This document shows positions 1 through 59,853 of a stretch of DNA of 59,853 nt, piece by piece; positions within the stretch are counted from its first letter, which is position 1; the number at the start of each line of letters is the position of its first letter. The DNA is from Bacteroidia bacterium (lineage in GTDB: Bacteria > Bacteroidota > Bacteroidia > CAIKAF01): NCBI GenBank assembly GCA_016742095.1, contig JACVCJ010000007.1, positions 1 through 59,853 on the forward strand, written 5' to 3'. The notes under the pieces were generated by a model, which saw only the letters and a program-made list of their open reading frames with translations, had not been told where the DNA came from and made no database searches. The position numbers were made by a program, and so were the translations under genes.

Positions 1-390
1 CCGGGAGGCCTTATAGCCTCCTGTCAGCAGGTATACCTCAAAACCGTACAGATCGAGCAGCCAGGCCACAGCCCCGCTGCGCATTCCGCCCCGCCAGCAA
101 TGCACCAGTATACGTTTATCTCCGGCGTTCGGCAGCAGGCGTTCGGCTTCTTCTACCATAGGGCGCATTTTCGGACCGAAAAAATCCAGGCCGATCTTTA
201 TCGCATCCTCACGGCTCTGCTGTTTATACGCTGTACCCACGATGCGGCGTTCTTCGTCACTGAACAGCGGAAACGATACCGCCCCCGGAATATGCGCATG
301 GGCATACTCCGCAGGACTGCGCACATCGGCAACGGGACATTCTGCCGCCATCTTCACAAAGGTATCCACATCGAGGTGTATTATAGCCAT
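1..390 (-). CDS. mnmH: tRNA 2-selenouridine synthase MnmH, 5' part (cut by window edge)
   Basis: The first 130 codons are visible, starting at the ATG at 390 and running open off the left edge. The protein begins with a rhodanese domain: an Asp-Val-Arg-Ser-Pro stretch near residue 21, the family-typical FSDEERRIVGTAYKQQS segment near residues 53-67 and the rhodanese active-site loop HCWRGGMRS with its Cys near residue 107. This combination is typical of MnmH (SelU/YbbB), which replaces the sulfur of 2-thiouridine at the tRNA wobble position with selenium through a geranylated intermediate. The C-terminal P-loop half lies outside the window, so that part cannot be confirmed. A plain rhodanese sulfurtransferase is less likely because of the FSDEER segment. 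It is divergent from the histidine kinase gene at 710. Confidence 0.9.
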   Translation of the reverse strand, partial: MAIIHLDVDTFVKMAAECPVADVRSPAEYAHAHIPGAVSFPLFSDEERRIVGTAYKQQSREDAIKIGLDFFGPKMRPMVEEAERLLPNAGDKRILVHCWRGGMRSGAVAWLLDLYGFEVYLLTGGYKASR

Positions 391-466
391 ATACAGGGTG
401 CCGCAGGTATGCTGCGCAGCCGCCACAAAGAAACAAAATATTCCGCTTGGATGCGGCATACAATAA

Positions 467-492
467 ACCCGGTACTCCGCAGAATACCGGGT
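467..492. other. Hairpin in the 319-bp divergent gap 391-709
   Basis: ACCCGGTA at 467-474 and TACCGGGT at 485-492 form a perfect 8-bp stem with a 10-base loop. There is no clear T-run on either side, so this may be a leader hairpin of mnmH rather than a terminator. The rest of the gap 391-709 shows no gene; a weak -7-like element ending in TTTG (669-676) lies in front of the kinase gene. Confidence 0.4.
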
Positions 493-709
493 CTTTCTAT
501 GTAAACTACCCCAAATCGTTCTTTCTGCAGCCACAGGGCCGGGTTCCCCTGCTGCTGTGGCAAAGATGCGGTACAAAAAGACACACTCACATCCTGAAAA
601 AGCAGGATATTGCTGCTGCGGCCGGAAAAATCCTGTAAAAACAGGAGCAGCGCGTCCATGCATACAACGTACTTTGCACTATCTTCCCGGAGGATTCATA
701 CATTTGAGA

Positions 710-2662
710 ATGAAGCACCTGTTTATTTTACTCTGCCTTTGCAGTCTGCCGCTCTACAGCCAGGACGCGCGCCATGCCGACAGTCTGCGCAGTGCCCTGC
801 AGCAGGGTGGCAGGGATACGAACCAGGTAAATGCCCTGTACCGTTACGGCGAACTGTTCGAAGACGAACAGCCCGACTCTGCCCTCTCCTATTATCTGCA
901 GGCACATGAGCTGGCCCGTGAAATTCAGTACCTGAGAGGCGAAGCTGCATTTGCCAGTTTCTGTCTGCCCACGCTCAACAACCGGGGAGAATACCGCCGG
1001 GCACTGGATATTGCCCGTGAGGCCCTGGAGATCTACAAAAGAGCAGGAACCCGGCGCGACCTGGCCGTAGCCTACCTGAATGTAGGCAGCGAATGGCAGT
1101 ACCTGTCCGATTTTCAGGCGGCTGCCGATAATTACCTGGAAGCCCTCAAATACGCCGAACAGGTAAACGATACACGCCTGTTACGTATGACGAACAATAA
1201 CCTGGCATCCGTATTCCTGTCCCTTTCCCAGTTCGAAAAAGGACGCGACTATGCCCGCACAGGCCTGCAATACGCCTGTCAGCTGAACAACGACGGGGCC
1301 GTGGCTTCCAGTTTATACAACCTGGCGACCGCAGCCGTGTACCTGGAACGCTACGATACGGCCCTGGTGCTTTTCCACGAGATCGAGAAAATAGCACAGA
1401 AACTGAACGACGACCTCTTTTACCTGGACGCCTGGATCGGCAAAGCCGGGGCCTACGACGGGCTGGGCGTACGACAGAAGGCCCTGTATTATTTTGATAA
1501 GGTGATCGTTTTTTCGAAACAGAAAGAAGTTCCCGAATACGAAATGTATGCCTATATGGGCAAAGCCGAACATTACCTGAAATACAACGATCATGCGGGA
1601 GCCGCCGACGCCATCCGGAACGGCCTGGTACTGGCGGAACAGCTGGAGACCCGGTTCGAACGCAAGGACCTGCTGCTGAAAGCCTCTACGCTGAACGAAA
1701 AGACCGGCAACTACAAAGAGGCCCTGCGGTATTTTAAGGAAGCCCAGGTATTGAACGATTCCATCACCGGTGAAAACCACCGCATTGCCATTGCCAATAA
1801 CGAGGCCCGTTATGAATTCAACAAAAAGGAACTGGCCATCAGCAGCCTGCTGGCGGAGAACGCCCTGCACCAGTCGCAGATAAAACAGCAGCGTACCGTG
1901 AACATTGCCCTGGCGGCCGGCAGTGTGCTGTTACTGCTTATCTTCTTTCTGGTGTACCGCAACGTAAAACACAAGCAAAAACTACAGAAACAGCGCATCA
2001 GCGAGCTCGAGACCGAGAAAAAACTCACCGCTACGGAAGCCATCATCAAGGGCGAGGAACAGGAACGTTCGCGCCTGGCCAAAGACCTGCACGATGGTCT
2101 GGGCGGCATGCTTTCGGGCGTTAAATACACCTTGCACAACATGAAAGAGAACCTGGTACTTACCGAAGACAATGCGCGGGCATTTGAACACAGCCTGCAG
2201 ATGCTGGACAGTTCCATCAGCGAAATGCGGCGGGTAGCCCACAACATGATGCCCGAATCCCTGCTGAAATTCGGACTGGACGCGGCCCTGAAAGATTTTT
2301 GCAGCCAGGTGACCGTAAGCGGTATCCTCCGGGTAAGCTACCAGTCGTTCGGCCTCAGCGGCAAAGAACCGGAACAATCGCTGGCCATTACCATATACCG
2401 CGTTGTGCAGGAACTCCTCAACAACACGATAAAACATGCCGCGGCACACAACGTCATTGTACAGCTGGCCGCCGAAGAGGTACAGATCACCCTGACGGTA
2501 GAGGACGACGGCAAAGGCTTTGATACGGCCTCCCTGGGATCGGCCAAAGGCATCGGCTGGAAAAATATCCTGTCGCGCCTGGATTATCACAACGGCAAAC
2601 TGGACGTACGGTCCTCGCCCGACAAAGGCACTTCGGTATACATAGAATTCAGGACGGCATGA
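710..2662 (+). CDS. TPR-containing sensor histidine kinase (HisKA_3 type)
   Basis: 650-residue sensor kinase. The start at 710 is chosen because it puts a signal peptide (MKHLFILLCLCSLPLYSQ) first; an in-frame ATG at 557 would add an unrelated N-terminal stretch. After the signal comes a long helical sensor region of tetratricopeptide-like repeats (about residues 20-370), one membrane helix near residues 398-420, a short coiled coil, then the HisKA_3 dimerisation box KDLHDGLGGMLSG with phosphoacceptor His461 and an HATPase_c domain with N box (LLNNTIKHA) and G box (DDGKGF). This is the NarL-type kinase architecture common in Bacteroidota. It overlaps the following response regulator gene by 4 bp (ATGA), so the two are a co-translated pair. 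The stimulus cannot be read from sequence. Confidence 0.93.
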   Translation: MKHLFILLCLCSLPLYSQDARHADSLRSALQQGGRDTNQVNALYRYGELFEDEQPDSALSYYLQAHELAREIQYLRGEAAFASFCLPTLNNRGEYRRALDIAREALEIYKRAGTRRDLAVAYLNVGSEWQYLSDFQAAADNYLEALKYAEQVNDTRLLRMTNNNLASVFLSLSQFEKGRDYARTGLQYACQLNNDGAVASSLYNLATAAVYLERYDTALVLFHEIEKIAQKLNDDLFYLDAWIGKAGAYDGLGVRQKALYYFDKVIVFSKQKEVPEYEMYAYMGKAEHYLKYNDHAGAADAIRNGLVLAEQLETRFERKDLLLKASTLNEKTGNYKEALRYFKEAQVLNDSITGENHRIAIANNEARYEFNKKELAISSLLAENALHQSQIKQQRTVNIALAAGSVLLLLIFFLVYRNVKHKQKLQKQRISELETEKKLTATEAIIKGEEQERSRLAKDLHDGLGGMLSGVKYTLHNMKENLVLTEDNARAFEHSLQMLDSSISEMRRVAHNMMPESLLKFGLDAALKDFCSQVTVSGILRVSYQSFGLSGKEPEQSLAITIYRVVQELLNNTIKHAAAHNVIVQLAAEEVQITLTVEDDGKGFDTASLGSAKGIGWKNILSRLDYHNGKLDVRSSPDKGTSVYIEFRTA

Positions 2663-3276
2663 GTACAAAAATTTTCATTGTAGACGATCATTACATGATC
2701 ATTGAAGGCATAAAGTCGATGCTGGTGAACGAACCGGGGATCGAATGGCTGGGGCATGCCTCCAGTGCGGCCAGCTGTCTGTCGTTCCTGCGCGTACACA
2801 CACCCGACGTGATACTGATGGACATAAACCTGCCCGATAAAAGCGGACTGGAACTCTGTAAGGAAGTGACGCAGCTGTACCCGGGCATAAAGATCATCGG
2901 GCTGAGTACGTTCAACCAGCTCAGTTTTATCTCGCGCATGCTGGAGAACGGCGCTTACGGTTACCTGCTGAAAAACGCATCGCGGCACGAGATCCTGCAG
3001 GCCATAGGAACGGTGATGCAGCGCAAACAGTACCTCAGCATCGAAGCCTCGGAAATGGTAAAGAAGAACCAGGGCGACGACAGTCCCGTGCTTACCCGCC
3101 GCGAGATCGAAGTGCTGCAACTGATCGCCGAAGGGCTCACCAATGCCGAAATGGCGGAGAAACTGTTCGTGAGCGTTACCACCATCGACACACACCGTAA
3201 GAACCTGCTGGCCAAATTCAACGCTAAAAATACGGCGGCCCTGGTCTGGGCGGCGGCACAGATGAAATTTGTGTAA
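2659..3276 (+). CDS. NarL/FixJ-family response regulator (partner of the TPR kinase)
   Basis: 205-residue regulator. The receiver domain shows the acidic pair Asp9-Asp10 and the phosphoacceptor Asp55 in the ILMDINLPD motif, followed by the conserved Lys in the GYLLKNAS segment. A LuxR-type helix-turn-helix begins at about residue 144 (LTRREIEVLQLIAEGLTNAE) and ends with the recognition helix TIDTHRKNLLAKF. It binds DNA after phosphorylation by the kinase whose stop codon it overlaps. It is convergent with a second response regulator gene ending at 3357; the 80-bp gap between them holds no obvious terminator. Confidence 0.94.
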   Translation: MSTKIFIVDDHYMIIEGIKSMLVNEPGIEWLGHASSAASCLSFLRVHTPDVILMDINLPDKSGLELCKEVTQLYPGIKIIGLSTFNQLSFISRMLENGAYGYLLKNASRHEILQAIGTVMQRKQYLSIEASEMVKKNQGDDSPVLTRREIEVLQLIAEGLTNAEMAEKLFVSVTTIDTHRKNLLAKFNAKNTAALVWAAAQMKFV

Positions 3277-3356
3277 ATATTGCGTTCATAAAGCGGGACT
3301 GCTCTCTGTGATCCGCAGCCTCCTCAAAGAATTCCCGTCTTAATTTCGTATATCTG

Positions 3357-4040
3357 TCAGTTCAGGTCTACGATGCCGTTACGCAGTGCATACATCACCA
3401 GCCCGGTCACATTGCGCGAACCGGTTTTCTGCAACAGGTTGTTTCGGTGACCATTCACCGTTTTTACGCTGATGAACAGCTTTTCGGCAATTTCTTCGGC
3501 CGTATACTGCTGGCAGACGAGTTGCAATACTTCCACCTCGCGACGCGTGATCTCTACCGGCAGGTTCGGCGTTCTTTTCTTTTTACCGAGATTGTTCCGG
3601 ATGGCCGCGAGCGTATTTTCATTGATATACGAACCTTTGGTCTGTACGGCCACAATGGCTTCGTACACTTCCTGCGGATCGCTGTCCTTGGCAAGATAAC
3701 CGTGCGCTCCCTGCTCGATGAGGCGGGCCATATAACTTTCGTCCCGGTGCACCGAAAGGATCAGTATCTTCATTTCGGGATACGTGTTCAGCAGCAGCTG
3801 GGTGAGGTATTCCCCGCTGAATTCGCGGTTACCGAGGGCCGGCAAAGAAAGGTCCACCAGCATTACATCGGGCAGCCGGTCGCTCTGCTGCAGTTTATCG
3901 AGTACGGAATGCCCGTCGGGCGATTCAAATACGACCTCCAGTTCGGGCCAGTTCCCCAGTATGGCTTTCATGCCTTCCCGGAAAAGTACCTGGTCTTCCA
4001 CCAGGCCGACCTGTATTTTTTCTGTGGTTTTAGAATTCAT
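3357..4040 (-). CDS. NarL/FixJ-family response regulator, last gene of a four-gene operon
   Basis: 227-residue regulator with receiver domain (phosphoacceptor Asp63 in VMLVDLSLP, conserved Lys in HGYLAKDSD) and a LuxR-type helix-turn-helix (ITRREVEVLQLVCQQYTAEE, then TVNGHRNNLLQKTG). It follows the kinase gene 4092-4889 with a gap of about 50 bp and is almost certainly its partner. It is related in design to, but clearly different in sequence from, the regulator at 2659-3276 which faces it. Confidence 0.93.
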   Translation of the reverse strand: MNSKTTEKIQVGLVEDQVLFREGMKAILGNWPELEVVFESPDGHSVLDKLQQSDRLPDVMLVDLSLPALGNREFSGEYLTQLLLNTYPEMKILILSVHRDESYMARLIEQGAHGYLAKDSDPQEVYEAIVAVQTKGSYINENTLAAIRNNLGKKKRTPNLPVEITRREVEVLQLVCQQYTAEEIAEKLFISVKTVNGHRNNLLQKTGSRNVTGLVMYALRNGIVDLN

Positions 4041-4091
4041 AGGGTGTATACGTTATGGGTGTGGATGATCTGTAAATATACGCATCCTGTT

Positions 4092-4889
4092 TTATTCCCC
4101 CGGCAGCGGTATGCATATCCGCGCAAAAAAACCACCTTCGGGCCGGTTCCCCATTTCCAGGCTGCCGTTCAGTACGCTCACCCGGCCTTCCAGATTCTTA
4201 TGGCCCAGTCCGCCCGATACCGTACCCGGCGGCAGACCCGTGCCATTGTCCGTATACAGGCAGTGCAGGAAGCCGGCAGCGGCATCGAGCTGTATTTCAA
4301 TTTCACCGGCCTGTGCATGTGTCAGCGTATTGTTCAGCAGTTCCATCAGTATGCGGTACATGGCCAGTTTCAGCGGCCAGCCCAGTGCGGGCAGCGGGGT
4401 TATTTCGCGGAGGTTCAGCTGCACGCTCCCGGTTGCATTTACCTGTACGGCCAGGGTTTCCAGCGCTTCGGCAAGGTCTTGTCCCTCCAGGTGCAGGGGC
4501 ATCAGTTGCCGGCTGATGCGGCGCATATTGGCCAGGGAAGCTTCAGTAAGCTGCCGGATATTGTTCAGGGCGGCTCCGGTGTTCGCGGGGTCCGTGGCGT
4601 ACGTTTTTTCCAGCTGTACCAGGTGCATGCGGGTAATGGACAGAATGGCCCCCAGCTCATCGTGCAGGTCGCGTGCAATACGCCGGCGCTCTTCTTCCTG
4701 CGCAGCAATGGCAGACTGCAGCAACTCGCGCTGGTAACGGCTTTTCAGTTGTTCCTGTGCCAGTTTCTGGCGGAACAGGTTCTTGCGGAACTGCTGGTTA
4801 AGCAGCACCACCCCGGCCGCAATGATAAAGATCACCAGGGCCAGGGGCAGCAGGGCTGACAGGAAATTTATCTTTTCGGCCGTTTCCAT
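4092..4889 (-). CDS. Sensor histidine kinase, single N-terminal membrane helix (HisKA_3 type)
   Basis: 265 residues from the ATG at 4889; a second ATG at 4907 would add six residues and lengthen the overlap with the upstream gene, so 4889 is preferred. One membrane helix at about residues 9-30 is followed by a short coiled coil, the box RRRIARDLHDELGAILS with His76, and an ATPase domain with LLNNTLTHA (N box) and DNGTGLP (G box). There is no sensor domain of its own, so signal input probably comes from the membrane protein whose 3' end it overlaps (4868-5518) and the lipoprotein before that. It pairs with the regulator 3357-4040. Confidence 0.92.
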   Translation of the reverse strand: METAEKINFLSALLPLALVIFIIAAGVVLLNQQFRKNLFRQKLAQEQLKSRYQRELLQSAIAAQEEERRRIARDLHDELGAILSITRMHLVQLEKTYATDPANTGAALNNIRQLTEASLANMRRISRQLMPLHLEGQDLAEALETLAVQVNATGSVQLNLREITPLPALGWPLKLAMYRILMELLNNTLTHAQAGEIEIQLDAAAGFLHCLYTDNGTGLPPGTVSGGLGHKNLEGRVSVLNGSLEMGNRPEGGFFARICIPLPGE

Positions 4890-5518
4890 AATCCGGTAAA
4901 AAAACAAATATACATTACCACGGAAAAGAACGAGTGCAGTATCCAGGTATAACGGTTCAGATCTTTCGGGAAAGAGTGTGTGATGAGATCGCCGAAATAA
5001 AAAATAATGAGGTTGGACGAGTAATATACGAAAAGGCCCGAGTTGATCCAGTGCAGGCTGCTGATCTGCGCCCGGCGCTGTTCCTTTACCGTATTGTCCA
5101 GCAGCAGCATATAGGTAAACAGCGACAGGATGACCACCAGTACCGATTCAGCGCTGAGTGCATAGGAATTAAACGTGCTGAGCGGCTGCAGGAACAGGGT
5201 ATTGGCTATGCTGAACAGGAGGAAAAGCAGAGCTGCCGCCTCGATGATACGTTTATCGATAAAATTGCGCAGCAGTTCCCGGTAGAACAGGGCCAGCAAC
5301 ATAAAGCCCAGGGCTGTGTATACGTGCAGCAGCGGCAGGTTATTGATGCTGCGGAACCAGAGCAGCAGTGAAATGCCCTGTACGATGGCAGAAAAGAAAA
5401 CAAACAGGGAAAACAGCCGCAGTTCCCGGTCCAGCCGGCGGTAGCAGAAAGCTGCGTATACCGCTGTAAGCAGGATCGGGAAATGCGAACCGATGATGAT
5501 GACTTTGGATAAGGTCAT
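4868..5518 (-). CDS. Multi-pass membrane protein, probable sensor partner of the kinase
   Basis: 216 residues, nearly all hydrophobic, with about seven predicted membrane helices and short charged loops; no enzymatic motif was recognised. It starts inside the stop codon of the lipoprotein gene (ATGA overlap at 5515-5518) and its end overlaps the start of the kinase gene by 22 bp. Similar integral membrane proteins sit beside NarL-type kinases in other Bacteroidota. The sensing role is inferred from this tight coupling, not from any domain. Confidence 0.75.
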   Translation of the reverse strand: MTLSKVIIIGSHFPILLTAVYAAFCYRRLDRELRLFSLFVFFSAIVQGISLLLWFRSINNLPLLHVYTALGFMLLALFYRELLRNFIDKRIIEAAALLFLLFSIANTLFLQPLSTFNSYALSAESVLVVILSLFTYMLLLDNTVKEQRRAQISSLHWINSGLFVYYSSNLIIFYFGDLITHSFPKDLNRYTWILHSFFSVVMYICFFTGLWKRPKR

Positions 5519-6030
5519 TTTTCAATGGATAGACCTTCTATGGGTAAGCCTGCCCGGAGCAGGGGACTTTTGAGATCACAGGTGTTGGGACAGGGTGCAT
5601 TGAGGTCCAGCACACCCAGGGTATTCTCGTAGTGTATAAGTGTGTCTTTTGATCCCACCGGATCTACACCTGTTCCTACTGCCCGGGCCCCGACCAGGTA
5701 CAGTTTATAGGTGTTTGTGGTATCCAGGGCGATGTAGCCGCGAACCTGCACCTGGTTCGACTCCGGAATTACAAGAGAGTCCATGATCCGGTACAGGTCT
5801 GATGAGTTCATCGTGAAGCCCCGCAGTGGAAAGCTGTCATATTCTGTATTGCAAAGCTGTGCAAAGCGTGCGATATCTCTTTTGGCGAGACTTTCAGGGA
5901 CGAACACTTTACCGATCGGCGTAAAGGAGGGCGGAGTACCGGCAGGGTCCGGGCAGCCGGTAAACATAAAAAGCAGACTGCAGGCCAGAAAGCCTAAAAG
6001 TCCCCCCAGGTATAAAGAACGGTCTTTCAT
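5515..6030 (-). CDS. Predicted lipoprotein, first gene of the kinase operon
   Basis: 171 residues from the ATG at 6030; upstream in-frame ATGs (to 6174) were rejected because only 6030 places a lipoprotein signal first (hydrophobic stretch ending in LLFMFTGC). The mature part (residue 26 on) has no recognised family. Its stop overlaps the next start by 4 bp, making a four-gene unit: lipoprotein, membrane protein, kinase, regulator. A role in envelope signal sensing is plausible from context only. Confidence 0.75.
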   Translation of the reverse strand: MKDRSLYLGGLLGFLACSLLFMFTGCPDPAGTPPSFTPIGKVFVPESLAKRDIARFAQLCNTEYDSFPLRGFTMNSSDLYRIMDSLVIPESNQVQVRGYIALDTTNTYKLYLVGARAVGTGVDPVGSKDTLIHYENTLGVLDLNAPCPNTCDLKSPLLRAGLPIEGLSIEK

Positions 6031-6202
6031 ACGTAAACGTTTAAATAATTTGTATTGAACTAAGATAGATGCAAACCATGCTCCTTCGCCGCCGCAGAGA
6101 CTTTTACCCCCCAAAAACAGGCAATTATACCTATTGAAACGGATACTTTTGCCGGGTTGTAAAGGAGAGGACATACCGTGATTCCATCACCCAGATTGTT
6201 CT

Positions 6203-6226
6203 TTTTTACTTTCCGATACAGAATTT
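6203..6226. repeat. att-like direct repeat, displaced copy of the mnmE 3' end
   Basis: This 24-bp stretch matches 7418-7441 at 20 of 24 positions. Read on the minus strand it encodes Lys-Phe-Cys-Ile-Gly-Lys-stop, exactly the last residues of MnmE, and all four mismatches are at third codon positions. Sequence upstream of these codons does not resemble mnmE, so this is not a decayed second mnmE gene. It fits the distal attachment site of an element inserted at the 3' end of mnmE. The remaining parts of the gap 6031-6349 hold no gene. Confidence 0.7.
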
Positions 6227-6349
6227 GAACCAAATCTGCCTATCCCAACTCCTGTATAAATTTGCTGAAACGACTCTGATTCCAAGTAGCAAAAATGAAA
6301 CAAAAACTGCGTAAATAAAGGATTAGGATAGGTCAAAGACAGTAAAAAA

Positions 6350-7090
6350 CTATTTGGCCAGATTCAACAACCGCTCCGTTGTCTGCCTCACGGCCTCGGC
6401 TACCAGTTCAATAAAGGCCGTCTTGTTATCCTCTCTCGACCGCTCCAACGCATCGTAGTATTTCAGACGGCTTTCGGCATCGCCCCGAATGTTGGCTATG
6501 GGATATCCGTGTTGCAACAGAATCAGGTTCATCACCAATCTTGATGTACGTCCGTTGCCGTCAATAAACGGATGTATGGTTACTAAGCGTTCGTGCATTT
6601 CGGCAGCCAATACTACGGGATGTAAAGTACCTTTACTTTCATTGTAGAACACAAAGTAATCCTCCATCAGCTTTTGCAGCAGGTATGGTTGGGGCGGTGT
6701 GTGGGTACTGCCTGAAATCAGTACGGGAACTTTACGATAAACACCCGCATTTTCCCGGTCAATGCTTTTAAGAATGATGGCGTGAATTTGCTTCAATGTA
6801 CGCTCGTCCAGCACCGCATCCTGTTTTACCAGTTCACCGATAAAATCTATCGCTTCCTTATGGTTGATGGCTTCCAGATGCTCTTTGAGCGGCTTGCCGC
6901 CAATCGTAAGCCCTTTTTCTATGACAAGTTGGGTTTCCTGTAACGTAAGCGTATTACCCTCTATGCGGTTGCTCTCGTAGGTGTACTCGATGGCCAAAGC
7001 CTCCTGAATCCTGGCATTATCCAGCGAACGGAACTTGCCCAGCTCCGCTTTTAGTGTGTCTAATTCCTGTAATAATGCTTGCAATGGCAT
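6350..7090 (-). CDS. Fic-family AMPylase-like protein with N-terminal inhibitory motif
   Basis: 246 residues. The Fic core motif HPFIDGNGRTSR starts at His173, with the catalytic His and the anion-binding DGNGR loop intact. Near the N terminus the sequence SNRIEG (residues 40-45) fits the (S/T)xxxE(G/N) inhibitory helix, so this is a class II, self-restrained Fic protein. A DNA-binding winged helix seen in longer family members is not obvious; the C-terminal about 45 residues are helical. Such proteins transfer AMP (or another nucleotide part) to target proteins. The gene sits inside the mnmE-end island with no separate antitoxin gene. Target and biological role are unknown. Confidence 0.9.
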   Translation of the reverse strand: MPLQALLQELDTLKAELGKFRSLDNARIQEALAIEYTYESNRIEGNTLTLQETQLVIEKGLTIGGKPLKEHLEAINHKEAIDFIGELVKQDAVLDERTLKQIHAIILKSIDRENAGVYRKVPVLISGSTHTPPQPYLLQKLMEDYFVFYNESKGTLHPVVLAAEMHERLVTIHPFIDGNGRTSRLVMNLILLQHGYPIANIRGDAESRLKYYDALERSREDNKTAFIELVAEAVRQTTERLLNLAK

Positions 7091-7137
7091 GGCCTCTTTA
7101 ATAATAGCACAAGTTTACGAAAATTATGGAAAGGCTC

Positions 7138-7162
7138 ATGATAACGAAGCGTCGTTCATCAT
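7138..7162. promoter_or_regulatory. Imperfect dyad upstream of the Fic gene
   Basis: ATGAT-a-ACGA, a 4-base loop, then TCGT-tc-ATCAT make an imperfect inverted repeat about 48 bp before the Fic start. It could be an operator or simply part of the decayed DNA of the island; there is no regulator gene beside it. Confidence 0.25.
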
Positions 7163-7175
7163 TGTTATTGACAAA

Positions 7176-7405
7176 TCATTCTTTTCTCAACTGCATCAGC
7201 AATTCGTTATAAACGGTCTTACCCTTAATGTCGGGCATACGATAGCTGATGTCCTCGAAAAATACCTCCGCAATCGGCCTGAATGATTTTACTTAATGCC
7301 AGTCTTGCGGCGGATGAACGTTGCAGAATACGCAGGCCCTTCGGAGGCAATGTTTTCCTGTGAGCCTTTAATTCTCGTGTAAAACTGTCCTAAGAGGGAT
7401 CCCAT
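7176..7405 (-). pseudogene. Frameshifted 5' remnant of an unidentified gene (possibly a nuclease-family gene)
   Basis: An ATG at 7405, only 15 bp after the mnmE stop, opens a protein-like reading frame (MGSLLGQFYTRIKGSQENIA). Around the CCC run at 7337-7339 the coding signal moves to another frame (ILQRSSAARLALSKIIQAD) and near 7261-7270 to a third (VFFEDISYRMPDIKGKTVYN), ending at a TGA at 7176. The joined product would be about 75 residues. The first part resembles, from memory, the N terminus of a PD-(D/E)XK-nuclease-like family often found in defence islands, but this cannot be confirmed here. With two frameshifts and no catalytic part left it is taken as a dead gene. Confidence 0.5.
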
Positions 7406-7417
7406 GTACATCTTTTA

Positions 7418-7441
7418 TTTCTACTTCCCGATACAAAACTT
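7418..7441. repeat. att-like direct repeat at the 3' end of mnmE
   Basis: This copy is part of the functional mnmE gene and spans its last six codons, the stop codon and 3 bp beyond. It pairs with the copy at 6203-6226 (20/24 identical, differences at wobble positions only). The wobble pattern suggests that the incoming element carried its own version of the gene end, which keeps MnmE intact after integration. Confidence 0.7.
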
Positions 7442-8788
7442 ACTGAAGATATTCCCCAGCAGTTCTTCTACGTCCACGTGGCCAGTGATCTCGCCCAGGT
7501 AGCGCAGGGCGGTACGGATGTCCATGGCCACCAGGTCTCCGGAAAGTCCGCTTTCGATGGCGGTGCGGGCGCGGTCCAGGAAATCGGCCGAGCGGTCCAG
7601 GGCCTGCACGTGACGCAGGTTGCTGATGATCACATCGCTTTCGCCGTAGCCCTCGGTGCCGGCCGCTGTGCGCAATGCCTCCCGGATGGCTTCGATGCCC
7701 TGCTTTTCGCGGGCAGAAATGCGCAGTACAGGAAAATCCGCCGTGTATTCCCGGTCGGCCAGCAGATCGGTCTTATTGGCCACACAGATAATTTCGGCCA
7801 GCGGGTATTCCTTCCGGTAATTTTCGTATACGCTTCGTACTTCGGCAGGCGTATCGGTACCGGCATCAAAAACGTACAGGATGATGCTGCTGCCGCGCAT
7901 ACGCTCGTAGGTACGCTGTACCCCGATGGCCTCGATGGTATCCGACGTTTCGCGCAGACCGGCCGTATCCATCAGGCGGAACTGCAGTCCGTCGATGTTC
8001 AGGATGTCTTCCACTACGTCGCGGGTAGTGCCGGCAATATCGCTTACAATGGCTTTTTCTTCGTTCAGCAGGGCGTTCAGCAGGGTGCTTTTTCCCGCAT
8101 TCGGTTTGCCCACGATCGCTACCGGAACGCCGTTCTTAATGGCATTTCCGAGTTTAAAGGAACGGATCAGTTTTCGTATATGCGTGTCGATCTTTGCAAT
8201 GAGCCGCAGCAGGTCTTCGCGACCGGCAAACTCCACGTCTTCTTCGCCAAAATCGAGTTCCAGCTCGATCAGCGAGGCAAAATGTACCAGTTCTTCACGC
8301 AGGGCCTTTATATCGTTGCTCACCCCGCCGCGCATCTGCTGCAGGGCTATACGGTGACTTTTCTGTGAGGAAGAGGCGATGAGATCGGCCACGGCTTCGG
8401 CCTGGGAAAGATCGAAACGACCGTTGAGAAAGGCCCGCTGTGTGAACTCACCCGGCTCGGCCGTACGGGCGCCCAGCTGCAACAGGCGTTCCATCACTTT
8501 TTGCAGGATATAGGACGAACCGTGACAGGACAGCTCGATGGTATCTTCCATGGTATAGGAACGCGGCGCGCGGAACAGGCTGGCCACGGCCTCGTCGAGC
8601 GGTTCTCCGTCTGCATTGAGCAGGGTACCCAGGTGCAGGGTATGGGAAGCCGCCTCTTTCAGGTTACGGCCCTTCCAGGCGGCCTGTACAATATCGAAGG
8701 CGGCCGGCCCGCTGATGCGTATTATGCCTATGGCACCCGCTCCCTGAGGCGTGGCAATGGCGGCAATGGTATCCTGCTGTAACATCAT
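7421..8788 (-). CDS. mnmE: tRNA uridine-5-carboxymethylaminomethyl modification GTPase MnmE
   Basis: 455 residues from the ATG at 8788, the usual family length; upstream in-frame codons to 8968 run into the neighbouring gene and were rejected. The N-terminal tetrahydrofolate-binding domain (residues 1-120) is followed by a helical region interrupted by a G domain: P loop GKPNAGKS at 227-234, DTAG at 274-277 and NKTD at 338-341. The protein ends in FCIGK with the conserved Cys452. With MnmG it adds the carboxymethylaminomethyl group to wobble uridine 34 of several tRNAs. MnmG is not in the window. The last codons serve as the insertion site of the Fic island. Confidence 0.98.
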   Translation of the reverse strand: MMLQQDTIAAIATPQGAGAIGIIRISGPAAFDIVQAAWKGRNLKEAASHTLHLGTLLNADGEPLDEAVASLFRAPRSYTMEDTIELSCHGSSYILQKVMERLLQLGARTAEPGEFTQRAFLNGRFDLSQAEAVADLIASSSQKSHRIALQQMRGGVSNDIKALREELVHFASLIELELDFGEEDVEFAGREDLLRLIAKIDTHIRKLIRSFKLGNAIKNGVPVAIVGKPNAGKSTLLNALLNEEKAIVSDIAGTTRDVVEDILNIDGLQFRLMDTAGLRETSDTIEAIGVQRTYERMRGSSIILYVFDAGTDTPAEVRSVYENYRKEYPLAEIICVANKTDLLADREYTADFPVLRISAREKQGIEAIREALRTAAGTEGYGESDVIISNLRHVQALDRSADFLDRARTAIESGLSGDLVAMDIRTALRYLGEITGHVDVEELLGNIFSKFCIGK

Positions 8789-8841
8789 GGGGCAAAAATA
8801 CATCCATTTCGGCGCTTTGCCTAAAAAAGCAGGGCGCTCTC

Positions 8842-9279
8842 CTATGCGATCAGGCGAAAACGACGCAGCCAGCTGTATACATAACAACCTACGCAGAAGC
8901 CCGCGGCGCTTTCCAGCAGGGCGCAAATACCGAAAACAGCCCCGGTAACGATGGAGGCCCATTTCCATTCAAAATAAAGAAAAACGGCCATCAGTACCGA
9001 AAACAGGATGCCTGCCCCGGCGGCGAATTTCTTCGGTGCCGCATCCGTAAACACAGGCGCCGCACCCGACCATTTTACCAGCAGGGCCGCCAGCGCACGC
9101 AACGGACTATAGGTACCGCCACGCCAGGTGCGTTCGGCAAAATCAAAGGCCAGGACCACGAAGATCCAGGGCTGGTCCAGGAAAAAACCGGCCAGCAGCA
9201 GGAACAATACCTGTGCGGCCACGGTACGCACCACACGCTCATTCACCCGTTCCCCGGATATGGGACATTCTGTTTGCAT
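8842..9279 (-). CDS. DUF4395-family membrane protein
   Basis: 145 residues with about four membrane helices. The N-terminal CPISGERVNERVVR segment, the Asp-Phe-Ala-Glu-Arg region with nearby SPLRAL, and the C-terminal Leu-Leu-Glu followed by FCVGCYVY are the pattern of the DUF4395 family, whose Cys pair near the C terminus recalls redox membrane proteins. No function is established. It lies 53 bp upstream of mnmE on the same strand. A -7-like element (read on the minus strand as TAATTTTG, 9301-9308) lies 21 bp before its start. Confidence 0.8.
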   Translation of the reverse strand: MQTECPISGERVNERVVRTVAAQVLFLLLAGFFLDQPWIFVVLAFDFAERTWRGGTYSPLRALAALLVKWSGAAPVFTDAAPKKFAAGAGILFSVLMAVFLYFEWKWASIVTGAVFGICALLESAAGFCVGCYVYSWLRRFRLIA

Positions 9280-9341
9280 TTCTATTTATTTATTAGTCCA
9301 CAAAATTAGTAGACTATTTGCATTCCGGATATCTTTCACGC

Positions 9342-9371
9342 AAAAAAAATGCCTTCCCCGGGAGAAAGGCA
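9342..9371 (-). terminator. Rho-independent terminator of the SPFH/ribbon-helix-helix operon
   Basis: On the minus strand TGCCTT and AAGGCA arms (9366-9371 and 9350-9355) enclose a short C/G-rich loop and are followed by eight T residues (9342-9349). It lies 27 bp after the stop of the ribbon-helix-helix gene. Confidence 0.8.
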
Positions 9372-9397
9372 CCTGACAAATTTATATCCAGGCGTTT

Positions 9398-9559
9398 TTA
9401 TTTCGATTTTTTCAGTCGTCCCGCATCCTTCAACGCTTTATGCAGAATGTACTCCAGCTGACCGTTGACACTACGGAACTCGTCGGCAGCCCATTTCTCG
9501 AGCAGCTTATACTGTTCTTCATCCATACGGAGTACAAAGGATTTCTTTTTATCAGCCAT
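9398..9559 (-). CDS. Small Arc/ribbon-helix-helix DNA-binding protein
   Basis: 53 residues. It begins MADKKKSFVLRMDEEQYKLL, a beta strand followed by a helix with the spacing of the Arc/MetJ ribbon-helix-helix fold, then a second helix (SVNGQLEYILHKALKDAG) and a basic tail. It starts 7 bp after the SPFH gene, so the two are co-transcribed, and a terminator follows. Pairing of an SPFH protein with a small Arc-like protein recurs in many bacteria. It may autoregulate through the palindromes at 10446-10463; this is an inference. Confidence 0.8.
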   Translation of the reverse strand: MADKKKSFVLRMDEEQYKLLEKWAADEFRSVNGQLEYILHKALKDAGRLKKSK

Positions 9560-9566
9560 CTGAATA

Positions 9567-10442
9567 TTAGTATAGAGTTCCCGTATTCACCACCGGACTG
9601 GCGGCTTTATCCGAGCAGAGCACCACCATCAGGTTGCTTACCATGGCGGCCTTACGTTCTTCGTCCAGGTGTACGATCTGCTTTTTGCTCAGTTCGTCCA
9701 GCGCCATCTCTACCATACCCACGGCGCCTTCTACAATTTTCTGGCGGGCCGCTACCACTGCGGTGGCCTGCTGGCGCTGCAGCATAGCTCCGGCAATTTC
9801 CGAAGAATAGGCCAGGTGCGTAATACGGGCCTCGATCACGTGTATACCGGCGATCACAAGGCGGGCCGCAATTTCCTGCTCCAGCAGTTCGTTTACTTCT
9901 TTGGCATCGGAGCGCAGCGTGATGGTCGCGTGTTCATCTTCCAGGTTATCGTAGGAATAGGCCCCGGCAAGCTGACGTATGGCCGATTCACTCTGGGTCT
10001 TGATGAACTCCTCGTATTTCTCCACTTCAAAAATGGCCTTGAAGGTATCTTCCACTTTCCATACCACCACGGTACCGATCATAATGGGGTTACCCATCTT
10101 ATCGTTCACCTTTATGGCCTGGGTCTCCAGGTTACGCGCACGCAGGGATACCTTGCGCTTGCCCATGAACGGGTTGGCATAGAAAAAGCCGTTCTTTTTT
10201 ACCGTGCCTTTATAGGTGCCGAAGAATATCATCACACGCGAAGTGTTGGGATCTACCACGAAAAAACCGGGCATCAGCAGGAACAGCAGGGTCATCAGGG
10301 TTATACCCAGCCATTCCAGGCCCAGTCCCCCGATAAAAAGGTATACGGATACGGCCAGCCCCACTACCATCAGCAGGAATACGGCGGCACCGTTCATGGG
10401 TTTGAATGCTTTTTCGGGCGAAGTTTGCGATTTAGTATTCAT
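9567..10442 (-). CDS. SPFH/Band 7 domain membrane protein
   Basis: 291 residues. Two hydrophobic stretches near the N terminus (about residues 17-60) anchor the protein; the SPFH domain follows ([20 protein letters not shown] onwards, about residues 65-240) with the conserved [16 protein letters not shown] segment and a helical, Gln/Ala-rich tail from about residue 215. SPFH proteins form ring-shaped membrane assemblies that control proteases or organise membrane domains. Its only operon partner is the ribbon-helix-helix gene, not NfeD or a protease, which sets it apart from the HflK/HflC and stomatin types. The start at 10442 leaves the palindromic site directly upstream. Confidence 0.88.
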
Positions 10443-10445
10443 ATA

Positions 10446-10463
10446 ATATCAATTTGATATCAA
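10446..10463. promoter_or_regulatory. Palindromic operator-like site before the SPFH operon
   Basis: ATATCAA-t-TTGATAT (10446-10460) and the overlapping perfect palindrome TTGATATCAA (10454-10463) start 4 bp before the SPFH start codon. Two half-overlapping dyads of the same core are typical of an operator bound by a small dimeric repressor; the ribbon-helix-helix protein encoded in the operon is the obvious candidate. Confidence 0.5.
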
Positions 10464-10470
10464 ATATAAG

Positions 10471-10497
10471 AAAAAAAACATACCCTTGCAGGTATGT
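10471..10497 (-). terminator. Rho-independent terminator of the thioredoxin-like gene
   Basis: On the minus strand ACATACC and GGTATGT arms (within 10478-10497, 6-base loop) are followed by eight T residues (10471-10478). It ends the fulvocin-like/thioredoxin transcription unit 25 bp after the stop at 10523. Confidence 0.8.
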
Positions 10498-10522
10498 TGA
10501 AAAATGTTTTATCGTATGGTTT

Positions 10523-11407
10523 TTAGCGGACCAGCAGAATATCGATCCGTTCTTCGAACCACTGGCGGTAATGCAGTGAATTTACACGTACGAAACCCTG
10601 GTTCTCGAAATGAATAGCCCCGTCCTTACCGATAATGCAGTAGCGCGGCACATAACTGATGTTGAGGAAACTGCTCATCCGCGAATCCAGATCGTACAGC
10701 ACGTGTTCTTCGGCTATTTCGCCGCCGGCCTCACTCAGGTAGGCCTTCATTTCCTTCATGGAGTCCTCTTTACCGGTATTTACACTGTAGATCTTTACGA
10801 CGTCCTCGTCGGCATAGATCGTACGCAGGTCCTGCAGCATAGGCAGCGCTTCGCGACAGGGTTTACAGTGGATGGTCCAGAAATCAAGCACCACTACCTT
10901 ATTCTCGAACAGCTCTTTAGAGTCCAGCGTATCGCCTTTTGTATTCAGCAGCGAAAAGCTCGGCAGTTCGATATGTGTTTCGCGCTGGTGTGCGTAGGAC
11001 GAGTACAGCGACGAAAAATAATACGCCGTAGCGATCAGTGCCATCAGGGTAAGCAGCAGGAAAACGGCGGTGCGTATCCTGCTTTTGCCCGCTTTGAGTA
11101 CGTACCAGAAAAGTACATACGACAGCGCATGCAGCGTGGAGAACACAAAACAGTAGATGGAAGGCGATTCTTCAGCAACGTACTGCAACAGGAAATACAC
11201 GGCAGGGTAAAACACGGCTACCGGCATAGGCAGCAGCCAGTGCATATTTCCCAGGTAATTACGGAGGCGGTAGGTACCGAGACTCCCGATAAGTGCCAGG
11301 AAAATAAGCACAATGCAGGTCACCGTATAATTCTCTACGGAATGTACACTGATGCTGATGATAAAGAACAGGATACCTACAAGAAGTACCGAGACCGCTT
11401 TATTCAT
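10523..11407 (-). CDS. Membrane-anchored TlpA-like thioredoxin protein
   Basis: 294 residues. Residues 1-135 form about five membrane helices, and residues 145-294 form an extracytoplasmic thioredoxin-like domain with an AhpC/TSA-TlpA look: VVLDFWTIHCKPCREALPML contains the redox pair CKPC. A cis-Pro loop (ISYVPRYCIIGKDG) is present near the C terminus. Such proteins reduce or shuffle disulfides in the periplasm. It lies 58 bp downstream of the cysteine-rich fulvocin C-like lipoprotein gene on the same strand and before a shared terminator, so it may handle the disulfides of that protein. Confidence 0.85.
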   Translation of the reverse strand: MNKAVSVLLVGILFFIISISVHSVENYTVTCIVLIFLALIGSLGTYRLRNYLGNMHWLLPMPVAVFYPAVYFLLQYVAEESPSIYCFVFSTLHALSYVLFWYVLKAGKSRIRTAVFLLLTLMALIATAYYFSSLYSSYAHQRETHIELPSFSLLNTKGDTLDSKELFENKVVVLDFWTIHCKPCREALPMLQDLRTIYADEDVVKIYSVNTGKEDSMKEMKAYLSEAGGEIAEEHVLYDLDSRMSSFLNISYVPRYCIIGKDGAIHFENQGFVRVNSLHYRQWFEERIDILLVR

Positions 11408-11465
11408 AGGTTAATGGTGTTCCGGAAAGCAGGGCGGCAGGCCGGGATAACCGGCGTACGATGGC

Positions 11466-12110
11466 CTATTGTGAAAAGTCGCAACGACCGTTGCAGGAAT
11501 ATAACCAGAGATAACCGCAACCGATCTCACTGCCGGCGCAGCTGCCTGCACAGGCTACCTGGGTACCGCAGAGGTTTACGGCCTTGCTGCAGTTACAGTT
11601 TTTGATACGGTCGATCACCGGAGGCTGGGGACCGGCGGCTACGGCATTGTAGTCTTCCAGGCTACCGAAAGCGTAGTACAGCTGCTCAATAGAGAAGTAC
11701 TGACGGGCTTTCAGGTTAAAACCGGACATAAAATCGCTCATGAAAGTCTGGTATTCCTCACTGGTAATATCAAACTCCTTGTACGTGATGCGGTTGTCCA
11801 GTTCGTTGATGGTAGCGACCTGATCGGCATCGAATGTTGCCATTTCGCGCAGGTTACGGATCTTGTCCTTCCACAGTTCGTAACGGTTTTCCGGGGTCAT
11901 TCCGTTGTACAGTTCTTTCTGCTGTTCAATAGGCAGCTGAACGAACGCAAGGCGGTCATAAATTACAGAACCGGTAGTAGGTGTTGTTTTCGCGACAGGT
12001 GCAGGATCTGTTGTTGAAGTGTTCGGCGTAGCCGATGAAACAACCTCTTTTTTGTCGCAGGAAGCCAGCAATAAGCAGGGCAGAGCCAGAATTAATAATA
12101 ACTTTCTCAT
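11466..12110 (-). CDS. Fulvocin C-related cysteine-rich lipoprotein
   Basis: 214 residues from the ATG at 12110, which gives a clean lipoprotein signal (LLASC, Cys18); upstream in-frame ATGs up to 12233 are less likely. A Thr/Pro-rich linker leads to a helical region (about 50-150) containing ENRYELWKDKI. The C-terminal 43 residues carry eight cysteines: 172, 174, 181, 187, 191, 198, 206 and 210, with CNC near the start, GCGYLW and CNGRC at the end. The number and order of cysteines recall fulvocin C, a myxobacterial bacteriocin with four disulfides, and the helical part fits the NCBI family named after it. Whether this protein is a bacteriocin is unknown. Confidence 0.75.
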   Translation of the reverse strand: MRKLLLILALPCLLLASCDKKEVVSSATPNTSTTDPAPVAKTTPTTGSVIYDRLAFVQLPIEQQKELYNGMTPENRYELWKDKIRNLREMATFDADQVATINELDNRITYKEFDITSEEYQTFMSDFMSGFNLKARQYFSIEQLYYAFGSLEDYNAVAAGPQPPVIDRIKNCNCSKAVNLCGTQVACAGSCAGSEIGCGYLWLYSCNGRCDFSQ

Positions 12111-12261
12111 AAATTTTTTGTTACTCAAGTGCAAGGTCAAAGTAAATAAAATATAATGACACGCCCAAATTGTGCCTGCATTTCCTCTGTTTTCAAAATC
12201 CGTAAACTCAACTTTAACGTAACTTTTATACACAAAATAAAAACTTGTTTGTTACTTAGCT

Positions 12262-12924
12262 ATGATGATCCGACACGCAATTCCGGGCCTGTTCTTCCTC
12301 CTTTTATCCTGCGGGACGAAGGAAGAAAGCAATGCTGCCGGCAACCGGCAAAAAAATCTTACAGAAACTATGGATATACATATAACGGGAAATACGGACA
12401 CGGCCACCTTCGGGGCAGGTTGCTTCTGGTGTGTGGAAGCCGTTTTCCAGGAACTGAAAGGGGTACAGAAAGTGACCAGCGGTTACAGCGGGGGCACGGT
12501 AAAAAATCCGTCGTACCGCGAGGTATGTACCGGCCGTACCGGGCATGCCGAAGTGATACAGGTGGTTTACGACCCCGACACCATCTCGTTCAGCGAACTG
12601 CTGGAGGTGTTCTGGCAGACGCACGACCCTACCACGCTGAACCAGCAGGGTGCCGACATCGGTACGCAATACCGCAGCGCCGTGTTCTACAACTCGCCCG
12701 AACAGCAGCAGCTGGCCGAAGCGTATAAAAAGAAACTGGACGCCTCGGGCGCCTTTTCCGCACCGGTTGTAACGGAGATCTCGCCCCTGGTCAATTTTTA
12801 CCCGGCCGAGGACTACCATCAGAATTATTATGCCGAGAACGGGGAACAGCCCTATTGCCGGGCCGTGATCCGTCCGAAAATGGATAAATTCCGCGCCGTT
12901 TTTGCCGATAAACTGAAAAAATAA
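12262..12924 (+). CDS. msrA: Peptide methionine sulfoxide reductase MsrA, lipoprotein form
   Basis: 220 residues. The N terminus carries a lipoprotein signal (FLLLSC, Cys17), so the enzyme should sit in the envelope. The catalytic motif GAGCFWCVEA has the nucleophile Cys54, followed by GVQKVTSGYSGG, TGRTGHAEVIQVVYDP and the HDPTTLNQQGADIGTQYRS segment, all family signatures. It reduces methionine-S-sulfoxide in proteins. No fused MsrB domain is present. It is divergent from the fulvocin-like gene, with 151 bp between the starts. Confidence 0.95.
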   Translation: MMIRHAIPGLFFLLLSCGTKEESNAAGNRQKNLTETMDIHITGNTDTATFGAGCFWCVEAVFQELKGVQKVTSGYSGGTVKNPSYREVCTGRTGHAEVIQVVYDPDTISFSELLEVFWQTHDPTTLNQQGADIGTQYRSAVFYNSPEQQQLAEAYKKKLDASGAFSAPVVTEISPLVNFYPAEDYHQNYYAENGEQPYCRAVIRPKMDKFRAVFADKLKK

Positions 12925-12966
12925 AAAAGAGTTGTTAACCTTATGAAATGCCCATAAATTTGCTTT

Positions 12967-13656
12967 ATGGATTATACGAACGACAGAGGCATGGGATTCC
13001 GGTCTTTTCCACCGGTTACACTGAACTTACTTATTATAAACGGACTTGTTTTCCTGGCGGGACTGATACCCGCATTCAGCGAATTTATAGAAATGTATTT
13101 CCCGCTGCGCTACCCCATACTGCAGACCCTGCCCGACGAGGTGCTGCTGCATTACGGCTATAACCTGGCGCTGTCGAAGGTGCCTTTCCAGTTCATTACA
13201 CATATGTTCACGCATGCCGATTTCTTTCACCTGTTCTTTAACATGTTCGGGTTATGGATGTTCGGCGCCGTGGTAGAAAACTACTGGAAAGAGAAGAAAT
13301 TCCTGGTGTACTACCTGATATGCGGCCTCGGGGCTGCCGGGCTGTACCTCGGCTACCTGTACCTTAGCGGTTCGCAGCAGCCTTCGGCCATGGTAGGTGC
13401 CTCCGGGGCCCTCTACGGACTGCTGCTGGCCTACGGTTTCATGTTTCCCAACAACGTGGTGTACATCAACTTTTTTCTGCCGCTCAAAGCCAAATACTGG
13501 GTAATGATCCTCATCGGTTTTGACCTGGTGGCCGGCTTTGCAAACCAGGCCGGCGATAATGTGGCCCACTTTGCCCATATCGGCGGAGCGCTCACCGGTC
13601 TGCTCATACTCCTCTACTGGCGTAAAAAAGGCCGCCTGTATTGGAAAAATTTTTAG
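12967..13656 (+). CDS. Rhomboid-family intramembrane serine protease (active-site complete)
   Basis: 229 residues with about six membrane helices. The loop FITHMFTHADFFHLFFNM carries His88 and Asn92, the catalytic serine is Ser146 in VGASGALYG, and the catalytic histidine is His204 in AHFAHIGGALTG. All residues needed for the Ser-His dyad are present. Rhomboids cut substrates within or next to membrane helices. It lies 35 bp before a second rhomboid-like gene that lacks the histidine, so the two may work together. Confidence 0.93.
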   Translation: MDYTNDRGMGFRSFPPVTLNLLIINGLVFLAGLIPAFSEFIEMYFPLRYPILQTLPDEVLLHYGYNLALSKVPFQFITHMFTHADFFHLFFNMFGLWMFGAVVENYWKEKKFLVYYLICGLGAAGLYLGYLYLSGSQQPSAMVGASGALYGLLLAYGFMFPNNVVYINFFLPLKAKYWVMILIGFDLVAGFANQAGDNVAHFAHIGGALTGLLILLYWRKKGRLYWKNF

Positions 13657-13691
13657 TAACTTTATACGTTATATAGTAAGTACACTGGCTG

Positions 13692-14558
13692 ATGGCTATA
13701 TTCAGGCGATACAAAGCTCAAAAACGACAGGCGCGTTTCCGGTTGCATATGGTTATTCCCGTATTGCTGGTGGCCTGCTATGTAATTTCGTCGCTGCCGT
13801 CCAGTACAGGTATGCCCGAAGTGCAGTCCTTCCTGCGCGACTATGTGTACCTGCCTACCCATTTTACCGATTTCTGGCACAGGCCCTGGACCCTTTTCAC
13901 GTTTTTCTTCTTTCACGAAAATCCCATCCTGCTGCTGATCAACCTGGGCGGATACTTTATTTTCTCCTCGCTCACCTCCAACCTGCTGGGCCGCAAAGTA
14001 GTGTTCCCCCTGTTCATCCTGGGTAATATCACGGGCGCCGTGTTCCTCGTACTGCTTACTTCGCTGCCTTTTGCCGGCGGACTGAACATACCCGCGTACA
14101 CCTGCGGTTCCAGCGGCGGTATCATGGCCCTGCTGCTGGCATCTACCTTTTATATACCGCTCAAGGTGGTCCGTTTCTACGGATTATTCCCCGTAAAACT
14201 CAAATACGTAGGCATGGCGCTTCCGGCCATCAGCATTATTTTCCTGGTGGCGGGCAAATTTGCCGATCTGCAGCTGCAATACCTGGGCGGTATGCTCAGT
14301 GGTATGTTCTTTGCAACGGCCATACGCCGGGGCAATGTACACCCGGGTTCGCTGAAGCCGGTGAAAAAGAAAAAACGCATCGTACCCGTATTGCACGGCC
14401 CTTCGCAGCCCGAAAAAAGTACGGTGAAGACCGAGGAAGAGATCGTTTCGCCGCAGGAATACGTGGATCACCTGCTGGAAAAAATACTGCGCAACGGCAT
14501 GGACAGCCTGCAGGAAGACGAACGCAACTACCTGGACAATTACAGTAAAAAGCTCTGA
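13692..14558 (+). CDS. Rhomboid-like protein lacking the catalytic histidine
   Basis: 288 residues; six to seven membrane helices (about 20-210) and a hydrophilic tail of about 75 residues ending near the C terminus. It keeps the rhomboid serine motif (CGSSGGIMAL, Ser141) but the helix that normally carries AHxGG reads LQYLGGMLSG, with Tyr197 where His stands in its neighbour. The HxxxN loop is reduced to FFFHENPILLLINLGG. It is therefore probably a non-proteolytic pseudo-rhomboid, or at least an altered enzyme. It follows the active rhomboid and precedes the Nudix gene by 9 bp; the three likely form one transcript. Confidence 0.85.
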   Translation: MAIFRRYKAQKRQARFRLHMVIPVLLVACYVISSLPSSTGMPEVQSFLRDYVYLPTHFTDFWHRPWTLFTFFFFHENPILLLINLGGYFIFSSLTSNLLGRKVVFPLFILGNITGAVFLVLLTSLPFAGGLNIPAYTCGSSGGIMALLLASTFYIPLKVVRFYGLFPVKLKYVGMALPAISIIFLVAGKFADLQLQYLGGMLSGMFFATAIRRGNVHPGSLKPVKKKKRIVPVLHGPSQPEKSTVKTEEEIVSPQEYVDHLLEKILRNGMDSLQEDERNYLDNYSKKL

Positions 14559-14567
14559 AGATTCCTT

Positions 14568-15212
14568 ATGTTCTCATTCCAGGAATTAACGGATAAATTA
14601 GAAAAGATAGAAGCCCGCATTCAACAGGGCGAAGGCGGTTTTCCCTCCCAGAAGATCATGGCTCCCATGGCCCGGCTTTCGGCAGAGGAACACCTGCGTT
14701 CGGGACAGATCCGTCCGCGGCTGGGCGCCGTACTGGCCCTGCTCTACCCGGATAAAGACAATTTTTACCTGTGCATGATGAAGCGTCCCGAGTACCAGGG
14801 CGTACATTCCGGGCAGATATCCTTTCCGGGCGGCAAAAAAGAAGAAGGCGATCCCGACCTTTTACATACGGCCATACGCGAAGCCTGCGAAGAAGTGAAC
14901 ATTGCCCGTACCGATCTGCTGCTCACCGCTCCCCTGACCCAGGTGTATATTCCGCCCAGCAATTTCCTGGTAAGTCCCTACCTGGCCCTGAGCGACCATA
15001 AACCCGAATTTGCGGCCGATGCCATAGAGGTGGAAGCCATACTGCACCTGCCCGTAGAGGAACTTTTCGAGGAAGAACGCATTGAATCGGGGAACATACC
15101 CACGTCGATAGGCATTATAAAGAACTATCCCTACTTTAATTTTTCCATAGGGCACGTGTGGGGCGCAACAGCCATGATCACGTCCGAGATCCGCACCCTG
15201 CTCATGCGTTAA
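14568..15212 (+). CDS. CoA-type Nudix hydrolase
   Basis: 214 residues. The segment MMKRPEYQGVHSGQISFPGG is the CoA-pyrophosphatase signature preceding the Nudix box, which continues with KKEEGDPDLLHTAIREACEE (catalytic REACEE). Family members cut CoA and acyl-CoA into 3',5'-ADP and phosphopantetheine. It is the third gene of the rhomboid run. Its TAA stop overlaps the stop codon of the opposite-strand gene 15209-15409. Confidence 0.93.
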   Translation: MFSFQELTDKLEKIEARIQQGEGGFPSQKIMAPMARLSAEEHLRSGQIRPRLGAVLALLYPDKDNFYLCMMKRPEYQGVHSGQISFPGGKKEEGDPDLLHTAIREACEEVNIARTDLLLTAPLTQVYIPPSNFLVSPYLALSDHKPEFAADAIEVEAILHLPVEELFEEERIESGNIPTSIGIIKNYPYFNFSIGHVWGATAMITSEIRTLLMR

Positions 15213-15409
15213 ACCCCGATGAACTTCCGTTTCAGGAACAGGAAGATGGCCAGGAACAGCAATACCGCCAGCAGTACCACCCAGGCATTTTTGAAATATT
15301 TACGGTGTATCTTAATGTCTTTCCAATACGCAAAAACGAGTACCAGCGCGAAACAGCCGGCAAAAATGAGGGTGAACCAGATACGGCCGGGAGTGAATAA
15401 TGTTTCCAT
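15209..15409 (-). CDS. Small two-helix membrane protein
   Basis: 66 residues from the ATG at 15409: two hydrophobic helices separated by a basic segment (YWKDIKIHRKYFKN) and a short basic tail. An in-frame ATG at 15475 would add 22 residues with no hydrophobic pattern and was rejected. No function is recognised; similar short proteins are conserved in Bacteroidota. The stop codons of this gene and the Nudix gene overlap (TTAA shared by both strands). Confidence 0.65.
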   Translation of the reverse strand: METLFTPGRIWFTLIFAGCFALVLVFAYWKDIKIHRKYFKNAWVVLLAVLLFLAIFLFLKRKFIGV

Positions 15410-15510
15410 AATAACTTGGGATAAGCCGGCACAAAATAAAGAATGCTTTCCCACGTTATCAAATCGGATCGACAATTAGGATCCGGGGGGACGTTTTTTT
15501 AAAAAAAATC

Positions 15511-15540
15511 TTGTACAGTGTGTGAATGTTTATATTTTTG
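15511..15540 (+). promoter_or_regulatory. Bacteroidota-type promoter before the gene at 15587
   Basis: TATTTTTG (15533-15540) fits the -7 consensus TAnnTTTG and TTG at 15511-15513 lies 19 bp upstream as a -33 element. The distance to the start codon is 46 bp. Confidence 0.6.
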
Positions 15541-15586
15541 AGCCTGTTTTTCGATAAAGAACTAAAATAAACACAACAGATATATT

Positions 15587-16360
15587 ATGAGATTGTTCTT
15601 AGCACGCTATTTGTTTCCCCTGGTTATACTTATCGTCAGCCTGCTCTTCATTTTCGCAGGTCTGAACCCAGGTAAACCACAGACTTTCTTTTACCTGATG
15701 GCAGGTATCGGTATGTTCGGGACGGCTGTGATCATGATCCTGCTCAGCGCCAACATTATCCGGGGAAAAGTGGCCACCATTCTGGCAATCATATTTGTTC
15801 CCCTTATATTCGTTTATACGTATTTCAACTACAAGACCATTACCAACGATATCCAGTTCACCCGCCAGTCGGCCGAACGTTACGATGTTGTAAAGAAACG
15901 CCTGGAAGTGATCCGTGCCGGTCAGCTGGCTTACAAGGAACGTTATAAAGATTATGCGAAGGATTTCCCTACGCTGATCGACTTCATCAAAAACGGCAAA
16001 CTGCGTATCCTGCGTATGGAAGGTAATGCCGATGACTCCGTGGCCGTAGCTACCGGTAAGGTGATCCGCGATACCATAGAGGTTCCGGTTATGGGCAGCT
16101 ATGCCTTCTCTTTCCCCGGCTACCCGATCGATTCCCTGGCCTATATACCGTTCTCCAACGGCGATAAATTTGCCATGACCACCGATTACATCATCGGCGA
16201 CGGCGGCGACAGCACGGCAAAACAACCTACCATACTGGTTACCGCTAACTTTAACATATTCCTGAAATCGCTGGGCGAGAAGTTCGATAAGACCGTTCCG
16301 GACAGCCTTATCAAGCTGGGTTCATTACAGGAGCCTACCACAAACGGGAACTGGAGATAA
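15587..16360 (+). CDS. Conserved membrane protein of unknown function
   Basis: 257 residues. Three membrane helices in the first 85 residues are followed by a soluble, probably extracytoplasmic domain of about 170 residues that starts with a helix (FTRQSAERYDVVKKRLEVIR) and a lysine-rich KERYKDYAKDFPTLIDFI segment. No enzymatic motif was recognised. It is a single-gene unit between a consensus promoter and a terminator. Confidence 0.8.
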   Translation: MRLFLARYLFPLVILIVSLLFIFAGLNPGKPQTFFYLMAGIGMFGTAVIMILLSANIIRGKVATILAIIFVPLIFVYTYFNYKTITNDIQFTRQSAERYDVVKKRLEVIRAGQLAYKERYKDYAKDFPTLIDFIKNGKLRILRMEGNADDSVAVATGKVIRDTIEVPVMGSYAFSFPGYPIDSLAYIPFSNGDKFAMTTDYIIGDGGDSTAKQPTILVTANFNIFLKSLGEKFDKTVPDSLIKLGSLQEPTTNGNWR

Positions 16361-16386
16361 TAAAACTGTAAAAACTTCGTATATTT

Positions 16387-16413
16387 AAAACCGCGTACCA
16401 CACGCGGTTTTTT
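16387..16413. terminator. Bidirectional-looking terminator touching the next start codon
   Basis: CCGCGT (16391-16396) and ACGCGG (16402-16407) pair across a 5-base loop, with four A residues before and seven T residues after. It ends the gene 15587-16360. The T-run reaches the ATG at 16415, so the following gene has no room for a separate leader. Confidence 0.8.
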
Positions 16414-16414
16414 T

Positions 16415-17458
16415 ATGCATAAAACGTACCGTTTAAAGCGTATTTTATTCATCGATCTGTTCCTGCTGCTGTTCACTACGTCGGCCGCAGCACAGGGCGA
16501 TATGATCTCCTACCTGCTTTCCCTTGCCAAAGGACAGGGCAAGATCATCTGGTGCGCCAAACCGGTGAACAAGGTACTGGCCGATCCGGCGGTGCCCGAC
16601 AGCGTAAAGTCGCGCCTGCACCTGGCCCTGGAAATACGCAGGTTTGCCTTCGACTCCCTCCTGCTTACCGAAAACCGCAACTATACTACGTATTACGATC
16701 AGCAGAACAAACCGCTGCTCTGGGTGGTAACGGCCTGTGAAAAATATGCACTCCGCCCCAAGACCTGGAAATTTCCCATTACCGGGGCGGTAAGCTATAA
16801 AGGCTTTTTTACCCGCGACGCGGCCGAGCAGGAAGAACGCGACCTGCAGGCACAAGGCTACGATACCCGCATCCGTGAGGTAAATGCATGGAGTACGCTG
16901 GGCAAACTGCGCGATCCCATACTCAGCAGTATGCTCGACGGCAGTGAAGGCGACCTGGCCAATGTACTGATCCACGAACTCTCGCACGGCACCGTTTTTA
17001 TCCCGGGCGATACCGAAGAAAGCGAAAACCTGGCCAATTTCATCGGCGATAAGGGAGCCTATCTGTTCCTGGCCTCTAAATACGGCGTGAACTCCCCGCA
17101 GTACCGCCAGTATAAGAACGAACAGGAAGATTATGAAATGCTGGCCCGTGCCATGCTGCAGGGTGCCACCCGTCTCGACAGCCTGTACCACGCCATTGCG
17201 CCCCTGCCCGACGAAGAAAAAGAACTGCACAAGACCACCATGATCCTCCGCATCCTATCCGGGCTCAACGATGTTCCCTTTCATGATCCGCAGGCCTTTG
17301 CCGGACTGCGTAACCCGAAAAAGATCCCGAACAATGCCCTCTTCATCAATTTCCTGCAGTACAATAACAAGCAGGACAAATACGCCATGGAGTACGAAAC
17401 CCTGGCCGGAGGCGATCTGAAACGTTTTATCCAGATACTGATCGACCGTTACCGCTAA
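16415..17458 (+). CDS. Secreted zinc-peptidase-like protein (putative aminopeptidase)
   Basis: 347 residues with an N-terminal signal anchor or signal peptide (hydrophobic residues 9-26). The HExxH motif HELSHGTVF lies near residue 190, followed by a Glu-rich TEESENLANFIG helix that could give the third zinc ligand. This is the layout of the putative aminopeptidase family (Aminopep, DUF2265-like). The substrate is unknown. The start at 16415 sits directly after the T-run of the terminator; a -7-like TATATTTA at 16380-16387 overlaps that hairpin. Confidence 0.82.
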   Translation: MHKTYRLKRILFIDLFLLLFTTSAAAQGDMISYLLSLAKGQGKIIWCAKPVNKVLADPAVPDSVKSRLHLALEIRRFAFDSLLLTENRNYTTYYDQQNKPLLWVVTACEKYALRPKTWKFPITGAVSYKGFFTRDAAEQEERDLQAQGYDTRIREVNAWSTLGKLRDPILSSMLDGSEGDLANVLIHELSHGTVFIPGDTEESENLANFIGDKGAYLFLASKYGVNSPQYRQYKNEQEDYEMLARAMLQGATRLDSLYHAIAPLPDEEKELHKTTMILRILSGLNDVPFHDPQAFAGLRNPKKIPNNALFINFLQYNNKQDKYAMEYETLAGGDLKRFIQILIDRYR

Positions 17459-17525
17459 ACCGGACCGGACCGTCAGGGGATATTTCTTTTTCAATTCGTA
17501 TATTTACTACGCATAAATACACACA

Positions 17526-20075
17526 ATGAAGAAAAGCATTTTACTTCTCGCACTGAGTAGCGGCATGCTGAGCGCCGTTGCCCAGACACCGGATTGGATC
17601 AGGGTCTGGAAAAGCAACGCCGGCTTTGCCGAAAAACAAAAAGCGTTTGAGGAGTACTGGGGCACCCGCAATCCTTTGCATTCGAAGGGCAGCGGCATAA
17701 AACAGTACAAGCGCTGGGAATGGTTCACACAAAACCGCCTGGCCGAAGACGGCAGTTATGTAAAACCCGAAGTGCTGCTGAATGCCCTGGCAGCGCACAG
17801 GGGAATGCCGCAATCCAAGTCCATCAACAGTGTCTGGAAGAACATCGGCCCGCTTACCGCACCTTCCGGCGTTTCCAATACCAAAGGGATCGGCCGCATC
17901 AATGCCGTGGCCTTTCACCCCACCGACAGCAATACCATTTACGCCGCAGCGCCTTCGGGCGGGCTCTGGATCAGCCATAACGGCGGACAGAACTGGGAAT
18001 CGAACTTCGACTTTCTCAATTCCATCGGCACCAGCGATATCGTCATCAACCCGCTGAATCCCCAGACCATTTACGTGGCCTCCGGCGACCGGGATGCGGG
18101 AGATTCCTATTCGATGGGCGTGCTGAGATCGACCGACGGCGGCACTACCTGGAACCCCACGGGACTGAGTTTCGGACAGTTTTCCGGCAGTACCGTTACC
18201 CGCCTGCTCATGAACCCGCAGGATACCTCTATGCTGTACGCCGCTACCACCAGCGGTATCAGCAAATCTACCGATGCAGGCGCCACCTGGACCCCGCTCC
18301 TGAACGTTTCGGTAGAAGATATGGAATTCGTACCCGGCCACTACCATAAACTGTACGCCGTTACAGACAATGACATCCGCTTCAGTTCCGACGCAGGAGC
18401 CAGCTGGACCATCATCAACAATGGCTTCCCCACGGTTACCGGTCGCATGAAACTGGCCGTTACACCTGCCGACAGCATGTATGCCTACGTGGTAATGGCC
18501 AACGGCAGTTCCTACGGCGCTACCATACGCACTACCGACCAGGGCCAGAGCTGGACACAGATGCACAATTTCCCGAACCTGCTGGGCTACGATGCCGACG
18601 GACTCGATAACGGCGGACAGGCCTGGTACGACCTGGACATCGCCGTTTCGAACACCGATCCCAATTTCCTGATCGTGGGCGGCATCAATATCTGGCGCAG
18701 TACCAACGGCGGCAGTACGTTCCAGATCATCGGGCACTGGACCGGTGCGGCCGCTACTCCGTATGTACATGCCGATATTCACCACCTGGCCTTTCACCCC
18801 ATTACCAACCGCATGTGGACCGGCTGTGACGGCGGCGTATTCGAATACAGACCCGAGACCCAGATATGGCTGCTGTATTCCAACGATATGGCCGTGACCC
18901 AGTTTTACAGGCTGAGTACCTCGAACCTGAATCCCAATCTCGTGGTTTCCGGGGCCCAGGACAACGGTTCCAAGGTAATGCGCCCCACCGGCTGGATGCA
19001 TGGTACCGGTGGCGACGGTATGGAAGCCATGACCCACCCTACCGATGCCGATATCCTGTACACCACCTACCAGTTCGGCAGCCTGAACCGCAGCGACGAC
19101 GGCGGTTTTTCCTTTGTGAACCTCGGCAGCCCGGTCACCGGCCCCTGGGTAACGCCCTATACCCTGGTACCGCAAAGCCCGGACCTGATGTACGGCGGTT
19201 TCGATAAAGTATACCAGTCGGCCGACGGTGGTTTTGCCTGGACGGAAGTTTCGCCCGTTTTTGAGGCCAGTGCCGATATCAACTGCATTTCGGTGTGCGA
19301 CAACAGCATGTCGGTAGTATATGCATCATCGCCCCGCAGGGTGTACATAAGCGAAGATTTCGGCAACAACTGGACCAATATTACGGCCGGCCTGCCCGTT
19401 ACCTCGCCGGGATCGGCCGTTCGCGTGTCCTATATTGCCGTGGACGACTGGAACCCGAAGATCGTATACGTGACCTTATCGGGCTATTCAGCCGCCAACA
19501 AGGTATTTAAAAGTGAGAACGGCGGACAGACCTGGCAGAATATCACGCTGAACCTGCCCAATGTATCGGTAAACTGTATCGAGACCGAACGCAGCGCCGA
19601 AAACGGGCTGTTCATCGGTACTGACCTCGGCGTATATTTCACCGACAAGACCATGAGTCAGTGGGAAGTGTACGGCGACAGTCTGCCCAACGTATCGGTG
19701 ACCGAGCTGGAAATTGCCCCCGCCTTTGCCCGCCTGCGCGCATCTACCTATGGACGCGGCATATGGGAAATACCGGTACAGAACACCATTATCAATACCG
19801 ATCCGTACATTGGCCTGGAACCGGGTGAAGCAGCCGGGATCAGTGTGAACCTCTTCCCCAACCCGGCTTCGGAATCCGTAACCCTGTACAGCGACCAGCT
19901 GCTGCCTGCCACAGAGATCAGTATTTACGGCATCGACGGTAAAAAAGTATACACACAGAAAGTAAGCAATATCAAGAATCATACCCTGGACGTAAGCGGA
20001 TGGCGGGCCGGCCTGTACACCGTTGAGATACTCTCGGGGAAACATAAGACCAGCAAAAAACTGGTGGTAAAATAA
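17526..20075 (+). CDS. Large secreted Asp-box (sortilin/BNR-like) protein with T9SS type A sorting domain
   Basis: 849 residues with an N-terminal signal peptide. About ten Asp-box repeats of the type (S/T)xDxGxxW are visible, for example STDGGTTWNPT, STDAGATWTPL, SEDFGNNWTNI and SENGGQTWQNI, as in VPS10/sortilin propellers and GH74 glycosidases. The last about 75 residues form a type A sorting domain: NLFPNPASESVTLYS, an IYGIDGKKVY strand, LDVSGWRAGLYTVEI and a basic KLVVK end. The protein is therefore exported by the type IX system and probably attached to the cell surface. Whether it is an enzyme or an adhesin cannot be told. Confidence 0.9.
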   Translation: MKKSILLLALSSGMLSAVAQTPDWIRVWKSNAGFAEKQKAFEEYWGTRNPLHSKGSGIKQYKRWEWFTQNRLAEDGSYVKPEVLLNALAAHRGMPQSKSINSVWKNIGPLTAPSGVSNTKGIGRINAVAFHPTDSNTIYAAAPSGGLWISHNGGQNWESNFDFLNSIGTSDIVINPLNPQTIYVASGDRDAGDSYSMGVLRSTDGGTTWNPTGLSFGQFSGSTVTRLLMNPQDTSMLYAATTSGISKSTDAGATWTPLLNVSVEDMEFVPGHYHKLYAVTDNDIRFSSDAGASWTIINNGFPTVTGRMKLAVTPADSMYAYVVMANGSSYGATIRTTDQGQSWTQMHNFPNLLGYDADGLDNGGQAWYDLDIAVSNTDPNFLIVGGINIWRSTNGGSTFQIIGHWTGAAATPYVHADIHHLAFHPITNRMWTGCDGGVFEYRPETQIWLLYSNDMAVTQFYRLSTSNLNPNLVVSGAQDNGSKVMRPTGWMHGTGGDGMEAMTHPTDADILYTTYQFGSLNRSDDGGFSFVNLGSPVTGPWVTPYTLVPQSPDLMYGGFDKVYQSADGGFAWTEVSPVFEASADINCISVCDNSMSVVYASSPRRVYISEDFGNNWTNITAGLPVTSPGSAVRVSYIAVDDWNPKIVYVTLSGYSAANKVFKSENGGQTWQNITLNLPNVSVNCIETERSAENGLFIGTDLGVYFTDKTMSQWEVYGDSLPNVSVTELEIAPAFARLRASTYGRGIWEIPVQNTIINTDPYIGLEPGEAAGISVNLFPNPASESVTLYSDQLLPATEISIYGIDGKKVYTQKVSNIKNHTLDVSGWRAGLYTVEILSGKHKTSKKLVVK

Positions 20076-20090
20076 GGAGATACGATACCA

Positions 20091-20468
20091 ATGCGCATTG
20101 ATAAATACCTGTGGTGCGTGCGTCTGTTCAAGACCCGCACGATGGCTACCGACGCCTGCAACGGAGGCAAGGTAAAACTGCATGGCGATAACGTAAAACC
20201 CGCCCGGGAACTGAAAGTGGGCGACACGCTGGAAATGAAAAAAGGGCCCATCACCCGGCGCTACCGCGTACTGGCCTTCCCGAACTCAAGGGTTTCGCCC
20301 AAACTGGCCGAACAGTTCGTGGAAGACATTACGCCCGAAACAGAAATTCTGAAGCTGGAATCGCTGAAGTTCGTTTCCGTGGTACGCCGTGATCCCGGCG
20401 CCGGGCGCCCTACCAAAAAAGACCGCCGCGAAATGGAAGATTTCATGGTGGACGAAGACGACGAATAA
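20091..20468 (+). CDS. S4-domain RNA-binding protein (Hsp15-like)
   Basis: 125 residues. The S4 fold is seen at the N terminus: MRIDKYLWCVRLFKTRTMAT, then GGKVKLHGDNVKPARELKVG. A short acidic C-terminal tail follows. Hsp15 (HslR) binds free 50S subunits that carry peptidyl-tRNA after heat shock. It lies 15 bp after the large secreted protein gene and ends at a terminator shared with menB. Confidence 0.88.
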   Translation: MRIDKYLWCVRLFKTRTMATDACNGGKVKLHGDNVKPARELKVGDTLEMKKGPITRRYRVLAFPNSRVSPKLAEQFVEDITPETEILKLESLKFVSVVRRDPGAGRPTKKDRREMEDFMVDEDDE

Positions 20469-20488
20469 GACCGTAAAACTATATGCAT

Positions 20489-20520
20489 AAAAAAAGGACC
20501 TCGCTGATAACGAAGTCCTT
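20489..20520. terminator. Terminator between the S4 gene and menB (convergent)
   Basis: AAGGAC (20494-20499) and GTCCTT (20515-20520) pair, with an A-run before and T residues after, so it can work in both directions between the two convergent genes. Confidence 0.7.
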
Positions 20521-20544
20521 TTCCATTTTATAAAAACCGTGTTC

Positions 20545-21360
20545 TTAAGGGAACAGCGGGTATTTTCCGAATTCGGGATCGCGTTTTTCGAGGAAGGCCT
20601 TTTTACCTTCCTGGGCTTCTTCCATCAGGTAGTACATCAGGGTGGCGTCACCGGCAAATTCCATGATACCGGTCTGTCCGTCCAGTTCGGCATTGAGGCC
20701 GCGTTTGATCATGCGCAGGGCCAGCGGCGAACGTTTCATAATGGTCTTGCACCATTCTACCGTGGTATCTTCCAGTTCGGCCAGGCTCACCACTTTGTTC
20801 ACCATGCCCATCTGTTCCGCTTCGGCAGCAGTATACTGATTGCACAGGAACCAGATCTCGCGGGCTTTTTTCTGCCCTACGTGGCGTGCCAGGTATGAAG
20901 ATCCGAAACCGGCGTCGAAACTGCCCACCTTGGGCCCCGTCTGTCCAAAACGGGCATTATCGGAAGCAATGGTAAGATCACACACCACGTGCAGTACGTG
21001 TCCGCCCCCGATGGCATAGCCGTTCACCATGGCAATTACGGGTTTGGGCAGCGAGCGGATGCGCTTGTGCAGGTCGAGCACATTGAGGCGCGGAACGCCG
21101 TCTTCGCCGATGTAACCGCCCACACCTTTTACGTTCTGATCGCCCCCGCTGCAGAAGGCCTTATCGCCGGCACCGGTGAGTATCACCACGCGTATGTCCT
21201 GGCGTTCACGGCATATATCGAAAGCCTCGATCATCTGTTTATTGGTTTCCGGACGGAAGGCGTTGTATACCTGCGGCCGGTTGATGGTAACCCTGGCGAT
21301 GCCTTCGAAAAATTCGAAACGGATATCGCTGTATTCCTTGATGGTTTGCCAATTTCTCAT
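20545..21360 (-). CDS. menB: 1,4-dihydroxy-2-naphthoyl-CoA synthase MenB
   Basis: 271 residues of the crotonase superfamily with MenB-specific segments: [17 protein letters not shown] in the oxyanion region, [20 protein letters not shown] and [20 protein letters not shown]. It closes the ring of O-succinylbenzoyl-CoA to give dihydroxynaphthoyl-CoA in menaquinone synthesis. Its start codon overlaps the menD stop by 4 bp, so it is the last gene of menF-menD-menB. Confidence 0.97.
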
Positions 21361-23051
21361 ATCTGTTCTGACAGTTTTTGTATAAAGTGCTTGAATACGT
21401 CTTCGTTCTCTTTTGCGGGTGTAAATATCTCTAAAATTGCGGCACCGCCCGAATGTGTACGCAAAAATTCCATACCGGCGGCAATACCGGCGGCATCATG
21501 GGCTGCAAAATAAGCCGCTCCGCTGCGCAGGGCAAGAGGTTCGGCACTGCTGGGCAGCGGCGCTTCAAAATAGTTCAGCTTTTCCGGCTGTTGCGAAGGC
21601 CCGTCGATCACCCGGAAAATACCTCCGCCCGTGTTGTTGAATACCACCATGCGCAGGCGTTTGCTCACATGCGCATTCCAGAGGGCATTGCTGTCGTACT
21701 GGAAAGCCAGGTCACCCGACAGCAGCCATACATCTTCGTCCCGGCGGCAGGCTGCAAAACCCACGGCGGTGCTGGTACTGCCATCGATGCCGCTTACGCC
21801 GCGGTTGCAGAAAATACGTATGTCCGCAGGCAGCTCTTTCTGCAACAGGTTCACATAGCGCACGGCCATGCTGTTGGCCACATGCAGACTGATACCCGAA
21901 GGCAGCCCGCGACAGACCATACGGTAGGCCAGCAGATCGCTGTACGGAACTTCCTCCAGCAGCTGCGCCGCTTTCTGTTCTGCCTGTGCGGAATTATTAA
22001 GCCACAGCTGCCGGAAGCTCTCACTTTCAGCAGGGCCTTCGCTTGTAAGACTGCGGAAGAATTGTTCCGGTTCCGTGGCATATACGGCTTTGAATTTCCC
22101 ATAGGTATCGATCTCCCGGGCGCCCGCATCCACGTGTATGTGATGCAGGTCGGCGATCCCCGAAAGGTAACGGCGCAGCACACGGGACACCATTCCCTTG
22201 CCGAAACTGATGAGCAGCTGGGGCTCCATCTGTGTACGTACGTCCGCGGACACCACGCGCAGGAGCTCATTGGCATTATATACCAGCGGGGCCTCTTTCG
22301 GGAGGTTCGACAGGCTTTCGGCTACGATCACCGCGGCGTAGCGGGATGCAAAAGCTTCCAGGGCCTGCCGGAGAACGGGCGAATGATCCCATTGCCCGGC
22401 GGCGATGAGTATACGTGGTTTTTGTGCCAGCAAGGCCCGCAATTCTTCTTTTTCCAGCCCGGAAAGTGTTGCCGGAGCCGGCGATTCCGCTTTTTCCGGA
22501 AGCGGAACGGAAGGCGCCGCCAGTGCGTACAGCGGTTCGTCAAAGGCAATATTGATGTGCACCGGGCCCGCCGGCGCGGATACGGCCTGCTGCAATACCT
22601 GCTGTATCTCTTCCAGTGCAGCAGAAGCTTTCTCCGGGGAAACAAAGTCCCCGTTCACAGCGATGCTTTTTTTAGTATAGTTATCGAATACACCCGGCTG
22701 CCGGATCGCCTGTCCGTCCTGGTGCCCTATTTTCCAGGCGGGACGGTCGGCCGTAATGGCTACCAGGGGAATATCGGCATAATAGGCCTCGGCCAGGGCG
22801 GGGGCAAAATTAAGTACGGCGCTGCCACTGGTGCAGATCAGGGCCACGGGTTCCGCAGAAGCCATGGAAAGGCCCAGGGCAAAGAAAGCCGCGCTGCGTT
22901 CGTCCACCACCTGGAACAGTTCGATCTCCGGGTTGCCCGTAAAAGCCAGGGTAAGCGGGGCACAGCGACTCCCCGGGCACAGCACCGCACGCCGTATGCC
23001 ATTGGCCGCGCATAGGGCCGCTAATTCGTGTATGCCGATCTTTTCGCTCAC
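21357..23051 (-). CDS. menD: 2-succinyl-5-enolpyruvyl-6-hydroxy-3-cyclohexene-1-carboxylate synthase MenD
   Basis: 564 residues, a thiamine diphosphate enzyme with N-terminal Pyr domain ([18 protein letters not shown]) and C-terminal PP domain ([18 protein letters not shown], with the GDLAF motif after it). It adds 2-oxoglutarate-derived succinic semialdehyde to isochorismate. The gene overlaps menF and menB by 4 bp on each side, so stoichiometric coupled translation is likely. Confidence 0.97.
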
Positions 23052-24118
23052 TCGCTTTGTAAAAATTGTGCCAGTATCCTGTATTTATTCTCGGTTTCTT
23101 CCCATTCGGCCTCTGCATGGCTCGCCGCCGTAATACCGGCGCCTACAAAATACAGTGTGCCGTTGGTGTAAATGCGTGCCGTACGCAGTTGTACGAACAG
23201 GCTGGCGCTGCCGTCGGCATCTACGGGGCCGCAAAAGCCGGAGTACAGCTGCCGGTCGTACCCTTCCTGTCCGCTGATAAAAGCGGCCGCCCGTTCTTTG
23301 GGTACGCCGCCCACGGCCGGTGTGGGATGCAGGGCTTTCAGCACTTCGCCGAAGGTATTTTTATTGCTGATACGCCCTGAAAAACGGGTACGCAGGTGTT
23401 CTATATGCCCGGTTCTCAGGGTCTCCGGGCCCTGGCGTTCCAGGTCACGCACCCCGTTGTCTTCCAGCACATGCTGTATATAATCGGTCACCCATTGCTG
23501 TTCGGCCAGTTCTTTGCTGCCCCAGGCCCCGGCTCCTTCCGCAGAAACGCGGGTGCCCGCCAGTGACACGGTTTGCAGGATATCGCCGCTGCGGTTCAGC
23601 AGCAGTTCGGGCGTAGCCGTGATCCAGCAGCCCAGTTGCGGGTGATGGAAAAGGCATACGAACGACAAAGGATAGGCCGCGCACAGTTCGCGCAGCAACG
23701 TTCCCGTTTGTTTGGCAGAAACCCCGGCCTTCCATTTCGGGCGGGACAGTACCACTTTCTGGAATTCGCCCCGTTCCATGGCCTGTACCGCACGGTTTAC
23801 ATTGGCGCAGAAAAGTGCTTTTTCGTAATCCCTGCCTTCATAGCGTCCGATGCCCAGGCCGGCCAGGCTTTGTTCCGGACGGAACTCTCCCGGGGAAACG
23901 CTGTAGGAGATCCGTATACGAAAAAAGCAGGGTTCACTCTGTGTAAAGCAATCGAAACGGCCTACGGCAAAAGACGCGGCATCTGCGGGAGGAACCGCCG
24001 TGGCATCAGGGGCCAGAAGGCTCACCTGCAGCATGTCTGCACCGGGTAAATGGTACAATACAAAGGCCTGGTCTTCCTGTAGGATGGATCCGCTTAAAAA
24101 GGTAGAGTCTTCGTGCAT
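23048..24118 (-). CDS. menF: Isochorismate synthase MenF (EntC family)
   Basis: 356 residues of the chorismate-binding family. Signatures include KVVLSRP, TPELLLNRSGDILQTVSLAG, the HLRTRFSG segment, LHPTPAVGGVPKERA and YSGFCGPVDADG. It converts chorismate to isochorismate, the entry step of the classical menaquinone path. A siderophore-type EntC function is less likely given menD and menB directly downstream. Confidence 0.93.
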   Translation of the reverse strand: MHEDSTFLSGSILQEDQAFVLYHLPGADMLQVSLLAPDATAVPPADAASFAVGRFDCFTQSEPCFFRIRISYSVSPGEFRPEQSLAGLGIGRYEGRDYEKALFCANVNRAVQAMERGEFQKVVLSRPKWKAGVSAKQTGTLLRELCAAYPLSFVCLFHHPQLGCWITATPELLLNRSGDILQTVSLAGTRVSAEGAGAWGSKELAEQQWVTDYIQHVLEDNGVRDLERQGPETLRTGHIEHLRTRFSGRISNKNTFGEVLKALHPTPAVGGVPKERAAAFISGQEGYDRQLYSGFCGPVDADGSASLFVQLRTARIYTNGTLYFVGAGITAASHAEAEWEETENKYRILAQFLQSE

Positions 24119-24180
24119 TTTCTACATGCGAAAATAATAATAATGTCTTCAATCCCGTTTCATTTTTTAACTTAACTCCC

Positions 24181-25158
24181 ATGAAACACATCTATCTTTT
24201 CCTCAGCTTATGCCTGACCCTGTATTCCGCTATGGCAAAGGCACAGACGGATACCTTCCGGGTGGTGTTCGCCTACAATTCGGCCGAATTACCTGCAAAT
24301 TTCCCCCAAGCTGACTGGAACCAGTACGATGATATAGAGATCCGGGCCTACAGCAGCGGTCCCGGAACGGCCGAATACAACATGCAGCTGAGTGAAAAGC
24401 GGGCAAGGAAGGTTCATGCAAGAATTGAATCTCTGCCGCATATGATAAAGGATATTGACATGAAATGGTTTGGTGAAGATCTTAACCCGGACAGCCCGGA
24501 TACCGACAATGACCGTACCACACTGATCATCTGCCAGAGACCACCCGTGTATTCCTTGCCGGAGCCTGTAAAAGAAGAACCCGTTTATGAAACGGAACCG
24601 GTCTTCGGTATCGAGGTGCGCGATATACTCAGCCAGCAGAAGATCAAAAACTTCAGCAGTACGCCGGGTGAGAAAAAAGGTTCGGAACAGGCTTTCTCTT
24701 TTAAGGCAGAAGGTTATAAAGACACTACCGTGTTTCTTTCCAAAAAGAATTACGTGGCTTACCTGACACCTGTGCAGGTAAAGAAGATCGTGCGTATGGA
24801 AAACCTGCTCTTCTACCCCAATTCGGCAGCCCTGTTACCCGAAAGCGAGGCGGTACTGGCCGGCTACCTGGAAGAACTCCGGGGCAATACTACCGACTGT
24901 TTCGAAATACACGGCCATGTAAATGCCCCTTACGGCATGCAGATCACCCAGACACCCCACGACCTGCAGATACTGTCTGAAAACCGGGCCCTGACCGTAT
25001 ACAAGGAAATGCGGCGTATAGGCATTCCCGCAGCCAATATGAAACACAAAGGGTACAGCAATGCACGCATGGTCTATCCCAATGCACGCGCCGAATCGGA
25101 AATGCGTATGAACCGCCGCGTGGAGATCATTGTGGTGGAATGTCCCCTGAAAAAATAA
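24181..25158 (+). CDS. Secreted protein with two OmpA-like domains
   Basis: 325 residues with an N-terminal signal peptide. Residues about 205-320 form a standard OmpA-like peptidoglycan-associated domain (LLFYPNSAALLPESEAVLAG, LSENRALTVYKEMRRIGIP and the basic MRMNRRVEIIVV end). Residues about 26-118 look like a second, diverged copy (VVFAYNSAELP, LSEKRARKVHARIESL, NDRTTLIIC). Between them is a loose linker. Such proteins tie the outer envelope to the cell wall. It is an isolated gene, divergent from menF. Confidence 0.8.
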   Translation: MKHIYLFLSLCLTLYSAMAKAQTDTFRVVFAYNSAELPANFPQADWNQYDDIEIRAYSSGPGTAEYNMQLSEKRARKVHARIESLPHMIKDIDMKWFGEDLNPDSPDTDNDRTTLIICQRPPVYSLPEPVKEEPVYETEPVFGIEVRDILSQQKIKNFSSTPGEKKGSEQAFSFKAEGYKDTTVFLSKKNYVAYLTPVQVKKIVRMENLLFYPNSAALLPESEAVLAGYLEELRGNTTDCFEIHGHVNAPYGMQITQTPHDLQILSENRALTVYKEMRRIGIPAANMKHKGYSNARMVYPNARAESEMRMNRRVEIIVVECPLKK

Positions 25159-25164
25159 GAAGCA

Positions 25165-25779
25165 TCAGAACAGGCCGTTGATCTCTGCCTGTATCTTTTC
25201 CACGATCTTACCCAGGTCTTCGGGGTTGGTGGCAAAAGCGTTATCGTCTACGTCGATGATGAGCAGTTTTCCTTCAGTATAGCTGCTGATCCAGGTCTCG
25301 TAGCGTTCGTTGAGACGTTTCAGGTAATCGAGGCGGATATTGTTCTCGTAATCGCGGCCGCGCGACTGTATGTTACGTACCAGCGTAGGCACCGAGGCGC
25401 GCAGGTAAATAAGCAGATCGGGCGGGGCAATGAACTGCGATATCAGGTTGAACATATCCAGGTAATTATTGAAGTCGCGGGTAGACAGCAGGCCCATGCC
25501 GTTGAGGTTGGGCGCAAAGATCTGTGCATCTTCGTATATGGTACGGTCCTGGATAATGTTGCGGCCACTCTTGCGGAAATCCACGATCTGGGAGAAGCGG
25601 TTCTTCAGGAAGTAGATCTGCAGGTTAAAGCTCCAGCGCTGCATGTCCTCGTAGAAATCGTTCAGGTAAGGATTATCGTCCACATCTTCGTAGTGTGGTT
25701 CCCATTTGAAATTTTTGGCGAGCAAACCTGTCAATGTGGTTTTTCCTGATCCTATATTTCCGGCAACAGCTATATACAT
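25165..25779 (-). CDS. Deoxynucleoside kinase (dGK/dAK family)
   Basis: 204 residues. P loop GNIGSGKTTLTGLLA at residues 7-21, EPHYEDVDDNPYLNDFYEDM, the Asp-Arg-Thr motif (NIIQDRTIYEDAQIFA) and IYLRASVPTLVRNIQSRGRD are the family marks. It phosphorylates deoxynucleosides in nucleotide salvage. The exact base preference (guanosine/adenosine type is common in Bacteroidota) cannot be read with certainty. A -7-like TATATTCG (minus strand, 25807-25814) lies upstream. Confidence 0.9.
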   Translation of the reverse strand: MYIAVAGNIGSGKTTLTGLLAKNFKWEPHYEDVDDNPYLNDFYEDMQRWSFNLQIYFLKNRFSQIVDFRKSGRNIIQDRTIYEDAQIFAPNLNGMGLLSTRDFNNYLDMFNLISQFIAPPDLLIYLRASVPTLVRNIQSRGRDYENNIRLDYLKRLNERYETWISSYTEGKLLIIDVDDNAFATNPEDLGKIVEKIQAEINGLF

Positions 25780-25815
25780 ATGGAAGTTTGTTTTTTTGAG
25801 AGCGTACGAATATAG

Positions 25816-26616
25816 TTAATTTTCGATTGTGTAGACATACACTTTTCCGCCTGCATACAGGGCCATTTTCTTACGCCCCAGGCCAAAAGCTGATACAGAG
25901 GGCGGTGCGAGCGGCCAGGTATCTTCGGTAAATCGCTGCATGCTGTAACGGTGCAGTTCGTTCTTATCTACCCAGTAGATCGAATTGTCGAGCACGGCAA
26001 AAGTACCGTTCACCGCCAGCGGCAATGTTTTCAGGTACCCCGCGTAAATATCGAAGAGGTGTATGCCCGTACCTCGGTCGTATATGTATAGTACATTTTC
26101 TTTTTCCAGCATCATTTCCGGCCGAAAGTCGGCACTGATCACCGTATTGAGATTGGGAATGCTGCGATCGGGCTTCAGCTGTACGTTAAAACGCTGCAGG
26201 GTAAAATTATCGCGGTTGTACATCCAGAGGCCGCCGTCGTACGAGGAACATACGGCCAGCACCTGTTCCATGCCCTCTTCCATCAGATCGATGGTATTGC
26301 GCAGGTAATTCAGCGTATTATCGAGGATCAGCACCCGGCTGAAATCCGCATAAAATACCGTAAGCCGCATGGGATTGGTAACGTCCATGGTGGTGATATT
26401 GCCGTTGCCCAGTTCGGAATAGCGGGCAAAAAGCGTATCGTTCATGTTGTACTTGCGCAGCTCGGACTTACTTTGCGTATATACATTACCCAGTTCGTCC
26501 ACATACACTTTTTCCACGGCCGGGGCCGTAAATGTGTACGACAAACGGAAAGGCTGCTGCGCGCGGATACAAAGGGTATACAGGAACAGAGCCGCAAACA
26601 GGCCTATTCTGTCCAT
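25816..26616 (-). CDS. Secreted beta-propeller-like protein of unknown function
   Basis: 266 residues with a signal peptide (FAALFLYTLCIRAQ). The mature part is rich in short beta strands in a repeated pattern (VYVDELGNVYTQ, SSYDGGLWMYNRDN, LDNSIYWVDKNELHRYS), which suggests a propeller. Its start overlaps the end of the GH3-like gene by 13 bp, so both are translated from one message. No catalytic residues recognised. Confidence 0.7.
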   Translation of the reverse strand: MDRIGLFAALFLYTLCIRAQQPFRLSYTFTAPAVEKVYVDELGNVYTQSKSELRKYNMNDTLFARYSELGNGNITTMDVTNPMRLTVFYADFSRVLILDNTLNYLRNTIDLMEEGMEQVLAVCSSYDGGLWMYNRDNFTLQRFNVQLKPDRSIPNLNTVISADFRPEMMLEKENVLYIYDRGTGIHLFDIYAGYLKTLPLAVNGTFAVLDNSIYWVDKNELHRYSMQRFTEDTWPLAPPSVSAFGLGRKKMALYAGGKVYVYTIEN

Positions 26617-28118
26617 TCGCCCGTGATTTTCAGGATCTCGTCCACGTATTTACGTTCGTTGCTCAGGCGCGGTACCTTATGCTGTCCGCCCAGTTTGCCC
26701 TTGGATTTGAGCCAGCGGCTGAACGTACCTTTGGGAAGTATATGTACTTTCGGAAAACGCAGTGTGAGGTTGCCCACGCGTTTGGCCTCGTAATCGGAGT
26801 TCAGCTTTTTCAGGTGATTATCGAGTACTTCGGCAAAACGTCCGATGTCTTCGGGTTCCTTGTCAAACTCGATCAGCCATTCGTGGGCGCCCGTACCCGC
26901 TTCGGACATATATACCGGAGCGGCCGTGTAATCCACAATGGAGGCCGTAGTATGCAGGCAGGCTTCGTGAATGGCCTTTTCGGCATTTTCGATCATGAGC
27001 TCTTCGCCGAAGGCATTGATAAAATGCTTGGTACGGCCCGTGATCTCGATGCGGAACGGATACGTGGTGGTAAAACGCACCGTATCGCCGATCATATAGC
27101 GCCAGAGCCCCGAATTGGTGCTGATGATCATGGCGTAGTTCACGCCCGGTTTCACATCGAACAGGGATACCACGGCTTCGGGATCGTTCATACTGTCCAC
27201 CGGTACAAATTCGTACAGAATGCCGTAGTTGAGCATCAGCAGCATATCGCTGCGGCCGAACTGGTCCTGCAGGGCAAAGAAGCCCTCGGAGGCATTGTAG
27301 GTCTCCAGGTAAAAGAAGTCCTCGGCGGGAATTATTTTTTTGAACTGCTCGCGGTAGGGGTCGAATTTTACGGCGCCGTGGGCAAAGAGCTCCAGGTTGG
27401 GCCATACTTCGAGCAGGTTCGATACTTTTTTGTATTCGATAAGGCGTTTGGCCAGTACCAGCATCCAGGAAGGTACGCCTGAAATATTGGTGATGTTGCG
27501 GTCGGCCAGGTCAACCACCATTTTATCCAGCTTTTCCTCCCAGTTGTCCATAAGGGCAATGCTGCGGCGGGGCGTACGGAAATATTCGGCTATGGGCGAA
27601 AGATTACTCAGCAGTACGGCCGAAAGATCGCCCACACGGGCCATCCCGTTCATATCGTGTACTTTCTTACTGCCGCCCAGGATCATACTTTTTCCGCGGA
27701 AGAGTTTTGTGTCGGGGCGCTGACTGGCATATACGGCCAGTACGTCCTTGCCGGCCTTGTAATGGCAATCCTGGATGGTCTGCCGGCTTACGGGTATAAA
27801 TTTGCTCTTGTCCTCGGCCGAGCCGCTGGTCTTGGCGAACCAGTTGATGTTGCCGGGCCAGAGGATATTGGACTTGCCGAGCATCATTTCGGCGATGTAC
27901 TCCTTGAGCGAATCGTAATTCTGAATGGGCACGTAACGGCGGTACTGCTCGTAACTGCGTATGCGGTCAAAACCGTTATCCCGGCCAAAACGTGTAAAAA
28001 CCCCGGACGCGATCAGCTCTTTGAACACACGCATCTGCAGCTTTTCCGGATCGGAATAATGCGCCTGTATGGCAGGCATGCAGGTTTTCAGATATTGTTT
28101 AACCCAGTAGTTGACCAT
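26604..28118 (-). CDS. GH3 auxin-responsive-promoter-family protein (acyl-adenylate type ligase)
   Basis: 504 residues from the ATG at 28118. It shows GH3-family marks: FAKTSGSAEDKSKFIPVS (ATP-binding), LIEYKKVSNLLEVWPNL, YNASEGFFALQ and the YMIGDTVRFTTTYPFRIEIT region. In plants GH3 enzymes link amino acids to jasmonate or auxin; bacterial members are common in Bacteroidota but their substrates are not known. It is co-transcribed with the propeller-like gene downstream. Confidence 0.9.
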   Translation of the reverse strand: MVNYWVKQYLKTCMPAIQAHYSDPEKLQMRVFKELIASGVFTRFGRDNGFDRIRSYEQYRRYVPIQNYDSLKEYIAEMMLGKSNILWPGNINWFAKTSGSAEDKSKFIPVSRQTIQDCHYKAGKDVLAVYASQRPDTKLFRGKSMILGGSKKVHDMNGMARVGDLSAVLLSNLSPIAEYFRTPRRSIALMDNWEEKLDKMVVDLADRNITNISGVPSWMLVLAKRLIEYKKVSNLLEVWPNLELFAHGAVKFDPYREQFKKIIPAEDFFYLETYNASEGFFALQDQFGRSDMLLMLNYGILYEFVPVDSMNDPEAVVSLFDVKPGVNYAMIISTNSGLWRYMIGDTVRFTTTYPFRIEITGRTKHFINAFGEELMIENAEKAIHEACLHTTASIVDYTAAPVYMSEAGTGAHEWLIEFDKEPEDIGRFAEVLDNHLKKLNSDYEAKRVGNLTLRFPKVHILPKGTFSRWLKSKGKLGGQHKVPRLSNERKYVDEILKITGEWTE

Positions 28119-28180
28119 AACAAACTCTAACCGAAGGTACAATTTTTTTCCGCACAGCAAGGGCTATAACGCTCTTTAAC

Positions 28181-28213
28181 AAAAAAGCGGTACCGCCATA
28201 AGGCGACACCGCT
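28181..28213 (-). terminator. Rho-independent terminator of sppA
   Basis: On the minus strand AGCGGTgtcgcc and ggcggtACCGCT pair across a TTAT loop, followed by a run of six T residues (28181-28186). It lies 24 bp after the sppA stop. Confidence 0.85.
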
Positions 28214-28236
28214 CTGCGCTAATCTATGAAAAAACA

Positions 28237-30027
28237 CTATTGGATCTCCATGTTGAACGGCATACGTGCCTGTACTCCCCTGGTCTGTTCCAGGCTGCGG
28301 AACCCTTCGAGTATCTTGTAGCCTTCGCCCAGGTTCTTCTTCATGTAGGCGTCCACCGTATTGTCTTTCTGTTCGAAGAGCGACTGCCAGAAGTCGCCCG
28401 ATTCGGGCAGGGTCATGATGGAATAATCCGTTACGTTCACCTCTTTGGCGGCGGCGGCAATGGCATCCTGCAGGGTACCCAGTTCGTCTACCAGGCCCAG
28501 GCCCAGTGCATCGCGGCCGGCCCATACACGTCCCTGTGCAATGCTGTCCACATTGGCCACGCTCATTTTACGTCCGTCCGAAACGCGTTTCAGGAACAGC
28601 TGGTAAATATCGTTCACGCTGCGGTTCAGGTAGGTTTTCTCCGCATCTTCCATATTGCGTGCAAAGCTGAAGAAGTCGGAATAACGGTTTGTTTTTACGG
28701 TATCGGTGAGGATGCCCAGTTTGTCGTTGAGCAGGCCCTGTGCGTTGTACAGCATACCGAACACCCCGATGGAACCGGTCAGCGTACCCGGGTCTGCATA
28801 AATTTTGTTGGCCCCGCAGGAAATGTAATATCCGCCGGAAGCGGCCAGGTTACCCATGGAAACGATCACCGGTTTTTTGGCTTTGGTGATCTCCACCTCG
28901 CGCCAGATGATCTCGGAGGCCAGGGCGCTGCCGCCCGGTGAGTTCACACGCAGAACCACCGCTTTTACCTTATCGTCCTCGCGGGCTTTCTGCAGTTGTT
29001 TGCACAGGCTTTCGTTACCGATGGTCTCGTTGTCGCCTTTACCGTACACGATCTCGCCTTCGGCAAATACCACGGCTATTTTATTGTCTTTGCTGCCTTC
29101 GTTCAGTTTCGATTTTACCAGGTCGAAATACTCGCCCGGACCTACGAGGCGCAGTTTCTCCTTGTCTTCGATACCGCATTTTTTCTTCATCAGGCTGATG
29201 AACTGGTCTTTGTACAGCAGGCTGTCGGCCATGCCCAGTTTAACGGCGCTCATGGTGTTGTATATCTCCAGTCCGTCGGCAATGCGGTTCATGTCGGCTA
29301 CGGCAATTTTGCGCGAATCGGACATTTCACCTACCATTTCGGCCCACATCGTATTCAGGAACTTAAAGGTCTGGGCGCGGTTCTCCGGGCTCATTTTTTC
29401 CAGGAAGAACGGCTCCACGGCACTTTTGAACTTATTCCCTTCCGGGCGGAAGACCTCGGCCTGTACGCCCATTTTATCGAGCAGGCGCTTAAAGGAAATA
29501 AAGGTGGTGCTTAAACCTTTGAACTCCACATCACCGGCAGGGTTCAGGAATATTTTGTCACCGGCGGTGGCCAGGTACAGGCCTTTTTGTGTAAGCACGT
29601 CCGAATACGTATATACGAACTTACCGCTGGTACGGAAGGCCACCAGCGCTTTACGCAACTCCTGGGCATTGGCCATACCGGCAGGTACCTCGGATATCTC
29701 CAGGTAAATACCTTTGATCTTATCGTCGGAAGAGGCGTGGTTTATTACTTTTACCAGGTCGTACAGACCGGGTTTGGACGTAGTGCTGAATTCGCCCCGG
29801 TTCAGGTTTTCAAAGGGGTTGTTATTGGTCTGATCGCTGAGTGCATAATCGAGTTTAAGGTGCAGTACCGATGCCGAACCCAGGGGTTTGGCCTTGGATT
29901 CCGAACCGGAACCGATCATGGCCCCGATCATTACAAATACCAGTACCACTGCAAGTACGCTGCTTACCATCACTCCGACCATGGCACCGAATGCCGATCC
30001 GAAAAAGGTTTTCCAAAAATTATTCAT
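28237..30027 (-). CDS. sppA: Signal peptide peptidase SppA, long (67-kDa) type
   Basis: 596 residues with one N-terminal membrane helix (about 12-40) and two tandem peptidase-S49 domains. The catalytic Ser lies in VSMGNLAASGGYYISCGANK of the second half, and the general-base Lys is expected in the first half, near LYLATAGDKIFLNPAGDVEF. It degrades cleaved signal peptides in the membrane. It is a single-gene unit with a strong terminator. Confidence 0.95.
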   Translation of the reverse strand: MNNFWKTFFGSAFGAMVGVMVSSVLAVVLVFVMIGAMIGSGSESKAKPLGSASVLHLKLDYALSDQTNNNPFENLNRGEFSTTSKPGLYDLVKVINHASSDDKIKGIYLEISEVPAGMANAQELRKALVAFRTSGKFVYTYSDVLTQKGLYLATAGDKIFLNPAGDVEFKGLSTTFISFKRLLDKMGVQAEVFRPEGNKFKSAVEPFFLEKMSPENRAQTFKFLNTMWAEMVGEMSDSRKIAVADMNRIADGLEIYNTMSAVKLGMADSLLYKDQFISLMKKKCGIEDKEKLRLVGPGEYFDLVKSKLNEGSKDNKIAVVFAEGEIVYGKGDNETIGNESLCKQLQKAREDDKVKAVVLRVNSPGGSALASEIIWREVEITKAKKPVIVSMGNLAASGGYYISCGANKIYADPGTLTGSIGVFGMLYNAQGLLNDKLGILTDTVKTNRYSDFFSFARNMEDAEKTYLNRSVNDIYQLFLKRVSDGRKMSVANVDSIAQGRVWAGRDALGLGLVDELGTLQDAIAAAAKEVNVTDYSIMTLPESGDFWQSLFEQKDNTVDAYMKKNLGEGYKILEGFRSLEQTRGVQARMPFNMEIQ

Positions 30028-30125
30028 TGAAGCTTAGTTTACGAGCATAAAAGTACTCAGTATATGGATTCAGCAGGGGGCTTTTTCGACAAAACCGGTT
30101 CTTTTGCCGATAAACCCCCGGGCAT

Positions 30126-30153
30126 AAAAAAACCGGGACGCTGTAGTCCCGGT
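30126..30153 (-). terminator. Rho-independent terminator of the ECF sigma gene
   Basis: ACCGGGAC and GTCCCGGT arms (30132-30139 and 30146-30153) with a 6-base loop are followed on the minus strand by seven T residues (30126-30132). Confidence 0.85.
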
Positions 30154-30186
30154 AAACCTCTTTCCTATTTGTAAGCCGGCAAATCT

Positions 30187-30702
30187 TCAGTGCACGTATT
30201 CCTTCAGGTCCTCCATCAGTTGTTTACGGGCCAGGAATATCCGGCTTTTTACCGTACCGATGGGTAAACCGAGGTCTTCGGCGATCTCTTTGTATTTAAA
30301 GCCTTCGAAATACATCCGGAAAGGCATGCGGTAGTCCAGGGCCAGCGCATCGATCTTCCCCGATATCTCGATGCTCAGCAGCTGCGTTTCGGGGTCGTTC
30401 CCCCGGCCCGAGGTCTGCGGTATGTTCATGTAATGCATTTCACCGCCGTGGCTCAGTACATACTGCTTTTTTACGTTCTTTCGGTAATTGTTTATGAAGA
30501 TGTTCTTCATAATGGTATACAGCCAGGCCTTCAGATTGGTGTCGGCCCTGAACCTGTCGCGGTAGGTAAACGCTTTCAGCATGGTCTCCTGTAAGAGGTC
30601 GTTCGACTCCTCCTCACTCTGTGTGAGACTCAGCGCAAAATACCGGAGACCGTCCCGGAACGAAAGTACCTCCTGCGTAAAATTGTAATATCCTCCTGCC
30701 AT
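30187..30702 (-). CDS. ECF-type RNA polymerase sigma factor
   Basis: 171 residues. Sigma region 2 is seen at about residues 10-75 (SNDLLQETMLKAFTYRDRF, then NLKAWLYTIMKNIFINNYRK) and region 4 at about 115-165 (YFEGFKYKEIAEDLGLPIGT, then VKSRIFLARKQL). No anti-sigma factor gene follows, which is unusual for this family and points to control by expression. The gene lies downstream of the B12-binding MerR-type regulator on the same strand, across a 256-bp A/T-rich gap with repeated TACA sites; a sigma/LitR-type pair of this kind accompanies carotenoid genes in other Bacteroidota, but no such genes are in the window. Confidence 0.93.
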   Translation of the reverse strand: MAGGYYNFTQEVLSFRDGLRYFALSLTQSEEESNDLLQETMLKAFTYRDRFRADTNLKAWLYTIMKNIFINNYRKNVKKQYVLSHGGEMHYMNIPQTSGRGNDPETQLLSIEISGKIDALALDYRMPFRMYFEGFKYKEIAEDLGLPIGTVKSRIFLARKQLMEDLKEYVH

Positions 30703-30721
30703 AATCCTGAATTTAGTTCTT

Positions 30722-30729
30722 CAAAGCTA
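30722..30729 (-). promoter_or_regulatory. -7 promoter element of the sigma gene
   Basis: Read on the minus strand TAGCTTTG, a match to TAnnTTTG, 20 bp before the start codon. No clear -33 element at the usual distance. Confidence 0.5.
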
Positions 30730-30796
30730 TTTTGTTTAATTAAAACATAAAACAGTTAAACAAAATAATGCACTAATAAAACACAAATGACTGATG

Positions 30797-30920
30797 TACA
30801 AAACAATGATCTAAATATACAAAAAATTATCCGGAGTTCTGTTTAATACATCCGGAGAATTCGGACACAAAAACCTAAACACAAAAATATACATAATTGT
30901 ACAAAAAATCAAATACAAAA
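30797..30920. promoter_or_regulatory. TACA-repeat region between the B12 regulator and the sigma gene
   Basis: TACAAAA occurs four times in the same orientation (30797, 30818, 30900, 30914), with a further TACA at 30890. Distances are 21 bp between the first two and 10 and 14 bp within the second group. CarH of Thermus binds repeated units containing TACA, so this may be the binding region of the neighbouring regulator. The region 30703-30958 holds no gene. Confidence 0.4.
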
Positions 30921-30958
30921 GATTTTTCAGGAAGAAATTAAACAAAAAGTGACCATTT

Positions 30959-31879
30959 TTACAGTACGCCACCCGAAGCCACCAGTTGTATCAGGTCGGT
31001 GATCTCGCGCAGGTAACGTACATTGGGCGGGAATACCAGGCGCGGGTTGCCCATCAGCGGGCCGGCCACCAGTACCCGGCGTTCGGCCAGCGGCGTATCG
31101 CCCAGGCGGTTCAGGTAATTCTGCAGTACATTGGCCGACATACCCGAAGTAAAATAAGTGATGAGGTAATGCGGTTCGTATTTTTCCACCATCAGGCGCA
31201 GGTCCTGGAAAGGCACGGACTGGCCCAGGTAAATGGTATTCTTTTTGCGGGATTTGATCACATATTTGGCAAAGAGCAGGCCTATTTCGTGCAGCTCTCC
31301 GTCGGGCAGGTACAACAGGTAACGGTCCTGCTGCGGATCTCTCACCAGGGGCAGCATGTCGATGGCCACCAGCAGCTTGCGGCGGATGAGGTTGCTGATA
31401 AAGTGCTCCTGGGCTACGTTAATATCGCCTACGGACCAGAGAATGCCCACTTTTTTCAGAAAGGGAATAATTACCCGGGCCATGGACTGTTCAAAGCCCA
31501 TACGCATATTGCAGTCGGCAATGATCTTTTCGAAATGCAGTTCGTCCAGGTCGATCATGGACATCAGCAGGGCATCGATCTTCAGCTCGCAGAAAACGTC
31601 CAGTTCGCCCGTACTTTCGGTAAGGCGGCGCACTTCCACGGCAATATCGTCGGGACTCATACGTGCCACGTGCGAAATTTTGCTGCCGTTCTTCAGGATG
31701 GAGGCAATGTTCAGAAGCAGTTTCAGCTGCTCATCGTCGTAATACCGGATATTGGTATCGGTACGGTAGGGCACCAGGAAACCGTAACGCTGTTCCCATA
31801 TACGAAGCGTATGGGCCTTTATCTGTGTAAGTTTCTCAATGTCTCGTATCGAATAGCGCATGATGATCTGAGGTTTCAT
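30959..31879 (-). CDS. CarH/LitR-type MerR regulator with B12-binding photosensor domain
   Basis: 306 residues (an alternative start lies six codons later). The N-terminal MerR winged helix (IRDIEKLTQIKAHTLRIWEQ, then RYYDDEQLKLL) leads to a four-helix B12-cap domain with the W-x9-EH motif of light-sensing cobalamin proteins (Trp148, Glu158, His159), and a Rossmann B12-binding domain with the ExHxxG motif (Glu195, His197, Gly200). His197 is the expected lower ligand. The residue after Trp148 is Ser; in Thermus CarH a His stands there and binds cobalt in the light state. It probably represses target genes in the dark with adenosylcobalamin. It lies 61 bp after metK, and its likely operator lies towards the sigma gene. 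Confidence 0.88.
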   Translation of the reverse strand: MKPQIIMRYSIRDIEKLTQIKAHTLRIWEQRYGFLVPYRTDTNIRYYDDEQLKLLLNIASILKNGSKISHVARMSPDDIAVEVRRLTESTGELDVFCELKIDALLMSMIDLDELHFEKIIADCNMRMGFEQSMARVIIPFLKKVGILWSVGDINVAQEHFISNLIRRKLLVAIDMLPLVRDPQQDRYLLYLPDGELHEIGLLFAKYVIKSRKKNTIYLGQSVPFQDLRLMVEKYEPHYLITYFTSGMSANVLQNYLNRLGDTPLAERRVLVAGPLMGNPRLVFPPNVRYLREITDLIQLVASGGVL

Positions 31880-31940
31880 GAATGGATCCGATAGGATAAC
31901 AACAGCGCGGGAAAATTGTTCAGGAGAGGGCCCCGGTCGT

Positions 31941-33239
31941 CTATTTGAGACGGAAAGCCTTCCGGATCTTTTCGGTATAATCGAGTTTCTCCCAGGTAAA
32001 CAGCTCGGCCTTTACTTTTTTCTCTACTTTTTTGAGGCCTTCCTGGCGGGTAAACACCTTGGTAACCGTTTCGGGTTCCTTGCCAAAGTGTCCGTAGGCA
32101 GCCGTTTCACTGTAAATGGGATTGCGCAGTTTCAGGCGGCTCTCGATACCGTACGGGGTCATATCGAACAGGGATGCGATCTTATCGGCGATCTCTCCGT
32201 CGTGCAGTTTTACTCTGGCCGTGCCGTAGGTATCCACAAAAATGTTCATGGGCTCTTTTACACCGATGGCGTAGGAAACCTGCACCAGTACACGCTCGCA
32301 CAGGCCGGAAGCTACCATGTTCTTGGCAATGTGGCGGGTGGCATACGCAGCCGAACGGTCAACCTTGGACGGGTCTTTACCGCTGAAGGCTCCGCCGCCG
32401 TGTGCTCCGCGGCCACCATAGGTATCCACGATGATCTTGCGACCCGTGAGACCGGTATCGCCGTGCGGACCACCGATCACAAATTTACCGGTCGGGTTGA
32501 TGTGGTAACTGATCTTATCGTTGAAAAGATGCTTGTACTTGGGATATTTCTTTTTCACCCGCGGGATCAGGATATTGATGATGTCCCTGCGGATCTTGTC
32601 CAGCATTTCCTTATCGGCTTTGGCCATGTCGGCGGCTTTGTCGGACTTGGCCTTTACAAAATCGTCGTGCTGGGTAGAAACCACAATGGCATCGATACGC
32701 ACGGGGGTATGATCATCGCTGTATTCCAGGGTAACCTGGGCCTTGGCATCGGGACGCAGGTATCTGATGTCTTTATTTTCGCGGCGCAGGGCGGCCAGTT
32801 CGATCAGCAGTTTGTGCGACAGGTCCAGTGCCAGTGGCATGTAATTATCGGTTTCGCTGGTGGCATAACCGAACATCATACCCTGGTCGCCCGCTCCCTG
32901 GTCTTCTTTTTTCTTACGGTCGACCCCGCGGTTGATATCGGCGCTCTGTTCATGAATAGCCGAAAGTACGCCGCAGGAATTGGCTTCGAACATATATTCG
33001 CTTTTGGTATACCCGATCTTGCGGATCACTTCGCGGGTAATTTCCTGTACGTCGAGATAAGCTGCCGATTTCACTTCTCCGGCCAGTACCACCTGCCCTG
33101 TGGTCACCAGGGTCTCACAGGCTACTTTGGACTCGGGGTCCCAGGCAAGAAAGTTATCGATAAGGGCGTCGGATATTTGGTCGGCAACCTTGTCGGGATG
33201 CCCTTCAGATACAGATTCGGATGTGAATAAATATGGCAT
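31941..33239 (-). CDS. metK: S-adenosylmethionine synthetase MetK
   Basis: 432 residues. Family signatures are the N-terminal [32 protein letters not shown] and the [19 protein letters not shown] loop. It makes SAM from methionine and ATP, the cofactor of the methyltransferases nearby (TPMT-like, RlmD, UbiE). The about 430-residue length is that of the longer Bacteroidota version. No SAM riboswitch was seen in the short leader. Confidence 0.98.
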
Positions 33240-33259
33240 ATCTATAAAAAATTCTCGCG

Positions 33260-33267
33260 CAAATATA
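33260..33267 (-). promoter_or_regulatory. -7 promoter element of metK
   Basis: Read on the minus strand TATATTTG, a match to TAnnTTTG, 21 bp before the metK start. Confidence 0.5.
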
Positions 33268-33342
33268 AAACTTTAGCGTAAGCGAAGAATCTTTTTACAT
33301 GTTAAGCCGGATGCCCCCGGAATTTACAGCCGGCCAGGCAGA

Positions 33343-33462
33343 TCAACGGCGGCCGAAAGTAGGACAGTCGCACTTCGACGATGTTTTGCAGGCCTGGGTA
33401 CCGGTAACGGCGGCCAGCAGGAAAAACAGGGCGGTAATGCGGACGAGCAGTGTACTTTTCAT
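33343..33462 (-). CDS. Very small predicted lipoprotein
   Basis: 39 residues from the ATG at 33462: a hydrophobic signal ending in GTQAC, then a short mature part with CKTSSKCDCPTFGRR. The lipobox fits poorly at -3, but the Cys-rich CDCPTFG tail is of a kind seen in other short Bacteroidota lipoproteins. It lies 20 bp downstream of the TPMT-like gene and may share its transcript. Function unknown. Confidence 0.5.
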   Translation of the reverse strand: MKSTLLVRITALFFLLAAVTGTQACKTSSKCDCPTFGRR

Positions 33463-33481
33463 ACGACTAAGATATATAACA

Positions 33482-34075
33482 TTAACGTATTTTCCGGCGC
33501 CAGCGCATAAATAATTCGCGGCCGGCACGGGGTTTTATGGATTTTTGAGAAATGGCGGCCTCTTCGCAGTGAAACCAGGGTTCAAAGCAGCGTTCGTATT
33601 CCGGCAGGCTGCCTCCGAAGGGCGGCCCTTCCTTTTCGAATTCCACGGCGAACCAGAGTCCGGCCAGCAGCCCGTTCTCTGCCAGCAGTTCATGCATTTT
33701 ACGTGCATACTCTCCGCGCAGCCGGGGTTCCAGGGCGCAGAAAAAGGTTTGTTCCAGCACCAGGTCGTATTCGCCCTCATGATTAAAAAAATCGCCGCAC
33801 ACAAGCTTTTCCGCGGGAAGATCCGGAACGCGTTTTTGTAAATTCTGCAAAGGCTCTTCACTGATATCGAGCACGGTTATATCGCTGTACCCGGCCCGGA
33901 AAAGCGCTTCGGCCTCCCAGGCATTACCGGCCCCGGGAATGAGGATACGTGCCTCTTTCGGAATGTATTCCTTTACGAACTCCGTGATCGCCGGCGAAGC
34001 CGAGCCTATGTCCCAGCCCGTATCACCCATACGATAACGCTCGTTCCAGAAGCTTTTGTCCAGGCGTGTGTCCAT
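33482..34075 (-). CDS. TPMT-family SAM-dependent methyltransferase
   Basis: 197 residues. It begins SFWNERYRMGDTGWDIGSAS, the thiopurine methyltransferase-family start, followed by SAM motif I (ILIPGAGNAWEAEAL), TVLDISEEPL and DLVLEQTFFCAL. Bacterial members methylate thiol, selenium or tellurium compounds, but the substrate here is not known. Its ATG shares a base with the rlmD stop (TAATG), so translation is coupled. Confidence 0.9.
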   Translation of the reverse strand: MDTRLDKSFWNERYRMGDTGWDIGSASPAITEFVKEYIPKEARILIPGAGNAWEAEALFRAGYSDITVLDISEEPLQNLQKRVPDLPAEKLVCGDFFNHEGEYDLVLEQTFFCALEPRLRGEYARKMHELLAENGLLAGLWFAVEFEKEGPPFGGSLPEYERCFEPWFHCEEAAISQKSIKPRAGRELFMRWRRKIR

Positions 34076-35493
34076 TATGCTTTCCGTTGCAGCAGGGCTA
34101 CGTTCTCTACGTGGTGTGTATGCGGGAACATGTCCACCGGTTGTACGTCCAGCACTTCGTATCTTTCGGAAAGCAGGGCGATATCGCGGGCCTGTGTGGC
34201 GGCATTACAGCTTACGTATACGATACGCGGAGCCTGCAGGCGCAGCAGGGTCTCCACTACGTCGGGGTGCATACCGGCGCGCGGCGGATCGGTGATCACT
34301 ACGTCCGGCGTACCATGTGTTGCGATAAACGTGTCATTCAGTACGTCTTTCATATCACCGGCAAAGAACTCCAGGTTCTCCAGCCCGTTCATGGCCTTGT
34401 TCTCGTAGGCATCGGCCACGGCTTCGGGCACGTATTCCACGCCCACGATCCTGGCGGCCTTATCCGCTACAAAACAGGCAATGGAACCGGTGCCGGTATA
34501 CAGATCGTATACCACTTCCTTACCGGTAAGTCCGGCAAAAGCGGCCGTAACTTCGTACAAACGTTCGGCCTGGCGGCTGTTGGTCTGGAAAAAGGATTTA
34601 GGTCCGATCTTAAAGTTACAGTTGCCCAGGCGTTCTACAATGTGGTCCTTACCATGAAAAACGTGTACGTCCAGGTCGTAAATGGTATCGTTGCGTTTGT
34701 TGTTAATTACGTACAGCAGCGAAGTAATGTCCGGGAAAGCCTGCAGCAGGGCAGCCAGCATGGTCTGTATCTCGGGCTGACGGTCTTCGGTAAAGGCCAG
34801 CAGCACCATTTTTTCGCCCGTGCGGGCAATACGGATCAGCAAGGTACGCAGGAAACCTTCCTGGCCGCGGATATTAAAGAAAGAGAGTTCATTTTCAATG
34901 GCATAACTGCGCACCCAGGAACGTACCCGGTCGCCGAAAGCATCCTGCAGGTGACATTCGTCGATATTGAGAATTTTATCGAATTTACCCGGCACGTGCA
35001 GCCCGATACCACGGCGCTCAAAATCAACCCCGCTCTGTATCTGCTCATTGGTCAGCCAGGCATTGTCGGTAAGGCCGTACTCCATTTTATTGCGGTAGCG
35101 AAATATCTCATCGCAGCCCAGGATGGGTTTTATAGGTGGAAAAGGGAACTTGCCGATACGTTCGAACGCGTCCTGCACCCACTGCTGTTTAAAGCGCAGC
35201 TGCTCGGCATAGGCCAGGTCCTGCCGGGCACAGCCGCCGCATACCCCGAAATATTCGCATTCGGGTTGCACACGCAGGGATGAATATTCGTGAAAGTGAA
35301 TGGCCTCGGCTTCGGCAAAGGACGATTTACTGCGGTAAATACGCAGGTCGGCCACATCGCCGGGTACGGCATTCTTTATAAAAACAGCCTTGCCTTCGGG
35401 TTTGGCAACCGCCTTGCCTTCGGCGGCCAGGTCGGTGATAAGTACCTTTTCGAGTATCCGTTCTTTTTTGTTCTTTTTCATTTCCGGGGGCAA
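34075..35493 (-). CDS. rlmD: 23S rRNA (uracil-5-)-methyltransferase RlmD/RumA type
   Basis: 472 residues. A TRAM domain (residues about 15-70) is followed by the iron-sulfur segment CEYFGVCGGC and a Rossmann methyltransferase domain with DPPRAGMHPDVVETL and the catalytic Cys in IVYVSCNAATQARD. It makes 5-methyluridine in 23S rRNA; whether its target is U1939 or another position, or a tRNA, cannot be read from sequence. Confidence 0.93.
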   Translation of the reverse strand: MPPEMKKNKKERILEKVLITDLAAEGKAVAKPEGKAVFIKNAVPGDVADLRIYRSKSSFAEAEAIHFHEYSSLRVQPECEYFGVCGGCARQDLAYAEQLRFKQQWVQDAFERIGKFPFPPIKPILGCDEIFRYRNKMEYGLTDNAWLTNEQIQSGVDFERRGIGLHVPGKFDKILNIDECHLQDAFGDRVRSWVRSYAIENELSFFNIRGQEGFLRTLLIRIARTGEKMVLLAFTEDRQPEIQTMLAALLQAFPDITSLLYVINNKRNDTIYDLDVHVFHGKDHIVERLGNCNFKIGPKSFFQTNSRQAERLYEVTAAFAGLTGKEVVYDLYTGTGSIACFVADKAARIVGVEYVPEAVADAYENKAMNGLENLEFFAGDMKDVLNDTFIATHGTPDVVITDPPRAGMHPDVVETLLRLQAPRIVYVSCNAATQARDIALLSERYEVLDVQPVDMFPHTHHVENVALLQRKA

Positions 35494-35626
35494 AAGTAGT
35501 GTAAATAGCGCTGTAATGGTAAAAAGCGCGATATTTCAGGATATTCGGACATTATTTTGCGCTCCGCTGTGCCTTTTTACATAACAGTCATACAGACAAT
35601 GCCGGATCGGAAGAACATTATTGATC

Positions 35627-35998
35627 TCAGGGTGCAGGTACCCGGCTGAAGCGGCTGATCACGCCTTTTTCGTCCAGGAGCCGCAGCTCGCCGGCTGCCG
35701 ATCTTTGTATTACGAAAACTTCGGCATCCAGGTCGCCGAAATCTTTGGTAAGCACTACGGACCTTCCTTTTTCTTTCCAGCGCCAGTACGCCTGCCGTAC
35801 GTCTCCGCCGGGCAGTGTTATTTTCAGTTCACCATCGGGCCTGAACGTAAGCACACGGCCGGTTTCGGACCTGGATATGGTCTTATTTTCCAGCGCTTCG
35901 AGCTTCCAGGAACCGGGGAAGGGACGCGTTGCACAGGACAGCCAGAATAACGGGATGAACAGGATAAGCAGGAATTCTTTTTTAGGGTTTGCATGCAT
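35627..35998 (-). CDS. Predicted lipoprotein, lipocalin-like
   Basis: 123 residues with a lipoprotein signal (LFWLSC). The mature part is a chain of beta strands with GSWKLEALENK near the start and LTFRPDGELKITLPGG, the pattern of the small lipocalin-like domains of Bacteroidota. No ligand is known. It is divergent from the aminotransferase gene at 36090. Confidence 0.7.
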   Translation of the reverse strand: MHANPKKEFLLILFIPLFWLSCATRPFPGSWKLEALENKTISRSETGRVLTFRPDGELKITLPGGDVRQAYWRWKEKGRSVVLTKDFGDLDAEVFVIQRSAAGELRLLDEKGVISRFSRVPAP

Positions 35999-36059
35999 GG
36001 TACCAGTGTATTAAACAGGGAGGTAAATATAGCAATTTCGGCCTTCGGATAAATCCTTG

Positions 36060-36067
36060 TATCTTTG
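36060..36067 (+). promoter_or_regulatory. -7 promoter element of the aminotransferase gene
   Basis: TATCTTTG followed by CAC fits TAnnTTTG and lies 22 bp before the start codon at 36090. Confidence 0.6.
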
Positions 36068-36089
36068 CACAAAGAAAAAAAAGGTTTAT

Positions 36090-37328
36090 ATGATGGTATC
36101 AGAAAAACACAGCCGCTCGGAGGCCTTGATGGCACTGGAAGATTTGTATGGAGCACACAATTACCACCCGGTGCCCGTAGTGATTGAACGTGCAGAAGGT
36201 GCCCTGATGTGGGATGTGGAAGGCCGTCAGTATTTCGATTTTCTTTCGGCCTACTCTGCCGTGAACCAGGGACACTGCCACCCGCGCATCATAAAGGCGC
36301 TTACGGAGCAGGCCTCTAAACTTACGCTCACCAGCCGTGCGTTTCATAACAATGTACTGGGCGAATATGCCCGTTACATTACGGAATACTTCGGTTACGA
36401 GCGCATGCTGCCGATGAACAGCGGTGTGGAAGCCTGTGAAACGGCCGTTAAACTGGCCCGCCGCTGGGGGTACGATGTAAAAGGCATTCCGCAGGACCAG
36501 GCCAGGGTCATTTTTGTGGAAGGTAACTTCTGGGGGCGCTCTATCGCTGCCGTTTCGGCCTCTACCGATCCCAGCAGTTTCAGTGGCTTCGGGCCTTTTG
36601 TACCGGGTTTTGAACTGATCCCCTACAACGATATTCCCGCACTGGAAAAAGCCCTGCTGGACCCTAATGTGGCCGCCTTTATGTGCGAACCCATACAGGG
36701 TGAGGCCGGCGTGGTAATTCCGGACGACGGCTACCTGACCCGCGTACGCGAACTGTGCACACAACACAATGTACTCTGGATCGCCGACGAGGTACAGACC
36801 GGTATTGCCCGCACGGGTAAGCTGCTGGCCGTGGACCACGAGAACGTACGCCCCGATCTGCTGGTGCTGGGCAAAGCGCTCAGCGGCGGCGTATACCCGG
36901 TTTCCTGCGTGCTCGGCTCCTCCGAAGTGTTGCTTACCATAAAACCGGGTGAACACGGGAGTACCTTCGGCGGTAACCCGCTGGCCTGCGCCGTGGCCAT
37001 GGAAGCACTGGCCGTGGTTAAAGATGAAGAACTGGCCGACAACGCCGAACGCATGGGTAAGATCCTTCGCCAGCGCCTGGTAGAGATCGAAAGTTCGCGC
37101 ATTAATGCCGTACGTGGTAAAGGATTGCTGAACGCCATCGATATACGCACCAAGAACGGTGTTTCGGCCTGGGATATCTGCATCAAACTGAAAGACAAGG
37201 GTCTGCTGGCCAAGCCCACGCACGATACCATTATACGCCTGGCTCCGCCGCTGGTGATCAGCGAAGAACAGGTACATGCCGCCGCCGACATCATCCGTGA
37301 CGTTATTCTGTCCTTTGACCGGGCATAA
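36090..37328 (+). CDS. rocD: Ornithine--oxo-acid aminotransferase
   Basis: 412 residues from the ATG at 36090; an earlier in-frame ATG at 36057 falls in the promoter. It is a class III PLP aminotransferase with the OAT marks [47 protein letters not shown], the PLP lysine in [15 protein letters not shown] and [18 protein letters not shown]. It moves the delta-amino group of ornithine to 2-oxoglutarate, linking arginine, proline and glutamate metabolism. The glycosyltransferase gene follows 3 bp after its stop. Confidence 0.93.
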
Positions 37329-37331
37329 TAC

Positions 37332-38831
37332 ATGAAAAAAGTCCTGACCAGCCGCTACGACAGGTTCTACCTGCTGCTGCTCGCAGGCATCGTTATACTG
37401 GTATTCCCCTTCCTGCAGGCCGATCCGCATGCGGCCATCTCCATCTCTCGCGATGCCTTTACCGACGAAGGACTCAACACCATACAGGTGCGCAACTGGG
37501 TGAATTACGGCCGGCTGGACATAGACGAATGCGATAATTTTGTGAAAATGCCCCTGTTCGGCATGCTGATGGCTCTCGGCTTCAGCGTACTGGGGACGGG
37601 CTGGGCCGCCGCACGCATCACCGCCCTGTGCTGGACCCTGTTCTTTATGACCCTGGCCTGGGTACGCCTGAAAGAAAAACGGGGTTTCCTGCTGGTATTT
37701 ATTCCCATCGGACTTTTTAATTACTATACGTTCCAGTACCTGCGCTTCAGTATGGCCGAAAGTATGACCAGCGCCGCCATACTCTGGAGCATTGCCGAAT
37801 TTGCCCGCGCCTGGCAGCAGATGGAGCTGCCGCTGCCACAGAGACCCGCCCGCCGGAAGATATGGCTGCTGCCCGTACTCTCGGTTTGGATCTGTATCGC
37901 GCTCAAGAACCAGTTCGCCTACCTGCTGCCGCTCTGGTTCCTTTGGTATGGCTGGGGAATATGGCTGCAACGCAAGAACGGACTGCGCGAGATCCTGCGG
38001 CAGACCCTGGCCGTATGCCTGCTCTTTGCCGGAGCCGGCCTGCTTTACCTGCTGATCTTTTACCTGCCTTTCCGCGAGGCGCTGCATACCATTATGACGC
38101 ACCAGACCTCCGGGCGTTTCGTGGGCATGCACGAGCTGTACGACGAGGCCAAGATCAATATGCTCCGCACATTCCGGCACCCGCAGCTGCAGGGAATGGC
38201 CTGGCTGTTCATACCGGCCCTGTTCCTGGGCGTACTGGCGCACCGTTACCGGGGCGATCGCTTTTTCAGCCTGCTTTCGGGCCTGCTGTTCCTATGGTTT
38301 GCAACAGAATGGCACAAATTTGGTATACGCTGGGTGCCTGCCCGCTACCTGCTGCCTTTGTTCTGGTCGGCCGCCGCCTGGACAGCCCTGGTGCTCTGGC
38401 AACTATGGACCACCCGGGCACAGACCCGATACCGCTTTACCCTTCGCAGCCTGGCCTTTGCGCTCTTTGCCGTGTTTATCGTCCTGGAAGTACGGCAGGT
38501 CCGCTTCCTGCACGCACAACGCAGCTACGCCATACGCGACGCCAATGCCCGCGTGGCACAGGTATTATCCGTACCTACAAATAAAGTAGTGCTGGGCCCC
38601 TGGGCGCCCTGTCTTACCTGGCAGAGCGGTTCCCTGGCCGTACCGGTATGGAGTGATTTCCTGAACGGTAGGGATTTCGACACCCGTTACGAGCCCGCCG
38701 CCTGGGTAAGCGAACCTGACCAGGGCGACAACGACGGGGCCTTTGCTGCCAAAGGCATCGAATTTAAAGGGGCCCGCCTGGATTCTTTTTACATCCGGGA
38801 CCGCTGGATCTATTTTCTGCCGGCGGAATGA
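37332..38831 (+). CDS. GT-C-fold membrane glycosyltransferase (PMT/ArnT-like)
   Basis: 499 residues with about ten to twelve membrane helices. The first periplasmic loop has FTDEGLNTIQVRNWVNYG, with the acidic Asp-Glu pair typical of this family's active site. The C-terminal part is a soluble domain of about 100 residues. Such enzymes transfer sugars from lipid-linked donors to lipids or proteins at the outer face of the membrane; the acceptor is unknown. It is probably transcribed with the aminotransferase gene. Confidence 0.85.
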   Translation: MKKVLTSRYDRFYLLLLAGIVILVFPFLQADPHAAISISRDAFTDEGLNTIQVRNWVNYGRLDIDECDNFVKMPLFGMLMALGFSVLGTGWAAARITALCWTLFFMTLAWVRLKEKRGFLLVFIPIGLFNYYTFQYLRFSMAESMTSAAILWSIAEFARAWQQMELPLPQRPARRKIWLLPVLSVWICIALKNQFAYLLPLWFLWYGWGIWLQRKNGLREILRQTLAVCLLFAGAGLLYLLIFYLPFREALHTIMTHQTSGRFVGMHELYDEAKINMLRTFRHPQLQGMAWLFIPALFLGVLAHRYRGDRFFSLLSGLLFLWFATEWHKFGIRWVPARYLLPLFWSAAAWTALVLWQLWTTRAQTRYRFTLRSLAFALFAVFIVLEVRQVRFLHAQRSYAIRDANARVAQVLSVPTNKVVLGPWAPCLTWQSGSLAVPVWSDFLNGRDFDTRYEPAAWVSEPDQGDNDGAFAAKGIEFKGARLDSFYIRDRWIYFLPAE

Positions 38832-38834
38832 CCC

Positions 38835-39872
38835 TTACTTCTTTTTGGGCGCTATGTACGGATCGCCCGGCAGTTTAATGCTCTGGGCCATCTTGTTGAA
38901 GATGGGACTGTAATAATCCACGTTGTACTCGGGACACAGCAGGTCGATGCGGTACAGCACCAGTTTATCGCCCACAATGTGCTTCATGTAATAGCGGTTC
39001 AGCGTAAGGCTGTGCTTGTATACGCCCTGTGTTTCGGTGTAGGTGCCGGTCCAGCGGCCACAGGCCTCTCCGGAGTACCATTTGTCGCCCGAGGCTTTTA
39101 GCTTGTGCGAGGTAAATTCGCCCGGGGTGATCTTCAGCGCCTTAAAATCGTTCAGGGCAATGTCTTTGGCTTCCAGCGAGTCTTTTACCGTGGTGGCCTG
39201 TATGGCTATCCAGCCCCGGCCGTCACCGGCCTTGTAGCTGCTCATGCTGTCGTTTTCCGCAACGGCCTCGGCCTTCCAGAAATCGGGATACTCGATGGAG
39301 GTCTGCGTCTTTTGATCGTTATACGTAGTATACGTGAGCGGCAGCCATTCCAGGGTCTGTATCATATTTTCCTGCAGGCCCTCGTAGGACGAAGCCGCCC
39401 GCTCTCCCATCTCAAAATAAAAGAGAATGGCGTTGTATTCCTGGTTCACATAAAAATACACCATAAAAATGGTGGAGAGATACAGTTTGTCATCCGCAGA
39501 AAAGGACAGCACCAGTTTATCGGCTTCGTAGGTGCCCATGGTACCACGGCCCTTCTGACGCATTTGTAAATTGATCACATCTTCGTCCTTATAGATCTTG
39601 TTCATGAAAAAGTTCTGCAGACTATCGGCCGTGTAGCCCTGCGAAACTTTCATTCCCTTAATATAGAACTGGCTGAAGGTAGAGGGACTTTCCACCACAT
39701 AGGTGAAAGGGCCCACCCGTTTTACGTCAAAATCGGTGGTATGTTTAAACTGGATCGGGTATTCCTTAATGGCAAAAGGAACGTACACGTCCTGGGCAAA
39801 CAACCCGGAAACACCCATGAACAGGAACACGGCAAGAGAGCATACGGCTAAAGTCAGATTACATTTTTTCAT
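38835..39872 (-). CDS. Secreted protein of unknown function
   Basis: 345 residues with a signal peptide (VFLFMGVSGLFAQ). The mature protein is mixed alpha/beta with many Tyr and Lys residues; no known domain was recognised. Its stop lies 3 bp from the stop of the convergent glycosyltransferase gene. Confidence 0.75.
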   Translation of the reverse strand: MKKCNLTLAVCSLAVFLFMGVSGLFAQDVYVPFAIKEYPIQFKHTTDFDVKRVGPFTYVVESPSTFSQFYIKGMKVSQGYTADSLQNFFMNKIYKDEDVINLQMRQKGRGTMGTYEADKLVLSFSADDKLYLSTIFMVYFYVNQEYNAILFYFEMGERAASSYEGLQENMIQTLEWLPLTYTTYNDQKTQTSIEYPDFWKAEAVAENDSMSSYKAGDGRGWIAIQATTVKDSLEAKDIALNDFKALKITPGEFTSHKLKASGDKWYSGEACGRWTGTYTETQGVYKHSLTLNRYYMKHIVGDKLVLYRIDLLCPEYNVDYYSPIFNKMAQSIKLPGDPYIAPKKK

Positions 39873-39940
39873 TTACACACAATATCTGTTTTTTAAACGG
39901 GAAAAAAGGGCCGGGTGATTCAAAAGCAGTACTTTTTTAC

Positions 39941-39973
39941 AAAAAAATAACCCTGCGTTGCGGGCAGGGTTAT
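39941..39973 (-). terminator. Rho-independent terminator of the DoxX/thioredoxin-like gene
   Basis: A perfect 10-bp stem (39947-39956 with 39964-39973, 7-base loop) is followed on the minus strand by T residues (39941-39947). Confidence 0.85.
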
Positions 39974-39978
39974 CGTTG

Positions 39979-41499
39979 TTATTTCAGTATTTTTTCTTTC
40001 AGTTCCTGGTAATCAGGCAGATCATTGTAATGCCACTGCCCCGCCACGATGGTATCTTTCATGAGCAGCAGTCCGGGGTTGGAACGGATAATGGTCTTGA
40101 GCGAGGTTGCATCGTTGGTATAATAGGTGAATGGGGTACCGTTCGCTTTTACAAAGGCCGGGACCTTATCGCCGGATGCCGTGGCCCCGATGATCTCCAT
40201 ACCGTCTTTCTGTATGGCTTTGGCCAGCTCGTTCAGTTTAGGCTGTACGGCCAGGTTGGTCTTTTCGAGGTCGTAGGCCACCACCATAAATTTGTAGCCG
40301 GGTTTAAAGATGAAGGTCTCGGCATATTCGTCGCCCGTGGCCGGATCGCTGAGGGTAAAGTCGTGGATCGGGGCTATTTCGCCTTTTTTCACGATCACCT
40401 TGCGCTGGTCCACAAAATCGTGCGTAGCCAGGAAAGTGCTGTCCATCCATTCCCAGGAGTTGGTGATATTCCCCTTCTCGTCGGTTTTGATGGCCAGGTT
40501 CTCTACCTGTTTACCGGTCTTCTTATCCTTATATATCATATACACGTCGGCATACTCGGGCACGCCGATCATTTTGGCCGGCACCGAATTGCCCACCGCC
40601 CAGGGACGGTAGTCTTTCACAGGCATATGATTGTAACAGTGCAGCGAAAAGGCCAGGCTCAGGGCCGTTGGTACGTATACGGCCAGCAGGCTGAGCATAC
40701 CGGCTTTTTTGCCGAAGAGGCCCACGGCGGTACGCAGCAGCATGGCCACAATAATAAAGATGGCGGGCAGCTGCCAGTCGAACACCAGGAACGACAGCAG
40801 GATACCCAGCACAATGCTGCCCCCGGTAACTATTTTTTCAGTAAGGTCAAATTCCTTTCCTTTCCAGTGTCTGGTAAAGATGGCCAGCGGCAGTATCAGC
40901 ACCAGCAGCACAATATCTTTGGTAAAGCTCTGCCAGGGCGTCAGTTTCAGGGCATCTCCGAAACAGCCGCAGTCGGTCACCTTATCGTAATAGGCCGAAT
41001 AGAAGGTAAGCCCCGAAAAGAACACGATCATACCCAGCAGCAATACGGCCGAAGGCCCGGTAAACACGCCGGCCAGTACACAAAGGCCCAGGAATATCTC
41101 GATAACGCATACGATGATACTCAGCGCCAGGGCATTCTTATACATAAAGGTACAGAAGGAGTTCCAGGGACTTTTGGCTTCCACCGCGCGGTAACTCTTG
41201 ATCTCTTCCTTTACGTACATAAATTCGTCACGGGCACCCTCGGCGGTAATATCGATCGGGTTACCGGCATAGTCCACCGGTTTCAGCGACGACATACCGG
41301 CAAATACGGCCTCGATCTCTTCGGGGGTCATGTCCCGTATCTCGGTCTTGCTTTCCTGCACGCTGTCCATGGTCTTGAATACGGTAAAGTATTCCTCCAT
41401 TTTATAGCTGAAACCCATCGGGTCGTTAGCCTTAATAAGTCCCGAGATGATAAAAATGGTACCTACCAGTATACGGAAAGGGCTTAGAAATTTCCTCAT
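39979..41499 (-). CDS. BT_3928-family DoxX-like membrane protein
   Basis: 506 residues. The N terminus RILVGTIFIISGLIKANDPM opens a DoxX/MauE-like four-helix membrane domain with a large insert and the motif VTDCGCFGDALKL; further membrane helices follow, and the last about 200 residues form a thioredoxin-like fold without a CxxC pair. This is the architecture of the BT_3928 family. A role in quinone- or thiol-linked redox work in the envelope is likely but unproven. It has the best promoter in the window. Confidence 0.88.
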   Translation of the reverse strand: MRKFLSPFRILVGTIFIISGLIKANDPMGFSYKMEEYFTVFKTMDSVQESKTEIRDMTPEEIEAVFAGMSSLKPVDYAGNPIDITAEGARDEFMYVKEEIKSYRAVEAKSPWNSFCTFMYKNALALSIIVCVIEIFLGLCVLAGVFTGPSAVLLLGMIVFFSGLTFYSAYYDKVTDCGCFGDALKLTPWQSFTKDIVLLVLILPLAIFTRHWKGKEFDLTEKIVTGGSIVLGILLSFLVFDWQLPAIFIIVAMLLRTAVGLFGKKAGMLSLLAVYVPTALSLAFSLHCYNHMPVKDYRPWAVGNSVPAKMIGVPEYADVYMIYKDKKTGKQVENLAIKTDEKGNITNSWEWMDSTFLATHDFVDQRKVIVKKGEIAPIHDFTLSDPATGDEYAETFIFKPGYKFMVVAYDLEKTNLAVQPKLNELAKAIQKDGMEIIGATASGDKVPAFVKANGTPFTYYTNDATSLKTIIRSNPGLLLMKDTIVAGQWHYNDLPDYQELKEKILK

Positions 41500-41528
41500 A
41501 ATGTCTTTTAGCTTAGTATCGATCGTTA

Positions 41529-41559
41529 CAAAAGTAAGATTCCTTTACGCAATGCCAAA
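41529..41559 (-). promoter_or_regulatory. Consensus Bacteroidota promoter (TTTG-N19-TACTTTTG)
   Basis: On the minus strand TTTG (41556-41559), 19 bp, then TACTTTTG (41529-41536) match both the -33 and -7 elements at the standard distance, about 30 bp before the gene at 41499. Confidence 0.75.
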
Positions 41560-41676
41560 GTACAGGCCGGGTTAATTTATAGCTAATTAAAAGGTGCGGC
41601 CGGGGACATGCGGACGAAAAAATGAAACTTTGATCGAATAAATTCGTTAAATCCAAAAAAATGTTAATTATTTACT

Positions 41677-41684
41677 TATATTTG
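41677..41684 (+). promoter_or_regulatory. -7 promoter element before the gene at 41702
   Basis: TATATTTG matches TAnnTTTG, 17 bp before the start codon. A -33 element is not evident. Confidence 0.5.
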
Positions 41685-41701
41685 AGAAAATTTTTTGACG
41701 T

Positions 41702-42133
41702 ATGAAAACATTACTGACAATAGCCTGTTCTCTCATCATCGGGTTACAATCCTACGCTCAGGCTGAATCACAGCCGGGTACATGGGCACTTATCAAAAGC
41801 CAGAACGGCGTAAACATTTATGCGAAAGAAGAAATCTGTACGGTGGCTCCCACCAATGTGCAGATCAAGTATAAACTGCTGAAATTTGAGAACACTACGG
41901 CTAACGTAAAAAATGTAAGTTTCCGTTACAACCTGTACTACGGCAGCACTACCTGCGCCACCTGCCAGAACCCGGAGTACGATCAGCATTTTGTGCTGGC
42001 CCCGAACCAGGTGCGTGAGGCGTCCTGCTCCAACAGCGACGATGCGCTGAAAGTGTTCATCCGTTACGAGAGCGAACGTAACTATTCGCCGGACCTCAGC
42101 CAGATGGACTTCGGCAACCTGATCATCAACTAA
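41702..42133 (+). CDS. Small secreted protein of unknown function
   Basis: 143 residues with a signal peptide (SLIIGLQSYAQA). The mature part is beta-rich with four Cys residues, two of them in TTCATCQNPEYD. It stands alone between a -7 element and a strong terminator. No family was recognised. Confidence 0.75.
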   Translation: MKTLLTIACSLIIGLQSYAQAESQPGTWALIKSQNGVNIYAKEEICTVAPTNVQIKYKLLKFENTTANVKNVSFRYNLYYGSTTCATCQNPEYDQHFVLAPNQVREASCSNSDDALKVFIRYESERNYSPDLSQMDFGNLIIN

Positions 42134-42154
42134 GATCGTAAACCATTATACTGC

Positions 42155-42183
42155 AAGTCGCCCCGATAAGGCGACTTTTTTTT
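42155..42183 (+). terminator. Rho-independent terminator, convergent with tcdA
   Basis: AAGTCGCC and GGCGACTT pair (42155-42162, 42170-42177) and are followed by T residues to 42183. It overlaps the last bases of tcdA on the other strand. Confidence 0.85.
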
Positions 42184-42913
42184 ATTTCTTACGGTCATAC
42201 AGATCGCGGATGACCACACTGGCCAGCGTGATACCGAACACGGCCGGCATATACGATATGGTACCGATCACCGATTTCTTCGGACCGCTGTCGGCCAGTA
42301 CGATCCTCGATTTATCTGCTTTTTCGGCCGACCATACCACGGTAAGTCCCTTGTAAATACCGAAACGGTGCAGGCGCTTGCGCACGTACAGGGCCAGGTT
42401 ACAGTTATAGGTCTCTGAAATATCTACGATGCGCACCTGCGTGGGATCTACCTTTCCACCGGCACCCATACTGCTTACGATTGGAATTTTACGGTCGAGG
42501 CAGGCCTTTATAAAGAATACTTTGGGCGAAAGCGTGTCGATACAGTCCACCACGTAATCGAAGGGGGCGCTGTCGAGCACCTCATTGGTACGTTCGTCCT
42601 TGAGGTATTCTGGCAGCACGGTCAGCTCTATTTCCGGGTTGATGTCACGCAGGCGCTGCGCCATTACATCGGCTTTCAGCTGTCCGTCCGTGCTGATGAG
42701 CGCAGGAACCTGGCGGTTGCGGTTGCTGGCTTCCACCACGTCGGCATCTACGATGGTCATACGTTTTACCCCGGCGCGGGCGATCATTTCGGCACAAATG
42801 CCGCCTACCCCGCCCAGTCCTACTACCAGTACATGCGCGTCGATCAGGTTCTCCAGTTTTTCATCTCCCAGCAGTAAGCGGGTTCTGCCCATCCAGGGCT
42901 GTATCAGGCTCAT
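42182..42913 (-). CDS. tcdA: tRNA threonylcarbamoyladenosine dehydratase TcdA (E1-like)
   Basis: 243 residues of the ThiF/MoeB/E1 family. GLGGVGGICAEMIARAGVKR is the nucleotide-binding loop, then TIVDADVVEASNRNRQVPAL, the catalytic-loop VVDCIDTLSPKV and a C-terminal membrane-binding helix. It makes the cyclic form of t6A37 in tRNA. A thiamine or molybdopterin E1 role is less likely because the zinc Cys motif is missing. Confidence 0.92.
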   Translation of the reverse strand: MSLIQPWMGRTRLLLGDEKLENLIDAHVLVVGLGGVGGICAEMIARAGVKRMTIVDADVVEASNRNRQVPALISTDGQLKADVMAQRLRDINPEIELTVLPEYLKDERTNEVLDSAPFDYVVDCIDTLSPKVFFIKACLDRKIPIVSSMGAGGKVDPTQVRIVDISETYNCNLALYVRKRLHRFGIYKGLTVVWSAEKADKSRIVLADSGPKKSVIGTISYMPAVFGITLASVVIRDLYDRKK

Positions 42914-42970
42914 TCTTTGAAATTTTCCGCAAAAATAAATGCCTGTTCCGGCTTCGCAAAAAAAAGTACG

Positions 42971-43627
42971 TCAAAGTCCCGCAGGCCAGATGCCGTACAG
43001 CGCCGATTCCGTGGTGGCGGCCAGTTTTTCCAGTGGAAAAGAGAACAGCTGTGCATAGCGTTCGTACACCTTCTGTACGGGCATACGCAGGGTGTCGGTC
43101 TCAAACAGCACCCGTTCCGGCGGAATGGCCGCGCAGGCCTGCAGGTACTTTGCCGAATCGTTGAGCAGACCTTTGCCCAGCGAAAAATAAAAATGCGGGT
43201 AATGCAGCAGTCGCCGCGTCTGGACCAGCGAAGCCCGGTGATCGTGCAGGATCACGGGTACCTGTGCATCTTTCAGCTGTTCCCGTATCTCATCGTAGGC
43301 CCGCACACAGTGAATGATCATCGGTTTTCCGGAGGCTTCGGCCAGTTCCCGCTGCATCTGCAGAAAACGGTATTGTATTTCGAACGGTGGCCCTTTCAGG
43401 CGGTCCAGTCCGCATTCGCCCAGGGCCTTTACCTGCGGGTTCCGGAGGGCGGTTTCCAGGCTTTCGCGTACGGCATCCATATCTCCCTGTATGAACCAGG
43501 GATGCAGCCCCGCGCTGAGCGCATAGGTAACGGGTTGCAGGTACGGTGCGTACAGGTAGGCATTGCGCAGAACGCTTTCGTCAGCCGCCTGTGCACGATG
43601 GTGCGTATGTACGTTGTAGAAATGCAT
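42971..43627 (-). CDS. TatD-family metal-dependent hydrolase
   Basis: 218 residues, shorter than the usual 255-265. It keeps the metal ligands: HTH near the N terminus (residues 8-10), Glu in ALGECGLDR, His in PMIIHCVRAYDE and Asp in FETDTLRMP. TatD proteins have nuclease activity on DNA ends or D-amino-acyl-tRNA-type activities. It lies 57 bp upstream of tcdA on the same strand. Confidence 0.88.
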   Translation of the reverse strand: MHFYNVHTHHRAQAADESVLRNAYLYAPYLQPVTYALSAGLHPWFIQGDMDAVRESLETALRNPQVKALGECGLDRLKGPPFEIQYRFLQMQRELAEASGKPMIIHCVRAYDEIREQLKDAQVPVILHDHRASLVQTRRLLHYPHFYFSLGKGLLNDSAKYLQACAAIPPERVLFETDTLRMPVQKVYERYAQLFSFPLEKLAATTESALYGIWPAGL

Positions 43628-43706
43628 AACCCTTCGTTAACCTGCCTTTTGTAGGTAGTTTAGCCACAAATATCGTACATTCGCAGCATAAAATTACAGA
43701 CACAGC

Positions 43707-45107
43707 ATGACCGCGATCAAATTCGGAACCGACGGCTGGAGAGCCATTATTGCCAAAGATTTCACTACGGATAACGTAAAACGTATCAGCATGGGCGTAG
43801 CCCTGTACCTGAAGCAGAAAGAGACGGAACCCTCCGTGGTGATCGGTCACGACTGCCGTTTTGCCGGTGAGCTCTTTATGCAGACCGCCGCTTCCGTATT
43901 CCTTGCGCAGGGCATTAAAGTACATTTTGCCAAAGGTTTTGTGTCCACGCCCATGATCTCGCTGGCGGCCCACGAGCTGCAGGTTTCTATGGGAGTGATC
44001 ATTACGGCCAGTCACAACCCGCCCTCCTACAACGGCTACAAGCTCAAGGGCAATTACGGCGGCCCCGTGCTGCCTTTTGAACTGGAACTGATCGAGGCCC
44101 TCATCCCAGACGCGGTGCCGCAGGTGGCCGATATCGAACTGAAAGACAACGGCACTACCCTGTTCCGGCAGGACCTGGAGGCCATGTATCTAAAACGGGT
44201 GGAAGATTCCTTTGACCTGGACGCCATCCGCAACAGCAGCATGAAATTTGCCTACGATGCCATGTACGGCGCCGGACAGGGCGTTATGAAAAAACTGTTC
44301 CCGGGTATGGACCTGCTGCATTGCGATCAGAACCCCGGTTTTGAAGGCACGGCACCCGAACCCATCCTCAAAAACCTGAAACCGTTCCAGGAATTTATAC
44401 GCAGCAAAGGCAATATTGCCAGCGGACTGGCTACCGACGGCGATGCCGACCGCATCGGGCTGTTCGATTCCAAAGGCAACTTTGTAGACTCGCACCACAT
44501 TATCCTGCTGCTGATCCATTACCTGTACAAGTACAAAGGTTACCGCGGCAAGGTGATCACAGCCTTTTCGGTGACGGACAAGGTAAAGACCCTGTGCGCA
44601 CATTACGGACTGGAACAGCAGACCGTGAAGATCGGCTTTAAATACATTGCCGGGTTCTTCCTGGAAGAAGACATTCTGCTGGGCGGCGAAGAAAGCGGCG
44701 GTATTGCCGTTAAAGGGCATATCCCCGAGCGCGACGGCATCTGGATGGGCCTCATTATCTGGGAATTTATGGCCAAAAGCGGCAAAACACTCGAAGAACT
44801 GATCGAAGAAGTGTACGCCATTACCGGCTCTTTCCAGTACGACCGTGCCGACCTGCACCTTACCGAAGAACAAAAACAACGTATACTGAAGACCTGCGCC
44901 GGCGGCAATATTCAGCATTTCGGCGGTAAGGACGTGGCCCGTACCGAGACCATCGACGGGTACAAATATCATTTCAACGGCGGCGAATGGCTGATGATAC
45001 GCGCTTCGGGAACCGAGCCCGTAGTACGTGTGTATGCCGAGGCGGCCGATAAAACAGAACTGGAAACGTTCCTTCAGCAGAGTGTGAAGGACGTACTTGC
45101 CCTATGA
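43707..45107 (+). CDS. Alpha-D-phosphohexomutase (phosphoglucomutase/phosphomannomutase)
   Basis: 466 residues. The active-site serine loop is ITASHNPPSYNGYKLKG, the metal loop TDGDADRIGLF, the sugar loop GGEESGGIAV and the phosphate-binding loop RASGTEPVVRVY. It isomerises hexose 1- and 6-phosphates for glycogen or cell envelope sugars; glucose versus mannose cannot be told. It overlaps the next gene by 4 bp. Confidence 0.93.
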   Translation: MTAIKFGTDGWRAIIAKDFTTDNVKRISMGVALYLKQKETEPSVVIGHDCRFAGELFMQTAASVFLAQGIKVHFAKGFVSTPMISLAAHELQVSMGVIITASHNPPSYNGYKLKGNYGGPVLPFELELIEALIPDAVPQVADIELKDNGTTLFRQDLEAMYLKRVEDSFDLDAIRNSSMKFAYDAMYGAGQGVMKKLFPGMDLLHCDQNPGFEGTAPEPILKNLKPFQEFIRSKGNIASGLATDGDADRIGLFDSKGNFVDSHHIILLLIHYLYKYKGYRGKVITAFSVTDKVKTLCAHYGLEQQTVKIGFKYIAGFFLEEDILLGGEESGGIAVKGHIPERDGIWMGLIIWEFMAKSGKTLEELIEEVYAITGSFQYDRADLHLTEEQKQRILKTCAGGNIQHFGGKDVARTETIDGYKYHFNGGEWLMIRASGTEPVVRVYAEAADKTELETFLQQSVKDVLAL

Positions 45108-45910
45108 AGTATAAAAAAGGAGATAAAGTAAATTTCACCGATTTCCTGGGCGGAGGCACCGTACTGGAAGCACTGGGAAACGATATGTACCGCATCGAGG
45201 CCGACGAAGGTATCGAGATGACCGTGCATAAGAACGAGATCGTGGCCCAGTTCAATCCCTATAAAAGCATGCCCGTGTTTCGCAAGAACAGCGGAGAAAG
45301 CAGCCCGGCGGCCAAAGAGTCTGCGCCGGAGCAGCAAAATACAGAACCGGACTGGGAACAGAGCGGCAAAATAAAGATCCGGAAAGAAAAAACGGGTAAA
45401 AAGAGCCTGCAGGAAGACGATTCCGCGGCCGAAAGTTCCGAAAAATGGATCAGCAAAGGCCTGGAAGACGAAAAACGGAAGCTGGACAAAGAACCCGATG
45501 CCTGGGAGAATCCCGGTAAAAAAGTGATACCAAAGGTGCGGGACAAGGAATATACCGACAAAACCCTGCACGTAAAGGCCGACGACCTGAAAAAGCCCAA
45601 TAAAAAGGTAATGCCGGCCGTAAAGGAAGTGATCCCGGAGATCGACCTGCATTTTGATGAAATAGAAGTGAATACCTGGCGCCTGGCCCCCGAAGAACGC
45701 CTGCAATACCAGCTGCGCTTTTTTCAGCAGAAACTGGAAGAGTTCATTGCCGCCCGGGTACGTAAATTTGTAGTGATACACGGGGTGGGCGAAGGCGTTT
45801 TACGTGCCGAGGTCCGTTCCATACTGCGCAGCTATCCGCAGATCTACTATTACGACGCCTCCTGGCAGAAATACGGCCGCGGCGCCACCATGGCCGAGAT
45901 CCGTTATTAA
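45104..45910 (+). CDS. Smr-domain protein (DUF2027-like N terminus)
   Basis: 268 residues. An N-terminal beta-barrel-like domain (KGDKVNFTDFLGGGTVLEAL) resembles that of MutS2-associated proteins, a charged, Lys/Glu-rich linker runs from about residue 65 to 170, and a C-terminal Smr domain shows EIDLHF and the VIHGVGEGVLRAEV loop (residues about 225-240). Smr domains cut or bind structured nucleic acid. Its start overlaps the mutase stop by 4 bp. Confidence 0.85.
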   Translation: MKYKKGDKVNFTDFLGGGTVLEALGNDMYRIEADEGIEMTVHKNEIVAQFNPYKSMPVFRKNSGESSPAAKESAPEQQNTEPDWEQSGKIKIRKEKTGKKSLQEDDSAAESSEKWISKGLEDEKRKLDKEPDAWENPGKKVIPKVRDKEYTDKTLHVKADDLKKPNKKVMPAVKEVIPEIDLHFDEIEVNTWRLAPEERLQYQLRFFQQKLEEFIAARVRKFVVIHGVGEGVLRAEVRSILRSYPQIYYYDASWQKYGRGATMAEIRY

Positions 45911-45974
45911 AAAATACTGCATCTGTACCAGTATGCAGATTATTGCTTTATCTTTATTTTGTAAAAAACGAGGT

Positions 45975-46856
45975 ATGAAATCAATCGGCGCCTTATTCTT
46001 CTTCCTGGGTTTTGTGTTCAGCGTAGCGGCACAGGACATCATCTACAACGATCCCGGTCTGCAGCTCAAGATCACCGGCAACGGATTCAGTGTACGGAAA
46101 GCGTTCATTGCCACGGACAGTGCCATGCAGAATTCCAACAAACTGGACTACAACAGGCAGTATTACATGGTATTCCATGATATAGAGGGATTTAAAAGAC
46201 AGAAAAATAAGGTTTTTCCCGGCATACGCATCTTTGTAACCGACCTCAGCAATAAGGTGATCTTCGATTCCGGCGACCTGCTGGCCGATAAGAAAGACGG
46301 TGTAGACACCAGTGAAGTACGCGAGATAGCCCCGAGCATTTTTACCGCCGATCCCATGACCGGCAACGGATTTTATGTATTCAACGTAGAAGTGTGGGAT
46401 AAAAAAGGCAAGTCGCGCATGCATGCCGCCTACACGTTCGTATTGAACCCCTACGACTATACCTATACGCAGAAGAGCGGAGGCCTGAGTACCCGTAACC
46501 TGTTCGTGTTCCAGGACAATAAGCTCACTTTTGCCAACCGGATACGCATGAACCAGCAGGCCGATTATGTTTTTTACGGTACGGGGGTCTTCCAGATGGT
46601 GAACGACAAATTTTACCCGGGATGCCGCATACGCGTGATCGATTCTGAAAACCTGGTACTGTTCGAATCAGACGATCTGTATACCAATATGGCCATTAAT
46701 AAAGGTCCGGAGGGTGCCATAGGCGATCTGAAGGTGTTTTTTACCCCCAGCGACGACCTGGAACCGGAAAAGCCCTATAAGCTGGCCATCCTGTTCTGGG
46801 ACAAAAAAAGTGATAAACAGGTGGAAATAGAAGTGCCTTTTATCGTATATAAATAA
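45975..46856 (+). CDS. Secreted beta-rich protein of unknown function
   Basis: 293 residues from the ATG at 45975, which gives a signal peptide (GALFFFLGFVFSVAAQ); earlier in-frame ATGs lie inside the Smr gene. Two similar halves seem present: DIIYNDPGLQLKITGNGFSV and RNLFVFQDNKLTFANRIRMN each start a beta-rich unit with a PGxRIxVxDxxNxVxFxSxDL-like strand set. No family recognised. Confidence 0.75.
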   Translation: MKSIGALFFFLGFVFSVAAQDIIYNDPGLQLKITGNGFSVRKAFIATDSAMQNSNKLDYNRQYYMVFHDIEGFKRQKNKVFPGIRIFVTDLSNKVIFDSGDLLADKKDGVDTSEVREIAPSIFTADPMTGNGFYVFNVEVWDKKGKSRMHAAYTFVLNPYDYTYTQKSGGLSTRNLFVFQDNKLTFANRIRMNQQADYVFYGTGVFQMVNDKFYPGCRIRVIDSENLVLFESDDLYTNMAINKGPEGAIGDLKVFFTPSDDLEPEKPYKLAILFWDKKSDKQVEIEVPFIVYK

Positions 46857-46858
46857 AC

Positions 46859-47233
46859 TTACTTCGCAACAGGATAACCGGCCTTTTCCCAGCCTTTGTA
46901 GCCGCCCGTAAGGTTATACACTTTTTTATAGCCCGCTTTGCTGAGTGCGGCGGCCGCTTCGGAACTTCTTCCGCCTACGGCGCAGTACACGTAAATGGGT
47001 TTATCCTTAGGTACGGTCTTGAAATTTGCCATAAAACCGTCCGCCAGCCAGTCGTAATTCACCGAACCGGCAATACGCCCCTGTTTCACTTCCCAGGTCT
47101 GGCGTACGTCTACCAGCAGTTCGTTCTTCTCCGTTTCCAGCGCCGATCTGAAAGCGGCCGCGTCCAGGTCGGTCTGGGCTTTTGCAAGCAGTACCGATCC
47201 GGAAAACAGGAATATCAGCAGGAATTTTTTCAT
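46859..47233 (-). CDS. Secreted rhodanese-domain protein
   Basis: 124 residues with a signal peptide (FLFSGSVLLAKAQ) followed by one rhodanese domain: LLVDVRQTWEVKQGRI, the active-site loop VYCAVGGRSSEA with the catalytic Cys, and NLTGGYKGWEKAGYPV. It acts in the periplasm and could carry sulfur or serve redox work. It lies 13 bp downstream of the RidA-type gene. Confidence 0.9.
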   Translation of the reverse strand: MKKFLLIFLFSGSVLLAKAQTDLDAAAFRSALETEKNELLVDVRQTWEVKQGRIAGSVNYDWLADGFMANFKTVPKDKPIYVYCAVGGRSSEAAAALSKAGYKKVYNLTGGYKGWEKAGYPVAK

Positions 47234-47245
47234 AATTAACGTATA

Positions 47246-47662
47246 TTAATCGATCGTAGCGATCACTTTCAGTTCAATGGCGATCGGGGTGGGCAGGCAA
47301 TTAATCTCCAGCGTGGTGCGGCAGGGCGGGTTTTCCCCGAAATACTCGGCCCACAGCTGGTTATAGGTTTTGAAATCGTCCTTCATATTGGTGAGAAAAA
47401 CCGTTACGTCCACGATGTTATTCCAGCTGCTTCCGGCTTCCTCCAGGATATTGCGCACATTGTTGAACACACTGCGGCATTGCTTTTCAATATCGTAGCT
47501 CTGTATACGGCCATCGGCGTCCAGTTCCACACCGGGTATCTGCTTCGTGCCTTTTTCGCGGGGTCCCACGCCCGAAAGGAACAACAGGTTCCCCACCCTT
47601 TTTGCGTGCGGGTACAGGCCAACGGGCTCCGGCGCCTTGCTTGAATTAATGCTTTCGTTCAT
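47246..47662 (-). CDS. RidA-family (YjgF/YER057c) enamine/imine deaminase
   Basis: 138 residues. The core has GLYPHAKRVGNLLFLSGVGP, QCRSVFNNVRNILEEAGSSW and the family end PPCRTTLEINCLP with the substrate-binding Arg. RidA proteins clear reactive enamines made by PLP enzymes. The subgroup resembles 2-aminomuconate deaminase-like members. Confidence 0.9.
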   Translation of the reverse strand: MNESINSSKAPEPVGLYPHAKRVGNLLFLSGVGPREKGTKQIPGVELDADGRIQSYDIEKQCRSVFNNVRNILEEAGSSWNNIVDVTVFLTNMKDDFKTYNQLWAEYFGENPPCRTTLEINCLPTPIAIELKVIATID

Positions 47663-47711
47663 ATGTACAAAGGTAATATAATCGGCCTATATCCTGTGTA
47701 ACACAGGTTAC

Positions 47712-50222
47712 CTAAATTCCGATCTTATAGGCTATGCGGAAGGCAAAATTATCGATCGTTTTCGGCAGCGTATAGGCCCCGTAGCGGTAGAACACACCTG
47801 CGCCCAGTCCCATGCTTACGCCCAGCAGGCGTGCCTTGAGCAGGTTATCTACGTAAACACCCGACTCAAAAAAGCCGTGCCGCATATCCCGCGCCGGGAA
47901 ATTGATGTGCCGTTCGGGGTGCTGCAGCCAGGAGAAACCGATGGCCTGACTGATGCCGGGTTCGGGACGGTACTTGCCTTTGAACAGCAGGGTACCGAAA
48001 CTGTGACGGTAAAAAGCGCCCACGAACTTATCGCCCGAAAATTCGTTAAGCCACATGGTCTCAAAAGCATTTTCGCTGAGTATGCCCAGGCCTTTCAGTT
48101 TGGAACCGGGATCGTAATTACCGCGCATGTTAAAAAGCTTGGCATAGGGCACATCGCCGAAGACCGCGCCGCCCGTTACATACAGCGAAGAACGGCCCAG
48201 GTGCTTGATGAACACATTATAGTCCAGCGCCGCAATTACCTTGCTGTACTCAAACTGCCCGCCCAGCACGTCTTTGATGCCCTGGGTAAGCTGCAGGTGC
48301 AGTATGGGGAATTTGGTGCCCATGGAATACAGGCGACGGCCGTTGTCCATAAATTTTTCCTTGTGCCCGTAGCGCAGCATAAGCGTGGCCTCGGCAAAAC
48401 GGAAACGGCTCTGCTCGGGGTCCGTGGCCGAACGCTGCCAGGCATAGCCCAGGGTATTATCCAGGTTCTGCACCCGAAAACCCGGCTCGATCGTAAGTTG
48501 TGGTACCGGGCGCAGTTTAAAGCCCAGGCCCGTGTTTTCCACCCGGTCGTACCGGAAGGTGGCCAGGCTGCGGTTCGAGCTTCTCAGCAGGAAGCCCGTA
48601 CGCTCAAACACGTCGTAAGAGCCGCTTTCCAGCAGATCGTAATAATATTCAAAATAGACGGAATAGCGCTTTTTCCGCTCGAAATTCACCTGCGCGCGGC
48701 CACCGTATTTGAGGCCTTTGTCTTTCAGTCCGTAGCCGATATACCCGCCCAGCTGCACCCAGCGGGTAAGGCGGTCATTGGTCTCCAGGCCCACACCAAA
48801 ACGCCAGCCCTCGTAGTTGTTGAAGCGGACAATGCGTTTCAGGTCCAGGTCGAATATGCGTATACGCAGTTTGCCCGTGGCCAGGGCCTCCATACCGTTC
48901 AGCAGGCGGTCCAGGTTCATTTTTTTACCGATGCTGTCTACCACCTGGTAGGTTTTACGGTCTTTGGCGCTGGTGCTGTCGGGCCGGTACTGTCCCAGCA
49001 GTCGCTCGCTGTTCTTTTCGGCCAGCGGGTCCAGCCCGATCTCGGCCCCGGCAAAATCCCCGGTCTTAAAAACAGGCGCCAGGCGTACATCGCTTACGAA
49101 CTGATTGCCGATAAAGGCCAGTTTAAAGCCTCCCATGGCCGCACCGGGGAAACTCAGTTCCGACGTGGTCTGCACCGGGAACATAAACACGCCTTCTGCC
49201 GTATATTTCTGCAGCACGCTCACCTGCATGCCGCCCTCACTTTTCAGGGGCCGGGCAATGGCGCTTTCGAGGCGCAGTTTGTCTTTGTTGATGTTCAGCA
49301 CGCCTTCCATGGCTTCGAAGCGGGTACCCTGTTTAGGCCGGAATTCGATCACCAGCACCGTATCCACGCCCGAAAAAACCGTGTCCACGATATTGAAAAA
49401 ATAGCGCGAGGTACTGCCTTTCGAAAGGGGATTCAGGTAATTTTTGCCGAGTATGCTGAAGTATTCGTCGTAAAAGGTAAATGCCTGCATCTGGGTCATG
49501 AACAGGGCCACCGTAGGGTCCTGCAGGCCCGATGTATGATAGGCCTTTACGATTTCGGTGCTTTTGCCGGGCGGCTTGAACTTGCGCTCGCTCACGGTCT
49601 CGCTCAGGAACAGGTATTGCTGGTCCAGGAAACGGCGGGTGCGGAAGGCCGAAGAATCCACCTGCCCCGTTTCAAGCTCTTTTATACGGATGCGGGCCAT
49701 ATCGGTACTGTCGCTGATGCCGGTACCCACCATACGGTTGTAAGAGGTGTAGCGGTACCCGTCCGGTGCACGGCGGGGATCTACGTTCTTCCGGTTAGCC
49801 GAGGTTTTTTCAATGATCTCATCGGCCGGATTTTTGCCGGGCAGGATCACGGCCCCGCTCAGGTCGTAGGTCTTGCGTTTCAGTTTGATAAGCAGTCCCT
49901 CATCAGACGCCGTGAACACCAGGCTCTGCGGAACAAAACCGGCATAGCTGAAGCGAACACTGGCCGGACTGCGCCGTGTATCCAGACTGAATTTACCGGC
50001 GATATCCGTAGAAGTACCATTGGCGGCATCGATCTCCACCACGTTCACAAAAGGAAGAGGCTCGTTCGTTTCGGCATTTACCACACGGCCGCGCAGTTGT
50101 ATGGCCTGTGCAAAAAGAGCCTGCAAGGAAAAAAAGAGGAATACGGAGAGTAACCCTCCGGTCCCGTTTTTCGTATACCTGTATAAAGGGCCCTTTGTAT
50201 TTCGATGTGTTGCGGATATCAT
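47712..50222 (-). CDS. DUF5686/carboxypeptidase-regulatory-like outer membrane protein
   Basis: 836 residues from the ATG at 50222, the nearest ATG before the signal peptide (LSVFLFFSLQALFAQ); the start is not certain. A CarboxypepD_reg-like beta domain (about residues 45-125: LRGRVVNAETNEPLPFVNVV) is followed by a long region of the DUF5686 type and, from about residue 470, a probable beta-barrel part rich in aromatic strands. It is expected in the outer membrane; function unknown. It is not TonB-dependent by any visible motif. Confidence 0.82.
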   Translation of the reverse strand: MISATHRNTKGPLYRYTKNGTGGLLSVFLFFSLQALFAQAIQLRGRVVNAETNEPLPFVNVVEIDAANGTSTDIAGKFSLDTRRSPASVRFSYAGFVPQSLVFTASDEGLLIKLKRKTYDLSGAVILPGKNPADEIIEKTSANRKNVDPRRAPDGYRYTSYNRMVGTGISDSTDMARIRIKELETGQVDSSAFRTRRFLDQQYLFLSETVSERKFKPPGKSTEIVKAYHTSGLQDPTVALFMTQMQAFTFYDEYFSILGKNYLNPLSKGSTSRYFFNIVDTVFSGVDTVLVIEFRPKQGTRFEAMEGVLNINKDKLRLESAIARPLKSEGGMQVSVLQKYTAEGVFMFPVQTTSELSFPGAAMGGFKLAFIGNQFVSDVRLAPVFKTGDFAGAEIGLDPLAEKNSERLLGQYRPDSTSAKDRKTYQVVDSIGKKMNLDRLLNGMEALATGKLRIRIFDLDLKRIVRFNNYEGWRFGVGLETNDRLTRWVQLGGYIGYGLKDKGLKYGGRAQVNFERKKRYSVYFEYYYDLLESGSYDVFERTGFLLRSSNRSLATFRYDRVENTGLGFKLRPVPQLTIEPGFRVQNLDNTLGYAWQRSATDPEQSRFRFAEATLMLRYGHKEKFMDNGRRLYSMGTKFPILHLQLTQGIKDVLGGQFEYSKVIAALDYNVFIKHLGRSSLYVTGGAVFGDVPYAKLFNMRGNYDPGSKLKGLGILSENAFETMWLNEFSGDKFVGAFYRHSFGTLLFKGKYRPEPGISQAIGFSWLQHPERHINFPARDMRHGFFESGVYVDNLLKARLLGVSMGLGAGVFYRYGAYTLPKTIDNFAFRIAYKIGI

Positions 50223-50426
50223 ACCTGTATTCTGCGCTGAATGTATCACAAAAAAAACACTTGGGGAAATACGGCCAAATGCTTTCGGCGAAAAGTGCCT
50301 GTATGTCCACCAACGCAGGGTTTGGCGGTACGACGGGGTGCTGTGTGCCGTTTGCCGGATCAAAATATCCCTTAAAAAGCGCGCCGGAGCGTGAAAAAAT
50401 CAGTAACATTGCCCTAAAAATCAAGC

Positions 50427-51431
50427 GTGTCAACGTACACTACAGAGGAAATAGAAAACTGGTTTGAGGCCCTGGGCCGTGTAACCGTGCTTGTTATCGG
50501 CGATTTTATGCTCGACCGCTACATTTACGGGCGTGTAGACCGCATCTCGCCCGAAGCACCCGTGCCCGTGGTAAACGTATCACAGCGTGAATCCCGTCCG
50601 GGCGGCGCCGGCAATGTATTGCTGAACGTACATGCGCTGGGTGCCCGGGCCATTCCCCTGAGCATTACCGGGCTCGATGAAGCGGGCGACGAGCTTCTGC
50701 AGCAGTTTGCCGCACAGCAGATCGACACCACGCACATACAGCGCTACCCCGAAATACCCACCATTACCAAGACCCGTGTACTGGCCGGCCAGCACCAGAT
50801 GCTGCGTATCGACGAGGAAGACCTCGCCTGCATTACCCCGGCCATGGAACAACGGCTTATTGCCACCGTGCAGCAGTTGCTGAAGACCGAAAAGATCGAT
50901 GCCGTACTGTTTGAGGATTACGATAAAGGCGTGATCAGCCCGGCGCTGATCGAAGCCACCGTAAAAGCGGCCGCAGAGCGGAACATACCGGTTTGCGTAG
51001 ACCCCAAGAAAAAGAACTTTGCAGCCTACAAAGGCGTTACCCTTTTTAAACCCAACCTGAAAGAACTGCGCGAAGGGCTGGGCCTCGAAATGCGTGGCGA
51101 AAACGCCATGGAAGAGGCCGATGAACAGCTTCGCGCCCTGCTGGGGCATACCTACACCCTGGCCACCCTGTCCGAAAAAGGCATCTATTTTTCAGACCGG
51201 GAACATGCCTGCCGGCGGCCGAGCATCGTGCGCAGCGTAGCCGACGTATCGGGTGCGGGCGACAGCGTTATCGCCACCGCCACCTGCTTCCTGGCAGCCG
51301 GCGCTCCCCCGCTGCTGGCGGCCGAACTGGCCAATCTTTCCGGGGGCATCGTATGCGAATTTCCGGGGGTAGTGCCTGTTGATAAGACCCGGTTGAAAAC
51401 AGAAGCGTTTCATTACCTTTGCAAAAAATAA
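50427..51431 (+). CDS. rfaE1: PfkB-family sugar kinase, heptose 7-phosphate kinase type
   Basis: 334 residues. The ribokinase fold shows VLVIGDFMLDRYIYGRVDRI, SRPGGAGNVLLNVHALGA and the anion-hole/catalytic-base segment VADVSGAGDSVIATATC. It matches the N-terminal kinase half of HldE, which phosphorylates heptose 7-phosphate for lipopolysaccharide core; the nucleotidyltransferase half is absent, as in organisms with two separate genes. The start of the TrkH gene follows 3 bp after the stop. Confidence 0.88.
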   Translation: MSTYTTEEIENWFEALGRVTVLVIGDFMLDRYIYGRVDRISPEAPVPVVNVSQRESRPGGAGNVLLNVHALGARAIPLSITGLDEAGDELLQQFAAQQIDTTHIQRYPEIPTITKTRVLAGQHQMLRIDEEDLACITPAMEQRLIATVQQLLKTEKIDAVLFEDYDKGVISPALIEATVKAAAERNIPVCVDPKKKNFAAYKGVTLFKPNLKELREGLGLEMRGENAMEEADEQLRALLGHTYTLATLSEKGIYFSDREHACRRPSIVRSVADVSGAGDSVIATATCFLAAGAPPLLAAELANLSGGIVCEFPGVVPVDKTRLKTEAFHYLCKK

Positions 51432-51434
51432 ACC

Positions 51435-53276
51435 GTGGCAGGCATCCAGACACTCCGGGAAAAAATAAACCTGGTCATATACAAGTACAAAGACCGGGCC
51501 CTCAGGATACTGAGACTGGCACGACTGGCTACGGTAGTGCTGGCCCTGGGCACCCTGGTGTACTATTTCGGATTTCCCCACACGCAGGATTCCCAGGAAA
51601 TGGTGTTCCGGGTGATACGCGGCGTATTCGGTTTCCTGATATTCAGCTATATTTTCCGCTTCTTTTTCGATTTTGAACCGGCCAAATTCCTGCGGAACCA
51701 CAAGTACGAAGGGCTATTGCTGGGCATACTCGTGCTCGACTTCATCGGTAAGCTGATCACGGGCAGCTCCTTCAGCAGGCACTTTTTCGAAGGACTGGGT
51801 TTCGAAGGCCTCAGTTCCGTATTCGTAGCCTTTTCCTGCCTGGTGATGTTTCTTTTTACCAGTATCGAAGTGGTGCGCGGCTCGCGTTACATTTCCGACA
51901 TCAAATTATCGCCTTCTACCCTGTTCATCGGTAGTTTTGTACTGCTGATACTGGCCGGTACCGGTCTGCTGATGCTGCCCGAAGCCACCACTACCGACGG
52001 CCCCATGCCCTTCCTGGACGCACTGTTCACCTCTACCAGCGCCAGTTGTGTTACCGGGCTTATCGTGGTGGACACCGCTACGTATTTTACGCTCAAAGGC
52101 AAGATCATACTCATGATCCTGATGCAGCTGGGCGGACTCAACATTATTTCGTTCACCTCCTTTTTCAGCCTTTTTTCACAGAAGGGCCCCGGCATACGGC
52201 AACAGGCCATCATTATGGACTTTATGAGCTTCGAGAGCCTGAGCGGTACTAAAAAACTGCTGAAAGACATCTTGCTGATGGCCGCAGGCATTGAACTGAT
52301 CGGGGGTATCCTGATCTATTTCCTCTGGCACCCCGACGTATATTTTGCCACGGAATTCGACCGTATCTTCTCCTCGCTTTTCCATTCGGTGAGTGCCTTC
52401 AACAATGCGGGCTTCTCGCTGTATACCAATAACATGTACGAGGCCGGCGGAGTACGCAAAAGCTATATGGTGCATATTGTGATCATGCTGCTGATCATCT
52501 TCGGCGGTCTGGGTTTCCACGTGATCAAAGAAGTGTTCGGGGCACAGAACATGCGCGAACGTCTGCGCCGTCCCTGGAAAACCTATACGGCAGGTACCAA
52601 GATCGTGCTGTATACCACGGCCGTGCTCATTGTGTTCGGTACCGTTTTCTTCTACATTGCCGAGATCAATAACCCGGCGATGTACCGTAATGCCGGCGAT
52701 TTCGGGAATCAGTCCTTTGTGCCGCGGGTAATTACGGCGGCTTTCCAGTCGGTGGTTACACGTACGGCCGGTTTTAACTCGGTAGATATGTCGGTGCTTA
52801 CCACCCCGGTGATCCTGATCTTTATTTTTCTCATGTTCGTGGGGGCCTCTCCGGCATCTACGGGCGGCGGTATCAAGACCACCACCTTCGCCGTTATTTT
52901 TCTTTCGGCCATTTCCACCATCACCAACCGCCACAGCGTAATGGTATTTAAGCGTACCATTCCCAAAGAGACCATCGGCAAGGCCTATACGGTGGTGCTG
53001 TTCTCCGTCAGCATTATCTTCATCAGTATACTGGCCATGGCCTTTTCCGACCCGCAGGTACCGCTGGAAAAACTGAGTTTCGAAGTAGTGTCGGCCTACT
53101 GTACGGTGGGTCTGTCCACGGGCATTACCGCCGGGCTCAGCATGGAAAGTAAAGTGATACTGATCCTGTGTATGTTCATCGGAAGGGTGGGCATTCTTAC
53201 CCTGGCCATATCCCTGAGCCGCAAAATACGGAGCAATAACTATTCCTACCCCACCACATTTATCATGGTAGGATAA
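51435..53276 (+). CDS. trkH: TrkH-family potassium uptake membrane protein (GTG start)
   Basis: 613 residues, starting with GTG at 51435 (no better ATG is near). Two extra N-terminal helices precede the usual TrkH core of repeated M1-P-M2 units; selectivity-filter-like segments include TSASCVTGLIVVD, FNNAGFSLY, TRTAGFNSVD and CTVGLSTGI. It is the membrane part of a Trk/Ktr potassium channel; a TrkA-type regulatory gene is not in the window. Confidence 0.92.
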   Translation: MAGIQTLREKINLVIYKYKDRALRILRLARLATVVLALGTLVYYFGFPHTQDSQEMVFRVIRGVFGFLIFSYIFRFFFDFEPAKFLRNHKYEGLLLGILVLDFIGKLITGSSFSRHFFEGLGFEGLSSVFVAFSCLVMFLFTSIEVVRGSRYISDIKLSPSTLFIGSFVLLILAGTGLLMLPEATTTDGPMPFLDALFTSTSASCVTGLIVVDTATYFTLKGKIILMILMQLGGLNIISFTSFFSLFSQKGPGIRQQAIIMDFMSFESLSGTKKLLKDILLMAAGIELIGGILIYFLWHPDVYFATEFDRIFSSLFHSVSAFNNAGFSLYTNNMYEAGGVRKSYMVHIVIMLLIIFGGLGFHVIKEVFGAQNMRERLRRPWKTYTAGTKIVLYTTAVLIVFGTVFFYIAEINNPAMYRNAGDFGNQSFVPRVITAAFQSVVTRTAGFNSVDMSVLTTPVILIFIFLMFVGASPASTGGGIKTTTFAVIFLSAISTITNRHSVMVFKRTIPKETIGKAYTVVLFSVSIIFISILAMAFSDPQVPLEKLSFEVVSAYCTVGLSTGITAGLSMESKVILILCMFIGRVGILTLAISLSRKIRSNNYSYPTTFIMVG

Positions 53277-53288
53277 TAAAACGAGATT

Positions 53289-54011
53289 ATGAGTAGTGTA
53301 AAGCCATATTACAGCAACAAGACCAAGAAGGAAGAAGTAGCGGACATGTTCGACAACATTTCGCCTAAATACGATTTCCTGAACCACTTTCTTTCCCTGG
53401 GGATCGATATTTCCTGGCGGAAAAAAGCCGTGAAAATGGTGCTGGACTCCGGTGCGCAGAATGTACTGGACGTGGCTACCGGAACGGCCGACCTGGCCAT
53501 TATGATGGCTAAGAAAGGCTGCAAAAAAGTAACCGGCAGCGATATTTCGGAAGGAATGCTGGCCATAGGCCGCGAAAAAGTGACCAGAGAAGGCCTGGAC
53601 GGCGTGGTGACCCTGCAGAGCGGCGACGGGGAGAACCTGCCCTTCCCCGACAATACCTTTGACGCCATTACCGTTTCCTTCGGCATACGCAACTTCGAGA
53701 ACGTGGCCAAAGGCCTGCAGGAAATGAACCGCGTACTGAAAAAGGACGGAACCCTGTTCGTGCTGGAATTTTCGAACCCGAAAAAATTCCCGGGGAAACA
53801 GTTTTACCAGTTACACTTTAAATTTATACTGCCGTTCTGGGGCCGCATCTTTTCCAAAGACACCCGGGCCTACACCTACCTGCCGGAGAGCGTAAAAGCA
53901 TTCCCGGACGGACAGGCTTTCCTGGACCTGATGACACAGAACGGGTTCCGCACGGCAAAACAACGTACCCTGTCACTGGGTGTGGCGAGCATTTATTCCG
54001 CAAAAAAATAA
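53289..54011 (+). CDS. ubiE: Demethylmenaquinone methyltransferase UbiE/MenG
   Basis: 240 residues. Signatures are FDNISPKYDFLNHFLSLGID, VLDVATGTADLAI (SAM motif I), SGDGENLPFPDNTFDAITVS, FGIRNF and VLEFSNPKKFPG. It adds the final methyl group to demethylmenaquinone. It completes, at a distance, the menF-menD-menB genes at 20545-24118. It is followed 32 bp later by the PorT-like gene, a pairing seen in other Bacteroidota. Confidence 0.95.
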   Translation: MSSVKPYYSNKTKKEEVADMFDNISPKYDFLNHFLSLGIDISWRKKAVKMVLDSGAQNVLDVATGTADLAIMMAKKGCKKVTGSDISEGMLAIGREKVTREGLDGVVTLQSGDGENLPFPDNTFDAITVSFGIRNFENVAKGLQEMNRVLKKDGTLFVLEFSNPKKFPGKQFYQLHFKFILPFWGRIFSKDTRAYTYLPESVKAFPDGQAFLDLMTQNGFRTAKQRTLSLGVASIYSAKK

Positions 54012-54043
54012 AATACGTTCCCCCGCGTTCTATTATCAGCATT

Positions 54044-54775
54044 TTGAAAAACAAAACCATACATATACTCCTGCTGCTGCTGTTCATCGCCGGCCAGGCA
54101 TACGATGCCTCCGCACAGATACAGACGCGTCCCTGGACCCTGGCCAAGCTCGACCGTAAAAAGATCTATTTCGGGTTCCATATCGGGTTCAATACCATGA
54201 ACCTGGGGATACGGCCCAAGGGCGATCCGGCGGCCATGGGCTCTATTTATTCCATAGAAAGTAAGGCGGGCAGCGGTTTCAGCATGGGTGTACTCGGAAA
54301 CCTGCGCCTGCACGAGTACGTAGCCTTCCGTTTTGTGCCGTCGCTCTCTTTCGGCGGCCGTACGCTCATCTATACCGAAAAGGAACCGAACGAGACCAAG
54401 TTCCGCACCACGCGCAAAACCGTGGAGAGTACCCTGCTGGAATTCCCTTTCCTGTTCCGTCTGAAATCGGCACGCCTCAACGACGTACGTTTTTACCTGG
54501 AAACGGGTTTCAAGTACAGCTTCGACCTTTCGTCCAAAGCCGGCACCGACGACGGCGGCGACAACCTGGTAAAACTGAAGAAACACCAGTTCACCTACGA
54601 ACTGGGTACCGGCATCGATTTTTACCTGAAGTACTTTAAGTTCACCCCTTCCGTGCGTGTGGGCTGGGGTGTGAACAATGCCCTGTACAGCGAGGGACAT
54701 ATGTATTCTGCCGCACTCGACCGCGTGTATACGCGCACCATCCTGTTTGCCTTTTATTTCGAGGGATCTTTATAG
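54044..54775 (+). CDS. porT: PorT-like outer membrane beta-barrel protein (type IX secretion)
   Basis: 243 residues with a TTG start at 54044, which gives a signal peptide (ILLLLLFIAGQAYDASAQ). The mature part is an eight-strand-type barrel: FGFHIGFNTMNLGI, VLGNLRLHEYVAFRFVPSLS and LEFPFLFRLKS. Its position right after ubiE and its family pattern fit PorT, needed for T9SS assembly. A generic porin-family protein cannot be excluded. It overlaps the convergent kinase gene by 6 bp. Confidence 0.82.
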   Translation: MKNKTIHILLLLLFIAGQAYDASAQIQTRPWTLAKLDRKKIYFGFHIGFNTMNLGIRPKGDPAAMGSIYSIESKAGSGFSMGVLGNLRLHEYVAFRFVPSLSFGGRTLIYTEKEPNETKFRTTRKTVESTLLEFPFLFRLKSARLNDVRFYLETGFKYSFDLSSKAGTDDGGDNLVKLKKHQFTYELGTGIDFYLKYFKFTPSVRVGWGVNNALYSEGHMYSAALDRVYTRTILFAFYFEGSL

Positions 54776-55297
54776 GCCCGTTTTATGGCGCACAGCCGCC
54801 AGGGCGTTCTGCAGGCGTTCTTCGCCACTGCCGCTGATCAGTACGTAGTTACGTCCGGCCGTTTCCAGCGACCTTTTGTACCATTCCAGCAGTTCGCCGC
54901 GCTTTTCCGGGTGTTCGCGCAGGGGATCGTAACTCCAGGGCAGATCGGCATCGCAGAGCAGGTACAGATCGAAGTCCTGCCGTGCATACAGGTCGAGGAT
55001 AAAAGGCGAGCAATGCCCGAAACAGAACTCACTCCATACCTTCATTACCGTCATCTCCGTGTCCGCGATGAGTATACGCGGTTCTGAGGCCAGTGCATCC
55101 TGTATGCTCTGCCATTGTCCGGCAGCGATGGTATCCAGGGTTTTACATGTATACGAAGGGCCATATTTTTCCAGGTAGATGCGGGAATACTCCGGTACCC
55201 ACACGGAGCCCTCCAGGACCGCCTGCAGGGCCAGGCTCAGGTCTGACTTACCCGTACTTTCGGGGCCGGTCACCGCTATTTTCCAGGTCTTATGCAT
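54770..55297 (-). CDS. NadR-type ribosylnicotinamide kinase (AAA ATPase fold)
   Basis: 175 residues. P loop VTGPESTGKSDLSLAL at residues 9-24, EYSRIYLEKYGP, ILIADTEMTVMKVWSEF and the LCDADLPWSYDPLREHP segment match the C-terminal kinase domain of NadR. It lacks the NMN adenylyltransferase and DNA-binding parts. It phosphorylates nicotinamide riboside on entry, which fits the upstream pnuC gene (8-bp overlap). Confidence 0.88.
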   Translation of the reverse strand: MHKTWKIAVTGPESTGKSDLSLALQAVLEGSVWVPEYSRIYLEKYGPSYTCKTLDTIAAGQWQSIQDALASEPRILIADTEMTVMKVWSEFCFGHCSPFILDLYARQDFDLYLLCDADLPWSYDPLREHPEKRGELLEWYKRSLETAGRNYVLISGSGEERLQNALAAVRHKTGL

Positions 55298-55880
55298 GTT
55301 TCATACGGTATAAACGATGCCAGTGCCAGAGTCCGTATATGGCCACCACGGCGTAGATGAACAAGAGAATACTTTCGAAATACAGGTCTTTTTTCCAGTA
55401 CAGGCAGGTAGCCATAAAATCGGCCAGGATCCAGTACCACCAGTTCTGGATGACCTTACGGGCCGAAAGCCAGGTGGCCGTGATACTGAGGGTACCCACC
55501 AGCGCGTCCGGATAGGGATATACCGAATCGGTAAAGGTATGCAGGCCCCAGCCGATAACGGCGGCCGATGCGGCACAGAGCACAAAAAGCCCCAGCAGCA
55601 ACAGGATATTGCGTTCATTCCGAACGGGCGCTTCTCCGTTGTCGCGACCCCACCAGAGCCAGCCCCAGAAGGCCATGATCACGTAATACACGTTCAGCAG
55701 GGCGTCCACATAAAAACGGGCTTCGGTCAATGTATATACCAATATGCCGCAGCTCAGCGCGCCGAATATCCAGCAGATGCGTTTGCGCAGGGCCGAAAGT
55801 ATGATAAAGATGGTGCCGCTGACCAGGGCCGTGAGTCCCAGCCATTCCATCAGGCCGAATGCGGCAATGTCCCAGCTCAT
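55290..55880 (-). CDS. pnuC: Nicotinamide riboside transporter PnuC
   Basis: 196 residues with about six or seven membrane helices. The marks are MNVYYVIMAFWGWLWW-like Trp-rich helices, NWWYWILADFMATCLYWKKD and SILLFIYAVVAIYGLWHWHR. It takes up nicotinamide riboside by facilitated diffusion driven by its phosphorylation. It overlaps the kinase gene downstream and the GGGP synthase gene upstream (4 bp). Confidence 0.93.
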   Translation of the reverse strand: MSWDIAAFGLMEWLGLTALVSGTIFIILSALRKRICWIFGALSCGILVYTLTEARFYVDALLNVYYVIMAFWGWLWWGRDNGEAPVRNERNILLLLGLFVLCAASAAVIGWGLHTFTDSVYPYPDALVGTLSITATWLSARKVIQNWWYWILADFMATCLYWKKDLYFESILLFIYAVVAIYGLWHWHRLYRMKHA

Positions 55881-56632
55881 GCGTTATTTTTTACGGAAGC
55901 GCGGCACATGGCTTCCAGGTGTGCGTCTTCCTCTTCTTCCATTACGTTGCCGATGACCACAAGATCGGCGCCGGCCTGTACCGCTGCGGCGCATTGCTGC
56001 GGCGTACGTATGCCTCCGCCTACCCACAGGGGCACCTGTATGTATTCTTTTACGGCGCGTATCATGGTGGGCGGTACCGGGTTCAGGGCTCCGCTGCCGG
56101 CTTCCAGGTATACCTGTTTTAAGCCCAGCATTTCCGAAGCCAGGGCGGTGGCTACGGCCAGGTCGTTCTTGGCGGCGGGTACAGGCAGGGTCTGGCTCAT
56201 GTACTGTACCGATGTAAGGCGGCCGCCATCTACCAGGATATAGGCCGTGGAAAGGATCTCCAGACCGCTTTTATGCAGCCAGGGAGCTGCTTCTACGTGT
56301 TTACCGATGAGCAGGTCGGCATTGCGGCCCGATACCAGTGAAAGCAGCATCAGTCCGTCGGCGGCAGCGTGCAGTTGCAGACCACTTCCGGGGAATATGA
56401 GCACCGGCAGGCTGCAGGCTTTTTTCAGGGCCGAAATAAACAGGCCCAGCGTTTCCTGCAACAACATGCTGGAACCTAGCAGCAGGGCTGCTCCGCCGTT
56501 CTTTTCGAGCAGGAAGGCCAGGCGGGCGGCGCGTTCCGGCGATATTTTGTCAGGATCGAGCAGCAGCACCAGGCGGGCAGCATCTGCCGGACGTGTGCGC
56601 AACTTTTCGTATATAGTTCCCGTTTGTGGCAT
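55877..56632 (-). CDS. Geranylgeranylglyceryl phosphate synthase (GGGPS/PcrB family, group II)
   Basis: 251 residues from the ATG at 56632; the upstream in-frame part overlaps the monooxygenase gene and was rejected. It is a TIM barrel with LVLLLDPDKISPERAARLA, the product-binding LEAGSGA and PLWVGGGIRTPQQC phosphate loops. Family members in bacteria join a polyprenyl group to glycerol 1-phosphate; chain length and final product in Bacteroidota are uncertain. It lies between pnuC and the small monooxygenase gene. Confidence 0.9.
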   Translation of the reverse strand: MPQTGTIYEKLRTRPADAARLVLLLDPDKISPERAARLAFLLEKNGGAALLLGSSMLLQETLGLFISALKKACSLPVLIFPGSGLQLHAAADGLMLLSLVSGRNADLLIGKHVEAAPWLHKSGLEILSTAYILVDGGRLTSVQYMSQTLPVPAAKNDLAVATALASEMLGLKQVYLEAGSGALNPVPPTMIRAVKEYIQVPLWVGGGIRTPQQCAAAVQAGADLVVIGNVMEEEEDAHLEAMCRASVKNNA

Positions 56633-56633
56633 A

Positions 56634-56915
56634 TCAGAGGTTTTCGAGGCTGAAGGCCTGTGGTTTACCGGAGAACAGGGTTTTGGTATAGGCCCAGGTC
56701 TCCTTAAAAAATTCCGTTTCGCGGTAGGCGTCCAGGGCTTCCATGCCGGTCCAGAGGCTGTGTGTATAAAAAACATTCCCGGCCGAGGCATCACGGTACA
56801 GTTCCACGCCCGAACAGCCGGGCATGGCCGCGATCACCGGGCGGCTTTTTTCAAAGAAAGCGATAAATGCCGGTACTTCTTCCGGCTTAAATTCCATGCG
56901 TACTATCCGAATCAT
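56634..56915 (-). CDS. Antibiotic biosynthesis monooxygenase (ABM)-domain protein
   Basis: 93 residues with the ferredoxin-like dimer fold of this family: VRMEFKPEEVPAFIAFFEKS, CSGVELYRDAS and THSLWTGMEALDAYRETEFF. Members act on quinols or reactive small molecules without cofactor. Its start overlaps the end of the SAM hydrolase gene by 29 bp. The ATG is clear; function is only a family guess. Confidence 0.8.
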   Translation of the reverse strand: MIRIVRMEFKPEEVPAFIAFFEKSRPVIAAMPGCSGVELYRDASAGNVFYTHSLWTGMEALDAYRETEFFKETWAYTKTLFSGKPQAFSLENL

Positions 56916-57702
56916 CCTGGATTAAAATTTTGATCACATCGCCTACCTTCAGTCCCAGCAGCTGCTGCGCCGAACCCTCGCGGATGGCCAGTTCGAGCAG
57001 GCCGGAAGAATTGAACAGGGCCACCACGTCGCCGGGCGGGACCGAATTGTAGGCTTTACTTATTTTTCGTATATTATACATGCGCCGCCGCATTTCAATG
57101 GTAAAACCACGTTCTTTCACGGCTGCGGCAAAGTCGTTCTTCGATATATTGGTGATGGCATTACCGAAATGATCGCTGTGGATCACGTTGCCGCTGATCA
57201 CATTTTCGCTGTAACCGGCCGCAAAAGCGATCTGTTCGTATATGCGTAAAAGCGGCGTACCCAGGTCAGACAACTGTGCCCCGGAGGCCAGCATCAAAGC
57301 GGCACGGGCAAAGATATCGCGCAGTTGCAGGGTACTTTGCTGGGCATCGGCGCCATATACGGCACTCAGGTTTACGGCGCCCTGTATCTCGCGCCCGGCA
57401 AAGGCCATAGAAAACAGGCCGTTGTCGGTACCGATAAAATACTGATCGTCGACCTTAAAGGCTGCGTAACTTTTTTCAAAATCCATGGGAGCGGCCACAG
57501 ACACCAGGTGTATCGTGCCTTTGGGAAAATGCGGGAAGCTTTCCTTCAGCACAAAACTGCCTTCGAGTATATTGTTCATCTGTACCTGGTGGGTTATGTC
57601 CACCAGTTGTACGCCGGGCAGCTGCGAAAGCAGGAATCCCTTTACCGAGGCCACATAGTGGTCTTTGGTACCCAAATCGGTAAGGAATGTGATCACGCCC
57701 AT
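56887..57702 (-). CDS. SAM hydroxide adenosyltransferase-like protein (DUF62)
   Basis: 271 residues. The N terminus FLTDLGTKDHYVASVKGFLL and the VISGNVIHSDHFGNAITNIS segment are the fluorinase/SAM hydrolase-family signatures, with the Asp, His and Arg residues used to activate water. The long chloride-binding insert of fluorinases is not present. It splits SAM to adenosine and methionine. It is the first gene of the five-gene run to 54770. Confidence 0.9.
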   Translation of the reverse strand: MGVITFLTDLGTKDHYVASVKGFLLSQLPGVQLVDITHQVQMNNILEGSFVLKESFPHFPKGTIHLVSVAAPMDFEKSYAAFKVDDQYFIGTDNGLFSMAFAGREIQGAVNLSAVYGADAQQSTLQLRDIFARAALMLASGAQLSDLGTPLLRIYEQIAFAAGYSENVISGNVIHSDHFGNAITNISKNDFAAAVKERGFTIEMRRRMYNIRKISKAYNSVPPGDVVALFNSSGLLELAIREGSAQQLLGLKVGDVIKILIQDDSDSTHGI

Positions 57703-57754
57703 TAAATTATGTATTTTTGAATGTTTACTAAACTAAGTTTTTATTTACTTTGCG

Positions 57755-57785
57755 CAAAGCTAAGTGAAACAAATTAGAATTCAAT
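57755..57785 (-). promoter_or_regulatory. Promoter of the SAM hydrolase-to-NadR-kinase run
   Basis: On the minus strand TAGCTTTG (57755-57762) matches TAnnTTTG, with ATTG about 19 bp upstream (57782-57785) as a -33 element. The element lies within the perfect palindrome CTTTGCGCAAAG (57749-57760), facing a -7-like element for phoH. Confidence 0.55.
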
Positions 57786-57803
57786 TTTAAAAAGCGGTCA
57801 ATT

Positions 57804-58778
57804 TTGAGCGAAAAAATCATAGTTATTGATTCTGTAAATCCCGTTGATTTCTTTGGTGCGGGCAACAAATACCTGAAAGTACTGAAAGATCTTTTCCCCA
57901 AGCTGCGTATCGTGGACCGGGGCGCGGAGCTGCGTATCTTCGGGGAACCGACGGAGATCGATACGTTCAGGGACACGCTTATGCGCATCATGCGCCATTA
58001 CGAACGTTTCGGCAGCCTGGACGAAGAGGTGATCCACCATGTGGCCCGTCAGCAGCAACAGGCCGAACCGGAAGACGAAACCGAAGATGAGAACGACTTT
58101 GAGGCCCAGCATGTAATACTGGTGGGTAACGACGGACTGCTGGTAAAGGCACGTACCGAAAACCAGCAGAAACTGGTTAAAGTATTCCAGCAGAACGATA
58201 TGATCTTTGCCCTGGGGCCCAGCGGTACGGGTAAGACCTACACAGCCGTGGCCCTGGCCGTAAAAGCACTCAAGAACAAGGAGATACGCCGCATCATACT
58301 GACGCGCCCGGCCGTGGAAGCCGGTGAGAACCTGGGATTCCTGCCCGGGGACCTGAAAGAGAAACTGGACCCCTACCTGCAGCCCCTGTTCGACGCCCTG
58401 CGCGATATGATCCCGCCCGAAAAACTGAAGACCTATATGGAATCGGGCATCATCCAGATAGCGCCCCTGGCTTACATGCGCGGCCGCACGCTCGATAACG
58501 CCTACGTGATCCTCGACGAGGCCCAGAACGCCACCCGCAACCAGATGAAGATGTTCCTGACGCGTATGGGACAGACCGCCAAATTTGTGATCACCGGCGA
58601 TATGTCACAGGTAGACCTTCCGCGCAACCAGCAAAGCGGCCTGCAGGAGGCCTACTCCATCCTGAAGAACGTAAAAGGTATCGGCATGGTAGAGTTCGAC
58701 AAGAGCGACGTGATCCGCCACAAACTGGTACGCAAAGTACTGGAAGCTTACGAAAAAATAGAAAGTAAAAACTCATAG
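57804..58778 (+). CDS. phoH: PhoH-family ATPase/RNA-binding protein (TTG start)
   Basis: 324 residues, start TTG at 57804. A KH-like N-terminal region is followed by Walker A GPSGTGKTYTAVAL, RPAVEAGENLGFLPGDLKEK, the Walker B-like YVILDEAQNAT and TRMGQTAKFVITGDMSQVDL. It acts as a nucleotide-binding protein linked to RNA metabolism. purC follows after 12 bp, so they may share a transcript. Confidence 0.95.
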   Translation: MSEKIIVIDSVNPVDFFGAGNKYLKVLKDLFPKLRIVDRGAELRIFGEPTEIDTFRDTLMRIMRHYERFGSLDEEVIHHVARQQQQAEPEDETEDENDFEAQHVILVGNDGLLVKARTENQQKLVKVFQQNDMIFALGPSGTGKTYTAVALAVKALKNKEIRRIILTRPAVEAGENLGFLPGDLKEKLDPYLQPLFDALRDMIPPEKLKTYMESGIIQIAPLAYMRGRTLDNAYVILDEAQNATRNQMKMFLTRMGQTAKFVITGDMSQVDLPRNQQSGLQEAYSILKNVKGIGMVEFDKSDVIRHKLVRKVLEAYEKIESKNS

Positions 58779-58790
58779 ATATCCACTGCA

Positions 58791-59735
58791 ATGGCCATTT
58801 CAGGAACCGATTTTCATTTCCCGGGACAGATAAGCAAATACAACGGTAAAGTACGCGACGTTTACAATATTCAGAATAAATACCTGGTGATGGTCGCTTC
58901 CGACCGTATCTCGGCGTTCGACCATATACTGCCGCGCCCCATACCCAACAAGGGACGTGTGCTCAACGGCGTGGCCTATACCTTTATGAAAGCCACCGAA
59001 CATCTGGTGCCCAACTGGCTCATCGGGCTGCCCCACCCCAATGTTACGGTGGGCCGCCTGTGCGAACCCTTTAAAATTGAAATGGTGATCCGCGGTTACC
59101 TGGCCGGCCATGCCTGGCGCGAGTACAAAAGCGGCAAACGCGTGCTCTGCGGCGTGCCTATGCCCGATGGCATGAAAGAGAACGACCGTTTCCCCGAGCC
59201 CATCATTACCCCGGCCACCAAAGCCGAAGAAGGCCACGACCTCGATATCTCGAAAGAAGACATCATCGCCCAGGGCATCGTTTCTGCAGAAGACTACGCC
59301 GTACTGGAAAAATATACCCGCGCCCTGTTCGATTTCGGTACAAAATACGCCGCCGAAAAAGGCCTGATCCTGGTGGACACCAAGTACGAATTCGGGAAGG
59401 CCGACGGACAGATCTACCTCATCGACGAGATCCACACGCCCGACAGCTCCCGCTATTTCTATGCCGATACCTACCAGGCCAACCAGGACGCCGGATTGCC
59501 CCAGAAACAGCTTTCGAAGGAATTTGTGCGCGAATGGCTCATGGAGAACGGGTTCCAGGGACTGGACGGACAGCAGATGCCCGCAATGCCCGACGATTTT
59601 GTACAGACCGTAAGCGAGCGCTATATTCACCTGTACGAAAAGATCACCGGCAAAACCTTCGAGCGGGAGAGCGATACCGATCCAAAACCCGCCATGGAAA
59701 AGGCCGTGCTGCAAATGCTGGAAACCCTGTCTTAA
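58791..59735 (+). CDS. purC: Phosphoribosylaminoimidazole-succinocarboxamide synthase PurC
   Basis: 314 residues, the longer (eukaryote-like/Bacteroidota) form. [20 protein letters not shown] and [12 protein letters not shown] open the ATP-grasp domain; [20 protein letters not shown] and [17 protein letters not shown] are further signatures. It adds aspartate to CAIR in purine synthesis. Confidence 0.97.
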
Positions 59736-59743
59736 AATAAGCG

Positions 59744-59765
59744 GGCCACAGGCCGTCTTTTTTTG
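59744..59765 (+). terminator. Weak terminator after purC
   Basis: GGCC-aca-GGCC with a T-run of seven follows the purC stop. The stem is short, so efficiency is uncertain. Confidence 0.5.
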
Positions 59766-59810
59766 TCGTCGATTTCGGGCCCTTCGTCCAATTCACATTT
59801 TTTTTAGCGT

Positions 59811-59848
59811 CTATACAAAACGTTTTTGCGAAATTTACGTTTGTATAG
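59811..59848. promoter_or_regulatory. Inverted repeat with overlapping -7 element at the right edge
   Basis: CTATACAAAACG (59811-59822) and CGTTTGTATAG (59838-59848) form an inverted repeat with one extra base and a 15-base spacer. TACGTTTG (59836-59843) inside the right arm fits the -7 consensus, so a gene that starts beyond the window edge may be under repressor control. Confidence 0.4.
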
Positions 59849-59853
59849 TAGTT

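What the first reader, a model, noticed from the sequence alone, without database searches (positions are those of the whole stretch)
6203..7441. mnmE 3'-end integration site with duplicated terminal codons around a Fic gene
Two 24-bp stretches (6203-6226 and 7418-7441) encode the same six MnmE end residues plus stop, with all four differences at wobble positions. The stretch between holds only a Fic gene and a dead gene, and is A/T-rich compared with the flanks. The pattern fits a tyrosine-recombinase island that restores the mnmE end with its own synonymous copy, as SGI1-like elements do at the same gene. No integrase is present, so it would be a decayed or trans-mobilised mini-island and marks mnmE as an accessory-gene hotspot in this lineage.
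Basis: partly seen in the sequence, partly recalled or inferred. Interest (0 to 1): 0.8.

Follow-up and report, generated by a model that had tools for sequence, protein, structure and literature searches.

The report
Integrase-less Fic island at mnmE
A small stretch carrying one Fic gene sits at the end of the mnmE gene between two copies of mnmE's last codons, which fits a leftover of mobile islands that use this gene as their landing site in many Bacteroidia.

Summary
The repeat is real. The last 18 bp of mnmE (7421-7438) recur 1.2 kb downstream (6206-6223). All differences are at codon third positions outside an identical 7-bp centre (TGTATCG); no simulation came close (0 of 2000).

Relatives support the tyrosine-recombinase reading. 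A Bacteroidia integrase family sits just after mnmE in 14 of 67 named loci with enough sequence, and 27 of its 30 best class-level loci follow mnmE. In the window's own family, G012 has an integrase-bearing element of about 17.6 kb between two copies. In 8 of 8 same-contig pairs with a full-length integrase the 7-bp centre is identical.

The window unit has no integrase, and its genome has no close homologue. It is best called a CIME-like remnant, or a unit moved in trans, with one Fic gene as cargo. Some other mnmE islands carry restriction-modification or other defence-type genes.

Site and repeats resemble SGI1, but no SGI1 backbone is present. Not shown: excision, the parent element, or an empty site in a close relative. 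Eight searches of an open-licence library found no description in Bacteroidota.

The parts
7421..8785 (-). mnmE (tRNA-modification GTPase), the target gene
   Evidence: Pfam MnmE_helical 1.1e-55, TrmE_N 8.4e-43; protein P0001
7421..7438 (-). Proximal copy of the 18-bp core site: last 18 bp of mnmE (TTTTGTATCGGGAAGTAG); under the model its right arm is element-borne
7429..7435 (-). Presumed crossover centre TGTATCG, proximal
   Evidence: identical in both copies; identical in 8 of 8 same-contig pairs with a full-length integrase; the role as crossover is inferred
6206..6223 (-). Distal copy of the core site (TTCTGTATCGGAAAGTAA), preceded by non-MnmE sequence
6214..6220 (-). Presumed crossover centre TGTATCG, distal
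6350..7090 (-). Fic-domain protein, 246 aa, HPFIDGNGRTSR motif intact, SNRIEGN near the N-terminus (recalled as a self-inhibitory motif)
   Evidence: Pfam Fic 3.5e-22; PADLOC SoFic model 9.2e-37, partial; 26 of 27 readable best relatives have a longer frame, 348-385 aa
7091..7417 (.). Unidentified low-GC (0.419) stretch between mnmE and Fic; possible gene remnant
   Evidence: no convincing match
6227..6349 (.). Low-GC (0.350) end of the unit between the Fic stop and the distal copy

Best explanation
The stretch 6206-7438 is a small integrated unit at the 3' end of mnmE. A tyrosine recombinase recombined a circular element with the last 18 bp of mnmE by crossing over within the 7-bp centre TGTATCG. 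The element's own right arm then completed mnmE with synonymous codons, and the original end was pushed to the distal side. The recombinase gene is absent now, most likely deleted from a larger island (a CIME-like remnant), or else supplied in trans. The surviving cargo is one Fic gene, plausibly a defence or toxin-antitoxin-type gene like cargo seen in other mnmE islands. Shown: the repeat, its position, the identical centre, the missing integrase, and a Bacteroidia integrase family tied to this site. Inferred: that such an integrase made this junction, which arm came from which side, and the function of Fic.
For: Repeat far above chance. In 80 named mnmE loci 7 further copies of the motif were found, all downstream on the mnmE strand (7 in 622,225 bases there, 0 in 2,114,639 other strand-bases); two of the 7 (L064, first L094 pair) carry a longer mnmE tail and may be duplications. 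Full or long mnmE-type integrase within 3.5 kb after mnmE in 14 of 67 named loci with at least 2.5 kb there, fragments in 3 more, none elsewhere in the 80 loci. 27 of the 30 best class-level integrase loci have the mnmE 3' end directly upstream; L228, L234 and L251 do not. Of 27 other loci of the 12-genome search 2 do, and both hold the decayed integrase of G323. Same-family G012: integrase-bearing element of about 17.6 kb between two copies. Centre identical in 8 of 8 same-contig pairs with a full-length integrase, and in the window. Arm GGAAAGTAA next to mnmE in 23 of 38 occupied against 16 of 59 unoccupied sites, Fisher p = 0.001, as expected if elements bring it. L032/L028 occupied and single-copy sites. 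G323: sites 2.6 kb apart with broken integrase pieces between. No integrase of this family in G000 (best E 1.5e-11).
Against: No excision product, integrase or close empty relative. The window's distal left arm (GGTTCAAATTC) is unlike the commoner TTACTTTY form, though the L084 and L040 distal copies look similar. The commonest element-side arm is on the distal, not the proximal, copy. Of three pairs with only integrase pieces, two (L067, second L094 pair) keep an identical centre and one (G323) does not; the integrase-less pair G077 does not either. Of the 13 named loci with a full-length integrase, only 6 show a second exact motif copy on the same contig. Identity of the centre may partly reflect kinship and the common TGTATCG form; no correction was made, nor for the occupied and free counts. 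The integrase profile was built from four mnmE-adjacent members, so it favours that kind.
Confidence: 0.78

Rival explanations
1. A variant of the best explanation: a passenger unit that never had an integrase and is moved in trans by one encoded elsewhere, one of many short cassettes at mnmE-type sites. (Its odds overlap with those of the best explanation.)
For: G167 has several site copies with conserved flanks and no close mnmE-type integrase found (best 5.9e-33): one 8.4-kb unit directly after mnmE, the others on contigs not joined to mnmE, among them a 1.5-kb unit whose only listed ORF is a SoFic-type gene. Runella L052 has a 1.45-kb unit with an 84-bp perfect repeat. Imperialibacter L055 has a 2.1-kb unit without such an integrase.
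Against: In the window only one unit exists and its ends do not resemble the conserved ends of G167. The G167 genome is in about 290 contigs, so an integrase may be missing from the assembly. G323 shows that simple decay also happens.
Confidence: 0.25
2. Local duplication of the mnmE tail (slippage or homologous exchange with imported mnmE DNA), with Fic inserted by other means.
For: L064 and the first L094 pair have long mnmE tails at the second copy and unequal centres.
Against: In the window the coding similarity ends abruptly at KFCIGK; the preceding sequence is not mnmE.
Confidence: 0.06
3. Chance resemblance.
For: The 18-bp pattern does occur away from mnmE in family genomes (6 of 24 hits).
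Against: 0 of 2000 simulations reach 20 of 24 within 3 kb.
Confidence: 0.01

Closest known systems
[quoted passage not shown]
   Same: Same gene, same end. SGI1 is bounded by 18-bp imperfect direct repeats, the distal one being the last 18 bp of thdF and the other probably from attP (PMC3285670, passages read). The attR last 9 bp vary with the host gene while the attL last 9 bp come from the element, and non-SGI1 islands stand in tandem at trmE (PMC9035990, passages read).
   Different: No integrase, xis, mobilisation or resistance genes here. The Bacteroidia integrase of G012 has a Phage_int_SAM_5 plus Phage_integrase build. The SGI1 integrase itself was not compared.
CIME (cis-mobilizable element)
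   Same: Keeps both attachment sites and has lost integration and transfer genes (definition in PMC5704250, passages read).
   Different: The parent island is not known, and mobilisation by a partner is untested.
Bacteroidia mnmE-integrase islands found here (G012, G136, L032, L044, L043, L073, L084, L040)
   Same: Same site, same identical 7-bp centre, same orientation downstream of mnmE.
   Different: They carry a full-length integrase and are about 6.5-42 kb (8 same-contig pairs); a helix-turn-helix gene like that of G012 lies before the integrase in 11 of the 14 integrase loci. The window unit is 1.2 kb with neither gene.
dusA-targeting integrase islands
   Same: Another tRNA-modification gene used as attachment site (PMC4482086, start of abstract and one passage; PMC8409611, passages).
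   Different: Different gene, 5' end; those integrases were not compared here.

Membership tests
CIME | Two attachment sites flank the unit | tested here: met
   7421-7438 and 6206-6223, identical 7-bp centre
CIME | No integration or transfer genes inside | tested here: met
   Only Fic recognised; the rest is unidentified broken sequence
CIME | Derived from an ICE or IME by deletion | tested here: inconclusive
   Decay seen in G323 but no parent for the window unit; the 7091-7417 stretch is unidentified
CIME | Can be mobilised by a related element | not testable with these tools
   needs experiment
SGI1 family | Integrated at the 3' end of mnmE/trmE with 18-bp imperfect repeats | tested here: met
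   definition
SGI1 family | SGI1 backbone (int, xis, rep, traN, mpsAB and others) | tested here: not met
   1.2-kb unit with a Fic gene as its only recognised gene
Bacteroidia mnmE-integrase islands | mnmE-type integrase directly downstream of mnmE | tested here: not met
   none in the unit, none in G000 at E<=1e-50; best 1.5e-11 on contig C64
Bacteroidia mnmE-integrase islands | Paired FCIGK-stop sites with identical 7-bp centre | tested here: met
Fic domain proteins | HPFx[D/E]GNGRxxR motif (motif recalled) and Pfam Fic | tested here: met
   Pfam 3.5e-22; HPFIDGNGRTSR
SoFic (PADLOC) | Full-length match to the SoFic model | tested here: not met
   residues 6-245 match model 25-271 of 361, 125 bits; the G167 protein matches 16-359, 326 bits

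The most novel reading that the evidence does not exclude
Bacteroidia keep, at the end of mnmE, arrays of short integrase-less units that share attachment ends and carry single defence or toxin-antitoxin-type genes (Fic, HipA-like). A dedicated mnmE integrase family would move them in trans, in a way that recalls integron cassettes. The window's 1.2-kb Fic unit would be a solitary member.
Probability: 0.17. Interest if true: 0.75.

Novelty: new variant of a known kind. Interest (0 to 1): 0.52.

Why it matters
If right, the same 18 bp of a tRNA-modification gene serve as an island landing site in two phyla: SGI1-like islands in Gammaproteobacteria and an integrase family of Bacteroidia. The end codes for a conserved tail (FCIGK; intact as this motif in 80 of 80 named loci), so an element that lands there can restore the protein, and the match of the 7-bp centre would predict who can integrate where. 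It also gives a marker for finding defence-type cargo in Bacteroidia: look after mnmE, with or without an integrase.

Tried and rejected
Longer mnmE paralogue at 6203-6226: rejected, the upstream codons are not mnmE. Chance: rejected.

Identity of the 7091-7417 stretch: two stop-free pieces were searched separately in Pfam (one weak hit, Gln-synt_N_2 E 0.0077, below its cut-off), NCBIfam, PHROGs (one hit at E 0.19) and plasmids; one of the two pieces also in 149 class genomes (only the window itself matched); and the whole stretch by tblastx and blastn against the loci held then, except seven of the window's own genome. Nothing convincing came out.

Exact empty site of the window: not possible. 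Of 15 other window proteins searched against the family loci around mnmE, two had weak matches (RR205 in L122, rhomboid 1 in L111, both about 31-32% identity) and 13 none. The order search at 90% completeness returned 15 genomes, all of this family.

Same Fic at mnmE elsewhere: of 30 loci of the best Fic hits in 396 class genomes, only the window's own holds the mnmE motif within about 1.5 kb; weaker Fic hits were not checked that way.

Rows dropped: 13 of 80 named loci had under 2.5 kb after mnmE and were left out of the occupancy count (L086 and L103, which do have the integrase, and L069, with a fragment, are among them). In one search my tail test missed L041, L076 and L081 of the 80 named loci and two (L233, L242) of the 27 mnmE-adjacent ones; 13 short and 4 weak loci were kept out of the Fisher table. 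The 59 'free' sites include the integrase-less pairs L052, L055 and L064. One search covered 396 genomes but printed only part of its matches; pairs picked from it (G204, G323, G136, G077, G167) are examples, not a survey. G011 is left out of the centre count because its two copies are on different contigs (centres identical). For PADLOC I gave nine proteins of my choosing, so the cargo list is not a census.

Full report
What is there. On the minus strand mnmE (7421-8785) ends in ...GNIFSKFCIGK-stop. Its last 18 bp, TTTTGTATCGGGAAGTAG, recur at 6206-6223 as TTCTGTATCGGAAAGTAA. In 2000 simulated 3-kb sequences the best match was 18 of 24. The codons before the distal copy are not those of mnmE. 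The stretch between has GC 0.449 against 0.527 and 0.560 outside. It holds one Fic gene (6350-7090; Pfam 3.5e-22), a 327-bp broken stretch that I could not identify, and 123 bp of GC 0.35. The motif by itself is not rare: in the 16 family genomes 6 of 24 hits lie away from mnmE and from the possible distal copies.

Relatives with the missing part. In the window's own GTDB family (16 genomes held, the window's included), G012 has the motif at the end of mnmE and again about 17.6 kb further on. Between them lie two HTH_17 proteins, one of which also matches an excisionase-domain model, a tyrosine recombinase (Phage_int_SAM_5 plus Phage_integrase), an AAA ATPase and cargo. G011 of the same family also has such an integrase right after mnmE; a second site is on another contig, so the pair is not proven.

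How common. I searched 80 named Bacteroidota mnmE loci with four such integrases. Of 67 loci with at least 2.5 kb after mnmE, 14 have a full or long integrase within 3.5 kb (L067 is partial) and 3 more have fragments; no such hit lies elsewhere in the 80 loci. Seven further FCIGK-stop motifs were found, all downstream on the mnmE strand, none in 2.11 million other strand-bases; two of these seven (L064 and the first L094 pair) look like duplications of a longer mnmE tail. In 396 class-level genomes 71 have a profile hit at E <= 1e-50. Of the 30 best loci, 27 carry the mnmE 3' end directly before the integrase; L228, L234 and L251 do not. Of 27 other integrase loci from the 12-genome search 2 do, and both are pieces of one decayed mnmE integrase in G323. 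The profile was built from mnmE-adjacent members, so it favours them; still, kinship to it predicts the site.

The shape of the site. The 18-bp core can be read as TTY, a 7-bp centre TGYATHG, and a right arm. In 8 of 8 same-contig pairs with a full-length integrase (G012, G136, L032, L044, L073, L043, L084, L040) the centre is identical in both copies although it varies between hosts; the same holds for G011 across two contigs. Where only integrase pieces remain it is identical in L067 and the second L094 pair and differs in G323. Without an integrase it is the same in the window, G204, L052, L055 and two G167 pairs, but differs in G077, L064 and the first L094 pair. Of the 13 named loci with a full-length integrase, 6 show a second exact motif copy on the same contig; the others have it on another contig, unlinked, or not at all. 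The right arm next to mnmE is GGAAAGTAA in 23 of 38 occupied and 16 of 59 unoccupied sites (Fisher p = 0.001, not corrected for kinship), as expected if elements bring their own arm. Published work on SGI1 reports this: attL's last 9 bp come from the element, attR's from the host gene (PMC9035990, passages), and the distal repeat is the last 18 bp of thdF (PMC3285670, passages). In the window GGAAAGTAA is on the distal copy and GGGAAGTAG next to mnmE. That is allowed by the observed variety but does not tell which arm came from where.

Empty and occupied. No close relative of the window is held. Of 15 other window proteins, two have weak matches near mnmE in family loci and 13 none. A substitute test worked in Saprospiraceae: L032 has a 6.6-kb integrase island, and the sequence beyond its distal copy matches, over 1544 bp at 74.5%, the sequence after the single mnmE end of L028. 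The match starts 180 and 143 bp beyond the repeats, not at them. One complication: the same L028 stretch also resembles part of the L032 island.

The window unit has no integrase. Neither the interval nor the genome holds a close member of this family: the best profile hit in G000 is 1.5e-11 on another contig. That fits the definition of a cis-mobilizable element, one that has lost integration and transfer genes but kept attL and attR (PMC5704250, passages). G323 shows such decay, with broken integrase pieces between sites 2.6 kb apart, though its two centres differ.

Other short units, and the bolder reading. G167, of another family in the class, has mnmE followed by a unit of 8.4 kb, and further copies of the site whose flanks look conserved over roughly 80 bp by eye. 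A search of its GTDB family (4 genomes) found six such ends in two genomes, five of them in G167. Only one contig is joined to mnmE. On another, a unit of 1.5 kb holds one listed ORF, a Fic protein (Fic_N, Fic and SoFic-like C-terminal domains); on the mnmE contig a second Fic protein lies beyond the first distal copy. No close mnmE-type integrase was found in G167 (best 5.9e-33), but the assembly is fragmented. In G230 the same end is followed by HipA- and HTH-like genes (the names are my reading of the sequence, and this contig is not joined to mnmE). Runella L052 has a 1.45-kb unit bounded by an 84-bp perfect repeat. Such units could be moved in trans; I give an integron-like arrangement a probability of 0.17.

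Cargo. Among nine proteins that I picked, PADLOC matches in other mnmE islands were type IIG restriction-methylation (L032), type III restriction and methylation (G077), a PifA-like KAP ATPase (G012) and PDC-S41 (G204); a DUF4365 protein of G012 had none at 1e-10, and one G167 Fic protein matches SoFic over nearly its full length. Pfam shows a HipA-type protein in G204. The window's Fic matches the SoFic model only in part (9.2e-37). It has relatives in 55 other genomes of the 396 at E <= 1e-40. Of the 29 other best loci, 27 have a readable Fic frame, and in 26 it is longer (348-385 aa); the eight that I aligned show, in the long ones, an additional N-terminal region that reads like a helix-turn-helix domain, while G068 is short like the window. 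None of the 29 lies at an mnmE motif. A defence role for the window gene is therefore an inference from company, not a result.

Known or new. Islands at mnmE are known from Gammaproteobacteria, and so are CIMEs. In the full-text library I searched mnmE, trmE or tRNA modification GTPase together with Bacteroidetes, Bacteroidota, Flavobacterium, integrase, genomic island, hotspot and similar terms. Seven of these eight were empty or gave only one review, PMC5704250, which lists trmE for SGI1 and MGIVchHai6; one search gave 67 papers, of which I saw 20 in the listing, none of them by title about this site in Bacteroidota. The library holds open-licence papers only, so this is no proof. One genomic-island paper tried by DOI was not held, and the large TIGER/Islander resource (PMC12424338, seen in the listing only) may contain such islands.

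Verdict. Observation confirmed; interpretation supported; the window unit is best read as an integrase-less, CIME-like unit at a site used by a Bacteroidia mnmE island system.

Noticed in passing
L145, L146, L148 (G167) and L151 (G230): Units with conserved ends around the mnmE-type site, one directly after mnmE and the others on unlinked contigs, with two different Fic proteins in G167 and HipA/HTH-like genes in G230; no close mnmE-type integrase found in either genome.
   Followed up: partly
L094:11336-12164 and L138:3329: Three FCIGK-stop copies after one mnmE; the second carries about 34 residues of an mnmE-like tail and shares its 7-bp centre with the third, about 20 kb away, as if an island had come in with a foreign mnmE end.
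   Followed up: no
L064:11357-13841 (Marivirga arenosa): A second, longer mnmE tail 2.5 kb downstream with a different centre, and three small genes between.
   Followed up: no
L052:11315-12849 (Runella sp.): An 84-bp perfect direct repeat flanks a 1.45-kb unit with one repeat-rich protein; possibly two tandem units sharing one end.
   Followed up: partly
e.g. L044:11597-12160, L032:11622-12185: A gene related to the G012 HTH_17 protein lies between mnmE and the integrase in 11 of the 14 integrase loci; it may be the directionality factor.
   Followed up: partly
window 557-5518: Two sensor-kinase and LuxR-type regulator pairs lie just beyond the distal site (my reading of the translations; no family search made).
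   Followed up: no

Follow-up and report, generated by a model that had tools for sequence, protein, structure and literature searches.

Two adjacent reverse-strand genes of a Bacteroidia bacterium encode a lipoprotein of the fulvocin C family and a membrane-bound thioredoxin, and the same pairing recurs in other Bacteroidota. The window, meaning the whole stretch of DNA that was analysed, comprises 59,853 nucleotides (GenBank assembly GCA_016742095.1, contig JACVCJ010000007.1). With moderate confidence, we read the pair as a lipid-anchored pro-bacteriocin and its dedicated membrane-bound periplasmic thiol-disulfide oxidoreductase, analogous to pediocin and PedC. The product of gene 1 would be a fulvocin C-type bacteriocin precursor held on the envelope by its lipid anchor, with the C-terminal 40-45 residues forming a compact four-disulfide effector, to which a helical pro-region and a flexible linker serve as carrier. 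Following export, the product of gene 2 would form, shuffle or proofread the disulfides of its partner, and the peptide may then be released by proteolysis and kill related bacteria. The sequence-only reading, which had described a disulfide-rich peptide with its own oxidoreductase, was right both on its facts and in this main idea.

Table 1 Features of the gene pair, in window positions.
Feature	Position	Strand	Basis
Gene 1: fulvocin C-related lipoprotein precursor, 214 aa	11466..12110	(-)	NF033852
Lipoprotein signal peptide and lipobox cysteine, residues 1-18	12057..12110	(-)	N-terminal sequence MRKLLLILALPCLLLASC
Helical pro-region (predicted), residues 53-150	11661..11954	(-)	AlphaFold2 pLDDT of roughly 90 and above
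Eight-cysteine fulvocin-like domain, residues 171-214	11469..11600	(-)	Conserved Cys columns; pLDDT 75-94 by block
Gene 2: membrane thioredoxin, TlpA/ResA-like, 294 aa	10523..11407	(-)	Pfam and ResA fold match
About five transmembrane helices, residues 1-139	10991..11407	(-)	Predicted 3-21, 24-45, 60-76, 83-105, 110-139, low confidence
CKPC active-site motif of gene 2	10856..10867	(-)	CxxC invariant in 16 partners
Intrinsic terminator 3' of gene 2	10477..10498	(-)	Hairpin stem and energy

The earlier coordinates and gene content were correct, as was the claim that both genes end at one terminator. Gene 2 follows gene 1 on the same strand after 58 nt, and the single good terminator, a real hairpin (9-pair stem, -10.6 kcal/mol, z = -3.2), lies after both genes; judged from the sequence, the two are likely to be co-transcribed. 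The neighbours are ordinary, with plus-strand MsrA and rhomboid genes on one side of the pair and a Band_7 gene, a small Arc-like gene, a DUF4395 gene and mnmE (the last recognised by eye) on the other. A comparison of insertion sites revealed that synteny near the Band_7 gene is not conserved in relatives, and it gave no evidence of horizontal gain. A phage origin of the locus was rejected, there being no phage match.

The product of gene 1 matches the NF033852 profile ("bacteriocin fulvocin C-related") with 99.3 bits, against a cut-off of 35 bits, over 149 of 150 profile positions. The match extends from residue 64 to 210 and spans the helical region as well as the cysteine domain, which places gene 1 in the fulvocin C family. 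All eight cysteine columns are conserved across the family, and in gene 1 the eight cysteines fall between residues 172 and 210. The N-terminus is a typical lipoprotein signal with the lipobox LLASC (Cys18), and the cysteine at this position is retained in most relatives. AlphaFold2 models a confident helical bundle, flexible segments at residues 22-50 and about 155-166, and a compact cysteine domain with small beta elements; both the lipoprotein signal and the helical region ahead of that domain had been recognised previously. In the model, the flexible linker before the cysteine domain is where release would be expected. A search of solved structures, which took in the short cysteine domain only as part of a longer piece of gene 1, gave no convincing fold match, and a sequence search likewise retrieved no solved structure. 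The surface display envisaged in the sequence-only reading is unsupported, since the residues that follow the lipidated cysteine (C-D-K-K-E-V) match none of the known Bacteroidetes surface-export signals located after Cys+1, namely K-(D/E)2, Q-A-(D/E)2, SDDDD or SDDFE (PMC5080379).

Fulvocin C itself is a purified bacteriocin whose peptide sequence dates from 1981 (Tsai and Hirsch 1981, as cited in PMC8708641). A full-text literature search returned almost nothing on fulvocin C genes since 1981. As reference, we used a version of the published peptide sequence with the C-terminus WVYCACNGNFY. Aligned with this, the window domain is identical at 18 of 41 residues and seven of its eight cysteines align, in line with the fulvocin C-style spacing that had been claimed; none of 2000 shuffles in which the cysteines were held fixed scored as high. 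Taken together, the family profile and these shuffles rule out a chance resemblance. The spacing between the fourth and fifth cysteine does differ, with 3 residues in the window versus 5 in fulvocin C.

A contig scan with the single window protein as query gave no matches. A scan that included the fulvocin C reference sequence in the alignment found a Corallococcus member. The closest genomic match to fulvocin C is a Myxococcaceae gene (L058:1276-1935). Its product ends in ANCSCSTASDYCVPLTFCTLGTSCTYTAWGCGTNWVYACNGDCLY, with 33 of 43 residues (77%) identical to the reference peptide, and the match starts at the same ANC. A wrong reference sequence would hardly match a genome of the right family so closely. 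In L058 the fulvocin C-like segment comes last, behind an N-terminus resembling a signal peptide and a helical pro-region, so that fulvocin C most likely represents the C-terminal 45 residues cut from a longer, L058-like precursor. Proteolytic release of the window peptide would be compatible with this origin of fulvocin C. In the published fulvocin C the final cysteine sits one or two residues away from its position in every genomic family member, and the old protein sequence or the reference version used here may be wrong there; the C-terminus of L058, WVYACNGDCLY, suggests that the last cysteine may be misplaced in the published sequence. The window protein thus shares with fulvocin C and the NF033852 family a helical pro-region and a C-terminal eight-cysteine domain with the motif CxCS..SDxC ... 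GCG..W..xCNG, but differs in being lipid-anchored and followed by a membrane thioredoxin gene. In the myxobacterial NF033852 copies, by contrast, the signal peptide mostly looks ordinary and a linked thioredoxin is absent throughout.

In the Bacteroidota samples the family is rare and patchy: a phylum-wide sample of 395 genomes contained 4 carriers and a class-wide sample of 395 contained 8, while one large family (f5) had 12 in 299 and the window's own family 1 in 16, these 16 being the entire sample for its order. It is commoner in Myxococcaceae (14/96 genomes), the family from which fulvocin C comes, and is also present on Streptomyces plasmids.

We surveyed the 18 intact Bacteroidota loci with an eight-cysteine domain, the window included. 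A membrane thioredoxin is the next downstream gene on the same strand at 15 of these, in six families (14/17 when the window is left aside); the partners have 270-310 residues, N-terminal membrane helices and a CxxC thioredoxin domain. Gaps between the two genes are mostly -53 to 58 nt, with two of 252 and 400 nt, and the surroundings of the linked loci otherwise differ. The intact loci that lack the partner are L021, L022 and L030. A nineteenth copy (L023:4990-5593, genome G146) is frameshifted and has the cysteine domain with no thioredoxin neighbour. No partner was seen beside four relatives, three in G459 and one in G619, in which the helical region is retained and the eight-cysteine domain is missing, giving a Fisher p = 0.008 for 15/19 vs 0/4, where the four are non-independent (two genomes, three paralogues). 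These relatives (L033 and L034 in G459, L035 in G619) have different cysteines (CFWC or CLVC), and several of the helical-region copies in G459 lie among repeats. Thioredoxin-like genes are frequent in Bacteroidota, at roughly 1-2% of genes by candidate counts, and relatives of gene 2 occur elsewhere too, as would be expected if the two genes were functionally unrelated chance neighbours; with 15 of 18 loci in six families linked amid otherwise different surroundings, the survey strongly disfavours such adjacency and we regard it as very improbable.

None of the 16 Myxococcaceae loci has a partner within about 5 kb (two of them have under 1 kb downstream). In Bacteroidota, fulvocin-like genes are regularly followed by TlpA-like genes, which supports a recurring oxidoreductase partner there; because the Myxococcaceae copies manage without a linked partner, it is not essential to the family. 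Within Bacteroidota, loci whose gene 1 sequences have diverged further tend to have more diverged gene 2 sequences as well (Mantel r = 0.37, p = 0.004), shared ancestry being contained in this figure. Only one genome of the window's family has gene 1, and no other genome there has a full-length gene 2. In f5, full-length matches above 230 bits come only from pair-carrying genomes, although such scores are partly circular as the search model was built from these linked copies. The same family has four to five weaker full-length relatives (98-137 bits) in the absence of gene 1, which shows that proteins built like the partner extend beyond the paired loci; no extra small cysteine-rich genes were seen beside these unlinked relatives. 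The idea that gene 2 forms a fulvocin-specific clade was dropped, as the tree, which is weak and has long branches, does not separate linked from unlinked copies.

Other arrangements were also observed. At L026, gene 2 is present twice in tandem. The pair is often followed by a gene for a small DUF1573 protein, in most cases one whose signal resembles that of a lipoprotein (L024:6360-6743, L029:6352-6741, L031:155-544), and at L021 a DUF1573 gene (L021:5488-5904) comes directly after gene 1. L051:3693-5659 has a cysteine domain with no helical pro-region, together with another small protein that shares its signal and N-terminus; here the membrane thioredoxin lies between the two small-protein genes, with a DCC1-like oxidoreductase gene upstream.

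The polytopic protein with a CKPC thioredoxin domain described in the sequence-only reading agrees with the helix prediction and with Pfam matches of gene 2 to AhpC-TSA, Redoxin and Thioredoxin_8, all above cut-off. The AlphaFold2 model contains a confident thioredoxin domain and five membrane helices at low confidence. Loop charges and the five predicted helices favour an N-in, C-out topology, which would place the thioredoxin domain in the periplasm, the membrane part being a low-confidence model. Across partners the residues within the CxxC vary, and the conserved thioredoxin proline, P254, is nearly invariant. The fold matches ResA with a target TM of 0.84, and TlpA and CcmG are also among the nearest solved relatives; all three share the domain fold and CxxC but have one anchor, as opposed to the approximately five membrane helices of gene 2. 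The CcmG structure carries the title of a reducing oxidoreductase, and ResA/CcmG-like domains are often reducing rather than oxidising in known systems. By this analogy, a role of gene 2 in shuffling or proofreading disulfides is no less likely than one in oxidation, and with such nearest relatives "oxidoreductase" should not be equated with oxidase.

The resemblance to ResA, TlpA and CcmG also fits a protective role, whereby gene 2 would reduce or reshuffle the peptide disulfides at the producer membrane and confer immunity as opposed to folding. The two-gene unit has no other obvious immunity gene, and the tandem copies at L026 could be read in the same way. We nevertheless consider this role unlikely: the Myxococcaceae and three Bacteroidota loci have the precursor and no gene 2, and the pro-region itself could confer immunity. 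On either account gene 2 probably acts on the disulfide bonds of the gene 1 peptide, and our preferred reading remains that of a folding partner.

The Streptomyces plasmid precursors carry a fused N-terminal CxxC segment (FDASCGTC or similar). This segment has no Pfam or NCBIfam match and no profile support for a thioredoxin or DCC fold. A plasmid of Streptomyces sp. NBC_00012 has two fulvocin-type genes in tandem (L045:4151-5194 and L045:5500-6489) that share 270 codons at 99% nucleotide identity. Their cysteine domains are only 55% identical in nucleotides and 47% in amino acids, with all eight cysteines kept, which points to a module swap or strong diversification. As the copies diverge only there and the cysteines are kept, the comparison would mark the cysteine domain as an exchangeable effector part. 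Plasmid genes of Rubrobacter radiotolerans (L143:2989-4149) and Thermomicrobium roseum (L146:3013-4029) have the Streptomyces-type N-terminal CxxC segment and a Tat-like region, followed by unrelated cysteine-rich C-termini, with S8 serine peptidase genes nearby; the same segment preceding different C-termini again couples CxxC to cysteine-rich tails.

The Streptomyces tandem copies also bear on whether gene 1 encodes a toxin at all. It could instead be a disulfide-rich envelope lipoprotein (structural, sensory or redox carrier) with gene 2 as its redox partner, given that a lipid anchor is unusual for a released bacteriocin, that a small DUF1573 lipoprotein is often third in the unit and that the window's two genes come with no transporter or protease. 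We find this doubtful in view of the homology to a purified bacteriocin, the patchy distribution of the family and the confinement of divergence to the cysteine domain in Streptomyces. In a less probable extension of the pro-bacteriocin reading, Bacteroidota would possess a class of lipid-anchored, disulfide-rich bacteriocins, every member having a five-helix membrane thioredoxin of its own for folding and relying on proteolysis for release or presentation. In actinobacteria and Thermomicrobium the helper would be built into the precursor as a CxxC domain at the N-terminus, with the cysteine-rich tips exchanged like cartridges.

Pediocin, thermophilin and sublancin each have a known or proposed helper of the thioredoxin fold dedicated to them; co-expression of the CxxC protein PedC improves the potency of pediocin, which needs PedC to be fully potent (PMC4919988). 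Like the present pair, pediocin PA-1 with PedC, thermophilin with BlpGst and sublancin with BdbA/BdbB combine a bacteriocin gene with a CxxC thioredoxin-fold helper, but these systems are Gram-positive and their peptides are unrelated to gene 1. To our knowledge, PedC, BlpGst and BdbA/BdbB are not five-helix TlpA fusions. The mark of a bacteriocin oxidoreductase, an adjacent conserved thioredoxin-fold gene, is found at 15 of the 18 intact loci in Bacteroidota. The bacteroidetocins, which are peptide toxins from this phylum too, are described as class IIa-related (PMC6671954), in contrast to the NF033852 match of the window protein. Release of a C-terminal toxin from a larger precursor has a parallel in halocins H4 and C8 (PMC12893001). 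We found no description of a fulvocin-thioredoxin partnership in the literature, the NF033852 family having already been named.

The probable precursor layout of fulvocin C can now be seen, and its family is found in Bacteroidota, where it has a candidate folding partner, as well as in Myxococcota and Streptomyces. An active peptide would constitute a disulfide-rich antibacterial from Gram-negative bacteria that comes with a ready-made helper for co-expression.
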